The notes below the pieces were generated by a model that worked only from the letters and a program-made list of their open reading frames with translations, was not told the DNA's origin and searched no databases. The translations under genes and the position numbers were made by a program. Positions 1 through 40,629 of a stretch of DNA of 40,629 nt are shown piece after piece. Numbering within the stretch: the stretch's first letter is position 1; every line of letters begins with the position of its first letter. Source of the stretch: a virus; IMG/VR virus record IMGVR_UViG_3300028806_000020, positions 1 to 40,629 of that record; one strand, 5' to 3'.

Positions 1-1
1 A

Positions 2-3000
2 GCAAATGGATATATTGTACTTCGAGACTATGGAGAGTCACTTTTCGGAACTTTAGCCAATCCTGTCTCACCTGCCACCTCATATACGATTACTTGGACA
101 ATGCAGTTCAATTCCCGCGATACTACTTTTGGAGGCGAAGGACTCATCGTTAAACCCTTTTGGCAATCGGATAATAGTTGCTATGAGTTCGTTATTTTAA
201 ATGATGGAACAAATACTTGGACATTAAATAAAGTTGTTGCATCAACAAGGACACAACTTAAATCAGGAACATTTGGTTTTGCTTGGGGAACGAATGTATC
301 CCATACCTTTAAAATTGATGTCGGACAAGCAACCAGTGGGAAAATAAATATTTCACTCGATGGAACAGCTCTCTATACCACTAATTCTGCTTCAACTGAT
401 GCGGGACTAACAGGCGGTCAAGTTGCCTGGTATGCACAGGGGGTCCATGTGCAACTTAGTGATATGATTTTAAATGTTGCAGGAGATACCACAAGTGGAG
501 GACTTGAGACATTGCGGGTTGGTGATCCAGGATTGACAACCGCAAACTTTGAGAACTTCTGGACAGCGGTTGCGACAGCATATGCAGATAATGAAACGGT
601 TTTAGGCTACGACTTGATGAATGAACCGCATGATATGCCTGTTCCGACTTCCCCATCAAATTATAAAGTAACGGCTGCAAATACAGGACTTCACTCACTA
701 ACCTATCGTTCGATTGATGCAATGAAATTAACAAAGGATAATATTACTAATCAAGTGCCTACAGCGTATATAACCGCGTATTGTAACTTTTTAGCGGCAC
801 ATTTCAATTTGACGCATATTGGTATTTCAATTCCCCTAGACACAACGGCTGCTTTTACCGCTAATGGGTCAACCCCTTCTCCTTTAACCGCTGAACAGTA
901 TTTAGCTGCTTGGTGTACGGCTATCCATAATGCGGGATTAAAAGTTCTTTATCGCGGGACGTTTTGTAATATGGAGAATATTTATAATTTTCCTTACTTA
1001 CCGTATGGAAACGCTGGGTTTGTTCCCCAGGGTACTACCTCTTCAGCACCTACGGATGGTACAACTACCTGGCTTGGAAGAGTATACTCTCGTATCCAAA
1101 CCATAGGATCTAACTTTGAGTCAGGGGATATTTTCGCACCTTTCCCAGAGCAAACAAGTTATGTCTTTAATGGTAACTCGTTTCTTTCAACAGCAGGCAG
1201 TGGTATACAAGCTAACTATTATTCTTTCTTTGAAGACTTGCCAACGGTAATTACTGATGCGTTTACTAATTTGTCTATCTCAGGAGTTGTCACTAATCTT
1301 ACATCGAACAATTATTCAGAACTTCGCTCAGGTTGGCTTAATTCTACTTTTGTTACAACCGTTGGGGCACAGGCAGTTGATTATTATGGGAACTATAATA
1401 ACGATGGGTATACCCCTGCACAATTTGGAGCCGATCTAGCAACAATCTATTCACAGAATGGTAATACGGCAATTTTTCTTCAAGAGTTTGCCGATATTCA
1501 GAATCTAGATTTAGATGAGGCGGATCGTATAACCTATCTTACTGAGTTCTATACAGAACTTGCTTCCTTACAAAGTGCGGGAAAACTCAACGGGTTTAAT
1601 TATTGGGGAGGATGGGACTCAAGCATCGGAGATGGAGGCGAACAGATTCTTATTAATTCAGGAACGCTTGAAAACCCTGTTTTCGGGATTAATTATAACG
1701 GTGTAGTATTACAATCTTTCTTCCAAGCAAGTGGGAATATCGAGTCAACGGTTACCGCCATGATGCAGGCTGCAATAACTGGGATTAGAACTGAGGACTC
1801 AACACACTACATTTTTGCTGAAACAGACGAATGGGCAGGAGGACAAAACTTTGCTCAACAATACGGGAGTAACCCAACGCCTTGGCTGACAGACTCAGAT
1901 AATAAACTTGTGTATTCCTTCCACTATTACTTTGACGATGACCATTCGGGAACCTATCCGATTGCCTTTGCATCAACGAATAATACGAACATTCCTGGGG
2001 ACGTAACACCGATTATGGAATGGGCACAAAATAACAATCAACTGTTATATGCAGGTGAGTATGGAGTACCCGCAATAGAGGATTGGCAGATATGTCTTTC
2101 AACCTTCTTAGCTCTTGCCAATCAATATGATGTCTGGGCTACCTATTGGGCAGCGGGAGACGCGTATACTTCTATTACCACAATTCAACCAGGCGGGTCA
2201 TATCCAAATTATATAGACCAATTACAAATGGCAATTGTGGGCTTACCTGCAAACCTGCAAAATATTGTTAAAGGGCCGCAACCGCAATTTACTTATGACT
2301 TTCTTACAGCTTCGGGGGGAGTACCAACTAATACCTACTCGCTTGAGCTTCTTGCAGATGCCAGCCAGTACGCAACAGCCGACTCTAGTGACTCACTTAA
2401 GATTACCAGTGATTTAACTTTAGAGGCATACGTTGCGTTACTTACGTTACCTGCTGTAGGTGACTCAATGTCTATTGTTGGTAAATGGGATGCCTCAGGA
2501 ACTACACAATCCTATCTTATGGATCTGTATGCGATTAGTGGTTTCTTTGGTAACGGACAGGATGGAGAGCTTATTGTTACTTCAAATGTAACTCAAGCAC
2601 CAATTGACTCAGCGTGTGTTGGAACGGCAGGAGCATATGTGCTTAATGCGAGTAATGCAAGTTTTGCGCCAGGACAAGTCATTGTTATTTGGCAAACGCA
2701 AGGGACAAATGCAGGACAAGAAGAGCGTAATGTTATTGCCGGATATAATGGGTCACAAATCACGCTACAAACTCCGCTACAGGGAACGTATACAACGGGG
2801 GCGCAAGTTATTGTTATTCCACAATATACGAGTGGGACAATTAATGCAACGTGCACATGGTCTGCGAAAGCATGGAATGGGACAACGGGCGGTCGATTAG
2901 TAGGATTATTTACCAGTACATTTACGAATAACGGAACTGTTCTTGGCGATGGACTCGGTTTTAGAGGTGGGGTTACTCAAGGCTCCTATCAAGGAGCGAC

Positions 3001-5584
3001 TGGAGAAGGTTCTGTGGGTGCGTCTCTTCAACCGCCGGCCAACCAAAACTATGATGCCTATACTTTAGACAATCCTAATGGTTCAGGCGGTGGTGGCGGT
3101 TCAACTGATGTTAATCAACTTTACTCAGGCGCAGGTGGAGGAGGAAATGGAACACAAGGAACGAATGGTTTATCAATTAATGGAGGAGTCAATCTTGCCA
3201 TAGGTGGGCTTGCTCTGGGGACAGCAGATTTGACTGCTATGTCTCCTGGTGGGGGCGGTGGGGGCGGCTCCTTAGTTTCAGCCAGTGGTACAAACACAGG
3301 GGGTAATGGAGGAGCATGTATTGATATTAACGCTGTTACAATTACAGGGACGGGGCTCTTTAGCAGTAACGGAACAAACGCAATTACTTCAACATCTGCT
3401 AAAAATTCAGGTTCGGGAGGAGGAGCTGGTGGCTCAATCAGACTTAAAACACAAATCGCAACTATGACTGATCTTACTTGCTCAGCAGAAGGCGGTGAGG
3501 GCTCAGCAGGAGTGGGTGCGGGAACAAACGCGAATGGTGGTAGTGGAGGGCAAGGTATTATTGCAATTTCATATCTTACCTCATATGCAGACGGTACAGA
3601 GACTCCAACCCCTACCTATATTCAGGATAATACCTTGGTGACGACAGCTACCTATCAATTACGACTTCACATCTCAAGTAATGGAGTCTTAAATGAAATT
3701 TTAGCAATTAATCTGCCAGGTCTTTCAACAGGAGCTTGGAACAGGTTTTCAATTACTTGGACTGCCTCATCTTCTCTTGCAAACTTTTATGTTAATGGAG
3801 GACTTATCGGCTCAACTGTAGGAAGTGCAACCGCAATTGACTCTAACGCGGGAGCGTTGTTTGTGGGAGCTGATAATAACGCAAGTGGGGATCCTGAGAA
3901 CTTTCTCAACGGATATATTAATGATGTCCGTATCTGGGCTGGAGCAGAGGATTCACAAATTAACTCACTCTATAACGTGCAGTTATCAGGTAATCAACAA
4001 AACCTCGCAGCATATTACACCTTTAACAATACAGCCGATGACATATCGGCAAATGGTAATAACTTAACCCTTGAAAACTCACCGTTATATTCAATAAATG
4101 TACCGTTTACAGGTTCGCTACCATTAAATATAGATCAGCAGTACACAACAAATGGCGATACCTATGCAATCCCTACAACAATCTCAGAGAGTTTAGCTAA
4201 TCAATTACCCTTCACTCCACAATTTGATCCGCAGTTGTCGATGGATGTCGACGTAGCTGATCCAGGAACAGGAGACTGGACACTTACCATTCACGATGAA
4301 TCAAATAACGTGATTGCTCAACAAACGGTTAAAAACTCTCGTCTTGTATCAAGTGGCTATCAGTTATTTATCTGGAATACTCCCTGGCGAATTGTCATAG
4401 GTAATAACTACCATGCTCATCTTACAAGTACTGTTGATGATGGGACTATTGTTACAAGTCACTCAAACGCTCTACAAAGTGGTGGGTTAGTAACAGCAGA
4501 TTTTCATACGTACTATCAATTCTTAGTAACTGATACTTCCTATCATCCAATGGCAAGATGGCTTAATTTCTTGGTAATAGGAAATGAGAGATACTTGGCA
4601 ACCTGGAACGGAGCCTTTTATCAGCCGAACCTTATTGCTTTTCCCGCAGGAACGCACGTTCGATGCTTTGGTGTCTGGGGTGCGTATCTCGCAATTGGTA
4701 CCTGGCAGGAAACAAACTCAGGAACCCCTAATATCTATGACTGGGCAAAAGGAACTATCTATTTCTGGGATGGGATTTCACTAACCTTTAACTTCTCAAT
4801 TGATGTTCCTGAAGGACAAGTCAATGCGATATACGGTATGGATGCTGACTTGTATTACATTGCAGGCTACAAGGCTGATCTTATGTATTATCACGGGTCA
4901 TTTGCCAATCAGTCAGGCTCATTTAACGGAACAAAGGTCAAGCGTGTACCGTACCTGGAACGCTCATCGTATATTGAAACCTACCCTCAGGCTATGGCTA
5001 TGTGGCAAGGACTTTTGTATTTTGGCATGGGTGGGGCTTCAGACTCGGTGAATTTCCCGCGTAATGTCTATTCCTGGGGGACTTTATATCCTCAATATGC
5101 ACAGACTCTTTCTTCTGATTATGTCATTTCCACTGGTAGGAATGGCTCAACGGTGAAGATTGGGTTGGTCTATCCCGTAGGCAAGAAACTGCTAATTGGT
5201 TGGCAGGATGGGCTAGCCTACGGGGTGGATGTCATTGACCCTGATAGTGGACAGTTTTATCAATCAGGGTATTTGCAAACACTGATCCAAGATGGGGGAA
5301 CCGTATGGCATGAGGATTTACTGGTTAAAATGCGGGCAGATCATCTGGTATTAAACGCAGGGGAAAGTGTACAAATTGGCGCGTATCTGGATCGCTCAAG
5401 TGTGCTCTCATTAGTGAATTGTGCAACGGATACCTCTAGTCGGTTTACAGTTAATACAATGGAGCAAGGAAGGGTGTTTGAATATCAGTTACAGGCTAAT
5501 TTGAATGGGAATGGGTCGAGTAGTCCAAGTGTGTTGGATGTGACAGGTGGGGTGAACCCGCTCGACAGCGAGAGTCAGTATTGA
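2..5584 (+). CDS. Large chimeric tail/adsorption protein with glycosidase-like and LamG domains (5' partial)
   Basis: The frame is open from the first bases, so the ATG at 101 is probably internal and the true start lies upstream. Visible order: a concanavalin-like sandwich (about 60-480); a GH5-like segment with a GYDLMNEPH motif, the acid/base Glu codon at 623; a second TIM-barrel-like segment (about 760-1740) with Glu candidates at 1148 (FPEQ) and 1484 (FLQEFAD); the GH5-like C-terminal half with LLYAGEYGVP, nucleophile Glu codon at 2057; a LamG domain starting about 2337; a Gly-rich stretch (about 2550-3600); the rest of LamG (3640-4090); and a propeller-like C-terminus (4500-5560). It probably binds and degrades a host surface polysaccharide. 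The stop is TGA. Domain limits are estimates; the role as tail fibre or spike is inferred from domains and neighbours. Confidence 0.8.
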   Translation, partial: ANGYIVLRDYGESLFGTLANPVSPATSYTITWTMQFNSRDTTFGGEGLIVKPFWQSDNSCYEFVILNDGTNTWTLNKVVASTRTQLKSGTFGFAWGTNVSHTFKIDVGQATSGKINISLDGTALYTTNSASTDAGLTGGQVAWYAQGVHVQLSDMILNVAGDTTSGGLETLRVGDPGLTTANFENFWTAVATAYADNETVLGYDLMNEPHDMPVPTSPSNYKVTAANTGLHSLTYRSIDAMKLTKDNITNQVPTAYITAYCNFLAAHFNLTHIGISIPLDTTAAFTANGSTPSPLTAEQYLAAWCTAIHNAGLKVLYRGTFCNMENIYNFPYLPYGNAGFVPQGTTSSAPTDGTTTWLGRVYSRIQTIGSNFESGDIFAPFPEQTSYVFNGNSFLSTAGSGIQANYYSFFEDLPTVITDAFTNLSISGVVTNLTSNNYSELRSGWLNSTFVTTVGAQAVDYYGNYNNDGYTPAQFGADLATIYSQNGNTAIFLQEFADIQNLDLDEADRITYLTEFYTELASLQSAGKLNGFNYWGGWDSSIGDGGEQILINSGTLENPVFGINYNGVVLQSFFQASGNIESTVTAMMQAAITGIRTEDSTHYIFAETDEWAGGQNFAQQYGSNPTPWLTDSDNKLVYSFHYYFDDDHSGTYPIAFASTNNTNIPGDVTPIMEWAQNNNQLLYAGEYGVPAIEDWQICLSTFLALANQYDVWATYWAAGDAYTSITTIQPGGSYPNYIDQLQMAIVGLPANLQNIVKGPQPQFTYDFLTASGGVPTNTYSLELLADASQYATADSSDSLKITSDLTLEAYVALLTLPAVGDSMSIVGKWDASGTTQSYLMDLYAISGFFGNGQDGELIVTSNVTQAPIDSACVGTAGAYVLNASNASFAPGQVIVIWQTQGTNAGQEERNVIAGYNGSQITLQTPLQGTYTTGAQVIVIPQYTSGTINATCTWSAKAWNGTTGGRLVGLFTSTFTNNGTVLGDGLGFRGGVTQGSYQGATGEGSVGASLQPPANQNYDAYTLDNPNGSGGGGGSTDVNQLYSGAGGGGNGTQGTNGLSINGGVNLAIGGLALGTADLTAMSPGGGGGGGSLVSASGTNTGGNGGACIDINAVTITGTGLFSSNGTNAITSTSAKNSGSGGGAGGSIRLKTQIATMTDLTCSAEGGEGSAGVGAGTNANGGSGGQGIIAISYLTSYADGTETPTPTYIQDNTLVTTATYQLRLHISSNGVLNEILAINLPGLSTGAWNRFSITWTASSSLANFYVNGGLIGSTVGSATAIDSNAGALFVGADNNASGDPENFLNGYINDVRIWAGAEDSQINSLYNVQLSGNQQNLAAYYTFNNTADDISANGNNLTLENSPLYSINVPFTGSLPLNIDQQYTTNGDTYAIPTTISESLANQLPFTPQFDPQLSMDVDVADPGTGDWTLTIHDESNNVIAQQTVKNSRLVSSGYQLFIWNTPWRIVIGNNYHAHLTSTVDDGTIVTSHSNALQSGGLVTADFHTYYQFLVTDTSYHPMARWLNFLVIGNERYLATWNGAFYQPNLIAFPAGTHVRCFGVWGAYLAIGTWQETNSGTPNIYDWAKGTIYFWDGISLTFNFSIDVPEGQVNAIYGMDADLYYIAGYKADLMYYHGSFANQSGSFNGTKVKRVPYLERSSYIETYPQAMAMWQGLLYFGMGGASDSVNFPRNVYSWGTLYPQYAQTLSSDYVISTGRNGSTVKIGLVYPVGKKLLIGWQDGLAYGVDVIDPDSGQFYQSGYLQTLIQDGGTVWHEDLLVKMRADHLVLNAGESVQIGAYLDRSSVLSLVNCATDTSSRFTVNTMEQGRVFEYQLQANLNGNGSSSPSVLDVTGGVNPLDSESQY

Positions 5585-5590
5585 TACTAT
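5562..5590 (+). promoter_or_regulatory. Promoter for the 5597 gene, leaderless geometry
   Basis: TCGACA (5562-5567), 17 bp, TACTAT (5585-5590). The A of the ATG at 5597 is seven bases after the -10, so the transcript should begin at the start codon. There is no SD. The element lies inside the 3' end of the upstream gene. Confidence 0.5.
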
Positions 5591-5596
5591 TACATT

Positions 5597-8152
5597 ATGC
5601 AAGACTTTTTAAATCAATTAATGGGTGCAGCAAAGTCAATTGAAGGTGCTGTTGGAAATGTAACAAATACCATAGGACAAGGAGCGCAAGCCGCTGGACA
5701 AGATATTGCAAAAGCAGTAACACCACAACCGCAAGTAGCTACTCCACCGCCAGTGTCAACAGTGCCAGTAAGTCAATTACCACAAACGCCTGTTGCCCTT
5801 GCTCCACAACAAAGTACTCCAACTGCAAGTATAAATCAGTTACCATCACAAGGAGGAGTTGTTTCTCAAATAGGATATAACCTATCACCACAAGGGATAA
5901 AAGCAACATTGCAAAAAGGTGGGAACACTCCCGTTATACAAGAACTTGCAGGAAAAGAAGGGCCAAATGCTCAAGCGGTTGCAGGAATGGGAATGGTGGG
6001 AGATGCCGACACTGGAGGAGGTGCATTTCGTCCTGTTAAGCCTGGAGAAGTTTTACCACAGGGATATACAACAAGAATGAATATGGCAACGGGGGAACAA
6101 ATGACAAATGCTCCCGATACAACACAAATTATTGATCCAAAAACAGGACAACCGATTGTTAAACCACAACTGCCAGAAGGTCAAAATGGAGATCAGTTCG
6201 TCTTTCCATCAAAACCATTAACAGGGGGAACGCCTGCAAAGGTAGCAGCAAGACCTTTTATTCCTCCTGCTACACCTGATCTTGTTCCAGGAGGCGCGAT
6301 GAAGCCACCAACTGAGGAAGGATTACCATCAATAGGAGAAACTCCACAAGCAGTACCATCAGCAACAGAACAACCTATCGAGCCGCAAGCTCCTGGTGTA
6401 CCTTCGCCTGCATCAAATTACACTCGTACTTTTGATGTAACTGATCCAAATATTCACCCGTCAGCTATTGATCCACATGAAGATATGATGCGTAATTTAG
6501 AGGTGGATGGATCAGATATAAAAACACAACAACAAAAAGCTCAGGTCAATGCTACGGCAAATGGGTATGGTATTAAAGGATCCCAGACACAACAATCAGG
6601 CTTAATTAATGATGCAATAGATACTTTAGCAAAACGAGCAAAAGTTAATATTGCGGCAACCGGTGGAACAATTGCCAAGAGTGATCTTATTAATGAAGTT
6701 GCTAAGGGTATCTTTAAAGTGGCAGGACAGCATGATATAGACCCTAATGCTGTTATGAAAATGGCAGAAGATACGGTCAATAATGCCTATGCGAGAGTTA
6801 AGGGTGTAGATGCAAACGGAAGCTACTCAACAGAAGCCCCAGATCAGATACCAGGAGTTGATGCGCAAGACATGAAAACACAGTTTAATAGTGACTCAAG
6901 TAGTACGTTTGGCAAAGATCCTTCAACCTGGACAAAAGCGCAAAAGACAGCACGTCCTGCAAGAGATGCTGTAGATAAACTCTTAGGGGAGCAATATCCT
7001 GCTGCAAAAAAACTTAATAACGATATGTCAGATTTATATAATGCTAAGGAGTCATTACGAAAAGGATCAAATACTGAGGGAACCGCGGCTAAAAAGGCAT
7101 ATATGGATCAAGAGAAAGCCACACAAGACGCAGCAAATGCACCAAAAAAACCAAATATAGGAAGCAAAATTATAAAAGGAGTAGGAGCGACAGCTCTTGT
7201 AGGGGGATTATTAATGGGAGCGGATGCGTTAAGTGCTAATACTCCAATAGGCTATTCATCTGCCACCCCGCAAAACCCACAAGGGAATACTCAAAATGGA
7301 TCCGAAAAACAAAATGCCCCCAATGGCAAAAATTCCGTTGGCAACACAAGTCAAAATATCACTAATCATGGTCAGAGTGTAACACAAACTCCTTCAAATG
7401 TCAATAGTCTTGAGACAGATCCGACAAAAGTACAACTTGACGGAAACGGGCAGGTAAATCCTCCTGACTACACAAAAGTTAAAAATTCTGTCGGGCAGCC
7501 AGTTTTGGTAACAGATGCCGATTTTCAAGCACAAGGTGATGCAATTCGCGCTCAAGCAAATGCTGATCCTGGTAATAAACTTGTGCAAAGTCAGGCTGCA
7601 CAAAACGCATTGGCATTAAAAACAGCGTATGATGCAACCTCTGATTTTCGTACACAATATAAGAAAGCACAACCCGCATTGCAACAAATAACTAGTACTT
7701 TACAGAGTATCAGCCCGTCAAATACTCCTAATTTTGGAGACTCAATTGAGGCAAATTTGCCGGTAATAGGAGACGTGGGGCTTCAAGAAGTACATTCCAT
7801 GTTTAATCAAAATTATGGAACTTTACTAGGACAGGCAAAAGCATCAGATAAAATGGCAAGTTCATTCGGGTTTGATATGAACGCAGCGGGAGCAAATAAC
7901 GCGGGGACGATGAGAAGTCGTTTACAATTAGAAGCGCAAAAGATTGTTGCATATCTTAATCAACAAGCAAAAACCAGTGGATCAACAAGTCTCCCGACTA
8001 CACCTGTCATCCCTCCTAATAATCAAGGTGGGGATACTGGGGGGACGGGACAAATGCCAAGTACACCACAACCTCTAGGAAATCAGATAGCACCTGCAAA
8101 TCCAAACTGGGGAAAAATGAGCGTTACGCCTCAGCCGATCGTAGCTAATTAA
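5597..8152 (+). CDS. Large Q/P/A-rich virion protein, candidate internal or ejection protein
   Basis: 851 residues. The N-terminus is amphipathic (MQDFLNQLMGAAKSIEGAVG), followed by a long Pro/Gln/Thr-rich low-complexity part. One hydrophobic helix lies near residues 525-545 (GVGATALVGGLLMGADAL). The last 250 residues are helical and Ala/Gln-rich, ending in another Pro-rich tail. No enzyme motif was recognised. Large proteins of this composition beside tail and lysin genes are often DNA-ejection or internal virion proteins in short-tailed phages; a tape-measure role is the alternative. It overlaps the convergent minus-strand gene by 8 bp at the 3' end. The start is supported by the promoter at 5562-5590. 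Confidence 0.7.
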   Translation: MQDFLNQLMGAAKSIEGAVGNVTNTIGQGAQAAGQDIAKAVTPQPQVATPPPVSTVPVSQLPQTPVALAPQQSTPTASINQLPSQGGVVSQIGYNLSPQGIKATLQKGGNTPVIQELAGKEGPNAQAVAGMGMVGDADTGGGAFRPVKPGEVLPQGYTTRMNMATGEQMTNAPDTTQIIDPKTGQPIVKPQLPEGQNGDQFVFPSKPLTGGTPAKVAARPFIPPATPDLVPGGAMKPPTEEGLPSIGETPQAVPSATEQPIEPQAPGVPSPASNYTRTFDVTDPNIHPSAIDPHEDMMRNLEVDGSDIKTQQQKAQVNATANGYGIKGSQTQQSGLINDAIDTLAKRAKVNIAATGGTIAKSDLINEVAKGIFKVAGQHDIDPNAVMKMAEDTVNNAYARVKGVDANGSYSTEAPDQIPGVDAQDMKTQFNSDSSSTFGKDPSTWTKAQKTARPARDAVDKLLGEQYPAAKKLNNDMSDLYNAKESLRKGSNTEGTAAKKAYMDQEKATQDAANAPKKPNIGSKIIKGVGATALVGGLLMGADALSANTPIGYSSATPQNPQGNTQNGSEKQNAPNGKNSVGNTSQNITNHGQSVTQTPSNVNSLETDPTKVQLDGNGQVNPPDYTKVKNSVGQPVLVTDADFQAQGDAIRAQANADPGNKLVQSQAAQNALALKTAYDATSDFRTQYKKAQPALQQITSTLQSISPSNTPNFGDSIEANLPVIGDVGLQEVHSMFNQNYGTLLGQAKASDKMASSFGFDMNAAGANNAGTMRSRLQLEAQKIVAYLNQQAKTSGSTSLPTTPVIPPNNQGGDTGGTGQMPSTPQPLGNQIAPANPNWGKMSVTPQPIVAN

Positions 8153-8666
8153 CAGGTACATATCCTAAAACAGACTCGCCACTGTATTGTGTCCAATGAG
8201 CTAAAGTGTCAACGCTAACACCTGAGTCTTCTGCCGATACAAAAGATCCTGTCTGTGGATTGATTAAAATACCAGTATGTCCTAATCCATTGTCTCCTGT
8301 AAAATATACTTTATCGCCTGCTTTTGCGCCTTGAAGATTAGGGTCAGCAACGGCAGAACCATCATTGAGTTGGTTTTGCCAAGCCTCAGCAGCAGTACCT
8401 CCCATATTAGATGAGCCTGTTGCTTTTTCTTGAAATGCTTCACAATATCCGTCATATGATTGATCGCCTATATCGCTTTCTGCTGCTTGTACATCAGCAG
8501 GTTCTCCTTGAGAATTGTTCGTGGGAGTTGTAGAAGGAGAACCTAAAATAGCATCAACTGCATTAGACGGTTGCGGGGTTGATTGCTGTTGTGAACCATT
8601 TAAGATTGCATCTACTGGAGATGAGTCTGAGGCTCCATCGAGAATAGTATCAGCTAAGGTCGGCAT
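8145..8666 (-). CDS. NlpC/CHAP-like cysteine peptidase or amidase, virion-associated
   Basis: 173 residues. The C-terminal half has a Cys-His hydrolase layout: YDGYCEAFQEK with Cys75, then AGDKVYFTGDNGLGHTGIL with His130, followed by an acidic third-residue candidate in SAEDSG. This fits papain-fold peptidoglycan amidases or endopeptidases. The N-terminal 45 residues carry three copies of a D-(T/A)-I-L-x-(G/S) motif at 6-11, 19-24 and 38-43, probably a docking or linker element. The ATG lies one base after the stop of the minus-strand gene upstream (TAA-t-ATG), so the two form an operon. A role in wall penetration during infection is inferred from the gene's place among virion genes. Confidence 0.65.
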   Translation of the reverse strand: MPTLADTILDGASDSSPVDAILNGSQQQSTPQPSNAVDAILGSPSTTPTNNSQGEPADVQAAESDIGDQSYDGYCEAFQEKATGSSNMGGTAAEAWQNQLNDGSAVADPNLQGAKAGDKVYFTGDNGLGHTGILINPQTGSFVSAEDSGVSVDTLAHWTQYSGESVLGYVPVN

Positions 8667-8667
8667 A

Positions 8668-9531
8668 TTAGTAATTAACTACTGTAGAGGGTGCTTGTCC
8701 TGTTGGATCGTAGGGATTTGAAACTTGTCCCGTTTGTGCATTAAATACTGCTTCAGATGGCGAAAGCACTTTATATTGCTGTCCTGCTTGTGCTGCTGCA
8801 ACACTGCTTGATCCTGTGATACTTGCTGCCTGTACCTGAGCATTTGCAGCAGCTAACGCACTTTGATAAGAGGCTTCAGCGGAACTTAACTGAGCATACG
8901 CAGTCATTTGACTTTCAGATAATTGAACTCCGCTTTGCATCTGGGCAGTTAACGCGTTTAACTGATTTTGTTGTGCAGTCGTAAATCCGCTCATCTGTTG
9001 TGCATATTGTTGAAGATTATACTGGCCTGTTTGCTCGATTGGAAGTAAATTCTGGGTATTTTGCTCGTACTGCAAGTTGGCATAATTTGTCGCGTTACTT
9101 TGAGCAGTTGTTGCATTGTTTTGAGCTGCGTTTGCCTGTGGTGTTAAGTATTGTAAGTCCTGGTCTGTTTTCTGTTGTACTTGATTATTATCATAATTAA
9201 ATCCTTTTGCTGCATTGACATCAGTAATTGGTGCTTGTAAAACAGCATTATTTAATGTGTTAGCGGTATTTTGCAAAGGTTGCACATTATACATCTTCAT
9301 CCCAGTTTGCAGGGCTTGAGTAGTAGAGGGTTGGGATGCAATTTGATTTTGAAACGCCTGTTGATATTGATTTTGTTGCTGATTTTGGGATTGACCTAGA
9401 GCTGTTACTCCAGACTCTGTTTGTTGGGTCTGCTGAGTGGGATTAAAAGAATTGATGGCATTCGCACCCGCTCCAGCGGCAGAATTAACCGCATTCGCAC
9501 CTGTTGTATAAATAGAACTTGGGGCAGCCAT
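8668..9531 (-). CDS. Gln/Ala/Asn-rich helical virion protein, candidate ejection protein
   Basis: 287 residues starting MAAPSSIYTTGANAVNSAAG. A longer frame to 9672 exists but would overlap the divergent gene at 9579, and the ATG at 9531 has a TATACT -10 just upstream. The protein is rich in Gln, Asn, Ala and Thr with long helical heptad-like stretches and few charged residues. No catalytic motif is present. Composition and position next to a wall hydrolase suggest an internal head or ejection protein; this is an inference. It is the first gene of a two-gene minus-strand operon inside an otherwise plus-strand late region. Confidence 0.65.
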   Translation of the reverse strand: MAAPSSIYTTGANAVNSAAGAGANAINSFNPTQQTQQTESGVTALGQSQNQQQNQYQQAFQNQIASQPSTTQALQTGMKMYNVQPLQNTANTLNNAVLQAPITDVNAAKGFNYDNNQVQQKTDQDLQYLTPQANAAQNNATTAQSNATNYANLQYEQNTQNLLPIEQTGQYNLQQYAQQMSGFTTAQQNQLNALTAQMQSGVQLSESQMTAYAQLSSAEASYQSALAAANAQVQAASITGSSSVAAAQAGQQYKVLSPSEAVFNAQTGQVSNPYDPTGQAPSTVVNY

Positions 9532-9539
9532 ATAATAAA

Positions 9540-9545
9540 AGTATA
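9540..9545 (-). promoter_or_regulatory. -10 element for the minus-strand operon 9531-8145
   Basis: TATACT read on the minus strand, ending nine bases before the ATG at 9531. The -35 is weak (TAGCAA at 17 bp). It overlaps the -35 of the divergent plus-strand promoter at 9544-9549, so the two promoters probably compete for polymerase. Confidence 0.4.
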
Positions 9546-9572
9546 GACAATCTCTAGCAGAATTGCTACCAT
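9544..9572 (+). promoter_or_regulatory. Promoter for the 9579 gene, leaderless geometry
   Basis: TAGACA (9544-9549), 17 bp, TACCAT (9567-9572). The ATG at 9579 starts seven bases after the -10. There is no SD site upstream of the ATG. Confidence 0.5.
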
Positions 9573-9578
9573 AATTAT

Positions 9579-10004
9579 ATGAACCCACAACCCCAGCAAA
9601 TGTTACCCCCTCAGGCTGTAGCCGCGATGGTAAGGCGTGGCGCATCTCCAAACGGTCTTTTTCAACAAGCACCTATGCAAGCAGGAGCAACACCAGGCGC
9701 ACCAACTTATGACCCATCAATGGCAACACCTCCGCAAGCGGGCACACAACAGCAAAACCCTATGATGACCCCTCCTCCTGGTACAACACCAGGACAGCCA
9801 ATGCAACCAGGACAACCACAATTAGCAGGTCAATCGGGAGATGTACAACCAATGTCTGAAAGCCAGATGATCTTGAATGCCTTACAAGACCGACTCGAAC
9901 ATCACAGCAAAATTACTGAGAAGACACTCTCTACCCTTACGAAAATGCTTGAGGCAAACATCCCCGTTGATCCCTCTCAACAGTCAACACCAACAAGTCA
10001 ATGA
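9579..10004 (+). CDS. Pro/Gln-rich virion protein with C-terminal helix
   Basis: 141 residues. The first 90 are Pro/Gln/Met/Gly-rich and probably disordered. Residues 95-130 (SESQMILNALQDRLEHHSKITEKTL and onward) form a coiled-coil-like helix. No enzymatic motif is visible. It ends with TGA inside the ATGA start of the next gene, so translation is probably coupled. It is likely a minor structural or chaperone-like protein of the tail or neck. Function is not recognised. Confidence 0.65.
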   Translation: MNPQPQQMLPPQAVAAMVRRGASPNGLFQQAPMQAGATPGAPTYDPSMATPPQAGTQQQNPMMTPPPGTTPGQPMQPGQPQLAGQSGDVQPMSESQMILNALQDRLEHHSKITEKTLSTLTKMLEANIPVDPSQQSTPTSQ

Positions 10005-10330
10005 ATCCAAACAGCAATAATCAAAACATGTTTGCCCAACTTATTCAGAAGTGGCAAATCCCAAACGGCCTAATTACCCCGCTTATGTTATGTGCAACAC
10101 AGAAAGTTGCAATTGGGGATTTATATTACAGTAATGGCTCAGTTTTTATTCGCCTGCCCATTGGTACTGCCAATCAAGTTTTAACGGTTGTTAATGGACT
10201 ACCTATTTGGAAAACACCAACGCCAGGATTTAGCGGAACGATTACAACGGCCAAACTAACTTCATTGGGTGCAAATGGGTCAATGACTTTTGTAGATGGA
10301 GTTTTGACCAGCGAAGTAGCAGCTACTTGA
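10001..10330 (+). CDS. Small beta-rich phage structural protein
   Basis: 109 residues. The middle and C-terminus (GTITTAKLTSLGANGSMTF) resemble the repeated strand pattern of phage fibre or decoration domains. The start overlaps the previous stop (ATGA) and the stop overlaps the next TTG start (TTGA). A role in the tail or as a fibre-tip accessory is inferred from the pattern only. Confidence 0.6.
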   Translation: MNPNSNNQNMFAQLIQKWQIPNGLITPLMLCATQKVAIGDLYYSNGSVFIRLPIGTANQVLTVVNGLPIWKTPTPGFSGTITTAKLTSLGANGSMTFVDGVLTSEVAAT

Positions 10331-11382
10331 CGAGCTTTAGCATTTCTGATTTAATAAACACAATGAACGAAATCCTCTCACAACAAGATCCAAGGTGGGC
10401 AAATTTGCCACTTGGGACAGTTTCTCCAACAGCACCCGCAGGTACAAACCCTTATCTTATTTGGTCAAAAGGTTGTTTTGTCACAGAACTTGCACAAGCT
10501 CTCAGTCTTACTCCTGATGTCGTTAATCAAAAACTCATTGCAGTAAATGGCTATGCCGATGACGGTACGGGTCGGCTCTCTGAGGTAATTTGGGCAAAAG
10601 TAGCAGAGGCATTTCCAGGATACACAGCAACCCTCATCAGTCCTTATGATAATCAGGCAGTTCTCAATAATTTAGCTGAAGGGAACAAAGTTCTAGTTGA
10701 AGTTTCAGCAGCTCCCATCGGCGGAACAGGCTTACATTGCGTCCAATATATCGGTAATGAACAATGTACTAACTGTTGGCCTAACCCGGCAACGACAGTG
10801 CCTACTAGCTTTTTCCCTGGAGTACAATCTTACGTTGTAATAACTGTACCGTCTGTGGAAACCACTTCCCCATCGTCTGAAGTAGGAGAGGGGACAGCTC
10901 AAACCGAAACGCCTGCTAGTCCTGTAGAAAATGCTGCATCTGAAACACCAGTACCAGGAGAAAATACAGCAACGCTTCCGGCGGGTTGGCCTGCAACATA
11001 TCAGGGATTGGATATGACAAACCTTCAATCAGTTGAAACAGCGATTGATACATGGAAGTCTGTTGCAAATGGTGAGTATGTTTCTGCAACACAGTATGGT
11101 CAATTAGTGGATCAGATAACTGGCGCGTTGGGTATTGACTCATCAACTGATATTCAGACAATTGTTCAGAAAGTACAGACTCTTAAGGCTGGATTTGATA
11201 AGCAAGTGACTGATTCGTTAGTGCCAGCACCGGCAAATGTAGAGGGTACAGGGACACCTGTAGGAACTACCGTACCAACACCAACACTCAAGACGCTTCC
11301 TGCATCTCAAAAGCAGACACTCCTTAATCACATAGAGGCGTTTGCATTGGGTGTAAAACAAGAACTTGGCATCACTGGTTAA
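10327..11382 (+). CDS. C39-like cysteine peptidase, candidate endolysin or tail lysin
   Basis: 351 residues from a TTG start that overlaps the previous stop; an ATG start at 10363 (MNEILSQQDPRW) is the alternative. The N-terminal 165 residues match the C39-like peptidase layout: QQDPRWANLPLG, then SKGCFVTELAQAL with Cys50, then GTGLHCVQYIG with His137, then NCWPNP where family members often have Asp. The C-terminal half is a Pro/Thr/Glu linker and a helical region of unknown role. There is no signal peptide. It most likely cleaves peptide bonds in the host wall. It converges on the minus-strand FtsL-like gene with an 11-bp overlap. Confidence 0.65.
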   Translation: MTSFSISDLINTMNEILSQQDPRWANLPLGTVSPTAPAGTNPYLIWSKGCFVTELAQALSLTPDVVNQKLIAVNGYADDGTGRLSEVIWAKVAEAFPGYTATLISPYDNQAVLNNLAEGNKVLVEVSAAPIGGTGLHCVQYIGNEQCTNCWPNPATTVPTSFFPGVQSYVVITVPSVETTSPSSEVGEGTAQTETPASPVENAASETPVPGENTATLPAGWPATYQGLDMTNLQSVETAIDTWKSVANGEYVSATQYGQLVDQITGALGIDSSTDIQTIVQKVQTLKAGFDKQVTDSLVPAPANVEGTGTPVGTTVPTPTLKTLPASQKQTLLNHIEAFALGVKQELGITG

Positions 11383-11620
11383 AGTCCAAATCGTGAACTG
11401 GTACAAATCCTTCACTAGCCGCAATTGAAGCAATCCTCGTATACGATTCAAGCTCTAGTAGTCTATCCTGTAGTTGCATATTCTTCATTTGTTCATTTGT
11501 TATCTGATTTTCTAAGTTTTCATACGCTGGAGTAATAACGTAAAGTTGAGAATCCACATCCAGTTGTATAATCTTGAGGATAATAAGAAGTGCTAGTAGT
11601 ATCGCTATTGTTATTTTCAT
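11372..11620 (-). CDS. FtsL/DivIC-like bitopic membrane protein
   Basis: 82 residues. One N-terminal membrane helix (MKITIAILLALLIILKIIQL), then a coiled coil (about 30-62), then SYTRIASIAASEGFVPV. The order short cytoplasmic end, helix, coiled coil, R-I-x-x-I-A followed by a short Gly-hydrophobic-Pro stretch is typical of FtsL and DivIC divisome proteins. A spanin-like lysis protein is the alternative, but the C-terminal motif fits FtsL better. The ATG overlaps the stop of the HNH gene (TAATG), so it depends on that gene's transcript. It may affect host septation or wall synthesis; that is inference. Confidence 0.5.
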   Translation of the reverse strand: MKITIAILLALLIILKIIQLDVDSQLYVITPAYENLENQITNEQMKNMQLQDRLLELESYTRIASIAASEGFVPVHDLDFNQ

Positions 11621-11958
11621 TACAGTCGAAACCAGTCACTCGGACGCATCCGTAAGAAAACAAACCGCCGTATTTCTAAATATCGTTTTGTCAGTTCTTT
11701 CCTATTAAGTGGAATTTTTTGAAACTTCCAGAGTCTATGATGTGCCCACCAATGATGCCACCAACAGAGGGGTCGCACATCATTTATCTCCTGCTCTTCC
11801 CCAACGAACTCGTAGCTTAGGTGGTGTACGTTGAGTCGTTTTATTTTACACCCGATGACGGTACAAGCCCTTCCATATCTCTCAAAGGCCTTTCTCCTCA
11901 TGTCCTGCCAATGAGATGAGTCAAGATATTCCTTATACCATCTCTGTCCTTCCGTCAT
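11620..11958 (-). CDS. HNH endonuclease
   Basis: 112 residues, the normal size for a free-standing phage HNH nuclease. It opens with YKEYLDSSHWQDMRRKAFERYGRACTV, typical of the family, and carries LNVHHLSYEF (the His-His pair of the HNH core), followed by NDVRPLCWWHHWWAHHR for the metal-binding C-terminal part. The usual second Cys of the first zinc knuckle is altered (ACTVIGC). It likely nicks or cuts DNA, as a homing-type or packaging-associated nuclease. It is the first gene of a two-gene minus-strand operon. Confidence 0.8.
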   Translation of the reverse strand: MTEGQRWYKEYLDSSHWQDMRRKAFERYGRACTVIGCKIKRLNVHHLSYEFVGEEQEINDVRPLCWWHHWWAHHRLWKFQKIPLNRKELTKRYLEIRRFVFLRMRPSDWFRL

Positions 11959-11959
11959 A

Positions 11960-11988
11960 TTGTAATATTATAAGAGATTTGTTACTGT
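11960..11988 (+). promoter_or_regulatory. Divergent promoter pair between 11958 and 11995
   Basis: Plus strand: TTGTAA (11960-11965), 17 bp, TACTGT (11983-11988), ATG at 11995, seven bases on. Minus strand: a perfect TATAAT at 11972-11967, with the ATG at 11958 nine bases on and a weak -35. The two elements overlap, and both transcripts would be leaderless or nearly so. Confidence 0.45.
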
Positions 11989-11994
11989 TTATAT

Positions 11995-12882
11995 ATGAGT
12001 TACAAACTCTCAGATTTATTTCTTGGAGACTTCCCCGTAACGGAAAGGTTTGGCGCGTCCCCTGCAACGTATATCGCTCGTTATAATATCAGTGGTTTCC
12101 CTGGCGTTCGGTTTAAAATGCCTTCTCTTACTCCTATTCTTGCAGCAGCTAACGGCTACGTCCATGAGATCGGTTTTGAAGAGGCGGGAAAGGGAAAGTA
12201 TCTAGTTATAGTGCATGATGGTTTCCTGACTGTCTACGGGCATCTCAATGACATACAGGTACAAAAAGAGGAACGGGTGATTGCAGGGCAACTCATAGGA
12301 CATTCTAACCAATCAGGACTGGCAGAATATCCCTGTTTGTATTTTGGGATAGCACCGTCTGATAATGCAGGAAATAAAACGGAAGAAAATCAATACGGGG
12401 GATTTATTGATCCTTTTGGTAATGATATTGACTGGGATCTTAAGCACCTCAAGGAACCTATGACAAAAGCGGACATTACTGATGTTATGGAAATAACCGC
12501 TAAGGAATATACGGAGCTTCGGGCTCAAGCAACCAACTACAAAGTAATTCTCAATTTCCTGAAAAATAAGACAGAATTTGACGCGTTTCTCAAAGAAGAG
12601 GGACGACAGCCCGTTAATGTCGATACAATGCCTGAAAACGCACTAGGTGGTCAAGAGGTGGTATCCTACTTGAACACCATCTCTGAAGAGTTTGACCGAT
12701 TAGAAGATGAGATTGACGAGTTGAAAGGAACTGAGCCGCAAGAAGAAGAACATCCTCATAAAATAGACATGCTCTCTCAAGATCCAAGGGGACAAGAATC
12801 TCTTGCATACAAACCGAAATTGTTTGTAAAATTATGGCATGGACTTAAAAAGTGGATTTTCAACACTGGAGAAGATATTTGA
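11995..12882 (+). CDS. Catalytically degenerate LytM/M23-family protein
   Basis: 295 residues. Residues 20-120 follow the M23 fold: a segment aligning with HxGxDF, then LTPILAAANGYVHEIG, YLVIVHDGFLTVYGHLN, and RVIAGQLIGHSNQSG. The zinc ligands are lost: the first His and Asp are Phe35 and Arg39 (FPGVRF), and the HxH motif is Cys114-Leu-Tyr116 (CLYFGI). It is therefore probably not a peptidase but a binding or activating LytM domain, like EnvC/NlpD. The rest is coiled coil (165-250) and a basic tail. It is followed closely by a holin-like gene. The role in lysis or wall binding is inferred. Confidence 0.65.
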   Translation: MSYKLSDLFLGDFPVTERFGASPATYIARYNISGFPGVRFKMPSLTPILAAANGYVHEIGFEEAGKGKYLVIVHDGFLTVYGHLNDIQVQKEERVIAGQLIGHSNQSGLAEYPCLYFGIAPSDNAGNKTEENQYGGFIDPFGNDIDWDLKHLKEPMTKADITDVMEITAKEYTELRAQATNYKVILNFLKNKTEFDAFLKEEGRQPVNVDTMPENALGGQEVVSYLNTISEEFDRLEDEIDELKGTEPQEEEHPHKIDMLSQDPRGQESLAYKPKLFVKLWHGLKKWIFNTGEDI

Positions 12883-12898
12883 TATTCTTACAGCACTT

Positions 12899-13210
12899 AT
12901 GCCATCCATTGACTCAAAATTACTCGTATGTTTAGCAGGAATACTCCTAGGCTACCTTGAAACAATAGGCTATGCCGACCCAAAAGATCATGCACAAAAT
13001 CTTATTATGCTTGAGCAGTTATTAGGGACAGCAATAACAATGGTGACAATACTCTCTTATTTCATTCATGATGCCGTGACAGCAAAGAATCCAAAAGTAC
13101 AAACTCAACCAAGTGGGTTCGCACAGTTTATAAAAGGATTGGTCTTTAAACAATCTATTCAACCATCCTTACAGTCAGATCCTACGGTTCCTGAAAATAT
13201 TCCTCAATAA
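12899..13210 (+). CDS. Holin-like small membrane protein
   Basis: 103 residues from the ATG at 12899. An upstream in-frame ATG at 12839 would add 20 residues but overlaps the LytM gene by 44 bp. Two hydrophobic segments, about residues 7-27 (LLVCLAGILLGYLETIGY) and 41-61 (LLGTAITMVTILSYFIHD), are followed by a polar Gln/Pro-rich tail. Size, two helices and position after a LytM-like gene fit a class II-type holin. A weak TCAACA-17-TATTCT promoter sits at 12860-12888. Sequence similarity to a named holin family was not recognised. Confidence 0.5.
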   Translation: MPSIDSKLLVCLAGILLGYLETIGYADPKDHAQNLIMLEQLLGTAITMVTILSYFIHDAVTAKNPKVQTQPSGFAQFIKGLVFKQSIQPSLQSDPTVPENIPQ

Positions 13211-13297
13211 AGATGATTTCTTCTTCTTCACCTTCTTTTTCTCTGGTAAAAAATAAAACACGACAATAAATATTGCAATAATGTAATCATGTAACAT
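13175..13297 (-). CDS. Possible tiny membrane peptide
   Basis: 40 codons: a hydrophobic helix (residues 5-17, YIIAIFIVVFYFL) then a very basic tail (EKKKVKKKK). It overlaps the 3' end of the holin-like gene by 35 bp. The start lies inside the palindrome CATGTAACATG (13288-13298). The composition is that of a small membrane toxin or antiholin, but there is no clear SD, so it may be chance. Confidence 0.22.
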   Translation of the reverse strand: MLHDYIIAIFIVVFYFLPEKKKVKKKKSSLLRNIFRNRRI

Positions 13298-13334
13298 GGA
13301 CAGCCTTTCTTTAAAATTGTAGCAGTTTTGGGGG

Positions 13335-13377
13335 TTGACATGAGATAGTAAAAAGATTACATTTCATGTATAAACAT
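13335..13377 (+). promoter_or_regulatory. Sigma70-type promoter and operator-like palindromes before the RHH gene
   Basis: TTGACA (13335-13340), 17 bp, TACATT (13358-13363); the expected start is near 13370, eight bases before the ATG at 13378. An inverted repeat ATGT-ATAA-ACAT lies between the -10 and the ATG, and a related perfect palindrome CATGTAACATG lies at 13288-13298. Both could be operators for the small regulator that follows. Confidence 0.55.
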
Positions 13378-13533
13378 ATGACAAAAAAAGTAACTCTCAC
13401 GGTGCGTATCTCCAATGAATATAAAGAAAAACTCCGTCTTGTATCAAAAGTGATGGGAATCTCCATGTCTCATTTTATCGAGGGAATAATTGCGGGAATA
13501 TACATGCCGCCTAAAGATGAGGAGAAAGCATGA
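13378..13533 (+). CDS. Small ribbon-helix-helix-like regulator
   Basis: 51 residues. An N-terminal strand with alternating residues (MTKKVTLTVRISNEYKEKL) is followed by two helices (RLVSKVMGISMSHFIEGIIAGI), which is the Arc/MetJ ribbon-helix-helix pattern. There is no SD; the leader is only about eight bases. The TGA stop overlaps the ATG of the next gene. It probably binds the CATGT...ACATG-type palindromes around its own promoter and may control replication genes. Identification rests on pattern and length. Confidence 0.55.
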   Translation: MTKKVTLTVRISNEYKEKLRLVSKVMGISMSHFIEGIIAGIYMPPKDEEKA

Positions 13534-13781
13534 AGCTTTTCTTAGAAGCACTCTATGACGGGTTTAAACACGTTGACTCAATTAGTGATCCTGAACGATT
13601 AAAGGACTTACGCGGTCAGGATATTCAAATTGACACCGATGGTCTTTGGGTCTTTGAATTTGGGGAGCATAAAGAGTATTCTTTTGAGGTACAGCCGTTA
13701 CCGGAGGACGGACAATATCGAATAGTGTTGTATAAAAACGGGGTGGTATTAACCGAACCATTAAGAATGAAGGCGATATAA
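13530..13781 (+). CDS. Hypothetical protein, coupled to the RHH gene
   Basis: 83 residues, acidic, mostly beta-strand with one N-terminal helix (MKLFLEALYDGFKHVDSI). No Cys or catalytic pattern and no family recognised. It overlaps the regulator stop (ATGA), so the two are co-expressed. Its stop codon is the first base set of the DnaA-box-like site at 13779. Confidence 0.6.
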   Translation: MKLFLEALYDGFKHVDSISDPERLKDLRGQDIQIDTDGLWVFEFGEHKEYSFEVQPLPEDGQYRIVLYKNGVVLTEPLRMKAI

Positions 13782-13852
13782 TCCACAAGTTATTAACAAG
13801 GGGTGGATAACACTTCTCATTGAGATCCGTAAGTGGTTACAGGAAGTGTTAT
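13779..13852. other. Candidate replication origin with DnaA-box-like sites
   Basis: TAATCCACA (13779-13787) and, inverted, GTGGATAAC (13803-13811) each match the DnaA box TTATCCACA at 8 of 9 positions. They flank an AT-rich spacer. The second site overlaps a perfect 10-bp inverted repeat, ATAACACTTC (13807-13816) with GAAGTGTTAT (13843-13852). The stretch is gene-free and lies just upstream of a strong promoter and the DnaD-like replication gene. The origin role is inference. Confidence 0.4.
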
Positions 13853-13893
13853 AAATACTATAGGAAGCCTAGGCACGAAGTACTATAGACAGG

Positions 13894-13922
13894 TTGACAA
13901 AGAGGCTAAAAAGAGATATAAA
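13894..13922 (+). promoter_or_regulatory. Strong sigma70-type promoter for small RNA S1
   Basis: TTGACA (13894-13899), exactly 17 bp, TATAAA (13917-13922). Predicted start near 13929. It drives a non-coding stretch that ends in an intrinsic terminator 150 bp later. Confidence 0.7.
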
Positions 13923-13928
13923 TTAAAT

Positions 13929-14078
13929 ACGTTGGGCCGGAGAAAAAACCTAGCTCACACTCCTACGGCAAGAGGAGTATAAATCTTAAAACAATCCGAA
14001 ACTCGTTTTGTGTTGGTAAGGTAAAACTTGCCAAAGTATGTTTTAAGACATCCTTGCCAGCACTAAGCGAGTTTTTTT
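13929..14078 (+). ncRNA. Structured small RNA S1, about 148 nt, ending in an intrinsic terminator
   Basis: It contains a 5' hairpin ACTCCT/AGGAGT (about 13959-13978), then a long terminator-like structure: AACTCG (14000-14005) with CGAGTT (14068-14073), GTGTTGGTAAGG (14010-14021) with CCTTGCCAGCAC (14052-14063, two G-U pairs), and AAAAC (14023-14027) with GTTTT (14040-14044), followed by seven T. GCCGGAG upstream can also pair partly with CTCCTACGGC, giving an alternative fold. No ORF lies in it. It may be a replication-linked sRNA or an attenuator for the HNH gene at 14079. Confidence 0.6.
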
Positions 14079-14540
14079 ATGCAACAAACATTTAATCAAT
14101 ACAAAACAATATTTAATAAAACTGGTAAAAAAATCAGATTTTATAAAGATAATTGTATTTCATGTAAAAAAGAGCTTTGGAGAAAAATAGATAAAGTTGG
14201 TAAAAAATGTTTTAATTGCGCTGGAAAAAATAGAAAAGGAATTTTTGTAAAACGTAATTTTAATAAATGTGAAGTTGATATATGTAAAAATCTAACCGGA
14301 AATAATTCGTTATGTAAATATCATCGGAGACGAATAAAAAATTTAAAGAAAATACAAGCACGAAATGAAGTTCGAAAAGCTATCTTAAGAAGAGATTTGA
14401 AAAAGCTTTCCTGCGGTGAGTGTAATTCTTCTGATACGGTTGCCCATCATTCAAATTACGATAAACCCCTCGAAGTTGAATGGCTTTGTGTGCCTCATCA
14501 TAAAGAAGCGCATGGTGGTAAATGGTTAGCGATAGCATAA
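14079..14540 (+). CDS. HNH-like zinc-finger endonuclease
   Basis: 153 residues, very Lys-rich. Zinc knuckles: CISCKKELW...CFNCAG, then CEVDICKN...CKYHRRR. The C-terminus has a typical phage HNH core: LSCGECNSSDTVAHHSNYDKP...VEWLCVPHHKEAHGG. It resembles free-standing homing-type HNH nucleases often found in phage replication regions. The ATG follows directly on the T-tract of the S1 terminator with no SD, so it needs terminator read-through or another start signal. It is more AT-rich than its neighbours, which fits recent transfer. Confidence 0.7.
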   Translation: MQQTFNQYKTIFNKTGKKIRFYKDNCISCKKELWRKIDKVGKKCFNCAGKNRKGIFVKRNFNKCEVDICKNLTGNNSLCKYHRRRIKNLKKIQARNEVRKAILRRDLKKLSCGECNSSDTVAHHSNYDKPLEVEWLCVPHHKEAHGGKWLAIA

Positions 14541-14562
14541 CCACTTGGTAAGGGGATTTTTT

Positions 14563-15267
14563 ATGGCAAAAACAATGCAAATAGATAATAAGATTTATAA
14601 CGATGCGTGGTTTTTTTCATTGTCACCAGAAGCAAAGTGGTTGTTTGTTTTTCTTCTTACTAATGATACCTGCAATTTAATCGGATGTTACGAAATGCCT
14701 TTTCAAATAATTATTTCTTATACGGGACTTTCTACTAAAAAAATTGACCTATGTTTTAAGGAATTAAAAGACAAAATTATTTATAAAGACGGGTGGATTA
14801 TTATTAAAAATTTCTTAAAATACAGTTCTAACAACAATCCAAGTATAGAAATTGCTAAAAAGAAACAATTAGCCTCATTACCTGAAAAAATAAACACCCT
14901 GTATACAGGGTGGGTACAGGGTGTAAAAACTTTTTACACCTATAACGATAACGATATAGATAATGATAAAGATATTGATATAGATAAAGATAAAGATAAG
15001 AAAAGGGTTGTTAAGGGAAAAACATTAAATGATTTATCAGAAGAAGATATAGAACAAATAGCACAGGATTACAAAGTGCCAACTGCTTTTGTTCTCTCAA
15101 AAATTGATGACATGAAAAACTACTGTATGGCAAAAGGTAAAGTCTATAAAGATTATAAAGCGGCACTCCGCAACTGGGTAAAAAAAGACGCTATGGAAAG
15201 AAAGGAGGTAATCAATGGAAAATCAAAAATCACAGTTATCACGCCAGACCCAAATTGGAATACCTGA
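14563..15267 (+). CDS. DnaD-like phage replication protein (replisome organiser)
   Basis: 234 residues from ATG 14563 (MAKTMQIDNKIYND); an in-frame ATG at 14545 is less likely. The N-terminal 100 residues form the winged-helix-like domain of phage replication initiators (AWFFSLSPEAKWLFVFLLTN, GLSTKKIDLCFKELKD). A low-complexity Asp/Asn/Lys/Ile linker (about 130-148) follows, and the C-terminal helical part (EDIEQIAQDYKVP...DYKAALRNWVKKD) matches the DnaD-type tail that ends many such proteins. It likely loads the host helicase at the phage origin; the candidate origin is 0.7 kb upstream. Confidence 0.65.
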   Translation: MAKTMQIDNKIYNDAWFFSLSPEAKWLFVFLLTNDTCNLIGCYEMPFQIIISYTGLSTKKIDLCFKELKDKIIYKDGWIIIKNFLKYSSNNNPSIEIAKKKQLASLPEKINTLYTGWVQGVKTFYTYNDNDIDNDKDIDIDKDKDKKRVVKGKTLNDLSEEDIEQIAQDYKVPTAFVLSKIDDMKNYCMAKGKVYKDYKAALRNWVKKDAMERKEVINGKSKITVITPDPNWNT

Positions 15268-15583
15268 AAGGTGGCAAGAAAAATATTTGATTAAAAGAAT
15301 CGGTGAAGAGGATATAGAAATTACACTTGAAGAACGCAACGCAATACTACAGGTGTTAAATGAGGGACAAAAATTTATACAGGTCGGTAAATATACTTTA
15401 ATGCTTAACGGATTAAAAAGTATTGATCCAAAATGGGGAGCAAATAATATTCCTGATAAACCAATTCCAAGAACTATAACAACATATACTGAATCAAAAG
15501 ACCCAAGATATTCTGCTCTCGCAACTGATGTAGTTACAAATCAAGAAGAGATAGATGAATGGAATAAGTATTTTGGAGAGTAA
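15215..15583 (+). CDS. Hypothetical early protein
   Basis: 122 residues. A strong SD (AAGGAGG, five to six bases before the ATG) fixes this start even though it overlaps the replication gene by 53 bp. The protein is soluble with a mixed alpha/beta pattern (RIGEEDIEITLEERNAILQVLNEG; FIQVGKYTLMLNGLKSID) and an acidic C-terminus. The overlap implies a partner or modulator of the replication protein. No family recognised. Confidence 0.7.
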   Translation: MENQKSQLSRQTQIGIPERWQEKYLIKRIGEEDIEITLEERNAILQVLNEGQKFIQVGKYTLMLNGLKSIDPKWGANNIPDKPIPRTITTYTESKDPRYSALATDVVTNQEEIDEWNKYFGE

Positions 15584-15585
15584 AT

Positions 15586-15738
15586 ATGCAAAAAGAGATA
15601 GACCGAATTGACAATCGTTTACAGGAATTAAGAGTTGATTATGTGAACGCTTCCGAGAATAGAAAAAAGTTTATAGAAACGGTTGCAAAGCTCTTTAAAG
15701 ATAAGCGTGAACAGCTTGTAAGATTGAACGAGGGATAG
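15586..15738 (+). CDS. Small coiled-coil protein
   Basis: 50 residues, MQKEIDRIDNRLQELRVDY followed by a Lys/Glu-rich helix; probably one continuous coiled coil. It follows the previous stop by two bases and is followed by an intrinsic terminator, so it closes this transcription unit. Function unknown. Confidence 0.55.
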   Translation: MQKEIDRIDNRLQELRVDYVNASENRKKFIETVAKLFKDKREQLVRLNEG

Positions 15739-15746
15739 TCAAAAAA

Positions 15747-15780
15747 TAAAAGCCCTAATTCTCGTAGGGCTTTTATTTTC
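15747..15780. terminator. Bidirectional intrinsic terminator
   Basis: Perfect stem AAAAGCCCTA / TAGGGCTTTT with an eight-base loop and T-tracts on both strands. It ends the replication operon on the plus strand and the leftward small RNA S2 on the minus strand. Confidence 0.8.
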
Positions 15781-15861
15781 AATCCGTAAAAATTTTTACT
15801 AAACACAGAGATTTACAATTTCGCACTCAAAATGGCACTTCAGCCGAGCCGTCTGTATTTG
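15747..15861 (-). ncRNA. Leftward small RNA S2, about 110 nt
   Basis: On the minus strand TTGCAT (15894-15889), 16 bp, TATACT (15872-15867) predicts a start near 15860; the strong terminator at 15780-15747 ends it with TTTTATTTTTT. Within it lie a 14-bp palindrome GTAAAAATTTTTAC (15786-15799) and a GGC/GCC hairpin. A 10-bp inverted repeat, TTACAATTTC (15813-15822) with GAAATTGTAA (15878-15887), spans the promoter and may be an operator. No ORF is present. The S2 promoter is back to back with the early promoter at 15920, so this is a candidate control region. Confidence 0.5.
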
Positions 15862-15919
15862 CCGATAGTATAGCAAAGAAATTGTAATATGCAAGTAAGG
15901 CTTGATCTAAAACTGCTAC

Positions 15920-15949
15920 TTGACAACAACGACAACAACATGATATTAT
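15920..15949 (+). promoter_or_regulatory. Early operon promoter, leaderless geometry
   Basis: TTGACA (15920-15925), 18 bp, TATTAT (15944-15949). The ATG at 15948 overlaps the -10 and cannot be used from this transcript; the next in-frame ATG at 15957 coincides with the expected start point. Confidence 0.6.
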
Positions 15950-15956
15950 GAAAAAG

Positions 15957-16100
15957 ATGAAAGACGGAAATAACAAACGAGAAGTAAAATGTTTACGATG
16001 TAAATATTACTGGACGACAGAGCTTGCCCGTCCAAAGAAATGCCCGATGTGTTCGAGTTACAAATGGGATGAGCCAAAGGAGAAAAATGGTACAGAATAA
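15957..16100 (+). CDS. Small zinc-ribbon protein
   Basis: 47 residues with two CxxC knuckles, CLRC and CPMC, 16 residues apart, within a Lys-rich body; a rubredoxin-type or zinc-ribbon fold. First gene of the early operon. The start was chosen at 15957 rather than 15948 because the latter lies in the promoter. It likely binds nucleic acid or a protein partner; exact function unknown. Confidence 0.6.
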   Translation: MKDGNNKREVKCLRCKYYWTTELARPKKCPMCSSYKWDEPKEKNGTE

Positions 16101-16224
16101 CTGGACAATCGACAAGTTAAAAGAAGCACTTGTGTTATCCAAGAAAGGTAGACGCATCCAAGCGGAGGAAAATATCACAGAGGTTATAAAGTTTTTAGAG
16201 AAGATATACAGGGAAGAGGCTTAA
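16087..16224 (+). CDS. Small helical early protein
   Basis: 45 residues from ATG 16087, with SD AAGGAG five bases upstream; a longer frame from 16024 lies within the zinc-ribbon gene and has no SD. Two helices (TIDKLKEALVLSKKG; ENITEVIKFLEKIY). It overlaps the previous gene by 14 bp. No family recognised. Confidence 0.55.
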   Translation: MVQNNWTIDKLKEALVLSKKGRRIQAEENITEVIKFLEKIYREEA

Positions 16225-16225
16225 T

Positions 16226-16417
16226 ATGAACGCAAAAACATTACGATTAATTTCAGACACACTCAATCAACTAGAGCTTACTCAGGATACCAGACGGGTA
16301 ATTGAATTTATGGCAGAGGCAGTATTTCAACAGGGATACATGGAACATGCAGAGGAAACAGGAAGGGCGCTCAAGGTTTTAGAGGAGAAAGCGGTAAAAA
16401 TAATCAAAGGAGAATAA
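16226..16417 (+). CDS. Small all-helical early protein
   Basis: 63 residues, three helices and no Cys (TLRLISDTLNQLELTQDTRR and onward). It begins one base after the previous stop with a weak GAGG upstream. It sits just before the ERF recombinase and may be a partner of it. Function not recognised. Confidence 0.6.
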   Translation: MNAKTLRLISDTLNQLELTQDTRRVIEFMAEAVFQQGYMEHAEETGRALKVLEEKAVKIIKGE

Positions 16418-16418
16418 T

Positions 16419-17186
16419 ATGAAAAAAAAGACATCACTTCAAAAAGTAGAAACAAAAGCACCAGCGTTTAATATTGAGACTTTGATTAGTCAAGCGGTTT
16501 CCCAGAATACCTCTGTGGAGTCACTAGAACGCCTTTTAGCCCTCCGAAAACAACTTAAAGATGAATGGGCTAGAGAACAATATGTAAGGGCTCTAGTCGC
16601 ATTTAAAGCCCAATGTCCAAAGATTGAAAAAAGAAAAGCTGTTTACGAGAAAGATAAAAAAACAATTCGTTATAAATTTGCTCCTCTTGAAGATATTGAT
16701 GAGCAGATAAAAAAACCTCTTGCTGATAATGGACTTTCATATAATTTTAATCCAGTAAATAAAGACAACATGGTTGGCGTTAATTGCACGATTACTCATA
16801 TTGCTGGACATTCTGTTACAAGCGAACCGTTCTTTTTACCAGTTGGAAGCGAGCAGTTTATGTCAGAAGTTCAAAAATTTGGCGCAAGAATGACATTTGC
16901 GAAACGATACGTTTTACTTATGGCGCTTGGTATCAATACCGCAGATGAAGATACAGATGCACAAGAGAAACCCGCAGTCGATACAGTCGGTATTGATGAG
17001 GAAGATATCAAGGCAATTGACGAGTCAACAAATCAAGATGAGCTTTTGAAACTTTGCAGTGATTTAAAAAAGAAATATCCGAAAAAACTTAAAACACTTT
17101 TGAATTTATACACAATCCGAAAAGCTGAGATTGAAGAGGCAGAAGCCGAAGATATAAACGCAAAGGCAGAAAAGGATTTGAAATAA
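16419..17186 (+). CDS. erf: ERF-family single-strand annealing recombinase
   Basis: 255 residues. The ERF core is clear: ALVAFKAQCPKIEK, IRYKFAPLEDIDEQIKKPL, DNGLSYNF, CTITHIAGHSV and FGARMTFAKRYVLLMALGI, followed by an acidic DEDTDAQ stretch. The C-terminal 70 residues are a Lys/Glu-rich helix. A good SD (AAGGAG) precedes the ATG. ERF proteins anneal complementary single strands during phage recombination and genome circularisation. It is paired with the YqaJ-type exonuclease 150 bp downstream, the usual two-component arrangement. Confidence 0.88.
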   Translation: MKKKTSLQKVETKAPAFNIETLISQAVSQNTSVESLERLLALRKQLKDEWAREQYVRALVAFKAQCPKIEKRKAVYEKDKKTIRYKFAPLEDIDEQIKKPLADNGLSYNFNPVNKDNMVGVNCTITHIAGHSVTSEPFFLPVGSEQFMSEVQKFGARMTFAKRYVLLMALGINTADEDTDAQEKPAVDTVGIDEEDIKAIDESTNQDELLKLCSDLKKKYPKKLKTLLNLYTIRKAEIEEAEAEDINAKAEKDLK

Positions 17187-17187
17187 T

Positions 17188-17331
17188 ATGAATAATTACG
17201 CACAATATACGCAGGAATACGACAATCCACAACCAAGAATTTGTACCGATTGCGGACAGGAAATAGACGAAGATTTCAATTTATGTCCCTGGGATTGGTG
17301 CGAGGATTGTTTCACTCAATGGAAAGAATAA
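17188..17331 (+). CDS. Small Cys-rich zinc-binding protein
   Basis: 47 residues: an acidic, Tyr/Gln-rich start then CTDCGQE...CPWDWCEDC, giving five Cys in a zinc-ribbon-like spacing. It lies between the annealase and exonuclease genes, so it may link the two; this is inference. It begins one base after the previous stop. Confidence 0.55.
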   Translation: MNNYAQYTQEYDNPQPRICTDCGQEIDEDFNLCPWDWCEDCFTQWKE

Positions 17332-17332
17332 T

Positions 17333-17920
17333 ATGAAGATAATAACTGAATTTGACCAAAGAACAGACGAATGGCTTCAATATAAGCTCGGTAAGTTTGG
17401 AGCAACAGATGGGCAAGCAATTGCAACCAACGGTAAAGGACTTGAAACACTTTGCTTTGAAAAAGTAAGCGAGCGATTAACGGGTAAGCCAAACAGTGAA
17501 TATACAAATCCTGCTATGGAAAATGGCAACACGCTTGAAGAGGAAGCGAGAAATGCGGTAGAGCTTGAGTATGGCACACTAATTACGCAAGTCGGGCTTA
17601 TCGAAATGAATGAACATGTTATTTGTAGTCCTGACGGATTGGTCAAAGATGATGGATTGGTTGAGATAAAATGTCCTTCTAACCGTGTCTTTGTCGAGTA
17701 CTTATACTTCAAAAAGATTGACCCGAAGTATCTCGCTCAAATGCAAATGCAGCTATTTATCTCAGAGCGAAAATGGGTTGATTATGCGCTTTATAACCCA
17801 AATTTCCAGAGGTCGCTTGTTATCACTAGAGTCGAACGGGATGAGGTAATGATTGAAAAATTGAAAGTCGGGATAGAGTTGGGAATTGCAAGAATTACTG
17901 AAATTTTATCTAAAATATGA
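17333..17920 (+). CDS. YqaJ/lambda-exonuclease family recombination nuclease
   Basis: 195 residues, usual for the family. Motifs: FDQRTDEWLQYKLGKFGATD near the N-terminus (helix and catalytic surround), GNTLEEEARNAVE, then the PD-(D/E)xK active site SPDGLV...LVEIKCPSN, and QMQMQLFISERKWVDYALY as the Q-motif helix. It degrades one strand from double-strand ends to give the single strands annealed by the ERF protein. The TGA stop overlaps the next ATG. Confidence 0.88.
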   Translation: MKIITEFDQRTDEWLQYKLGKFGATDGQAIATNGKGLETLCFEKVSERLTGKPNSEYTNPAMENGNTLEEEARNAVELEYGTLITQVGLIEMNEHVICSPDGLVKDDGLVEIKCPSNRVFVEYLYFKKIDPKYLAQMQMQLFISERKWVDYALYNPNFQRSLVITRVERDEVMIEKLKVGIELGIARITEILSKI

Positions 17921-18096
17921 AAGAAAAGAGTCAGTCAAAACGCATAAGGGATTTGCTCTACCGTATCTGGGAGAACTCTAATACTCGGATAAAAGATTCT
18001 GAAATATTTTACCAAATTAGAACTAATGAGATTATTGAAGGATTGCAGAAGGAATTGAGTGAGTTGACCGAGCCACCTGTACCAGAAGATATATGA
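17917..18096 (+). CDS. Small hypothetical protein next to the repeat array
   Basis: 59 residues, basic N-terminal helix (SQSKRIRDLLYRIWENS) and an acidic C-terminus (ELSELTEPPVPEDI). It overlaps the exonuclease stop at its start and its own TGA overlaps the ATG of the first hexamer-array unit (ATGA at 18093-18096). No family recognised. Confidence 0.6.
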   Translation: MKEKSQSKRIRDLLYRIWENSNTRIKDSEIFYQIRTNEIIEGLQKELSELTEPPVPEDI

Positions 18097-18332
18097 ATAA
18101 CTTTCCATTAATAGCAGGATATGATCTTTATTATCGGAGCAGGAGCATGAGCAGGAGCATGAGCAGGAGCGGGAGCGGGAGCATGAGCAGGAGCATGAGC
18201 AGGAGCGGGAGCGGGAGCGGGAGCTGGAGCAGGAGCTGGAGCAGGAGCAGGAGCGGGAGCTGGAGCAGGAGCTGGAGCGGGAGCATGAGCAGGAGCGGGA
18301 GCTGGAGCGGGAGCAGGAGCTGGAGCATATAA
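18093..18332 (+). CDS. Repeat-unit ORF 1, poly(Ser-X), doubtful coding status
   Basis: 79 codons: [16 protein letters not shown] then Ser alternating with Arg, Met, Gly or Trp, ending WSI. Parallel ORFs lie at 18335-18550 (71), 18553-18726 (57) and 18729-18926 (65). The first start is coupled to the previous stop (ATGA); the others follow a TAA by two bases with GGAG nine bases upstream of the ATG. All four frames stay open, because the hexamer never makes a stop in this frame. Variation here changes amino acids, which argues against strong protein selection. The antisense frame gives four TAATG-linked ORFs of (Pro/His-Ala)n at 18108-18944, where most variation is synonymous, but no SD precedes them. 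Confidence 0.35.
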   Translation: MNNFPLIAGYDLYYRSRSMSRSMSRSGSGSMSRSMSRSGSGSGSWSRSWSRSRSGSWSRSWSGSMSRSGSWSGSRSWSI

Positions 18333-18960
18333 CCATGAATAACTTTCCATTAATAGCAGGATATGATCTTTATTATCGGAGCAGGAGCAGGAGCAGGAGC
18401 GGGAGCGGGAGCTGGAGCAGGAGCTGGAGCAGGAGCAGGAGCGGGAGCAGGAGCTGGAGCAGGAGCATGAGCAGGAGCAGGAGCAGGAGCTGGAGCGGGA
18501 GCGGGAGCGGGAGCTGGAGCGGGAGCGGGAGCGGGAGCTGGAGCATATAACCATGAATAACTTTCCATTAATAGCAGGATATGATCTTTATTATCGGAGC
18601 AGGAGCGGGAGCGGGAGCGGGAGCTGGAGCAGGAGCATGAGCAGGAGCAGGAGCATGAGCAGGAGCAGGAGCAGGAGCATGAGCAGGAGCGGGAGCGGGA
18701 GCAGGAGCTGGAGCTGGAGCATATAACCATGAATAACTTTCCATTAATAGCAGGATATGATCTTTATTATCGGAGCAGGAGCTGGAGCTGGAGCGGGAGC
18801 AGGAGCTGGAGCAGGAGCAGGAGCGGGAGCAGGAGCAGGAGCAGGAGCAGGAGCATGAGCAGGAGCAGGAGCATGAGCAGGAGCGGGAGCGGGAGCGGGA
18901 GCAGGAGCTGGAGCTGGAGCATATAACCATGAATAACTTTCCATTAATAGCAGGATATGA
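18093..18960. repeat. Compound tandem array: four units of constant 56 bp plus 20-31 four-letter hexamers
   Basis: Units start at 18093, 18335, 18553 and 18729 (242, 218, 176, 200 bp); a fifth is truncated after 32 bp at 18929-18960. Each has a 45-bp head (ATGAATAACTTTCC and onward), an array of hexamers, and an 11-bp tail AGCATATAACC. Unit length minus 56 is always a multiple of six: 31, 27, 20 and 24 hexamers. Every hexamer is AGC followed by AGG, ATG, GGG or TGG and nothing else; ATG is always followed by AGG. All arrays start with AGCAGG and end with AGCTGG. The array follows the recombination genes and precedes the integrase. Confidence 0.9.
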
Positions 18961-18975
18961 AAGGAGGTGACAAAT

Positions 18976-19338
18976 ATGAGTAAAACAAAAGAAGATTTAC
19001 AAAAAGAATTAGAAGAACTCGAAAAATTAGAGAATAAAGTACAAGAAAAAAAATCAACACTTGAATATAAAAAACTTGATGTTCCTTTTAAAATTGGTGC
19101 TAATTACTTTATCCGAACTGTTACTTACTTTGCAACAGGTAAGGTTAAGGCAATTGTTGGTCAATTTCTTGTTCTTGAAGATGCAGCATGGATAGCCGAT
19201 ACAGGACGATTTATGGAGGCAATCATGGAAGGAAAGCTAAACGAGGTTGAACCTGTATCAGTAGATATGTTTATTAATATTAACTCTATAACGGATGCTT
19301 TTGTTTGGAAGCATGATCTTCCAAGAAAGCAGAAATAA
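18976..19338 (+). CDS. Conserved-type phage protein with N-terminal coiled coil
   Basis: 120 residues from ATG 18976, with an excellent SD (AAAGGAGGTG) eight bases upstream; a GTG at 18967 overlaps that SD and is not used. Residues 3-35 form a coiled coil (KEDLQKELEELEKLENKVQE); the rest is beta-rich (GANYFIRTVTYFATGKVKAIV; GQFLVLEDAAWIADTGRF). The second half looks like a familiar small phage protein, but I cannot name its function. The SD overlaps the truncated fifth repeat unit. Confidence 0.65.
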   Translation: MSKTKEDLQKELEELEKLENKVQEKKSTLEYKKLDVPFKIGANYFIRTVTYFATGKVKAIVGQFLVLEDAAWIADTGRFMEAIMEGKLNEVEPVSVDMFININSITDAFVWKHDLPRKQK

Positions 19339-19378
19339 GTTTTGAGCTGGGTGCGATAGCGTGATCCGCACGATAGAT

Positions 19379-20302
19379 ATGAAAACTTTACAAACACACA
19401 TAGACGATTTTTTGAGATACCTGGATGTAGAGAAAAACTCAAGTAAGCTCACAATCCGTGAGTACAGACGGTATTTAAGGACGTTTCGACAATGGTTTGA
19501 CCAAAATTATCCAGACTCTACCATTGAAGATTTAGATATGCCAATAATCCGAGCGTTTAGAGTTTATTTATCCGAACGTGCTAATGTTCGAGGGGGCAAC
19601 TTGGCAAAAGTATCACAAAACCATTACGTTATTTGCTTGCGGTCATTTCTGAAATATCTGTTAAAGAATGACGTTTCCACACTCGAACCGAGTAAAATAG
19701 AGCTGCCAAAGACTCACTCACGCTCTCCAAAATTCCTAGATTCCTCGCAAGTTGAAAAATTACTGGCAATGCCGGATATAAAAACCTCATGGGGTTTGCG
19801 TGACCGCACAATCCTTGAGTTATTTTTCAGTACAGGCTTGCGAGTCTCAGAGCTTTTTAGATTGAACCGAGATAGCGTTAATCTGACCCGTAAAGAGTTT
19901 TCTATAGTTGGCAAAGGTGACAAAACACGACTGGTGTTTATTTCAGACGATTGTGCAAAATGGATTGAAAAATATCTGAATATTAGAGAAAAAGATAATT
20001 TTAAGCCACTTTTTGTGAGATATTCGCAAAAAAGGGATCAAAATGGGGAAAAAATGCGACTTTCAGTCAGTTCGATAGAAAGAATGGTCAAGAGTTACAT
20101 TAAACTTGCTGGTATTCCAGTAGATGCTACACCACATACGCTTCGTCACTCTTTCGCCTCGGATCTTTTGAGGAACGGAGCAAATTTGATACAGGTGCAA
20201 AAGATGCTTGGACACTCGAATGTTGCGACAACGCAAATCTATACTCATGTTACAGACGATGAATTGCGTGAAGCTCACAAAAAGTTTCATGCGAACAAGT
20301 AG
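19379..20302 (+). CDS. Tyrosine recombinase / integrase, XerD-like
   Basis: 307 residues from ATG 19379 (a GTG at 19361 is possible). The N-terminal SAM-like domain (about 1-85) and catalytic domain (about 105-300) are complete. Active-site motifs: FSTGLRVSEL (Arg), GKGDKTR (Lys), HTLRHSFASDLL (His-x-x-Arg), LGHSNVATTQIYTHV (His and the nucleophile Tyr). It ends DDELREAHKKFHANK, a form I associate with candidate-phyla-radiation XerD proteins. It could integrate the phage or resolve multimers; no att site was identified, though the array upstream is a possible location. Confidence 0.88.
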   Translation: MKTLQTHIDDFLRYLDVEKNSSKLTIREYRRYLRTFRQWFDQNYPDSTIEDLDMPIIRAFRVYLSERANVRGGNLAKVSQNHYVICLRSFLKYLLKNDVSTLEPSKIELPKTHSRSPKFLDSSQVEKLLAMPDIKTSWGLRDRTILELFFSTGLRVSELFRLNRDSVNLTRKEFSIVGKGDKTRLVFISDDCAKWIEKYLNIREKDNFKPLFVRYSQKRDQNGEKMRLSVSSIERMVKSYIKLAGIPVDATPHTLRHSFASDLLRNGANLIQVQKMLGHSNVATTQIYTHVTDDELREAHKKFHANK

Positions 20303-20321
20303 CTCAGATTAGGCATAAAAT

Positions 20322-20465
20322 ATGAAAAAAGAAGAAATAATTGAGATTTTAAGAAAAAAGACAAGACCGTATAAGGATATTAGTCGAAAACAATTACATA
20401 TGAACAATGGATATAATCAAGCACTTGATGAGATCATCAAATTCTTAGAAAAGAAACTAGATTAG
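20322..20465 (+). CDS. Small hypothetical protein
   Basis: 47 residues, Lys/Glu-rich: MKKEEIIEILRKKTRPYKD, then a linker with HMNNGYNQALDEIIKFLEKK. The C-terminal N-G-Y-N-x-A-L-D-E-I pattern is common in tiny phage proteins. There is no SD. Function unknown. Too short for a confident family call. Confidence 0.5.
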   Translation: MKKEEIIEILRKKTRPYKDISRKQLHMNNGYNQALDEIIKFLEKKLD

Positions 20466-20507
20466 AGCAACAACGGACTCTTTGTAGAACTGAAAGGAGG
20501 TGTAAAT

Positions 20508-20771
20508 ATGGAAGATATAATCGTAAAAGGTGATGAGCTTCAAAAAATAATAAAAGAATCATTACCTGAAATATTCAAAGAAAAGTTTACTAAAACATAC
20601 AGTAATCCAATAGTTGATATTTTGGAAAAGGAAATCAAAAGTCAGGAAGGTGCTATTACATTATTTATTCGAGAACAAATTAGCAGTATTCTTACTGATG
20701 ATAAATTTAAAGATTTAATAACTAAAGAGGTTGTTGGTGCAATGTTAGCTAAGGGATTGAATAGTCGTTAG
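20508..20771 (+). CDS. Hypothetical helical early protein
   Basis: 87 residues with an excellent SD (AAAGGAGGTG, seven bases upstream), matching that of the 18976 gene. Mostly amphipathic helix, charged (DELQKIIKESLPEIFKEKF), no Cys. It may oligomerise. Followed by the structured RNA A. No family recognised. Confidence 0.65.
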   Translation: MEDIIVKGDELQKIIKESLPEIFKEKFTKTYSNPIVDILEKEIKSQEGAITLFIREQISSILTDDKFKDLITKEVVGAMLAKGLNSR

Positions 20772-20859
20772 TTCTTGCGGGTGTTCTCAATTTCGCAAGG
20801 ACTTGAGGACGCCACGGAGAGATTAAGAGGCAACAAAGATAGATTATTAGGAGTGGAAC

Positions 20860-20963
20860 ATTGAAAATTGAATACTAGGGTAAAAAGGCATTAGGTTGAA
20901 GTTTATGCGCTGGGTGAAAAGACGTTTTCATCAATTCAACCCCCCTAGTATTGAGTTTTTAAT
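20860..20963 (+). ncRNA. Structured RNA A (family with RNAs B and C)
   Basis: 104 nt between genes. Outer stem ATTGAAAA (20860-20867) with TTTTTAAT (20956-20963); next AATACTAGGG (20871-20880) with CCCTAGTATT (20943-20952), perfect over 10 bp; then GGTTGAA (20894-20900) with TTCAACC (20935-20941); then GGTGAAAA (20913-20920), loop GACG, TTTTCATC (20925-20932). It shares the 5' ATTGAAT and 3' ATTGAGTTTTTAAT ends with B. The stretch 20772-20859 holds no gene that I can support. Confidence 0.6.
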
Positions 20964-20975
20964 GATTAAAAAATT

Positions 20976-21125
20976 ATGAAGCCAAGTAAGCATAGAAAAA
21001 TATTAGTTGAAGCAATCGCAAGAGGATGGTGTTATCCCGAAAACTCTTATCGAGAAATGGATGTTGATTTAGCATTAGCAATTGCACAAGAAATCGAGAA
21101 AATATTACCTGAATTAAAAAAATGA
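20976..21125 (+). CDS. Small hypothetical protein
   Basis: 49 residues; basic start (KPSKHRKILVEAIARGW) then an acidic helix (DVDLALAIAQEIEKILPEL). The TGA overlaps the next start (ATGA). It begins 13 bp after RNA A, with no SD. Family not recognised. Confidence 0.5.
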   Translation: MKPSKHRKILVEAIARGWCYPENSYREMDVDLALAIAQEIEKILPELKK

Positions 21126-21322
21126 ATGATTACCAATTAGTTTGTCCTACGTGTAGTTACGAGTATTTCGATACTATCGGTGGCAAGGATATAAAAATTA
21201 CAAAATGTGCGAGAGATGGCACATTTAACGTAAGCAATAAAGATATAGATGCTTGGTATACCCATGAAGGTGCATTACTAATACATTTCAAAAAGGATAA
21301 GTATTATGAAAAAACAAATTGA
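21122..21322 (+). CDS. Small zinc-finger-like protein
   Basis: 66 residues: CPTCSYEYFDTIGG...KCARDGTFN gives a CxxC plus a later Cys, a partial zinc ribbon. The start is coupled to the previous gene by ATGA. The C-terminus is Lys-rich. It overlaps the next gene by 17 bp. Probably nucleic-acid or protein binding; function unknown. Confidence 0.55.
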   Translation: MNDYQLVCPTCSYEYFDTIGGKDIKITKCARDGTFNVSNKDIDAWYTHEGALLIHFKKDKYYEKTN

Positions 21323-21653
21323 CATTGGAAAATATCAGGATTTTATAGACGCAGGTTTCAAAGAATGTTCAGGTTGTGGGTGGGCTTTTGCTCCGGCAGA
21401 ATTTGACAAACACAATTGTGATGATATGAAAAAGCCAGCGCATAACGGTCATGCTCTTGATGACAAACCATGCAATAAGGATTGTCCCGCATGGGAAGAG
21501 GAAGAACAAGGATTAGAATGTTGTGTTTGTAGAAAAGTTAAACCGGATGTCTCAAATCGAGCTTGTGCATATCAAGCAGAGATCAACAATGACAAAAAGT
21601 ATATAGAGCAAATTTGTGATGATTGCGAATACGAGCATAGAATGGACATCTAG
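21306..21653 (+). CDS. Cys-rich multi-zinc-ribbon protein
   Basis: 115 residues with about 11 Cys: CSGCGWAFAP, CNKDCPAW, CCVCRKVKP and CDDCEYEH. At least two zinc ribbons are likely. Acidic (WEEEEQG). One of the largest members of the small-gene block at 20.3-25.2 kb. The pattern is like phage-encoded RNA-polymerase or host-factor binding proteins, but no family was recognised. Confidence 0.6.
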   Translation: MKKQIDIGKYQDFIDAGFKECSGCGWAFAPAEFDKHNCDDMKKPAHNGHALDDKPCNKDCPAWEEEEQGLECCVCRKVKPDVSNRACAYQAEINNDKKYIEQICDDCEYEHRMDI

Positions 21654-21679
21654 TCCGAAGAACAATAGTAATTAAAACC

Positions 21680-21946
21680 ATGAGAGTATATATTTGTGAC
21701 CATTGCAGAAAATCAATTTCATCAATAAATCAAATCAAATTGATGTACAAACAATGGAGTGATGACAAAGAACCGAGAGAATTTATTGAAGTATGCGAAG
21801 AATGTTTTTGGAAAATAGAGCAATGGGCTGGTAGAAAAAGAGAGCCTTGGATGACATTTTACAACGAGAAAATAAAACCAAATATGGACTTCAAGGAAAT
21901 AGACGAGATTTACGCAGAAGAAAAACCTAAAAAAGATCAGGCCTAA
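21680..21946 (+). CDS. Zinc-ribbon protein
   Basis: 88 residues: CDHCRKSISS and CEECFWK, a two-knuckle ribbon, then a Trp-rich helix (WAGRKREPWMTFYNEK) and an acidic/Lys tail. The start context TTAAAACCATGAGAGTA closely matches the start context of the 24272 gene. Function unknown. Confidence 0.6.
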   Translation: MRVYICDHCRKSISSINQIKLMYKQWSDDKEPREFIEVCEECFWKIEQWAGRKREPWMTFYNEKIKPNMDFKEIDEIYAEEKPKKDQA

Positions 21947-21969
21947 AAAGCATTCATTTTAGAAGTAAT

Positions 21970-22194
21970 ATGGATAAAATATTTGAATTAGTTGAATACA
22001 TAAACAGACATAAAAAACTGAGCTTTTGTGTTAATTGGTTTTTTTATACGTCAATCTTAATGCTATCAAACTTATCTGTTTTATCTTGGCAGTATTGGAC
22101 GATTTTACTTGTGTTAGTTATCATAAATTCTAAGAATTATATTGACGGGCGACAGGATCAAGAAGAATTTGAGAAAAAGTGGAGACGAGCCTAA
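21970..22194 (+). CDS. Small two-helix membrane protein
   Basis: 74 residues with two hydrophobic segments, about 18-34 (LSFCVNWFFYTSILML) and 38-52 (LSWQYWTILLVLVI), and a charged C-terminus (DGRQDQEEFEKKWRRA). It may be a superinfection-exclusion or membrane-adaptation protein; that is inference. The start context TTTTAGAAGTAATAT also precedes the gene at 24067. Confidence 0.55.
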   Translation: MDKIFELVEYINRHKKLSFCVNWFFYTSILMLSNLSVLSWQYWTILLVLVIINSKNYIDGRQDQEEFEKKWRRA

Positions 22195-22205
22195 AAGCGT
22201 ATATT

Positions 22206-22385
22206 ATGAGTATAAAAACAACACCAAGATCGTTACCAACAAAACATGGAAACTGTAGAGAGTGTCATGGAAGTGGTACTGTGGGAATGTATCAAGATAG
22301 ATGCACTAATTGTAATGGGACTGGTTACGATCCAGTTATACAACCAGAGGAAACAAAAAACTGGAATCGGGGAGAGGATTATTAA
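22206..22385 (+). CDS. DnaJ-type zinc-finger mini-protein
   Basis: 59 residues from ATG 22206 (a longer frame from 22179 overlaps the previous gene). Two CxxCxGxG motifs: CRECHGSGTVG and CTNCNGTG, the cysteine-rich module of DnaJ. A stand-alone module like this can bind unfolded protein. The phage also has GroES/GroEL and a second such mini-protein at 36615. Preceded by the motif AAAAGCGTATA instead of an SD. Confidence 0.65.
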   Translation: MSIKTTPRSLPTKHGNCRECHGSGTVGMYQDRCTNCNGTGYDPVIQPEETKNWNRGEDY

Positions 22386-22405
22386 TTCAAAAAGCGTATA
22401 GAGTT

Positions 22406-22546
22406 ATGACTAAAAAAAGAATATTTATAATTTATGAGCCAGCCGATGATTTTGAAATTGAAAATACGGCAGATAAAATAAAAGAATGGTTACAAAAGAA
22501 TCATGCAAAGCATTATGTTAGCGTTGAAATCATCGAAAATGATTAA
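22406..22546 (+). CDS. Small hypothetical protein
   Basis: 46 residues, alpha/beta: MTKKRIFIIYEPADDFEIEN, then a helix (KIKEWLQKNHAKHY) and a strand (VSVEIIEND). The compact strand-helix-strand pattern suggests a small folded domain. Preceded by AAAAGCGTATA. Function unknown. Confidence 0.5.
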   Translation: MTKKRIFIIYEPADDFEIENTADKIKEWLQKNHAKHYVSVEIIEND

Positions 22547-22564
22547 TTGTAAATACGTATATAA

Positions 22565-22657
22565 ATGAGTATGAAAAAATGCAAAAAATGTAAATTCTTA
22601 AATGATACCGAAGCTATGTATTGCAATAATTGCGGTACATATATCGGAGAAGATTAG
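22565..22657 (+). CDS. Tiny zinc-ribbon protein
   Basis: 30 residues with CKKCKFLND...CNNCGTY: a complete minimal zinc ribbon, similar to the N-terminal ribbon of zinc-ribbon membrane proteins. Too short for a firm call, but the four-Cys spacing is hard to get by chance. No SD. Confidence 0.5.
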   Translation: MSMKKCKKCKFLNDTEAMYCNNCGTYIGED

Positions 22658-22677
22658 GCGTAAGGCCGTATAGAAGT

Positions 22678-22860
22678 ATGGGTGAATGGCAAAAAAGAAA
22701 ATTAAAGTATAAACGCTCAAAACAACGGGCATCATTTTGTCCAACGTGCGACGAAGAATTGGACGATTTACAGCTTATAAATGAATCGGATTCTTGTAAA
22801 TGTGGAACTTGGAGTGAAACATTTGAAGGCGGAGTGAGTTTCAAGCCTTTTGATGCGTAA
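22678..22860 (+). CDS. Small zinc-ribbon protein
   Basis: 60 residues from ATG 22678. Basic start (GEWQKRKLKYKRSKQRASF), then CPTCDEELDD...SCKCGTWSE. The spacing fits a ribbon. The upstream context GGCCGTATAGAAGTATG again carries a CGTATA element near the start. Confidence 0.5.
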   Translation: MGEWQKRKLKYKRSKQRASFCPTCDEELDDLQLINESDSCKCGTWSETFEGGVSFKPFDA

Positions 22861-22880
22861 TAATGGAGGGAATTAGGAGT

Positions 22881-23009
22881 ATGAATTATTTACAAATAGC
22901 TATTATTTTCGCAATTGGTCAACTCGTAGGAGCTTTCAATCTTTGGTTTCTTATCCGAAAATATAAAAGATCGTTGGGTATGAATCCTGATCCGCTAGGC
23001 GGAAACTAA
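22881..23009 (+). CDS. Small single-pass membrane protein
   Basis: 42 residues: one hydrophobic helix (LQIAIIFAIGQLVGAFNLWFL) followed by a basic stretch (RKYKRSLG) and a polar end. AGGAG lies immediately before the ATG. The stretch 23010-23104 holds an open frame without a start codon (DKDKEEC and onward) that I do not call. Confidence 0.5.
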   Translation: MNYLQIAIIFAIGQLVGAFNLWFLIRKYKRSLGMNPDPLGGN

Positions 23010-23104
23010 CTGACAAAGATAAAGAGGAATGTAATCAGGATTTTGACACTCGTGATCCGAGAGCAAGTTTTGTGCCGGATCAGTCCGAATAATAAGTAAG
23101 AATT

Positions 23105-23284
23105 ATGCCTATTGAAGATCAACCATGTCCAACAGGAAACTGCATAGGAGTGTTGGAACCGAAATATATAATTAATCAGGGAAAAGCTAGTCCAGGGGGA
23201 GGCGCACCGATATATAACTATAGAAATGTTTTATTTCAATGCTGGAAATGTAAGACGGTTGAAGTAATAGATAGTGCCTACTAG
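23105..23284 (+). CDS. Small zinc-binding protein
   Basis: 59 residues: PCPTGNC near the start and CWKCKTVEV near the end give a two-knuckle ribbon around a central loop (KASPGGGAPIYNYRN). Its stop is two bases before RNA B. Function unknown. Confidence 0.5.
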   Translation: MPIEDQPCPTGNCIGVLEPKYIINQGKASPGGGAPIYNYRNVLFQCWKCKTVEVIDSAY

Positions 23285-23285
23285 G

Positions 23286-23408
23286 GTTGAGAATTGAATG
23301 CGAGCTAGATGTGGGGGGATTGAAAGTTAGGATCTTTGAAAAGATGAAAGTATTTCGCCTAACTCATAGTGAACCCGAACGTGTCTAGCTTGCAATTGAG
23401 TTCTTAAT
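23286..23408 (+). ncRNA. Structured RNA B (family with RNAs A and C)
   Basis: 123 nt. Outer stem GTTGAGAA (23286-23293) with TTCTTAAT (23401-23408). Compared with RNA A, an A-U pair is replaced by G-C on both sides, a compensatory change. Next GCGAGCTAGA (23300-23309) with TCTAGCTTGC (23384-23393), ten pairs; then GTTAGG (23326-23331) with CCTAAC (23358-23363), and an inner ATCTT/AAGAT hairpin. It is followed by a CTGAG/CTCAG hairpin (23418-23434) and then RNA C. Confidence 0.6.
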
Positions 23409-23443
23409 TCTAATAACTGAGTGCAAGTCTCAGGGGGATAGCA

Positions 23444-23590
23444 GGAAAATTGATTCATGCGGCTGGATCTGACGACATATGACTCGTGTCCAGGGTAAGT
23501 AACCTTCTATAATTGGTCAACTCAGTCATAAGAGTCCAAGGCGGAAGGTGAAAGTGCTTAACTTCTGCAACCGCATGAATGAGTTTTTAA
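23444..23590 (+). ncRNA. Structured RNA C (family with RNAs A and B)
   Basis: About 145 nt. Closing stem ATTCATGCGG (23453-23462) with CCGCATGAAT (23571-23580), perfect over 10 bp, followed by GAGTTTTTAA. Inside: CTGGA (23463-23467) with TCCAG (23489-23493); ACCTTC (23502-23507) with GAAGGT (23544-23549), enclosing TTGG/CCAA and ACTC (23520-23523) with GAGT (23532-23535). The same end motifs as A and B flank a different interior. No ORF lies inside. Confidence 0.6.
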
Positions 23591-23658
23591 GTTTGAGAAT
23601 CTTTAGAAGAATAGCGATAAATAGCGATAACTGTCGATAAATGGAAGTGAGGTGATTT

Positions 23659-23709
23659 ATGAAGGAAGAATTAATGCCTGACGTGGAATCGCAGAAGGCA
23701 TACCAGTAA
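23659..23709 (+). CDS. 16-codon peptide with a strong SD
   Basis: MKEELMPDVESQKAYQ, preceded by GAGGTGATTT. The SD is better than those of most real genes nearby, but the product is tiny. It may be a leader peptide linked to RNA C or the promoter downstream. The stretch 23591-23861 otherwise holds only this peptide and the promoter at 23814. Confidence 0.3.
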   Translation: MKEELMPDVESQKAYQ

Positions 23710-23813
23710 TTCTGGGGTGATTGCATCCAGTAATTAACACATCAACTAATCGAACTTAAGTATGATAATAAGCAAACAATGTAATGTCAGAAAACATCAA
23801 CAATGCGACAGGC

Positions 23814-23842
23814 TTGACATTTGTCAATGTAGTTGCCATAAA
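23814..23842 (+). promoter_or_regulatory. Promoter with palindromic operator
   Basis: TTGACA (23814-23819), 17 bp, CATAAA (23837-23842). The -35 is one arm of an inverted repeat TTGACA-TT-TGTCAA (23814-23827), a likely repressor site. The start point near 23849 lies upstream of the ATG at 23862. Confidence 0.45.
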
Positions 23843-23861
23843 CGTAAGAATTGAATTAAGT

Positions 23862-24008
23862 ATGAATGAAAAGAAAGATCAAGAATGTCATTGCTTAGAA
23901 GCACTACGAGGGGGAAAGCATCATAAGCATTGCAATAAGTCTTGTATTAGCCCTCGCATTAGATTGATCTTATTATGTCAAAAGTTATTTAATTTGCGCC
24001 TCTTATAG
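23862..24008 (+). CDS. Small Cys/His-rich protein
   Basis: 48 residues from ATG 23862; the longer frame from 23784 starts before the promoter. CHCLEALRGGKHHKHCNKSC gives four Cys and three His, followed by a basic hydrophobic tail (RLILLCQKLFNLRLL). A zinc-binding fold is possible. Function unknown. Confidence 0.4.
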   Translation: MNEKKDQECHCLEALRGGKHHKHCNKSCISPRIRLILLCQKLFNLRLL

Positions 24009-24066
24009 TGACAGTATCGTACGAAGGGGAGGCACAATTTAAAGGATTATTTTTAGAAGTAATATC

Positions 24067-24267
24067 ATGAATCATGTACACGATTTTCCAATTTGTAGGT
24101 TTTGTGACGATAGAACAATTGAGTGGATACATCGAATGGAAAAAAGACATAAAGAAGAAGAAAAAGAAGCTAAGAAATGCGATGCCATGATAAAAGTATT
24201 TCATAAGCAAGCAGGACTTAAAGAAATTAGACCAGGTGTGTTTACTTCAACTAATAGAAGTTATTAA
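24067..24267 (+). CDS. Small CxxC protein with charged helix
   Basis: 66 residues: FPICRFCDDR, then a strongly charged helix (HRMEKRHKEEEKEAKK) and a beta-like C-terminus (EIRPGVFTST). The start context TTTTAGAAGTAATAT is shared with the gene at 21970. Function unknown. Confidence 0.55.
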   Translation: MNHVHDFPICRFCDDRTIEWIHRMEKRHKEEEKEAKKCDAMIKVFHKQAGLKEIRPGVFTSTNRSY

Positions 24268-24271
24268 AACC

Positions 24272-24382
24272 ATGAAAGTACCAGAAAAGATAGAAATCAA
24301 AACTTACCACGCTAAAAAGGGAGAAAATATCGTACATCTCTTAAATAAAATATGCGGAGGAATTTGTCTCGATAAAAAATAA
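24272..24382 (+). CDS. Short hypothetical protein, possibly frameshifted
   Basis: 36 residues. The start context matches the gene at 21680. The adjacent frame continues open past its stop to 24431 with a coherent helical sequence (NKLNEIIEYLNKKEGDK) but has no start codon, so the gene may have lost its 3' end by a one-base indel near 24350-24365, or the two frames may be joined by frameshifting. Function unknown. Confidence 0.35.
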   Translation: MKVPEKIEIKTYHAKKGENIVHLLNKICGGICLDKK

Positions 24383-24430
24383 GCTTAACGAAATTATAGA
24401 ATATCTCAACAAGAAAGAGGGTGATAAATA

Positions 24431-24694
24431 ATGGATGGAGCATCGGCAGAAATGCCAAAATACAAATGTTATAAAGAGGTTTGGGCTTTAAAGATTGCTC
24501 AAATAGAACGTCAAGAAAATGGAAGCATTGATATAACGCCTGAAGATACAAGATATTCAAGAATAAATCTTTCTTCTGAATATGCAAGTAAACATCAGCC
24601 AGAAGAGGGTGGATATTATGTTGTTTACAAAGACGGGTATAAATCCTTTTCGCCAGCAGAAGCATTTGAATCAGGTTACGAACTTATAAAATAG
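24431..24694 (+). CDS. Conserved-type phage protein with YYVVYKDGYKSFSPAEAFE motif
   Basis: 87 residues. The start KYKCYKEVWALKIAQIE and the end GGYYVVYKDGYKSFSPAEAFESGY match a small protein seen in many phages and prophages, to my recollection; function unknown. After the TAG stop the frame stays open for 18 codons and ends REIIEANQG, like the next gene's C-terminus. A hairpin CTCAAGCC-TTAC-GGTTTGAG follows the TAG. Read-through is possible but unproven. Confidence 0.7.
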   Translation: MDGASAEMPKYKCYKEVWALKIAQIERQENGSIDITPEDTRYSRINLSSEYASKHQPEEGGYYVVYKDGYKSFSPAEAFESGYELIK

Positions 24695-24762
24695 TTTTTG
24701 CCTCAAGCCTTACGGTTTGAGAGAGAAATTATTGAGGCTAATCAAGGCTAGGTCAGAATAAT

Positions 24763-24987
24763 ATGTTTAATCAAATTTGTAGCAATTGCGGAGTAACTTA
24801 TCAATATACGCATATATGTTTTAATAAAATACCGTCTACTAATGTGCCGATGTACTCGCCACCATTAGCACCGATGATAAATTATATTTTTATTAAGTTT
24901 GATAAGAAAATGGAATACGCTTATATCCTGAACAACTTTACAGGTGAAGTAATTAAAAAGAAAATAATCGAGGCTAATCAAGGCTAA
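24763..24987 (+). CDS. Small Cys-containing protein ending IIEANQG
   Basis: 74 residues: CSNCGVTYQYTHIC, then a beta-rich part (MINYIFIKFDKKMEYAYIL; TGEVIKKK) and IIEANQG. The last seven residues repeat those encoded before the gene at 24731-24751, so a short duplication flanks this gene. A GAGGCTA/TAGCCTC hairpin (24970-24995) spans its stop. Confidence 0.55.
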   Translation: MFNQICSNCGVTYQYTHICFNKIPSTNVPMYSPPLAPMINYIFIKFDKKMEYAYILNNFTGEVIKKKIIEANQG

Positions 24988-25006
24988 ATAGCCTCAGGTC
25001 ATAATA

Positions 25007-25150
25007 ATGTGGATTATTCGGACTGAGAAAGAGGGGGATTTTGAGGCTAAATTTGAAATATTTTCAAGAGATGTCTTGTCAAAAAGCGACACAGTGGCAA
25101 CAGTATATAGCAGAGCGAGAAAAAATAATTTCTGGCTAGCCTCATTTTGA
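25007..25150 (+). CDS. Small hypothetical protein
   Basis: 47 residues: MWIIRTEKEGDFEAKFEIFS, then SRARKNNFWLASF. The start context GGTCATAATAATG resembles that of the 24763 gene (GGTCAGAATAATATG). It ends in a CCTCA/TGAGG hairpin. No SD and no family. Could be real or a leftover of duplication. Confidence 0.35.
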   Translation: MWIIRTEKEGDFEAKFEIFSRDVLSKSDTVATVYSRARKNNFWLASF

Positions 25151-25215
25151 GGGGGGCTAAAATCGCATTTTAAGTCGAAAGTATCCCATAATAGTAAGGC
25201 TGAGAGAAAAACCGC

Positions 25216-25245
25216 TTGACAAACCCCTTCCATTAGTGAAATACT
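25216..25245 (+). promoter_or_regulatory. Promoter for the 25252 gene, leaderless geometry
   Basis: TTGACA (25216-25221), 18 bp, AATACT (25240-25245). The ATG at 25252 is seven bases after the -10. Confidence 0.5.
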
Positions 25246-25251
25246 AGACCT

Positions 25252-25524
25252 ATGAACAAGTTGAATCCCGATTTTAAGCTCTTTGTAGTCTTCGTTCTGG
25301 GTGTTATTGGCTTTGCAGCCGTGGGGTTTAATCAAGTAACCTTTCAAAAAACGCAAAATCTTGCAGTACAAGACTCACAACAGGCAGTAAATATGGCCGC
25401 TTCTACAGAATCTCAGTTAAAAGCGTTAGTTACTCCAACCGCAACACCTTCAGCAGTCACACCAGCCGTTGTAAAAACCGTTGTTCCTGCAACACGAGTA
25501 GTAACTGTAGTCCCCGTCAAATAA
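25252..25524 (+). CDS. Single-pass membrane protein with Pro/Thr/Val tail
   Basis: 90 residues: one N-terminal helix (FKLFVVFVLGVIGFAAVGF), a Gln/Ala/Ser middle and a low-complexity Thr/Pro/Val/Ala C-terminus. No cleavage-type signal and no known motif. It may be a membrane anchor or a small lysis/exclusion protein. It has its own promoter and is followed by the S3 RNA. Confidence 0.55.
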   Translation: MNKLNPDFKLFVVFVLGVIGFAAVGFNQVTFQKTQNLAVQDSQQAVNMAASTESQLKALVTPTATPSAVTPAVVKTVVPATRVVTVVPVK

Positions 25525-25528
25525 CTTC

Positions 25529-25679
25529 TTGACAATTTTTCAATAATATTCCATTATACTTTTGGCAATTAGTTTTATTCCTGCCTGAATGACTAATAGC
25601 CTCTTTTCATTTGGGACAAACCATTGCTTCTCGTACCTGAACTTATATCGTGTACCGAAGGTGATGGTTTTGTCTTTTT
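25529..25679 (+). ncRNA. Promoter and small RNA S3 with terminator
   Basis: TTGACA (25529-25534), with CATTAT at 17 bp or TATACT at 20 bp, predicts a start near 25565. The RNA ends in a long hairpin, GACAAACCAT (25614-25623) with ATGGTTTTGTC (25664-25674, one bulge), an inner CTTC...GAAG stem, and five T. No ORF lies in it. It sits directly upstream of groES. This accounts for most of the gene-free stretch 25525-25743. Confidence 0.5.
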
Positions 25680-25684
25680 ACCTC

Positions 25685-25713
25685 TTGCATGAGGGTATAA
25701 AAATTGGTATATT
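25685..25713 (+). promoter_or_regulatory. groES promoter
   Basis: TTGCAT (25685-25690), 17 bp, TATATT (25708-25713), start near 25720. A second -10-like TATAAA (25731-25736) lies eight bases before the groES ATG and would give a leaderless start. No CIRCE inverted repeat is visible. Confidence 0.5.
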
Positions 25714-25743
25714 TTACTCAGATAAGTTTTTATAAACTAAACA

Positions 25744-26043
25744 ATGACTACAACAAAGCTACCAATAACAGCCTCGCCAGGAATCTACCTCGTTGAACGT
25801 ATAGAAGATGACTCACAAATAAATGTTGGTAAATCCAAAGACAAAAAGATCCTTATGGGTAAGGTTGTTTCAGTCGGGGAAAATCGTGAGCATGATGACG
25901 GAGGCAAGATGGTTTCAGTCTACAAAGTCGGTGACATTATTTGGTTTTTTTCGTACGTTGATGGTGCTGATGAGTTTGAATATGAGAGAAAGAAATATCA
26001 CTGTGTTATTTTCCATGACGCGAGGGCTAAATTAGAAAAATGA
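25744..26043 (+). CDS. groES: Phage co-chaperonin GroES
   Basis: 99 residues, normal length. ASPGIYLVERIEDDS is the first strand, followed by the loop region and GKVVSVGENREHDDG, VGDIIWFFSYVD and HCVIFHDARAKLEK at the end. The mobile loop is short and lacks the usual GGIVL-type hydrophobic tripeptide (it reads DSQINVGKSKDKK), so contact with GroEL may be adapted to the partner encoded next. The TGA overlaps the groEL ATG. It caps the chaperonin chamber during ATP-driven folding. Confidence 0.85.
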   Translation: MTTTKLPITASPGIYLVERIEDDSQINVGKSKDKKILMGKVVSVGENREHDDGGKMVSVYKVGDIIWFFSYVDGADEFEYERKKYHCVIFHDARAKLEK

Positions 26044-27635
26044 ATATAAAAACAGACATCATCTCAGGTACAGAAGCACAAGATAAAATCCTAACAGGTG
26101 CTAAAAAAGTACATGACCCTGTATCCTCATCACTCGGCCCTAGTGGCAGAAATGTTGCTATTTCATATGTGAACGAGCAAAACAACCGCATGAATGTAAT
26201 TTTGTGTGACGGAGTAACAATTGCAGCCTCTATTGCTTTAGATGATGAGTACGAAAACGTAGGAGCCTCCTTTATTAAAGAAGCAGCTCGAAAGACTGTT
26301 GATGAAGTGGGAGATGGTACAACCGTATCAGTAATTCTCAGCTATGCAATCCATAAGGAAATTAACAAACTCGTGGCAGCAGGACATGACCCGATGCTCC
26401 TTCGTAAAGGCATAGAGAAAGCTACTGAGCAGATGATTGATGAGATTAAAAAACTCTCTATTCCTGTCAAGACCCTAGAGCAAAAACAACAAATCGCTAG
26501 AGTCAGTGCAAAAGATGATGAGCTTGGGGATTTAGTGGCTGAGTGTATCCATGACATCGGAGCCGAGGGGTTGGTAGTCATAGATGAGTCAACAAGTCCA
26601 GTAACTAAAGTTGAGAAACAAAAAGGATTTCAGTTTGATAAGGGGTGGGCAGCCCAAGAGTTTATGACCGATCCGCGTAGAGGTTTAGCCACATTAGAAA
26701 ATCCATATATCCTCATAACCGATGAGTTTGTTAAAGACATCGAACCCATAAGAGATTTACTCAATGACCTCGCGGGTAAGAGTCAAAAGCTCGTCTTTAT
26801 TGCTGGTAGTTTTGGCCTAGAAGTGGCAGGCTTGATGGTTGATAATAAAAATAAGGTTTTTAATGGCAGACCACTCCTCCCGAACTTACTCATCGAAGCT
26901 CCCTCATTCGGACAGAATCAAAAGAATATCATGCAAGATATAGCTATCCTTACAGGGGGTAAGTTCTTCTCACGCTCAACAGGGCTTGATATTAAAGACG
27001 CAACAATTGATGATTTAGGCAGATGTGGATTTGTCAAATCTACTAAAACAGAAACGATAATCGCAGAACCAACAGCAACTAAGGAGGATATCAAAGCAAG
27101 AATTGATGAGATAAAGAAATCAATTGAAACTGAGGATTTGGAATACGACAAGGATAAAATAAAAGAACGATTGGCTCGCTTCACAAGTGGTGTTTCTGTT
27201 ATTCGAGTAGGGGGAGCGACTGAGGCTGAGATGAAAGAACGTAAGGAAAGAGTCAAAGACTCAGTCGCAGCAGTTAAAGCAGCAGTCAAAAAAGGGATTG
27301 TTCCTGGAGGGGAAGTTATTTATTTGACAGTGAGAGAGAAGCTAGATCAGAAAGATATTGCACAAAATATTCTCTATAAAGCATTTTATGAGCCATTTAG
27401 AATATTGCTTACTAATGCTGGCATGAATGATGGCGAGTGGTATGAGAAATTAAAGAGTCAGAGTAAAACAATGGGTGTCAATGTTGCTAAACAGACAATA
27501 GTTGATATGATAAAAGATGGAGTCATTGACCCTTCCAGTGTTTCAGTAGAGGCTTTGAAAAATGCTTCATCAATGGCTATCCTTAATAGCTCAGTTGGTT
27601 ATGAGATTATCCAGAAGGATATTGATAAAAAATGA
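26040..27635 (+). CDS. groEL: Phage chaperonin GroEL
   Basis: 531 residues against about 545 in bacteria. Conserved: SSLGPSGRNVAI, CDGVTIA (Asp57, equivalent to Asp52), VGDGTTVSVILS (Asp92, equivalent to Asp87), FDKGWAAQEFMTDP, APSFGQNQKNIMQDIAILTGG, ERKERVKDSVAAVKAAV and IVPGGEVIY. A few extra residues lie before the first ATPase Asp, and the C-terminal Gly-Gly-Met tail is missing (ends IIQKDIDKK). It should fold phage proteins in the host cytoplasm with the phage GroES. Placed just before the packaging and capsid genes, which may be its clients. Confidence 0.95.
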   Translation: MNIKTDIISGTEAQDKILTGAKKVHDPVSSSLGPSGRNVAISYVNEQNNRMNVILCDGVTIAASIALDDEYENVGASFIKEAARKTVDEVGDGTTVSVILSYAIHKEINKLVAAGHDPMLLRKGIEKATEQMIDEIKKLSIPVKTLEQKQQIARVSAKDDELGDLVAECIHDIGAEGLVVIDESTSPVTKVEKQKGFQFDKGWAAQEFMTDPRRGLATLENPYILITDEFVKDIEPIRDLLNDLAGKSQKLVFIAGSFGLEVAGLMVDNKNKVFNGRPLLPNLLIEAPSFGQNQKNIMQDIAILTGGKFFSRSTGLDIKDATIDDLGRCGFVKSTKTETIIAEPTATKEDIKARIDEIKKSIETEDLEYDKDKIKERLARFTSGVSVIRVGGATEAEMKERKERVKDSVAAVKAAVKKGIVPGGEVIYLTVREKLDQKDIAQNILYKAFYEPFRILLTNAGMNDGEWYEKLKSQSKTMGVNVAKQTIVDMIKDGVIDPSSVSVEALKNASSMAILNSSVGYEIIQKDIDKK

Positions 27636-27636
27636 T

Positions 27637-27987
27637 ATGTCTAAAATACTCTGCCCATCCTGTTATAAAAACCCCGTAACCAAACATCCTCAATTTGGTA
27701 TTCCAAACTGTGACGAGTGCAATGATAGGCAAGCCAAACTTCTCTCTCCCTCCGATCCAGTTGAAATCATACCGGAACGCATTAAACTTGAAAGACAAGA
27801 GAGACAGGATTCTATCGAACAAAGCCACTATAAAGGAGAGCTGAACAAACGGTGGGTTGATCTATGGGGAGAACAAGCGGCTCTTGATAAAGGATTTACT
27901 AAGAAAGAAATTAAAAACGCTAAGTATGTTATGGATAGGGCACGGGATAAAAATACGGGGATTAGTTATTATAATAAAGGATTCTAA
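27637..27987 (+). CDS. Zinc-ribbon protein following groEL
   Basis: 116 residues from ATG 27637; a longer frame begins inside groEL. CPSCYKNPVTKHPQFGIPNCDECNDRQ gives a four-Cys ribbon, followed by long charged helices (ERIKLERQERQDSIEQ; KKEIKNAKYVMDRARDK). It ends with TAATG overlapping the next gene. Position before terminase suggests a packaging or DNA-binding role, which is inference. Confidence 0.6.
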   Translation: MSKILCPSCYKNPVTKHPQFGIPNCDECNDRQAKLLSPSDPVEIIPERIKLERQERQDSIEQSHYKGELNKRWVDLWGEQAALDKGFTKKEIKNAKYVMDRARDKNTGISYYNKGF

Positions 27988-28376
27988 TGTTTAACACTGA
28001 TATCACAATCATAGTAATAATGCTCAACTCACTGACCTTTTTTGCAGTGGGGTATTGGGTGGCATGGAAAGTATATCGCCCGCATTTATTACATGATAAA
28101 AATTATGATGACCTTGTTTCAATAGGCGGTATGGCACGTACGACATATGAGAAATCTCCTAATGTGTCAGAGACACCAGTTGGCACACCTCCAAACTGTC
28201 CCGCAGATGGTATCCGTTCAAACTCTCGCTTTCCGATAGTTGATGAGCCATCCGGTGTTGTTATGCGCCCGACCGCAGCAGAACTCAAGATAATGAATGA
28301 GGATGAGATTACTAAAGAGAATAAAGCGGCTGTTGCCGAGGCAATCAAAATGGGTGGGAAGGGGATATCAAATTGA
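27987..28376 (+). CDS. Membrane-anchored hypothetical protein
   Basis: 129 residues: one N-terminal helix (ITIIVIMLNSLTFFAVGYWVAW), then a soluble polar part (VSETPVGTPPNCPADG) and an acidic helical end. The start is coupled by TAATG, and the stop overlaps the next TTG start. Function unknown. Confidence 0.55.
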   Translation: MFNTDITIIVIMLNSLTFFAVGYWVAWKVYRPHLLHDKNYDDLVSIGGMARTTYEKSPNVSETPVGTPPNCPADGIRSNSRFPIVDEPSGVVMRPTAAELKIMNEDEITKENKAAVAEAIKMGGKGISN

Positions 28377-28492
28377 AAGCTATATTTTGTTTATTTGGCT
28401 TACATCGGTGGCGTTCAATTCGTAACAGATCAACAGACCTTGTACATTATGCAATTACAAAACAATGTAATATTTGTAGTACAATAAAATGA
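28373..28492 (+). CDS. Tiny Cys-containing protein with TTG start
   Basis: 39 codons: KAIFCLFGLHRWRSIRN...QCNICSTIK. The LGxHxW...C..C arrangement resembles small phage proteins with a Leu-Gly-His-Trp motif and a CxxC. The TTG overlaps the previous stop (TTGA), as at 10327. The stop overlaps the next ATG. No family name given. Confidence 0.45.
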   Translation: MKAIFCLFGLHRWRSIRNRSTDLVHYAITKQCNICSTIK

Positions 28493-28857
28493 TGAATCAC
28501 ATCAACACAAATCAACAGCACAAGGATGGCATGTCCATACAAGAAAAAATAGGATATTTCATTACCAAAATAGTAGGGACAATGTGGTTCTTCTACATCC
28601 TAGTCTTATGGCAAACAGGATGGATGCTATGGCAATCAACAACAAGGCATCCGTTCGATGCGTACCCATATCCGTTTCTGTTATTCTGCTCTAATATTAT
28701 TCAGCTTATTTTTCTTCCTATATTGGCAGTGGGGAATAATGTTCTTAATAAAAGAAGTGAGTTAAAAGCGGATGAGGATTACAAGACAAATGTTGATGCA
28801 GACCAGAAGCTCACGGCATTAAATGAAAAGATTGATAGATTGTTATTATCGAAATAA
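28489..28857 (+). CDS. DUF1003-like membrane protein
   Basis: 122 residues. Two membrane helices (VGTMWFFYILVLWQTGWMLW; LLFCSNIIQLIFLPILAVG) separated by FDAYPYPF, then a cytoplasmic helix (DADQKLTALNEKIDRLL). The FDxYPxxFL turn and the Asp-rich C-terminus are typical of DUF1003. The molecular role of that family is unknown. Overlaps the TTG-started gene upstream. Confidence 0.7.
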   Translation: MMNHINTNQQHKDGMSIQEKIGYFITKIVGTMWFFYILVLWQTGWMLWQSTTRHPFDAYPYPFLLFCSNIIQLIFLPILAVGNNVLNKRSELKADEDYKTNVDADQKLTALNEKIDRLLLSK

Positions 28858-28860
28858 TGT

Positions 28861-29229
28861 ATGCAAGATCCAACGAAGCCACTAGATTTGAACCCTGTTA
28901 CTGAAGTTGAAAAACAGGCCGAAAACAGGCATAAATTTGCAAATGAAACATCTTTTAAGCCAGGACAATCGGGAAATCCGAATGGGAGACCGCCTGGCAG
29001 CCATTCATTATCAGCAGTTGTAAGGCAACGACTAAGTGAGAAACCTGCATTATTAGATGAGATACTTGACGGATTATTTGCGGTAGCAAAGGCAAAAGAT
29101 ATAAATGCAATAAAACTTATTTGGCAGTACATGGATGGTATGCCGCAACAAAATGTAGATTTACAAGCAATGATCCATACAATAACCACTAAACGTGAAC
29201 CTACAAAAAAACAGACTACAACAAAATAA
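28861..29229 (+). CDS. DUF5681-type protein, candidate small terminase
   Basis: 122 residues. FKPGQSGNPNGRPPGS (about residues 37-52) is the DUF5681 signature, often encoded directly upstream of large terminases. The rest is helical (LSAVVRQRLSEKPALLDEIL) with a basic tail. The stop overlaps the terminase ATG (TAATG), so the two are coupled. Recognition of the packaging site is the likely job. Confidence 0.7.
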   Translation: MQDPTKPLDLNPVTEVEKQAENRHKFANETSFKPGQSGNPNGRPPGSHSLSAVVRQRLSEKPALLDEILDGLFAVAKAKDINAIKLIWQYMDGMPQQNVDLQAMIHTITTKREPTKKQTTTK

Positions 29230-30611
29230 TGGACTTGGAAGTTAATGTATTTTATCCCACTCAACCTCATCCTGGACAGGAAGAAATACTTGATGCCATA
29301 GATAATGGGGTGCGTTTTATCCAACTAAGAGCAGGTCGCAAATGGCGTAAGACTTCCCTACTCATCAGTATCTTATTTGAGCAGGCAATCCTCACGGGGC
29401 TAACGTGTCCGTATGTTTGTCCTAACCGTGTTCAAGCAAAAAATATAGCTTGGAATGACCACGTACAACGTATTCTCAATGGTTTCAAGCTTGAAGGGAT
29501 GCCGTATAAAAAGAATGAGACAGAACTCACGGTTACTGTTCCCAATGGCGGTAAGGTAATGCTCATGGGGGTTGAGAACAAGGAAGCATTACGTGGTATT
29601 TCAAACTGGGGGTTCTTCTGTGGTGATGAGTACGATGATTGGGCTGAAGATATCTTCCCGACGATTATACGCCCTAATTTGATGGTTCATAAAGCACAAG
29701 CTATTTTGGCTGGTACTCCCAAAGGTTTCCGCAATCTGTATCGGCTCTCAAAGAATCCAAACTTTACCTCGTTTCATCATACTTCTTTTGAGAACCCAGA
29801 GCTTGACCGTGAGGAGCTGAATAATTTAGTGGAAGAGTACAAGGCTATGGGCATGAGTTATTATCGCCAGGAAATACTCGCAGAATATGAAAAGCCGGTG
29901 GGCACAGTGTATGAAGAATGGAATATGGAAAAACAATATATTCCCTTTGGCTACAATCCGTTGTTACCTGTGCATCTCACCTGGGATTTTGGGGTTAATG
30001 ATCCAACAGCAATTATTGTGATCCAACCCAACGGCAGAGAGCTTCGAGTTATTGACTATATAGAGGAAAACAATACAAATCTCAAGTTCTTCACCGATTG
30101 GATAAAAGACTTGCCATATAGAACACCGGAGCTTGAAACAGGAGATATTGCCGGACGTGCGAGAAATCTTGCAACAGGCAAGTCTGTTGTTGATGAAGCT
30201 ATGAATCTAGGACATTACATAATGACTAACCCTATTCCTGATATCCCAACGCAGATACGACAAGCACACAAATCAATTCCCTACTTATTTGTTAATTCAG
30301 CTAATCCAAACACTGAGCGGTTTGTTGAGTGCTTGCTCAATTATAAGTATCCTGAGAAAGCTGAGACACTTATCAATCAGTCAAATGAGATACCAATACA
30401 CGATGAGTTTTCACACGGTATGCGGGCATTTGAGTATTATTGTTGGAATGTGTTTAAGCATGGCAGTGTTGGAGCGGTGGTTTCAAACCAATTGCCGACT
30501 CAAACAAAGTCTCGTATAATGGTTGTGGCAGGCAAGCAAGTGCCGATGGATCTCACACCATTTGAAAGAGCAACGGAGCATGGGACAACGACTGTTATAG
30601 GAGGAGATTAA
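29229..30611 (+). CDS. terL: Terminase large subunit
   Basis: 460 residues. The ATPase domain has Walker A at 35-43 (AGRKWRKTS), with Arg40 where most have Gly, Walker B at 129-134 (FFCGDE), and the coupling motif AILAGTPKGFRNLY. The nuclease domain begins at LTWDFGVNDPTAI with Asp253 as the first metal ligand. It cuts and pumps DNA into the prohead. The small-terminase candidate, a 37-codon ORF and the portal region are neighbours. Both ends overlap other genes by a shared A in TAATG. Confidence 0.93.
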   Translation: MDLEVNVFYPTQPHPGQEEILDAIDNGVRFIQLRAGRKWRKTSLLISILFEQAILTGLTCPYVCPNRVQAKNIAWNDHVQRILNGFKLEGMPYKKNETELTVTVPNGGKVMLMGVENKEALRGISNWGFFCGDEYDDWAEDIFPTIIRPNLMVHKAQAILAGTPKGFRNLYRLSKNPNFTSFHHTSFENPELDREELNNLVEEYKAMGMSYYRQEILAEYEKPVGTVYEEWNMEKQYIPFGYNPLLPVHLTWDFGVNDPTAIIVIQPNGRELRVIDYIEENNTNLKFFTDWIKDLPYRTPELETGDIAGRARNLATGKSVVDEAMNLGHYIMTNPIPDIPTQIRQAHKSIPYLFVNSANPNTERFVECLLNYKYPEKAETLINQSNEIPIHDEFSHGMRAFEYYCWNVFKHGSVGAVVSNQLPTQTKSRIMVVAGKQVPMDLTPFERATEHGTTTVIGGD

Positions 30612-30724
30612 TGATTAAACGTTGGTACAAACATTTCAGAAGTATGCGGGCATATCACAATACGTTGTGGTTTTCAATTAAGAGCGCAACCATGATGGTT
30701 TGGATGTCAAGAAAGGATGTATGA
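30611..30724 (+). CDS. Small basic protein
   Basis: 37 residues, MIKRWYKHFRSMRAYHNTLW, then an amphipathic stretch rich in Met and Trp. Coupled to terL by TAATG and to the next gene by ATGA. Membrane-active or DNA-binding behaviour is possible; no family. Confidence 0.45.
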   Translation: MIKRWYKHFRSMRAYHNTLWFSIKSATMMVWMSRKDV

Positions 30725-30957
30725 AGCAATTACGAAGAACGAAGGATCTCGATAAACAATGCCACTATAAGAACTGCAAGTATCCCAGGAAATACCCAAA
30801 GGATCAACCATTGTATTGTAGAAACCATAAAGACAATATGCCACTAACCGGAGTAGCAAAAGTAATCGAAGAGACAAAGCCATTTGTGCAAACACATCAT
30901 CCATTACCCACAAAAGTATCACTCAAGGATCGCATCAAATCATTTATATGGAAGTAA
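30721..30957 (+). CDS. Small Cys/His zinc-finger-like protein
   Basis: 78 residues from ATG 30721 (a frame from 30700 overlaps more). CHYKNCKYP...YCRNHKDN gives a C-x4-C...C-x2-H zinc knuckle, within a basic protein. The end overlaps the next gene by 10 bp. It may bind nucleic acid near packaging; function unknown. Confidence 0.55.
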   Translation: MKQLRRTKDLDKQCHYKNCKYPRKYPKDQPLYCRNHKDNMPLTGVAKVIEETKPFVQTHHPLPTKVSLKDRIKSFIWK

Positions 30958-31403
30958 CAATTCGAGGTAACATCCAAGACTTACGAGTGTCAACCATAAC
31001 ACTTCAACCTAAAGTTGATAACACAGTCTATGGCATTAATTGTCCCAATTGCTCACAATTTTTAACCCAAACTGATGGCAAAGTGAGTAAGATCATGCCC
31101 TTTTATGAGCCAACAGAACAAAACCTCGTAGTGAATAAATGCAAGACATGTAATACAAAATATGCCCTTCAAACGTATGACGGCTATTCATCAGATGTGA
31201 TACGAGTAGTATTGCATCCCAATCGTATCGATAATGACTTTTGGTGCACTAACCGTATCAATGTTGATAGATGCAGGATACTCGCATTTACTGAGGATAA
31301 AATCTTCACGATGCTTGATAAAAAGAAGCATAATACACCGTTTTTTGCATCCTGTTATCAAGAAGGTTGTGGGCAAAAATACTATTTCGCAGAGATGATT
31401 TAA
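30948..31403 (+). CDS. Zinc-ribbon protein upstream of the portal
   Basis: 151 residues. CPNCSQFLTQ and CKTCNTKYAL form one ribbon, and CYQEGCGQKY a third knuckle. The middle is beta-rich (VIRVVLHPNRIDNDFWCTNR). No enzyme motif. The intergenic gap to the portal is 17 bp and contains part of its promoter. Confidence 0.55.
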   Translation: MEVTIRGNIQDLRVSTITLQPKVDNTVYGINCPNCSQFLTQTDGKVSKIMPFYEPTEQNLVVNKCKTCNTKYALQTYDGYSSDVIRVVLHPNRIDNDFWCTNRINVDRCRILAFTEDKIFTMLDKKKHNTPFFASCYQEGCGQKYYFAEMI

Positions 31404-31414
31404 TATGCTAGAGT
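31386..31414 (+). promoter_or_regulatory. Portal promoter, leaderless geometry
   Basis: TTCGCA (31386-31391), 17 bp, TAGAGT (31409-31414). The ATG at 31421 is seven bases after the -10. TAGAGT also appears as the -10 of the capsid promoter. Confidence 0.4.
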
Positions 31415-31420
31415 AGATAT

Positions 31421-33463
31421 ATGATTAACCCAGGACTGCTCACTGATGATCTTGAAAAGTATGCTGTTGGTGAAGAAGCAGACAAAATAACCGATCCACT
31501 TGCTCTTGATATCCCTGATGATGACCTGATAAAAGTCATTGATAAACGTATCGAGGATACCCGCCATTTCTTCTCAAAAGAATATAACCTTTATGAACTA
31601 CGACGTAAAAATGAGATTTACCGGTTTGGCAGACAAATCCAGGAATTAGAGAAAGCTGATAAACTCAAAGGCTACGAAACACGCACGCTAACAAATGTTC
31701 TCTATGAGATCGAGCGAACCATGAAGCCACTGGCTTTATCTCAGCTCCCAGACTTAATCGTATCCCCTGGACAAAATACGGATCAGAGTAAGCAGATTGC
31801 AGAGATGATAACAAAGGTTGTAAACTCTGATCTTCAGAAAGAGCAGAATCGTAAGGTTTTAGGTATGGCATGGATGCATAGACCAGTATACAGAGTTGGC
31901 ATTATAAAAGTCATCTGGAACCCGCAAGCATTTGGAGGTCTTGGAGATTATGAGTTTATCTATGTCCATCCTGACGCAGTAGATGTAGACCACACCGCAA
32001 CTGAGGCTGATGCTAATAAGATGTCCTTTGTTTCTCATAAAGTATCACTCACCGTTGAGAAGGTTATTATGATGTTTCCTAAGAGCAAGAATGAGTTTAT
32101 TGATGAGCTGAGAAAACAGGGCATTCTTGACAAGAATGGTAACGATACCGATGAGCGTAAGTGGCGGGCATTAGCAACACCCATTGATGTACGAGAGGTT
32201 TGGTTTACCGATTATGAGCCAGCTAAAGAAAAAGGTGAGTGGAAACGGGTTGAAGGGGTTATCTGGAAGTATCGTGATTGCATCCTTGAGAAAATGAAGA
32301 ACCCATACTTTGATTATGAAGGTGAAAAACAGTTGTTCACTTACGACAACATCCAGCTCGAATCTAGTAAAAGACGTATTACCACCGATGAGATGCAAAT
32401 GTCCATGATGACGGGACAATTCCCTGATAATGTGTCAGAACAACAGGTATATCACAATTTCTTTGATAGTCCTCAAAAGCCGTTCTTTTTCATGGTCTAT
32501 GACCAGTGGGGTAAGCAGCCATTTGATGAAACCACGCATTTAGAGCAGAACATTGCTAATCAAGATAATCTTGACTTTATGCAGAAACAGATCCAGGATA
32601 CGCTTAAAAACAGAGGACATCATATCTGGTCGAAAATGGCAGGACTCAGCTCAGGGGATATAAAGAAAATGGATCACAATAACCCTGATGAGGACTATTT
32701 GGTTAATGGCGTACCACAGCAACAGCATGAGTTTATCCCCCCTGACAGACCGGAGCCACAGGAATATCAGGATCTTGACCGTTTAAAGAATGAAATGTTT
32801 GAAATATCATCAAGTACCAGTATTCGTGGTGAGGTGCAAGATGAGGCAGTAACCAACAATCAAATAGGCAGGGAGAGCGACTATACAGTTATGGATGACA
32901 TGGTCGAGGAGACAATTAATAAAGCAGCTCAATGGATGGCAGGATGGGCAATGCACATGATTAAGACCCGTTACACTCAGGCGCATTTCCGAAAGATCCT
33001 TGGTGCTAAAGGTGAATGGGTATTTATGCAACTTCATCAGGATTTTGTAGAAGATGGGCAGGAGGTAATGATTAAGGCTAGTGGGAGTGATAAGTTACGT
33101 AAACAGAATAATGCCCTTAATCTTGCAAAAATGGATAGAATTAGCACTCTTGATTTATATGAAGACCTTGACCTTGATGACGCAGAAGGAAGAACTGCAC
33201 GTTTCATCACTGAGCATGTAGATGGCCCGCTATTCTTATCTGCATTTGTAGAGGATGGCCCAACCGCTACCCCACAGCTTGTCCAGAAGTTAGCAGCAAT
33301 CACTCAACAACAAAATGCAGGGGCACAACCTCAGCCAGGAGGCGGTCAACCCCAACCTAATGGGCCAGCGGGGCCAAGTACAAATAATACTCAGGCTGTA
33401 GCAACGAGTCCGGCACAACCACAGCCAGCTATTGCACAACCGGCAGGGAATGTTGTACATTAA
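31421..33463 (+). CDS. Portal protein
   Basis: 680 residues, within the size range of podovirus-type portals. The recognisable core includes YEIERTMKPLALSQLPDLIV, YVHPDAVDVDHTATEADANK, EQNIANQDNLDFMQKQIQDT and EISSSTSIRGEVQDEAVTNN, then a long helix (VEETINKAAQWMAGWAMHM). The last 75 residues are Gln/Pro/Ala-rich and probably disordered. It forms the dodecameric DNA channel at the capsid vertex. Downstream of terL and upstream of scaffold and capsid, the standard order. Confidence 0.85.
   Translation: MINPGLLTDDLEKYAVGEEADKITDPLALDIPDDDLIKVIDKRIEDTRHFFSKEYNLYELRRKNEIYRFGRQIQELEKADKLKGYETRTLTNVLYEIERTMKPLALSQLPDLIVSPGQNTDQSKQIAEMITKVVNSDLQKEQNRKVLGMAWMHRPVYRVGIIKVIWNPQAFGGLGDYEFIYVHPDAVDVDHTATEADANKMSFVSHKVSLTVEKVIMMFPKSKNEFIDELRKQGILDKNGNDTDERKWRALATPIDVREVWFTDYEPAKEKGEWKRVEGVIWKYRDCILEKMKNPYFDYEGEKQLFTYDNIQLESSKRRITTDEMQMSMMTGQFPDNVSEQQVYHNFFDSPQKPFFFMVYDQWGKQPFDETTHLEQNIANQDNLDFMQKQIQDTLKNRGHHIWSKMAGLSSGDIKKMDHNNPDEDYLVNGVPQQQHEFIPPDRPEPQEYQDLDRLKNEMFEISSSTSIRGEVQDEAVTNNQIGRESDYTVMDDMVEETINKAAQWMAGWAMHMIKTRYTQAHFRKILGAKGEWVFMQLHQDFVEDGQEVMIKASGSDKLRKQNNALNLAKMDRISTLDLYEDLDLDDAEGRTARFITEHVDGPLFLSAFVEDGPTATPQLVQKLAAITQQQNAGAQPQPGGGQPQPNGPAGPSTNNTQAVATSPAQPQPAIAQPAGNVVH
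33433..33461 (+). promoter_or_regulatory. Scaffold-gene promoter, leaderless geometry
   Basis: TGCACA (33433-33438; or TTGCAC one base earlier), 17 bp, TACATT (33456-33461). The ATG at 33468 is seven bases after the -10. The -35 match is weak. Confidence 0.35.
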
Positions 33464-33467
33464 TAGT

Positions 33468-34490
33468 ATGCCCGATCCAATAAAAGACGATAAAAAAGAA
33501 GAAGTCAAAGACCCCGACCAATATGACGTTAAGACAGAACGTAATTTAACGTTTTCCCAGATTGTCGAGAAACAGCAAAAGGAACGGGAGAAACTGGAGG
33601 CTGATAAAAAGGAGGACGAAAAACCTGATACTGAAGTTGTTAAGGATGATAAACCCACAGATGAGGAGGTCGCAAAACAGAAGCAATTAGATGCAGAAAC
33701 AGCAGAGAAGAGACAGGCTGAACTTGCTGCAAAGACAGCAGCAGAGGTTGTCGAGAAACAACGACTAGCTGAAGAAGATAGGAAAGCTAAAGAGCAACAA
33801 GCCTTAGATGCTGAGAAAAAACGACAGGAAGCATTAAAGCCTAAGTTTACAGGTGTTGATAAGGATGGCAACCCACTCCCTAAGTCCTATGATGAGATAG
33901 CAGCAGAGTCAGCACGTATTGCAAAAGAAGAGGCAACAGCAGAAATAAGAGCCGAGTTAGCCGAAAAAGAAGCCAAAGCCAAAGAGACACAGGATCAGGA
34001 GGCCAAGGTAAAAGCTGACAAGGAAGCCGCAACGAAAGCATTTAATGAAGGCTTGCAAAAGGAAATGGATGCAGACCTTAACGCAATCTATAAAGCAAAT
34101 GATCTGCCTAAGATTAAAGTTGAGATCAAAGATGCTAGTGACCCTACAGATCCAGGCTTTTCCGATCCAGGTTATAAAGAGCGTGAGCATTTATTCAAGA
34201 CCGCAGTTAAGGTAAATTCTCAAAGAATGGCAAAAGGACAACCTCTTATCAGAAGTATTCAAATGATCCGCTATGGCAAAGATCCTGAAACGGGAAAAGC
34301 ATACTACACGCCACTTACTAAACAGGTTGCCGGACATAATGCCCCTGTATTTGGAAATGAATCAAGTCAAAGTGAGGAAATATCAGAGAAGTATAATATA
34401 AAGACTGACAGAAATAAATCGTATGCACAGATAATCAGAGAAGAACGCCAGCGTTTAGCTTCAAAAGCGAACGTGCGGAATGTTAATTAG
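33468..34490 (+). CDS. Scaffold-like coiled-coil protein
   Basis: 340 residues from ATG 33468 (frame open from 33432). Residues 45-215 are almost pure Lys/Glu/Ala coiled coil; the rest is a more folded helical segment (HLFKTAVKVNSQRMAKGQPL). The two ends carry the same motif: YDVKTERNLTFSQIV at 19-33 and YNIKTDRNKSYAQII at 309-323. Position between portal and capsid and the coiled coil fit a scaffolding protein that guides prohead assembly. The paired end motif may be the capsid-binding peptide. Confidence 0.7.
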   Translation: MPDPIKDDKKEEVKDPDQYDVKTERNLTFSQIVEKQQKEREKLEADKKEDEKPDTEVVKDDKPTDEEVAKQKQLDAETAEKRQAELAAKTAAEVVEKQRLAEEDRKAKEQQALDAEKKRQEALKPKFTGVDKDGNPLPKSYDEIAAESARIAKEEATAEIRAELAEKEAKAKETQDQEAKVKADKEAATKAFNEGLQKEMDADLNAIYKANDLPKIKVEIKDASDPTDPGFSDPGYKEREHLFKTAVKVNSQRMAKGQPLIRSIQMIRYGKDPETGKAYYTPLTKQVAGHNAPVFGNESSQSEEISEKYNIKTDRNKSYAQIIREERQRLASKANVRNVN

Positions 34491-34509
34491 GCATAACAAA
34501 ATTGCCCTA

Positions 34510-34567
34510 TTGACATGGCAAAACATAATCTAGTAGAGTTATTACAGACATAGGTTTTCTTAAACCT
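34510..34567 (+). promoter_or_regulatory. Major capsid promoter and leader hairpin
   Basis: TTGACA (34510-34515), 18 bp, TAGAGT (34534-34539), start near 34546. The leader has the hairpin AGGTTT-TCTT-AAACCT (34552-34567) and an AGGA before the ATG, so unlike most late genes the capsid mRNA has a real leader and SD. Confidence 0.5.
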
Positions 34568-34594
34568 CTCCCTCCAGAATAAACTAGGAAATCT

Positions 34595-35779
34595 ATGTTT
34601 CATGTAAGAACTGCCCATTTAAAGACTGACTCTTTTAAAGAAAATCTTGGTAATGTCCGTTTCTATGACGGCATCCAAAACACCTCCCGTGTTGATGTAC
34701 TTGGTAATCCAAAGCTCTACACTAAAGTCGTTGATAACATTCTCTTATCACCAAGCGTCATGACTCGTATTATGTTTGGTGGTGTACCATTTGAAGGAAA
34801 AGTACAAGATGTTGATTTGGATGTTATTTCAGATACGCAAGGACAGTGGATTACAGGGCTTGAAGAATTAGCATTGGCAGCAACCAGTACAGTAGTAAGA
34901 ACTTCATTTGCACAAACCGCATTTACACAACCACAGGTAAGTATTCTCTTAGAGTCATTCGCAAATCAAGGAGCAGGCCGCAACATTTCAGTTGATAAAT
35001 TAAAGTATGAAAAAGCAGCAGCACAAGTCGTACAGGCTTTGGGTGGTGCTATCTATGGCTACGGTCAAGCCAATCAAATGTTAGGTTTGGAAGCAATCGT
35101 TGATAACGGTACAAATAACGCAACAATTGGTGGTATCTCCCGATCAACCTATCCAACGCTTGATGCCTACGTCGCAACCGTTACTGCTAATAAACTGACA
35201 TTGGCACTTCTTGACACTATCCATGATAACGTTCGTGCGGCTGGTATGGCACAGGAGAAACCAAACGTTGCGTACACAACTAAATCTATCTGGTCATTAT
35301 ATGGACAACTGTTACAGCCATTTATCCGAGCATCTTATCGAGATGTTGGATACGACAAATTGCGTAACAATGATAAATGGGGACAGAGAAATAACCCTGA
35401 ACTCAAAGGCTCAATCGGCTTTGATGGTCTCTCATACCGAACCTTAACAATCGTTGATGATGACTTTGCTAACACCAATGGTAACAACCCGTTGTACATG
35501 ATGAATGAGGATTACTTCAAATGGCACGGCCGATCTGAAGTGCCTGATGAATACAAAGATACTTTGGAACATGTTAGCTTTGGTGATGACACTGTGTATG
35601 AGGGAACTGGTGCTATGGCAGCAGAGGCAATGCCATCAAGTAATCATGGGTTCTTCTATCAGAAACCGGAACCAATGCCAACACAGGGCGGTAAATATGC
35701 AAGGTTCTGGGCAATTGGAAATGTAATTGCACACTCATATCGTAGACACGGAAAAGCAACAGGTCTAACGACCATTTAA
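34595..35779 (+). CDS. Major capsid protein, HK97-type
   Basis: 394 residues, usual length. Start HLKTDSFKENLGNVRFYDG; LLSPSVMTRIMFGGVPFEG; AVSILLESFANQ-like spine helix region; NVAYTTKSIWSLYGQLLQPF; SFGDDTVYEGTGAMAAE; and an end with FWAIGNVIAHSYRRHGK. No cleaved N-terminal delta domain is evident, in line with a separate scaffold gene. Strong promoter, leader hairpin and SD fit high expression. The fold is inferred from general pattern and gene order. Confidence 0.8.
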   Translation: MFHVRTAHLKTDSFKENLGNVRFYDGIQNTSRVDVLGNPKLYTKVVDNILLSPSVMTRIMFGGVPFEGKVQDVDLDVISDTQGQWITGLEELALAATSTVVRTSFAQTAFTQPQVSILLESFANQGAGRNISVDKLKYEKAAAQVVQALGGAIYGYGQANQMLGLEAIVDNGTNNATIGGISRSTYPTLDAYVATVTANKLTLALLDTIHDNVRAAGMAQEKPNVAYTTKSIWSLYGQLLQPFIRASYRDVGYDKLRNNDKWGQRNNPELKGSIGFDGLSYRTLTIVDDDFANTNGNNPLYMMNEDYFKWHGRSEVPDEYKDTLEHVSFGDDTVYEGTGAMAAEAMPSSNHGFFYQKPEPMPTQGGKYARFWAIGNVIAHSYRRHGKATGLTTI

Positions 35780-35783
35780 AACT

Positions 35784-36548
35784 ATGGCTAAATTAACACG
35801 ATACATTGCATCTTTAGACTTATACCAAAGCTCAACTTTGGACTCTATTACCAGTAATCCTGATCTTCCAGGGCCAGAGTCTTACGGGGCAAGAATTGAC
35901 GGTTTGGGTGGTAAAGAATTTACCCTTGCAGTAGCAGGAGCATCTAATTTAGTGGCAGGAAATCTGTTACAGGAACCGGCAGAAAACACAGGGCTTGAAA
36001 ACGCAGCAGTCGCAACAGCAGCAGTTGTTGGACAGCCATATCTTAATATTACTAATGGTTCAACAACTATTACTTCAGCAGCATACGCAGGTGGGTCAAT
36101 CGGGTTCTACACTGCTGGGACAGTACCGATTGGAGACGAGTACACAATCATCAATGTTACCGGAACGCTTACCAATGCAGGCTCAATGAATGTCTGGCTT
36201 GACAGGCCTTTGCGATATGCTGTAACAACTTCAGCAACAGTTGTCATGAAACCATCTCCTTATAATGGAGTTATTCAAATGCCGGCAACAACACCAACGG
36301 GTGCTGCAATTGGTATTGCTATTTGGCCGATCACTGCAACATACATGGGATATATTCAAACACGAGGAGTAGCATCGGTATTATCAGACGGCTCAACCTT
36401 CGCAGTAGGTAGTGCAGTTGGTACGCCTTCAGGGACAGCAGGAGCAGTAACCGTATACGCAGCAGCAACGACAAAACAGGCAATTGGTGTGGCTCGTGAG
36501 GCAGCAGCTTCAGCACACGCAATTAGTGTTAATTTGACAGGGTTCTAA
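35784..36548 (+). CDS. Beta-rich capsid decoration-like protein
   Basis: 254 residues, Ala/Thr/Val/Gly-rich and nearly all beta-strand (TGTLTNAGSMNVWLDRPL; VGSAVGTPSGTAGAVTVYAA). The end KQAIGVAREAAASAHAISVN resembles head decoration or cement proteins, which often follow the major capsid gene. It starts four bases after the capsid stop and is followed by an intrinsic terminator, so capsid and decoration genes form one unit. Confidence 0.65.
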   Translation: MAKLTRYIASLDLYQSSTLDSITSNPDLPGPESYGARIDGLGGKEFTLAVAGASNLVAGNLLQEPAENTGLENAAVATAAVVGQPYLNITNGSTTITSAAYAGGSIGFYTAGTVPIGDEYTIINVTGTLTNAGSMNVWLDRPLRYAVTTSATVVMKPSPYNGVIQMPATTPTGAAIGIAIWPITATYMGYIQTRGVASVLSDGSTFAVGSAVGTPSGTAGAVTVYAAATTKQAIGVAREAAASAHAISVNLTGF

Positions 36549-36573
36549 AATGGAGTTTGTAAAACAAGATGCG

Positions 36574-36608
36574 ACCTCGTTCGTCAGATGGACGAGACGA
36601 GGTTTTTT
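36574..36608 (+). terminator. Intrinsic terminator after the capsid operon
   Basis: CCTCGTTCGTC pairs with GACGAGACGAGG (one bulge) around a short loop and is followed by TTTTTT. It separates the capsid/decoration unit from the downstream structural genes. Confidence 0.8.
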
Positions 36609-36614
36609 AAATTT

Positions 36615-36833
36615 ATGGGAGTATTTAGCAAAAAAACTGAAGAAGGAGTCGACCCAACCCAACCCTTAACAGAGCCAAAAGCTCCTGTTACTGCTGACAC
36701 CGTTCCCGAAAGAGCAGACTATAATTGTGTGCCGTGTAAAGGCGAGGGATTGGTAGTTGATCCAGCCTCTACGACAAAAACGCAAATATTAATGAGATGT
36801 CCTGCATGTCAGGGGACAGGAAAGCTAAGCTAA
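36615..36833 (+). CDS. DnaJ-type zinc-finger mini-protein
   Basis: 72 residues from ATG 36615 (an upstream ATG lies inside the terminator). CVPCKGEGLVVDP and CPACQGTGKLS form a DnaJ-like Cys-rich module after a Pro-rich, acidic start. A similar module is encoded at 22206. Its place among structural genes suggests an assembly chaperone; this is inference. No SD; the start is near the T-tract. Confidence 0.6.
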   Translation: MGVFSKKTEEGVDPTQPLTEPKAPVTADTVPERADYNCVPCKGEGLVVDPASTTKTQILMRCPACQGTGKLS

Positions 36834-36834
36834 T

Positions 36835-37485
36835 ATGAAATCACGAATATTCCATCAATTTACCGGAAATTATAAGGTAGACCGTTTGTATCATGCTGTG
36901 CCTCAGGATGATGAAACAATTGAAGGCATGATGGGGGGAGTACCAGGGGTACGAACACAGGGATTAAATACTAATCAAGCTGTTAATTTTTCACAGTTTA
37001 CTGTTGATACATCGGGAAATACAGTAGTTCCAGGGAGCTTGACGGTAACGGGATCAAAAATTGGTGGAAAGGGAAATGTTATTGCCAGTGCATCCGCAAC
37101 GCCTACATTAACAGCGGCGCAAACGGGGGCAATTCTTCTTTTTGATAGAGCGTCAGGAGTAACTTATACGTTACCCGCTCCAGCGTTAGGATTAGAATTT
37201 ACTTTTATTGTTACCGTTACTATTACTTCGAGTAATGCAAAGGTAATTACTGATGCAGGAACAACGCTTCTTGCAGGTATTATCGTGTCAGGTCTTGATA
37301 ATACAGCTAATAAACAATGGGTAGGAAACGGCTCATCACATCTTGCGGTTACACAAAACGGTACAACCACAGGTGGTATTGTTGGTAGCTGGTTAAAGTT
37401 CACTTGTGTTACGACAACTTTGTGGTCAGTTCAGGGAATGATTGTAGCAAGTGGAACCACAGCGACACCATTTGCCACATCTTAG
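36835..37485 (+). CDS. Beta-rich virion protein with fibre-like repeats
   Basis: 216 residues. About residues 55-110 (FTVDTSGNTVVPGSLTVTGS) look like trimeric fibre or head-fibre repeats, followed by a Thr/Ala/Val domain (TPTLTAAQTGAILLFDRASG; TYTLPAPALGLEFTFIVTV). The start follows the previous stop by one base. Probably a head fibre, neck or decoration protein exposed on the virion. Confidence 0.6.
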   Translation: MKSRIFHQFTGNYKVDRLYHAVPQDDETIEGMMGGVPGVRTQGLNTNQAVNFSQFTVDTSGNTVVPGSLTVTGSKIGGKGNVIASASATPTLTAAQTGAILLFDRASGVTYTLPAPALGLEFTFIVTVTITSSNAKVITDAGTTLLAGIIVSGLDNTANKQWVGNGSSHLAVTQNGTTTGGIVGSWLKFTCVTTTLWSVQGMIVASGTTATPFATS

Positions 37486-37487
37486 TT

Positions 37488-37766
37488 ATGGCATACGCAC
37501 CATCACAACTCAATCCAACGCAAACAGGATCGGCAGCAAAACTTACTTCGTCTGCTATTTTGGTGCGTACTGTCATTATTCAAGCAAATGTAGGAAATGC
37601 AGGAACTATCTATTTAGGTAATGCCTCTGTCACATCAAGCGTATACGGAGTCGCACTTGCAGCGGGACAATCAATTTCTCTTGGAGATGTAGATTCAAAG
37701 ATTGATCTTTCAACACTTTACATTAACGGCACTTCAGGAGACGGGGTTTCAGTGTTATACTTCTAA
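37488..37766 (+). CDS. Small beta-sandwich virion protein
   Basis: 92 residues from ATG 37488 (a longer frame overlaps the previous gene). Beta pattern: AKLTSSAILVRTVIIQANVG, GTIYLGNASVTSS, VALAAGQSISLGDVDSKID. This kind of small all-beta protein is common next to head genes in phages as a decoration or completion protein. No family named. Confidence 0.6.
   Translation: MAYAPSQLNPTQTGSAAKLTSSAILVRTVIIQANVGNAGTIYLGNASVTSSVYGVALAAGQSISLGDVDSKIDLSTLYINGTSGDGVSVLYF
37733..37761 (+). promoter_or_regulatory. Promoter for the 37769 gene, leaderless geometry
   Basis: TATACT (37756-37761) ends eight bases before the ATG at 37769. The -35 TTCAGG (37733-37738, 17 bp) is weak. Confidence 0.35.
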
Positions 37767-37768
37767 GT

Positions 37769-38488
37769 ATGAGAGCCTATCTTTCACGAGCAGCAGGTGC
37801 TATTAACCCAGGTATTTATCCATTTAAAAATACTATTAGTCCTCAATCTATTGTTTCAGTCCCGGCACGTGTACAACATACAGGATTCAATAATGGTACA
37901 AATTATCAAAATAGTGTCTCCATGCAATGGGGCAGTAATAATTTGGCCGGAGATTTTTTAGTTGCTTTTATTGCAACGAGTAACAATGCGACAACAAGTA
38001 TTACTTCAGTAAGCGATACGCCTAATGGTAACTGGACTAAATATGTGGGATATACTAACACAACCAACTCTTCTTTAGATATTTGGTATGTAAAAGGGTG
38101 CGCGGCAGGAGTAACACCAACACTAACAGTTGCTTTGAGTGGCTACTATAATGTACAGGCAGTATTGGCAGAATATAAAAATATTGTTGGTACAATTGAT
38201 AAGTTTGCTGCCTTACAAGACTCAGGTTATGTAACTACACATACGATTGGCCCTACAGGGACACCGACTGCTGCAAATGAGATTGTTGCAGGAGGCTATG
38301 CTTGTAATTCGGGTGCCGTATCATTTGTTGATACTTCAGGTACCTATTCACTTATTACTGAAGCACCCGCAGGGGGGAACAGTATGGTATTTGGTGATAA
38401 GATAGTTAATTCTGTAGGCACACAACAAATGGCTCTTACATCCTCTGGTAGCACTAATGGTCAAGGCTATCTGGTAACGATTAAATAG
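37769..38488 (+). CDS. Beta-sandwich surface-type virion protein
   Basis: 239 residues: NLAGDFLVAFIATSNNATTS, NGNWTKYVGYTNTTNSSLD, IWYVKGCAAGVTPTLTVALS and a matching C-terminal half. The pattern resembles carbohydrate-binding or Ig-like sandwich domains found in bacterial surface and phage proteins. Probably binds a host-surface glycan or decorates the head; the host ligand cannot be told from sequence. Confidence 0.55.
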   Translation: MRAYLSRAAGAINPGIYPFKNTISPQSIVSVPARVQHTGFNNGTNYQNSVSMQWGSNNLAGDFLVAFIATSNNATTSITSVSDTPNGNWTKYVGYTNTTNSSLDIWYVKGCAAGVTPTLTVALSGYYNVQAVLAEYKNIVGTIDKFAALQDSGYVTTHTIGPTGTPTAANEIVAGGYACNSGAVSFVDTSGTYSLITEAPAGGNSMVFGDKIVNSVGTQQMALTSSGSTNGQGYLVTIK

Positions 38489-38492
38489 ACTC

Positions 38493-38521
38493 TTGCATTT
38501 TATAAAAATACTTGCTATCCT
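38493..38521 (+). promoter_or_regulatory. Promoter for the 38529 gene, leaderless geometry
   Basis: TTGCAT (38493-38498), 17 bp, TATCCT (38516-38521); ATG 38529 is eight bases after the -10. The element excludes the upstream ATG at 38493 as the start. Confidence 0.5.
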
Positions 38522-38528
38522 TTATTTA

Positions 38529-38843
38529 ATGAATCCAAATGGTCAAGGGCTTCCTAGCCCAAACAATCCACAACCTCAGATACCAGCTCCACAAGTCGGT
38601 AAAACATTCACCAAAAAAGCACTTGAGACAAAGTTTTCCTTTAATTGGACACGCCAACAATTAGTCGTGTTGGTGAATATGATCTCAGGTCAACAGATGC
38701 AATTAGGTGATCCAAGAGCTAGAATACTGGCTCCTTTACTTGATGAAATAGATAGGACTGCATTTAATGCTCTTACTGACTCGGACTATGAACAACCTGA
38801 GAAACCTGCCAACCCACAAATAGCAACCAAAGCAAGTAACTAG
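38529..38843 (+). CDS. Hypothetical structural or neck protein
   Basis: 104 residues from ATG 38529. Pro/Gln-rich start (NPNGQGLPSPNNPQPQIPAP), then a helical part (WTRQQLVVLVNMISGQQMQL; RARILAPLLDEIDRTAF). The N-terminus is like the gene products at 9579 and 10001 (MNP-Asn/Gln). No family. Confidence 0.6.
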   Translation: MNPNGQGLPSPNNPQPQIPAPQVGKTFTKKALETKFSFNWTRQQLVVLVNMISGQQMQLGDPRARILAPLLDEIDRTAFNALTDSDYEQPEKPANPQIATKASN

Positions 38844-38844
38844 T

Positions 38845-39480
38845 ATGAGTGACGCTTACGATCCAGTACGACACATTGGCCCCGCGATTAACCATCAAAA
38901 GATGTATGATTTTGAGCGTGATATTCTTCGTGTAAAAAACCCACTCAATGCAGCATTTACCTTTGAGTATGATGGATTGCCAAGAACAATTGAAGCAAAT
39001 GGGACAAAAGATTGGGAACGGTATCTTGTGAGGCGATATATCTGGAATATGATCGGGCATATCTATAACCAGTACGCAGAGAAGAAAATGACTGATATGG
39101 AAGAGTCTTTTAAAAGAACCCACCCTGACGTTATTGATGACCCCTATTTATTAAATGAACAAATCTATTTGAAGATGAAGCGGGCTGATGATCCGGCATT
39201 CCAACAAAAAGTGATAGATGATTGTATTGTCGGCTTGGTTAGTAAGTTCGGACAAAACCGTGTGCTTGATAAACGACCTGTCAATAATGGGAAACTTGAT
39301 CCAAACAGCCCTCTCTATATGGATCTGATTGATGGGATAAAAACGATTGATCCCAACTTGCAAAATGTACAGCCTTTAGCACCGATACAGCCACAGGTTG
39401 CCACAACTCCTGTTATACCTGATGCAACCCAGCCCTTAACAACAGTCGCACCATTATCGGCACAGGAGGTAACGATATGA
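38845..39480 (+). CDS. Virion-associated protein sharing a domain with the 39739 gene
   Basis: 211 residues. KNPLNAAFTFEYDGLPRTIE, then a Trp/Tyr-rich helical region (DWERYLVRRYIWNMIGHIYN) and an acidic Pro/Thr/Gln end. The first part matches NPALEAFSFTYDGGRIKHTL in the gene at 39739, so one may come from duplication of the other. The stop overlaps the next ATG. Function unknown. Confidence 0.6.
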   Translation: MSDAYDPVRHIGPAINHQKMYDFERDILRVKNPLNAAFTFEYDGLPRTIEANGTKDWERYLVRRYIWNMIGHIYNQYAEKKMTDMEESFKRTHPDVIDDPYLLNEQIYLKMKRADDPAFQQKVIDDCIVGLVSKFGQNRVLDKRPVNNGKLDPNSPLYMDLIDGIKTIDPNLQNVQPLAPIQPQVATTPVIPDATQPLTTVAPLSAQEVTI

Positions 39481-39770
39481 ACCCAGCACAATTACTGTTA
39501 GAAAAAGTATTCGGGCTAGCCTTGAATCCAGGGGAATCCTACTTTGCTCAGTTATCCCAGGCAATCGGTGCAACAGGGGAGTTATCAAATAAATCTTCGA
39601 CTAATGAGGTATTACTAGAATTGTGTCAATTAGTAGATAATTGGGAGAAACGGCTTAAGGCCCTAGAAGAGGAAGTTGGTAGAATAGAAGCAACAAAGTC
39701 TACTTCCGCGCTTCAGCCTGATCCTACTGTTCCTTTAGATGCCCCAGCTACTCAACAAACAGCCAGATAA
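39477..39770 (+). CDS. Small helical protein
   Basis: 97 residues; a predicted coiled coil (LVDNWEKRLKALEEEVGRIE) and an Ala/Thr/Gln/Pro-rich end. Coupled to the previous gene by ATGA. No family recognised. Confidence 0.6.
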   Translation: MNPAQLLLEKVFGLALNPGESYFAQLSQAIGATGELSNKSSTNEVLLELCQLVDNWEKRLKALEEEVGRIEATKSTSALQPDPTVPLDAPATQQTAR

Positions 39771-39993
39771 AACGCCAGTCACAATTTTTAATCCAGCTTT
39801 GGAAGCGTTTTCTTTTACTTATGACGGTGGTCGAATAAAACATACGCTTGCAGGCTATGATTTCGGTACCTATCCCAAGTGGTTGGCTGACAAAATGGCT
39901 AATCAATTAGCTGATTGGTATATGGCTAAATACGGTATTACATTAAACTACGAACTTGATAAAAAAGCGTTACTGGAAAGGATCTATGTATGA
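39739..39993 (+). CDS. Small protein with AFxFxYDG domain
   Basis: 84 residues. NPALEAFSFTYDGGRIKHTL and YPKWLADKMANQLADWYMAK parallel the product of 38845. The start overlaps the previous gene by 32 bp and the end overlaps the next by ATGA. Probably a structural partner of its larger relative. Confidence 0.6.
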   Translation: MPQLLNKQPDKTPVTIFNPALEAFSFTYDGGRIKHTLAGYDFGTYPKWLADKMANQLADWYMAKYGITLNYELDKKALLERIYV

Positions 39994-40511
39994 ATGAACT
40001 TGAGCAAAAAATACATGATGTTATAAAGACTCTTGAGGTGAAACTCCAGGAAATAAAAGACATTGAGAATCAACGCATAGCCTTAGAAAATTCCCAGCTT
40101 GTTGCCTCGCAACGTGATGAGAAACTTAATGACCGCGAACTATCCCTTGTTCAGAGAGAACGGGACGTTACCTCACAGAAGAAATATATAGAGGATCAAA
40201 ACATTTCTATGCAGACGCTTGTGGCAAAAATTCAACGGGAGAAAAAAGAATTAGCAGAGCTTGTTGACCAGAAGCGACAACTAGAAAAAGACAGATTACA
40301 GCTTGAGTTAGATAAGAAAGGGTTTGAATCTTTACTTAATGAGAAACAGAAGTTTGAGGCTGATAAAGTATCTTTTGAGCATGAGCGAGATTTGTTTATT
40401 AAAGAGAAGAAAGCACATTATGAAGCCCAGCAATTATTTGCAATTCGTGAAAAGAACTTGAAACAAAAAGAAGAGAGAATGGCTAATATTGAAAGAATGA
40501 CAGGAGTATAA
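39990..40511 (+). CDS. Long coiled-coil protein
   Basis: 173 residues, one continuous Lys/Glu/Gln coiled coil (about 1-165) with almost no Pro or Gly. It may be a tail-length, chaperone or second scaffold protein. Coupled by ATGA to the previous gene. The end contains the -35 of the next promoter. Confidence 0.65.
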   Translation: MNELEQKIHDVIKTLEVKLQEIKDIENQRIALENSQLVASQRDEKLNDRELSLVQRERDVTSQKKYIEDQNISMQTLVAKIQREKKELAELVDQKRQLEKDRLQLELDKKGFESLLNEKQKFEADKVSFEHERDLFIKEKKAHYEAQQLFAIREKNLKQKEERMANIERMTGV

Positions 40512-40517
40512 TATACT
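40489..40517 (+). promoter_or_regulatory. Promoter for the last gene, leaderless geometry
   Basis: TTGAAA (40489-40494), 17 bp, TATACT (40512-40517). The ATG at 40524 is seven bases after the -10. One of the best matches of the set. Confidence 0.6.
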
Positions 40518-40523
40518 TGAGAT

Positions 40524-40629
40524 ATGCCAGTTTCCACAAAAGCAGAAAATAGAAGCGCAGATTTAACGCGTGCCCTCGTTGTCCATAATGTATTAGGTAC
40601 AGATGTTCTTTTCCCTACAGCCATAGCCT
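40524..40629 (+). CDS. Partial gene at window end
   Basis: 35 codons are visible, MPVSTKAENRSADLTRALVV and on, then the window ends. The sequence does not identify it. Its own promoter and its place after the coiled-coil gene suggest another structural gene. If the genome is circular it could lead to the large gene at the left edge. Confidence 0.5.
   Translation, partial: MPVSTKAENRSADLTRALVVHNVLGTDVLFPTAIA

Follow-up and report, generated by a model that had tools for sequence, protein, structure and literature searches.

Results

Organization of the locus

The window, that is, the whole stretch of DNA analysed here, is an IMG/VR virus record of 40,629 bp. It carries four tandem genes for low-complexity proteins in which Ser alternates with a second residue, X (hereafter SX proteins), and the gene of a predicted Sm/LSm-fold protein (hereafter Sm-like). 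These genes and their neighbours are as follows.

16419–17186, + strand: Erf-type single-strand annealing protein (PF04404, 7e-21)
17333–17920, + strand: YqaJ-like exonuclease (PF09588, 7e-19)
17917–18096, + strand: 59-aa ORF with no assigned function
18093–18332, + strand: SX gene copy 1, 79 aa, with a 15-residue head; array at 18138–18323, 31 words; ends in SI*
18335–18550, + strand: SX gene copy 2, 71 aa; array at 18380–18541, 27 words
18553–18726, + strand: SX gene copy 3, 57 aa; array at 18598–18717, 20 words
18729–18926, + strand: SX gene copy 4, 65 aa; array at 18774–18917, 24 words
18929–18970, + strand: short ORF of a head remnant
18976–19338, + strand: predicted Sm/LSm-fold protein, type I, partner of SX, 120 aa (family search, AlphaFold2 model)
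19361–20302, + strand: tyrosine integrase (PF00589, 5e-41)

Recomputing the units, hexamer counts and constant frame from the sequence reproduced the preliminary description of the repeat to the base. The units start at 18093, 18335, 18553 and 18729 and are 242, 218, 176 and 200 bp long, and each has a constant 56 bp, composed of a 45-bp head and the 11-bp tail AGCATATAACC, around its 31, 27, 20 or 24 hexamers (words). AGCAGG (43), AGCGGG (28), AGCTGG (20) and AGCATG (11) account for all 102 words, and with a TRF score of 919 for the repeat, chance is not an issue. A partial fifth unit, a 32-bp head remnant, occupies 18929–18960. The reported position between recombination genes and the integrase also stood, with Erf and YqaJ upstream and the integrase downstream, though the conserved 120-aa gene that intervenes had been missed.

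The ATG of SX copy 1 overlaps the stop codon (TGA) of the upstream 59-aa ORF (ATGA at 18093), and copies 2–4 each come after TAACC. At the junction of copy 2, TAACCATG, the GGAG of the preceding array may act as a ribosome-binding site. The head remnant's short ORF runs into AAAGGAGG, which likely serves the Sm-like gene as ribosome-binding site. In the closest relative, L006, MNNLLKSF* stands at the equivalent place; in both records, a very short ORF starting with MNN directly precedes that ribosome-binding site (18929–18970 in the window, near 200–230 in L006), and it is possibly a coupling leader.

Elsewhere, the window encodes a GroEL-type chaperonin (26040–27635; phrog_5725, E 6e-117) and an 1827-aa ORF (101–5584) with only a weak match, to a phage family without known function (phrog_25311), and it contains a short degenerate ATAAAG repeat (14942–14999), which encodes an Asp/Lys/Ile/Asn run within a DnaD-like replication ORF.

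The array encodes SX proteins and recurs beside Sm-like genes

Each of the four units contains one complete ORF on the + strand of the form head-(Ser-X)n-Ser-Ile*, where X is Arg, Gly, Trp or Met. Using the 120-aa neighbour as a query, 86 relatives were found in viral contigs, and a profile search added further ones. A gene for a long Ser-X alternation, in which X is mostly Trp, Arg or Gly, was present at 80 of the 88 distinct loci, and SX-homologous genes with conserved heads, typically MNxAILRTGFDxS, were recognized at 82 loci, the window included, with two or three copies in several phages. Other reading frames, for example (Gly-Ala)n, (Glu-X)n or (Ala-Pro)n on the minus strand, were rejected, because they are out of frame with the conserved heads and their dipeptide would shift at every switch of Ser codon. 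The earlier view of the array as a DNA element written in a four-letter code thus gave way to that of a protein-coding array with counterparts next to Sm-like genes in many phages; that the array is coding and turns over fast is practically certain.

For 70 SX genes, the start codon lies near the stop codon of an Sm-like gene, within a range from 40 bp ahead of it to 120 bp beyond it. In 41 of the 70, L065 among them, the two genes share exactly 4 nt, ATGA, as is typical of genes whose translation is coupled. The window and L006 have SX first and the Sm-like gene second, opposite to most loci. As an independent sampling, viral contigs were scanned by DNA pattern alone, (TCGNGG)8 or (AGCNGG)7; leaving out plain (SR)n and (SW)n repeats, at least 156 varied arrays were obtained, 141 of them with a readable head. 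Among the matches listed, a type I Sm-like gene precedes 66 of these 141 arrays and one of type II precedes 26; in 21 further cases the stretch examined includes an Sm-like gene at another place, and in 28 it includes none. In several contigs classed as viral (within L288–L407), perfect runs of (AGCAGG)n or (AGCTGG)n are accompanied by neither heads nor Sm-like genes; they look like simple repeats, perhaps from eukaryotic DNA.

The heads of SX proteins differed in mean net charge according to their neighbour, being +0.4 with a type I partner and +3.1, with a basic KQKYR-like sequence, with a type II partner (p 1e-10). Because head type tracks Sm-like type, this co-variation suggests that the head touches its own Sm-like partner. 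The genes flanking the pair encode helicases, annealing proteins, exonucleases and HNH proteins.

Beyond viral contigs, a metagenome-assembled genome (MAG) of the FCB group carries a copy, the sole carrier among 132 genomes of its phylum, and a genome scan with one motif found two MAG contigs only. A plasmid search with type II gave no match, a phage nucleotide search with the window locus gave one weak match, and a degenerate search with the window's own head found none.

The partner is predicted to have an Sm/LSm fold

The type I and type II Sm-like proteins had no match in Pfam, NCBIfam or the PDB sequences, and type I touches phrog_9075 weakly. The two families are related to each other (hhalign E 3.9e-10), and the type II profile recovers the Sm-like gene of the window (E 4.4e-5). 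AlphaFold2 models were predicted with a pLDDT of 91.7 (type I) and 89.2 (type II), and both show the N-terminal helix and five-stranded bent sheet of the Sm fold. In Foldseek searches, the two models retrieved Sm/LSm chains from spliceosomal, Lsm and archaeal rings, and VIA-align gave Z 9.3 over 65 residues for type I and Z 10.5 over 70 residues for type II, with all listed rows being Sm/LSm. Z scores of 9–10 with uniform, domain-wide rows are good support that falls short of proof, and the fold does not give the function; on these models, the partner very probably has an Sm/LSm fold. The type II consensus GxLxGVN..VxLEDA and the type I GRGSI resemble Sm1 and Sm2 by eye, and the canonical RNA-contact motif of Sm proteins is likewise only partly recognizable by eye.

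The arrays change faster than their surroundings

The suspicion that the locus is hypervariable was borne out: between relatives with flanks about 99.8% identical, the arrays are scrambled or altered by some multiple of 6 bp. Between L125 and L126, there is 1 mismatch in 5.2 kb and a 60-bp array deletion; L048 and L049 show 9 mismatches outside the arrays, and 16 together with 6- and 12-bp indels inside; and L111 and L112 have 5 mismatches in the 3.2 kb upstream and arrays rearranged throughout. With indels of 6, 12, 48 and 60 bp, near-identical contigs show in-frame changes in unit number of the contingency type. On/off phase switching by frameshift was not found, the units being of six bases and the arrays remaining in frame.

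Short-read assembly errors in repeats could inflate such differences, and an artefact might be considered for the whole locus, as assembly through repeats is difficult and the array is where many contigs end. However, intact ORFs, in-frame lengths and conserved heads recurred in scores of contigs assembled from different samples, and some other near-identical contig pairs have identical arrays. With the same type of gene in scores of independent contigs, an origin in assembly is hardly conceivable.

Codon usage points to selection on composition

In 91 arrays, the mean entropy at the six hexamer positions was 0.13, 0.13, 0.14, 1.51, 0.41 and 0.26 bits. Essentially one Ser codon is used per array, and five are used across phages (TCG, AGC, TCA, TCT and AGT). 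Mapped onto a tree built from 75 Sm-like proteins, the Ser codon must have changed at least 25 times, 13 of them between AGY and TCN; this tree is weakly resolved, though its starred branches by themselves still force several changes. For Arg, 41 of 72 arrays rely on AGG alone, 24 on CGG alone, and 7 on both; the two SX copies of L028 differ from each other, one being built of TCA/CGG words and the other of AGC/AGG. The heterozygosity of the amino acid at X was 0.70, versus 0.05–0.07 for synonymous codons. In the pooled arrays, the shares of Arg, Gly and Trp among these three were approximately 0.35, 0.33 and 0.32, and the order of X was close to random given composition, with a mild excess of RG and a deficit of RR. 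Ser and Arg codons that are uniform within an array and dependent on the phage, together with about one third each of Arg, Gly and Trp, argue for selection on protein composition; as read from these codons, Ser and the Arg/Gly/Trp mix are maintained at the protein level.

The concentration of variation at hexamer position 4 is also what targeted mutagenesis of the type performed by diversity-generating retroelements would produce if it rewrote the fourth base of each word. However, a reverse transcriptase occurs in 1 of 50 related records and not in the window record, the A of the AGC Ser codons never varies in the window and hardly does in other arrays, the synonymous AGG and CGG are almost never mixed, and whole-hexamer indels are among the changes. 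We therefore give this explanation scarcely any credence, and it also failed in the simulations described below. What such retroelements have in common with SX is rapid change restricted to particular codon positions of a phage gene; in the present case, no template repeat was seen, and change proceeds by repeat turnover.

Arrays were simulated under in-frame duplications and deletions (multiples of six) and point mutation. When Arg, Gly and Trp were interchangeable (neutral), the array turned uniform, and targeted mutation at position 4 did not reproduce the observed pattern. When each of the three was held at 15–60%, bounds chosen by us, and break points could fall anywhere in a word, arrays starting from random synonymous codons reached nearly one Ser, one Arg and one Gly codon, with G as the third base in 96–100% and with AGG or CGG and rarely both, as observed. 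Two alternative simulations with break points at word boundaries were rejected, as they retained an excess variety of Ser codons; break points inside words are therefore needed. The GG would be fixed by TGG, the only codon of Trp, because mosaics between TGG and a codon with a non-G third base yield a stop or Cys. In L062, C occupies the third codon position, and Cys words are present too. Turnover and selection on composition thus reproduced the odd features of the DNA, including the fixed NGG, so that no special DNA mechanism is needed; in these simulations, the four-word alphabet, earlier taken for a code in its own right, is an emergent by-product of the two processes. The simulation covers the Arg, Gly and Trp words, and the Met word of the window is an extra outside it.

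In the window (18093–18928), that Met word, AGCATG, is followed by AGCAGG in 11 of 11 cases, and in L111/L112 the Met word TCTATG usually precedes TATTGG. Common descent of blocks may account for the AGCATG–AGCAGG succession, though not obviously for its strictness.

We also considered whether the array works as DNA or RNA, for example as a G-quadruplex-prone (GGN4)n tract, a structured RNA or a recombination hot spot, with coding incidental. GG recurs every six bases in nearly all phages with arrays, and annealing and exonuclease genes lie nearby. However, the GG is accounted for by the Trp codon, RNA folding was no better than in shuffled sequences (z 0.96), and Rfam gave no match; furthermore, the conserved heads, the ATGA overlap and a Ser kept constant through five codons require coding. 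A role of this kind is very improbable.

Discussion

Considering the above results, we propose the following scenario, in which the four tandem (Ser-X)n genes act with the partner Sm-like gene. The Sm-like protein may form a ring that binds RNA, on which the SX protein may dock via its head. The tail, presumed disordered, would provide Arg and Trp as "stickers" and Ser and Gly as "spacers" for multivalent RNA binding or condensation into a ribonucleoprotein (RNP). In-frame slippage or annealing recombination would shuffle the repeat order freely, because composition alone would matter, and this turnover would homogenize synonymous codons, with TGG holding almost all X codons to GG at their second and third bases. 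We regard this reading as a whole, with RNA ring, docking and order-free tail, as slightly more probable than its negation, and a function of the RNP type for the pair as having about an even chance. As the genes around the pair belong to DNA metabolism, the pair may also act on intermediates of replication or recombination.

Alternatively, SX may be coding and its rapid change adaptive, so that the diversity of repeat order is itself selected, for instance in evasion of a host sensor or in counter-defence. The change of the arrays far above the genome background and the differently ordered copies within one genome (the window, L022, L036, L052 and L062) are consistent with this. However, the near-random order given composition is what is expected of an order that is unimportant, and the pooled composition stays at about one third each; moreover, PADLOC gave no match, and an Sm-like gene as partner suggests a connection with RNA. 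Adaptive diversity of order is thus unlikely, although it deserves more weight than the other alternatives.

The alternating, Trp/Arg-rich and basic composition also recalls membrane-active or nucleic-acid-compacting peptides, and SX might accordingly serve in lysis, as an antimicrobial or in a protamine-like manner, independently of the Sm-like protein. Nevertheless, the flanking genes listed above provide no lysis-cassette setting, Arg makes up only about one residue in six of the SX protein, and both the tight coupling to Sm-like genes and the co-variation of head type tie it to its partner. We consider such a peptide improbable.

The SX and Sm-like proteins had no informative match in Pfam, PHROGs, NCBIfam or PADLOC, and their sole annotated phage relatives are labelled "hypothetical" or left unannotated. 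In agreement with the preliminary description, which knew of no such phage element, no family model, annotation or paper was found for the pair in a search that did not cover preprints and most subscription papers. Both Sm-fold proteins and coding repeats have precedents; within the reach of this search, none was found for the coupled pair or for a repeat protein whose composition is kept and whose order is free.

The partner resembles the Sm/LSm/Hfq superfamily (SmD1/SmD3/SmB, LSm4, archaeal SmAP and Hfq) in its predicted fold and differs in having no sequence match to solved Sm proteins. SmD1/SmD3/SmB and LSm4 bear RG or RGG tails. The phage pair likewise combines a predicted Sm-fold protein with an Arg/Gly/Ser-rich low-complexity sequence. 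In the phages, however, that sequence is encoded by a gene of its own, coupled to the Sm-like gene; it has Ser at every other residue, includes Trp and is hypervariable. We tentatively suggest, at somewhat less than even likelihood, that tailed phages of many uncultivated hosts encode a two-part RNP system composed of an Sm-like ring and a separately encoded, disordered Ser-[Arg/Gly/Trp] partner, composition-selected and order-free, which can condense on RNA. If so, this system would be a phage counterpart of the eukaryotic Sm/LSm proteins with RG tails, and the pair would suggest phage RNP assemblies resembling the Sm/LSm world. The pair is widespread and essentially unannotated in environmental phages. 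SX appears to be a clean natural case in which selection keeps the amino-acid composition and DNA turnover scrambles the order, making "composition, not sequence" directly testable.

The Ser-Asp repeat (Sdr/Clf) adhesins of staphylococci, in which X is Asp, are surface proteins anchored in the cell wall. They resemble SX in encoding Ser-X dipeptides from short tandem DNA units and are not homologous to it, the match of SX copy 1 to them being a weak, low-complexity one far below the cut-off. The DUF6948 (PF22253) phage proteins appear in the list of viral structures that match the partner, but belong to another Pfam family and occur in only 2 of 33 records with the pair. In L011 (5001–6386), an HNH-like ORF (5218–5778) lies between the Sm-like and SX genes, and a DUF6948 gene directly follows SX.
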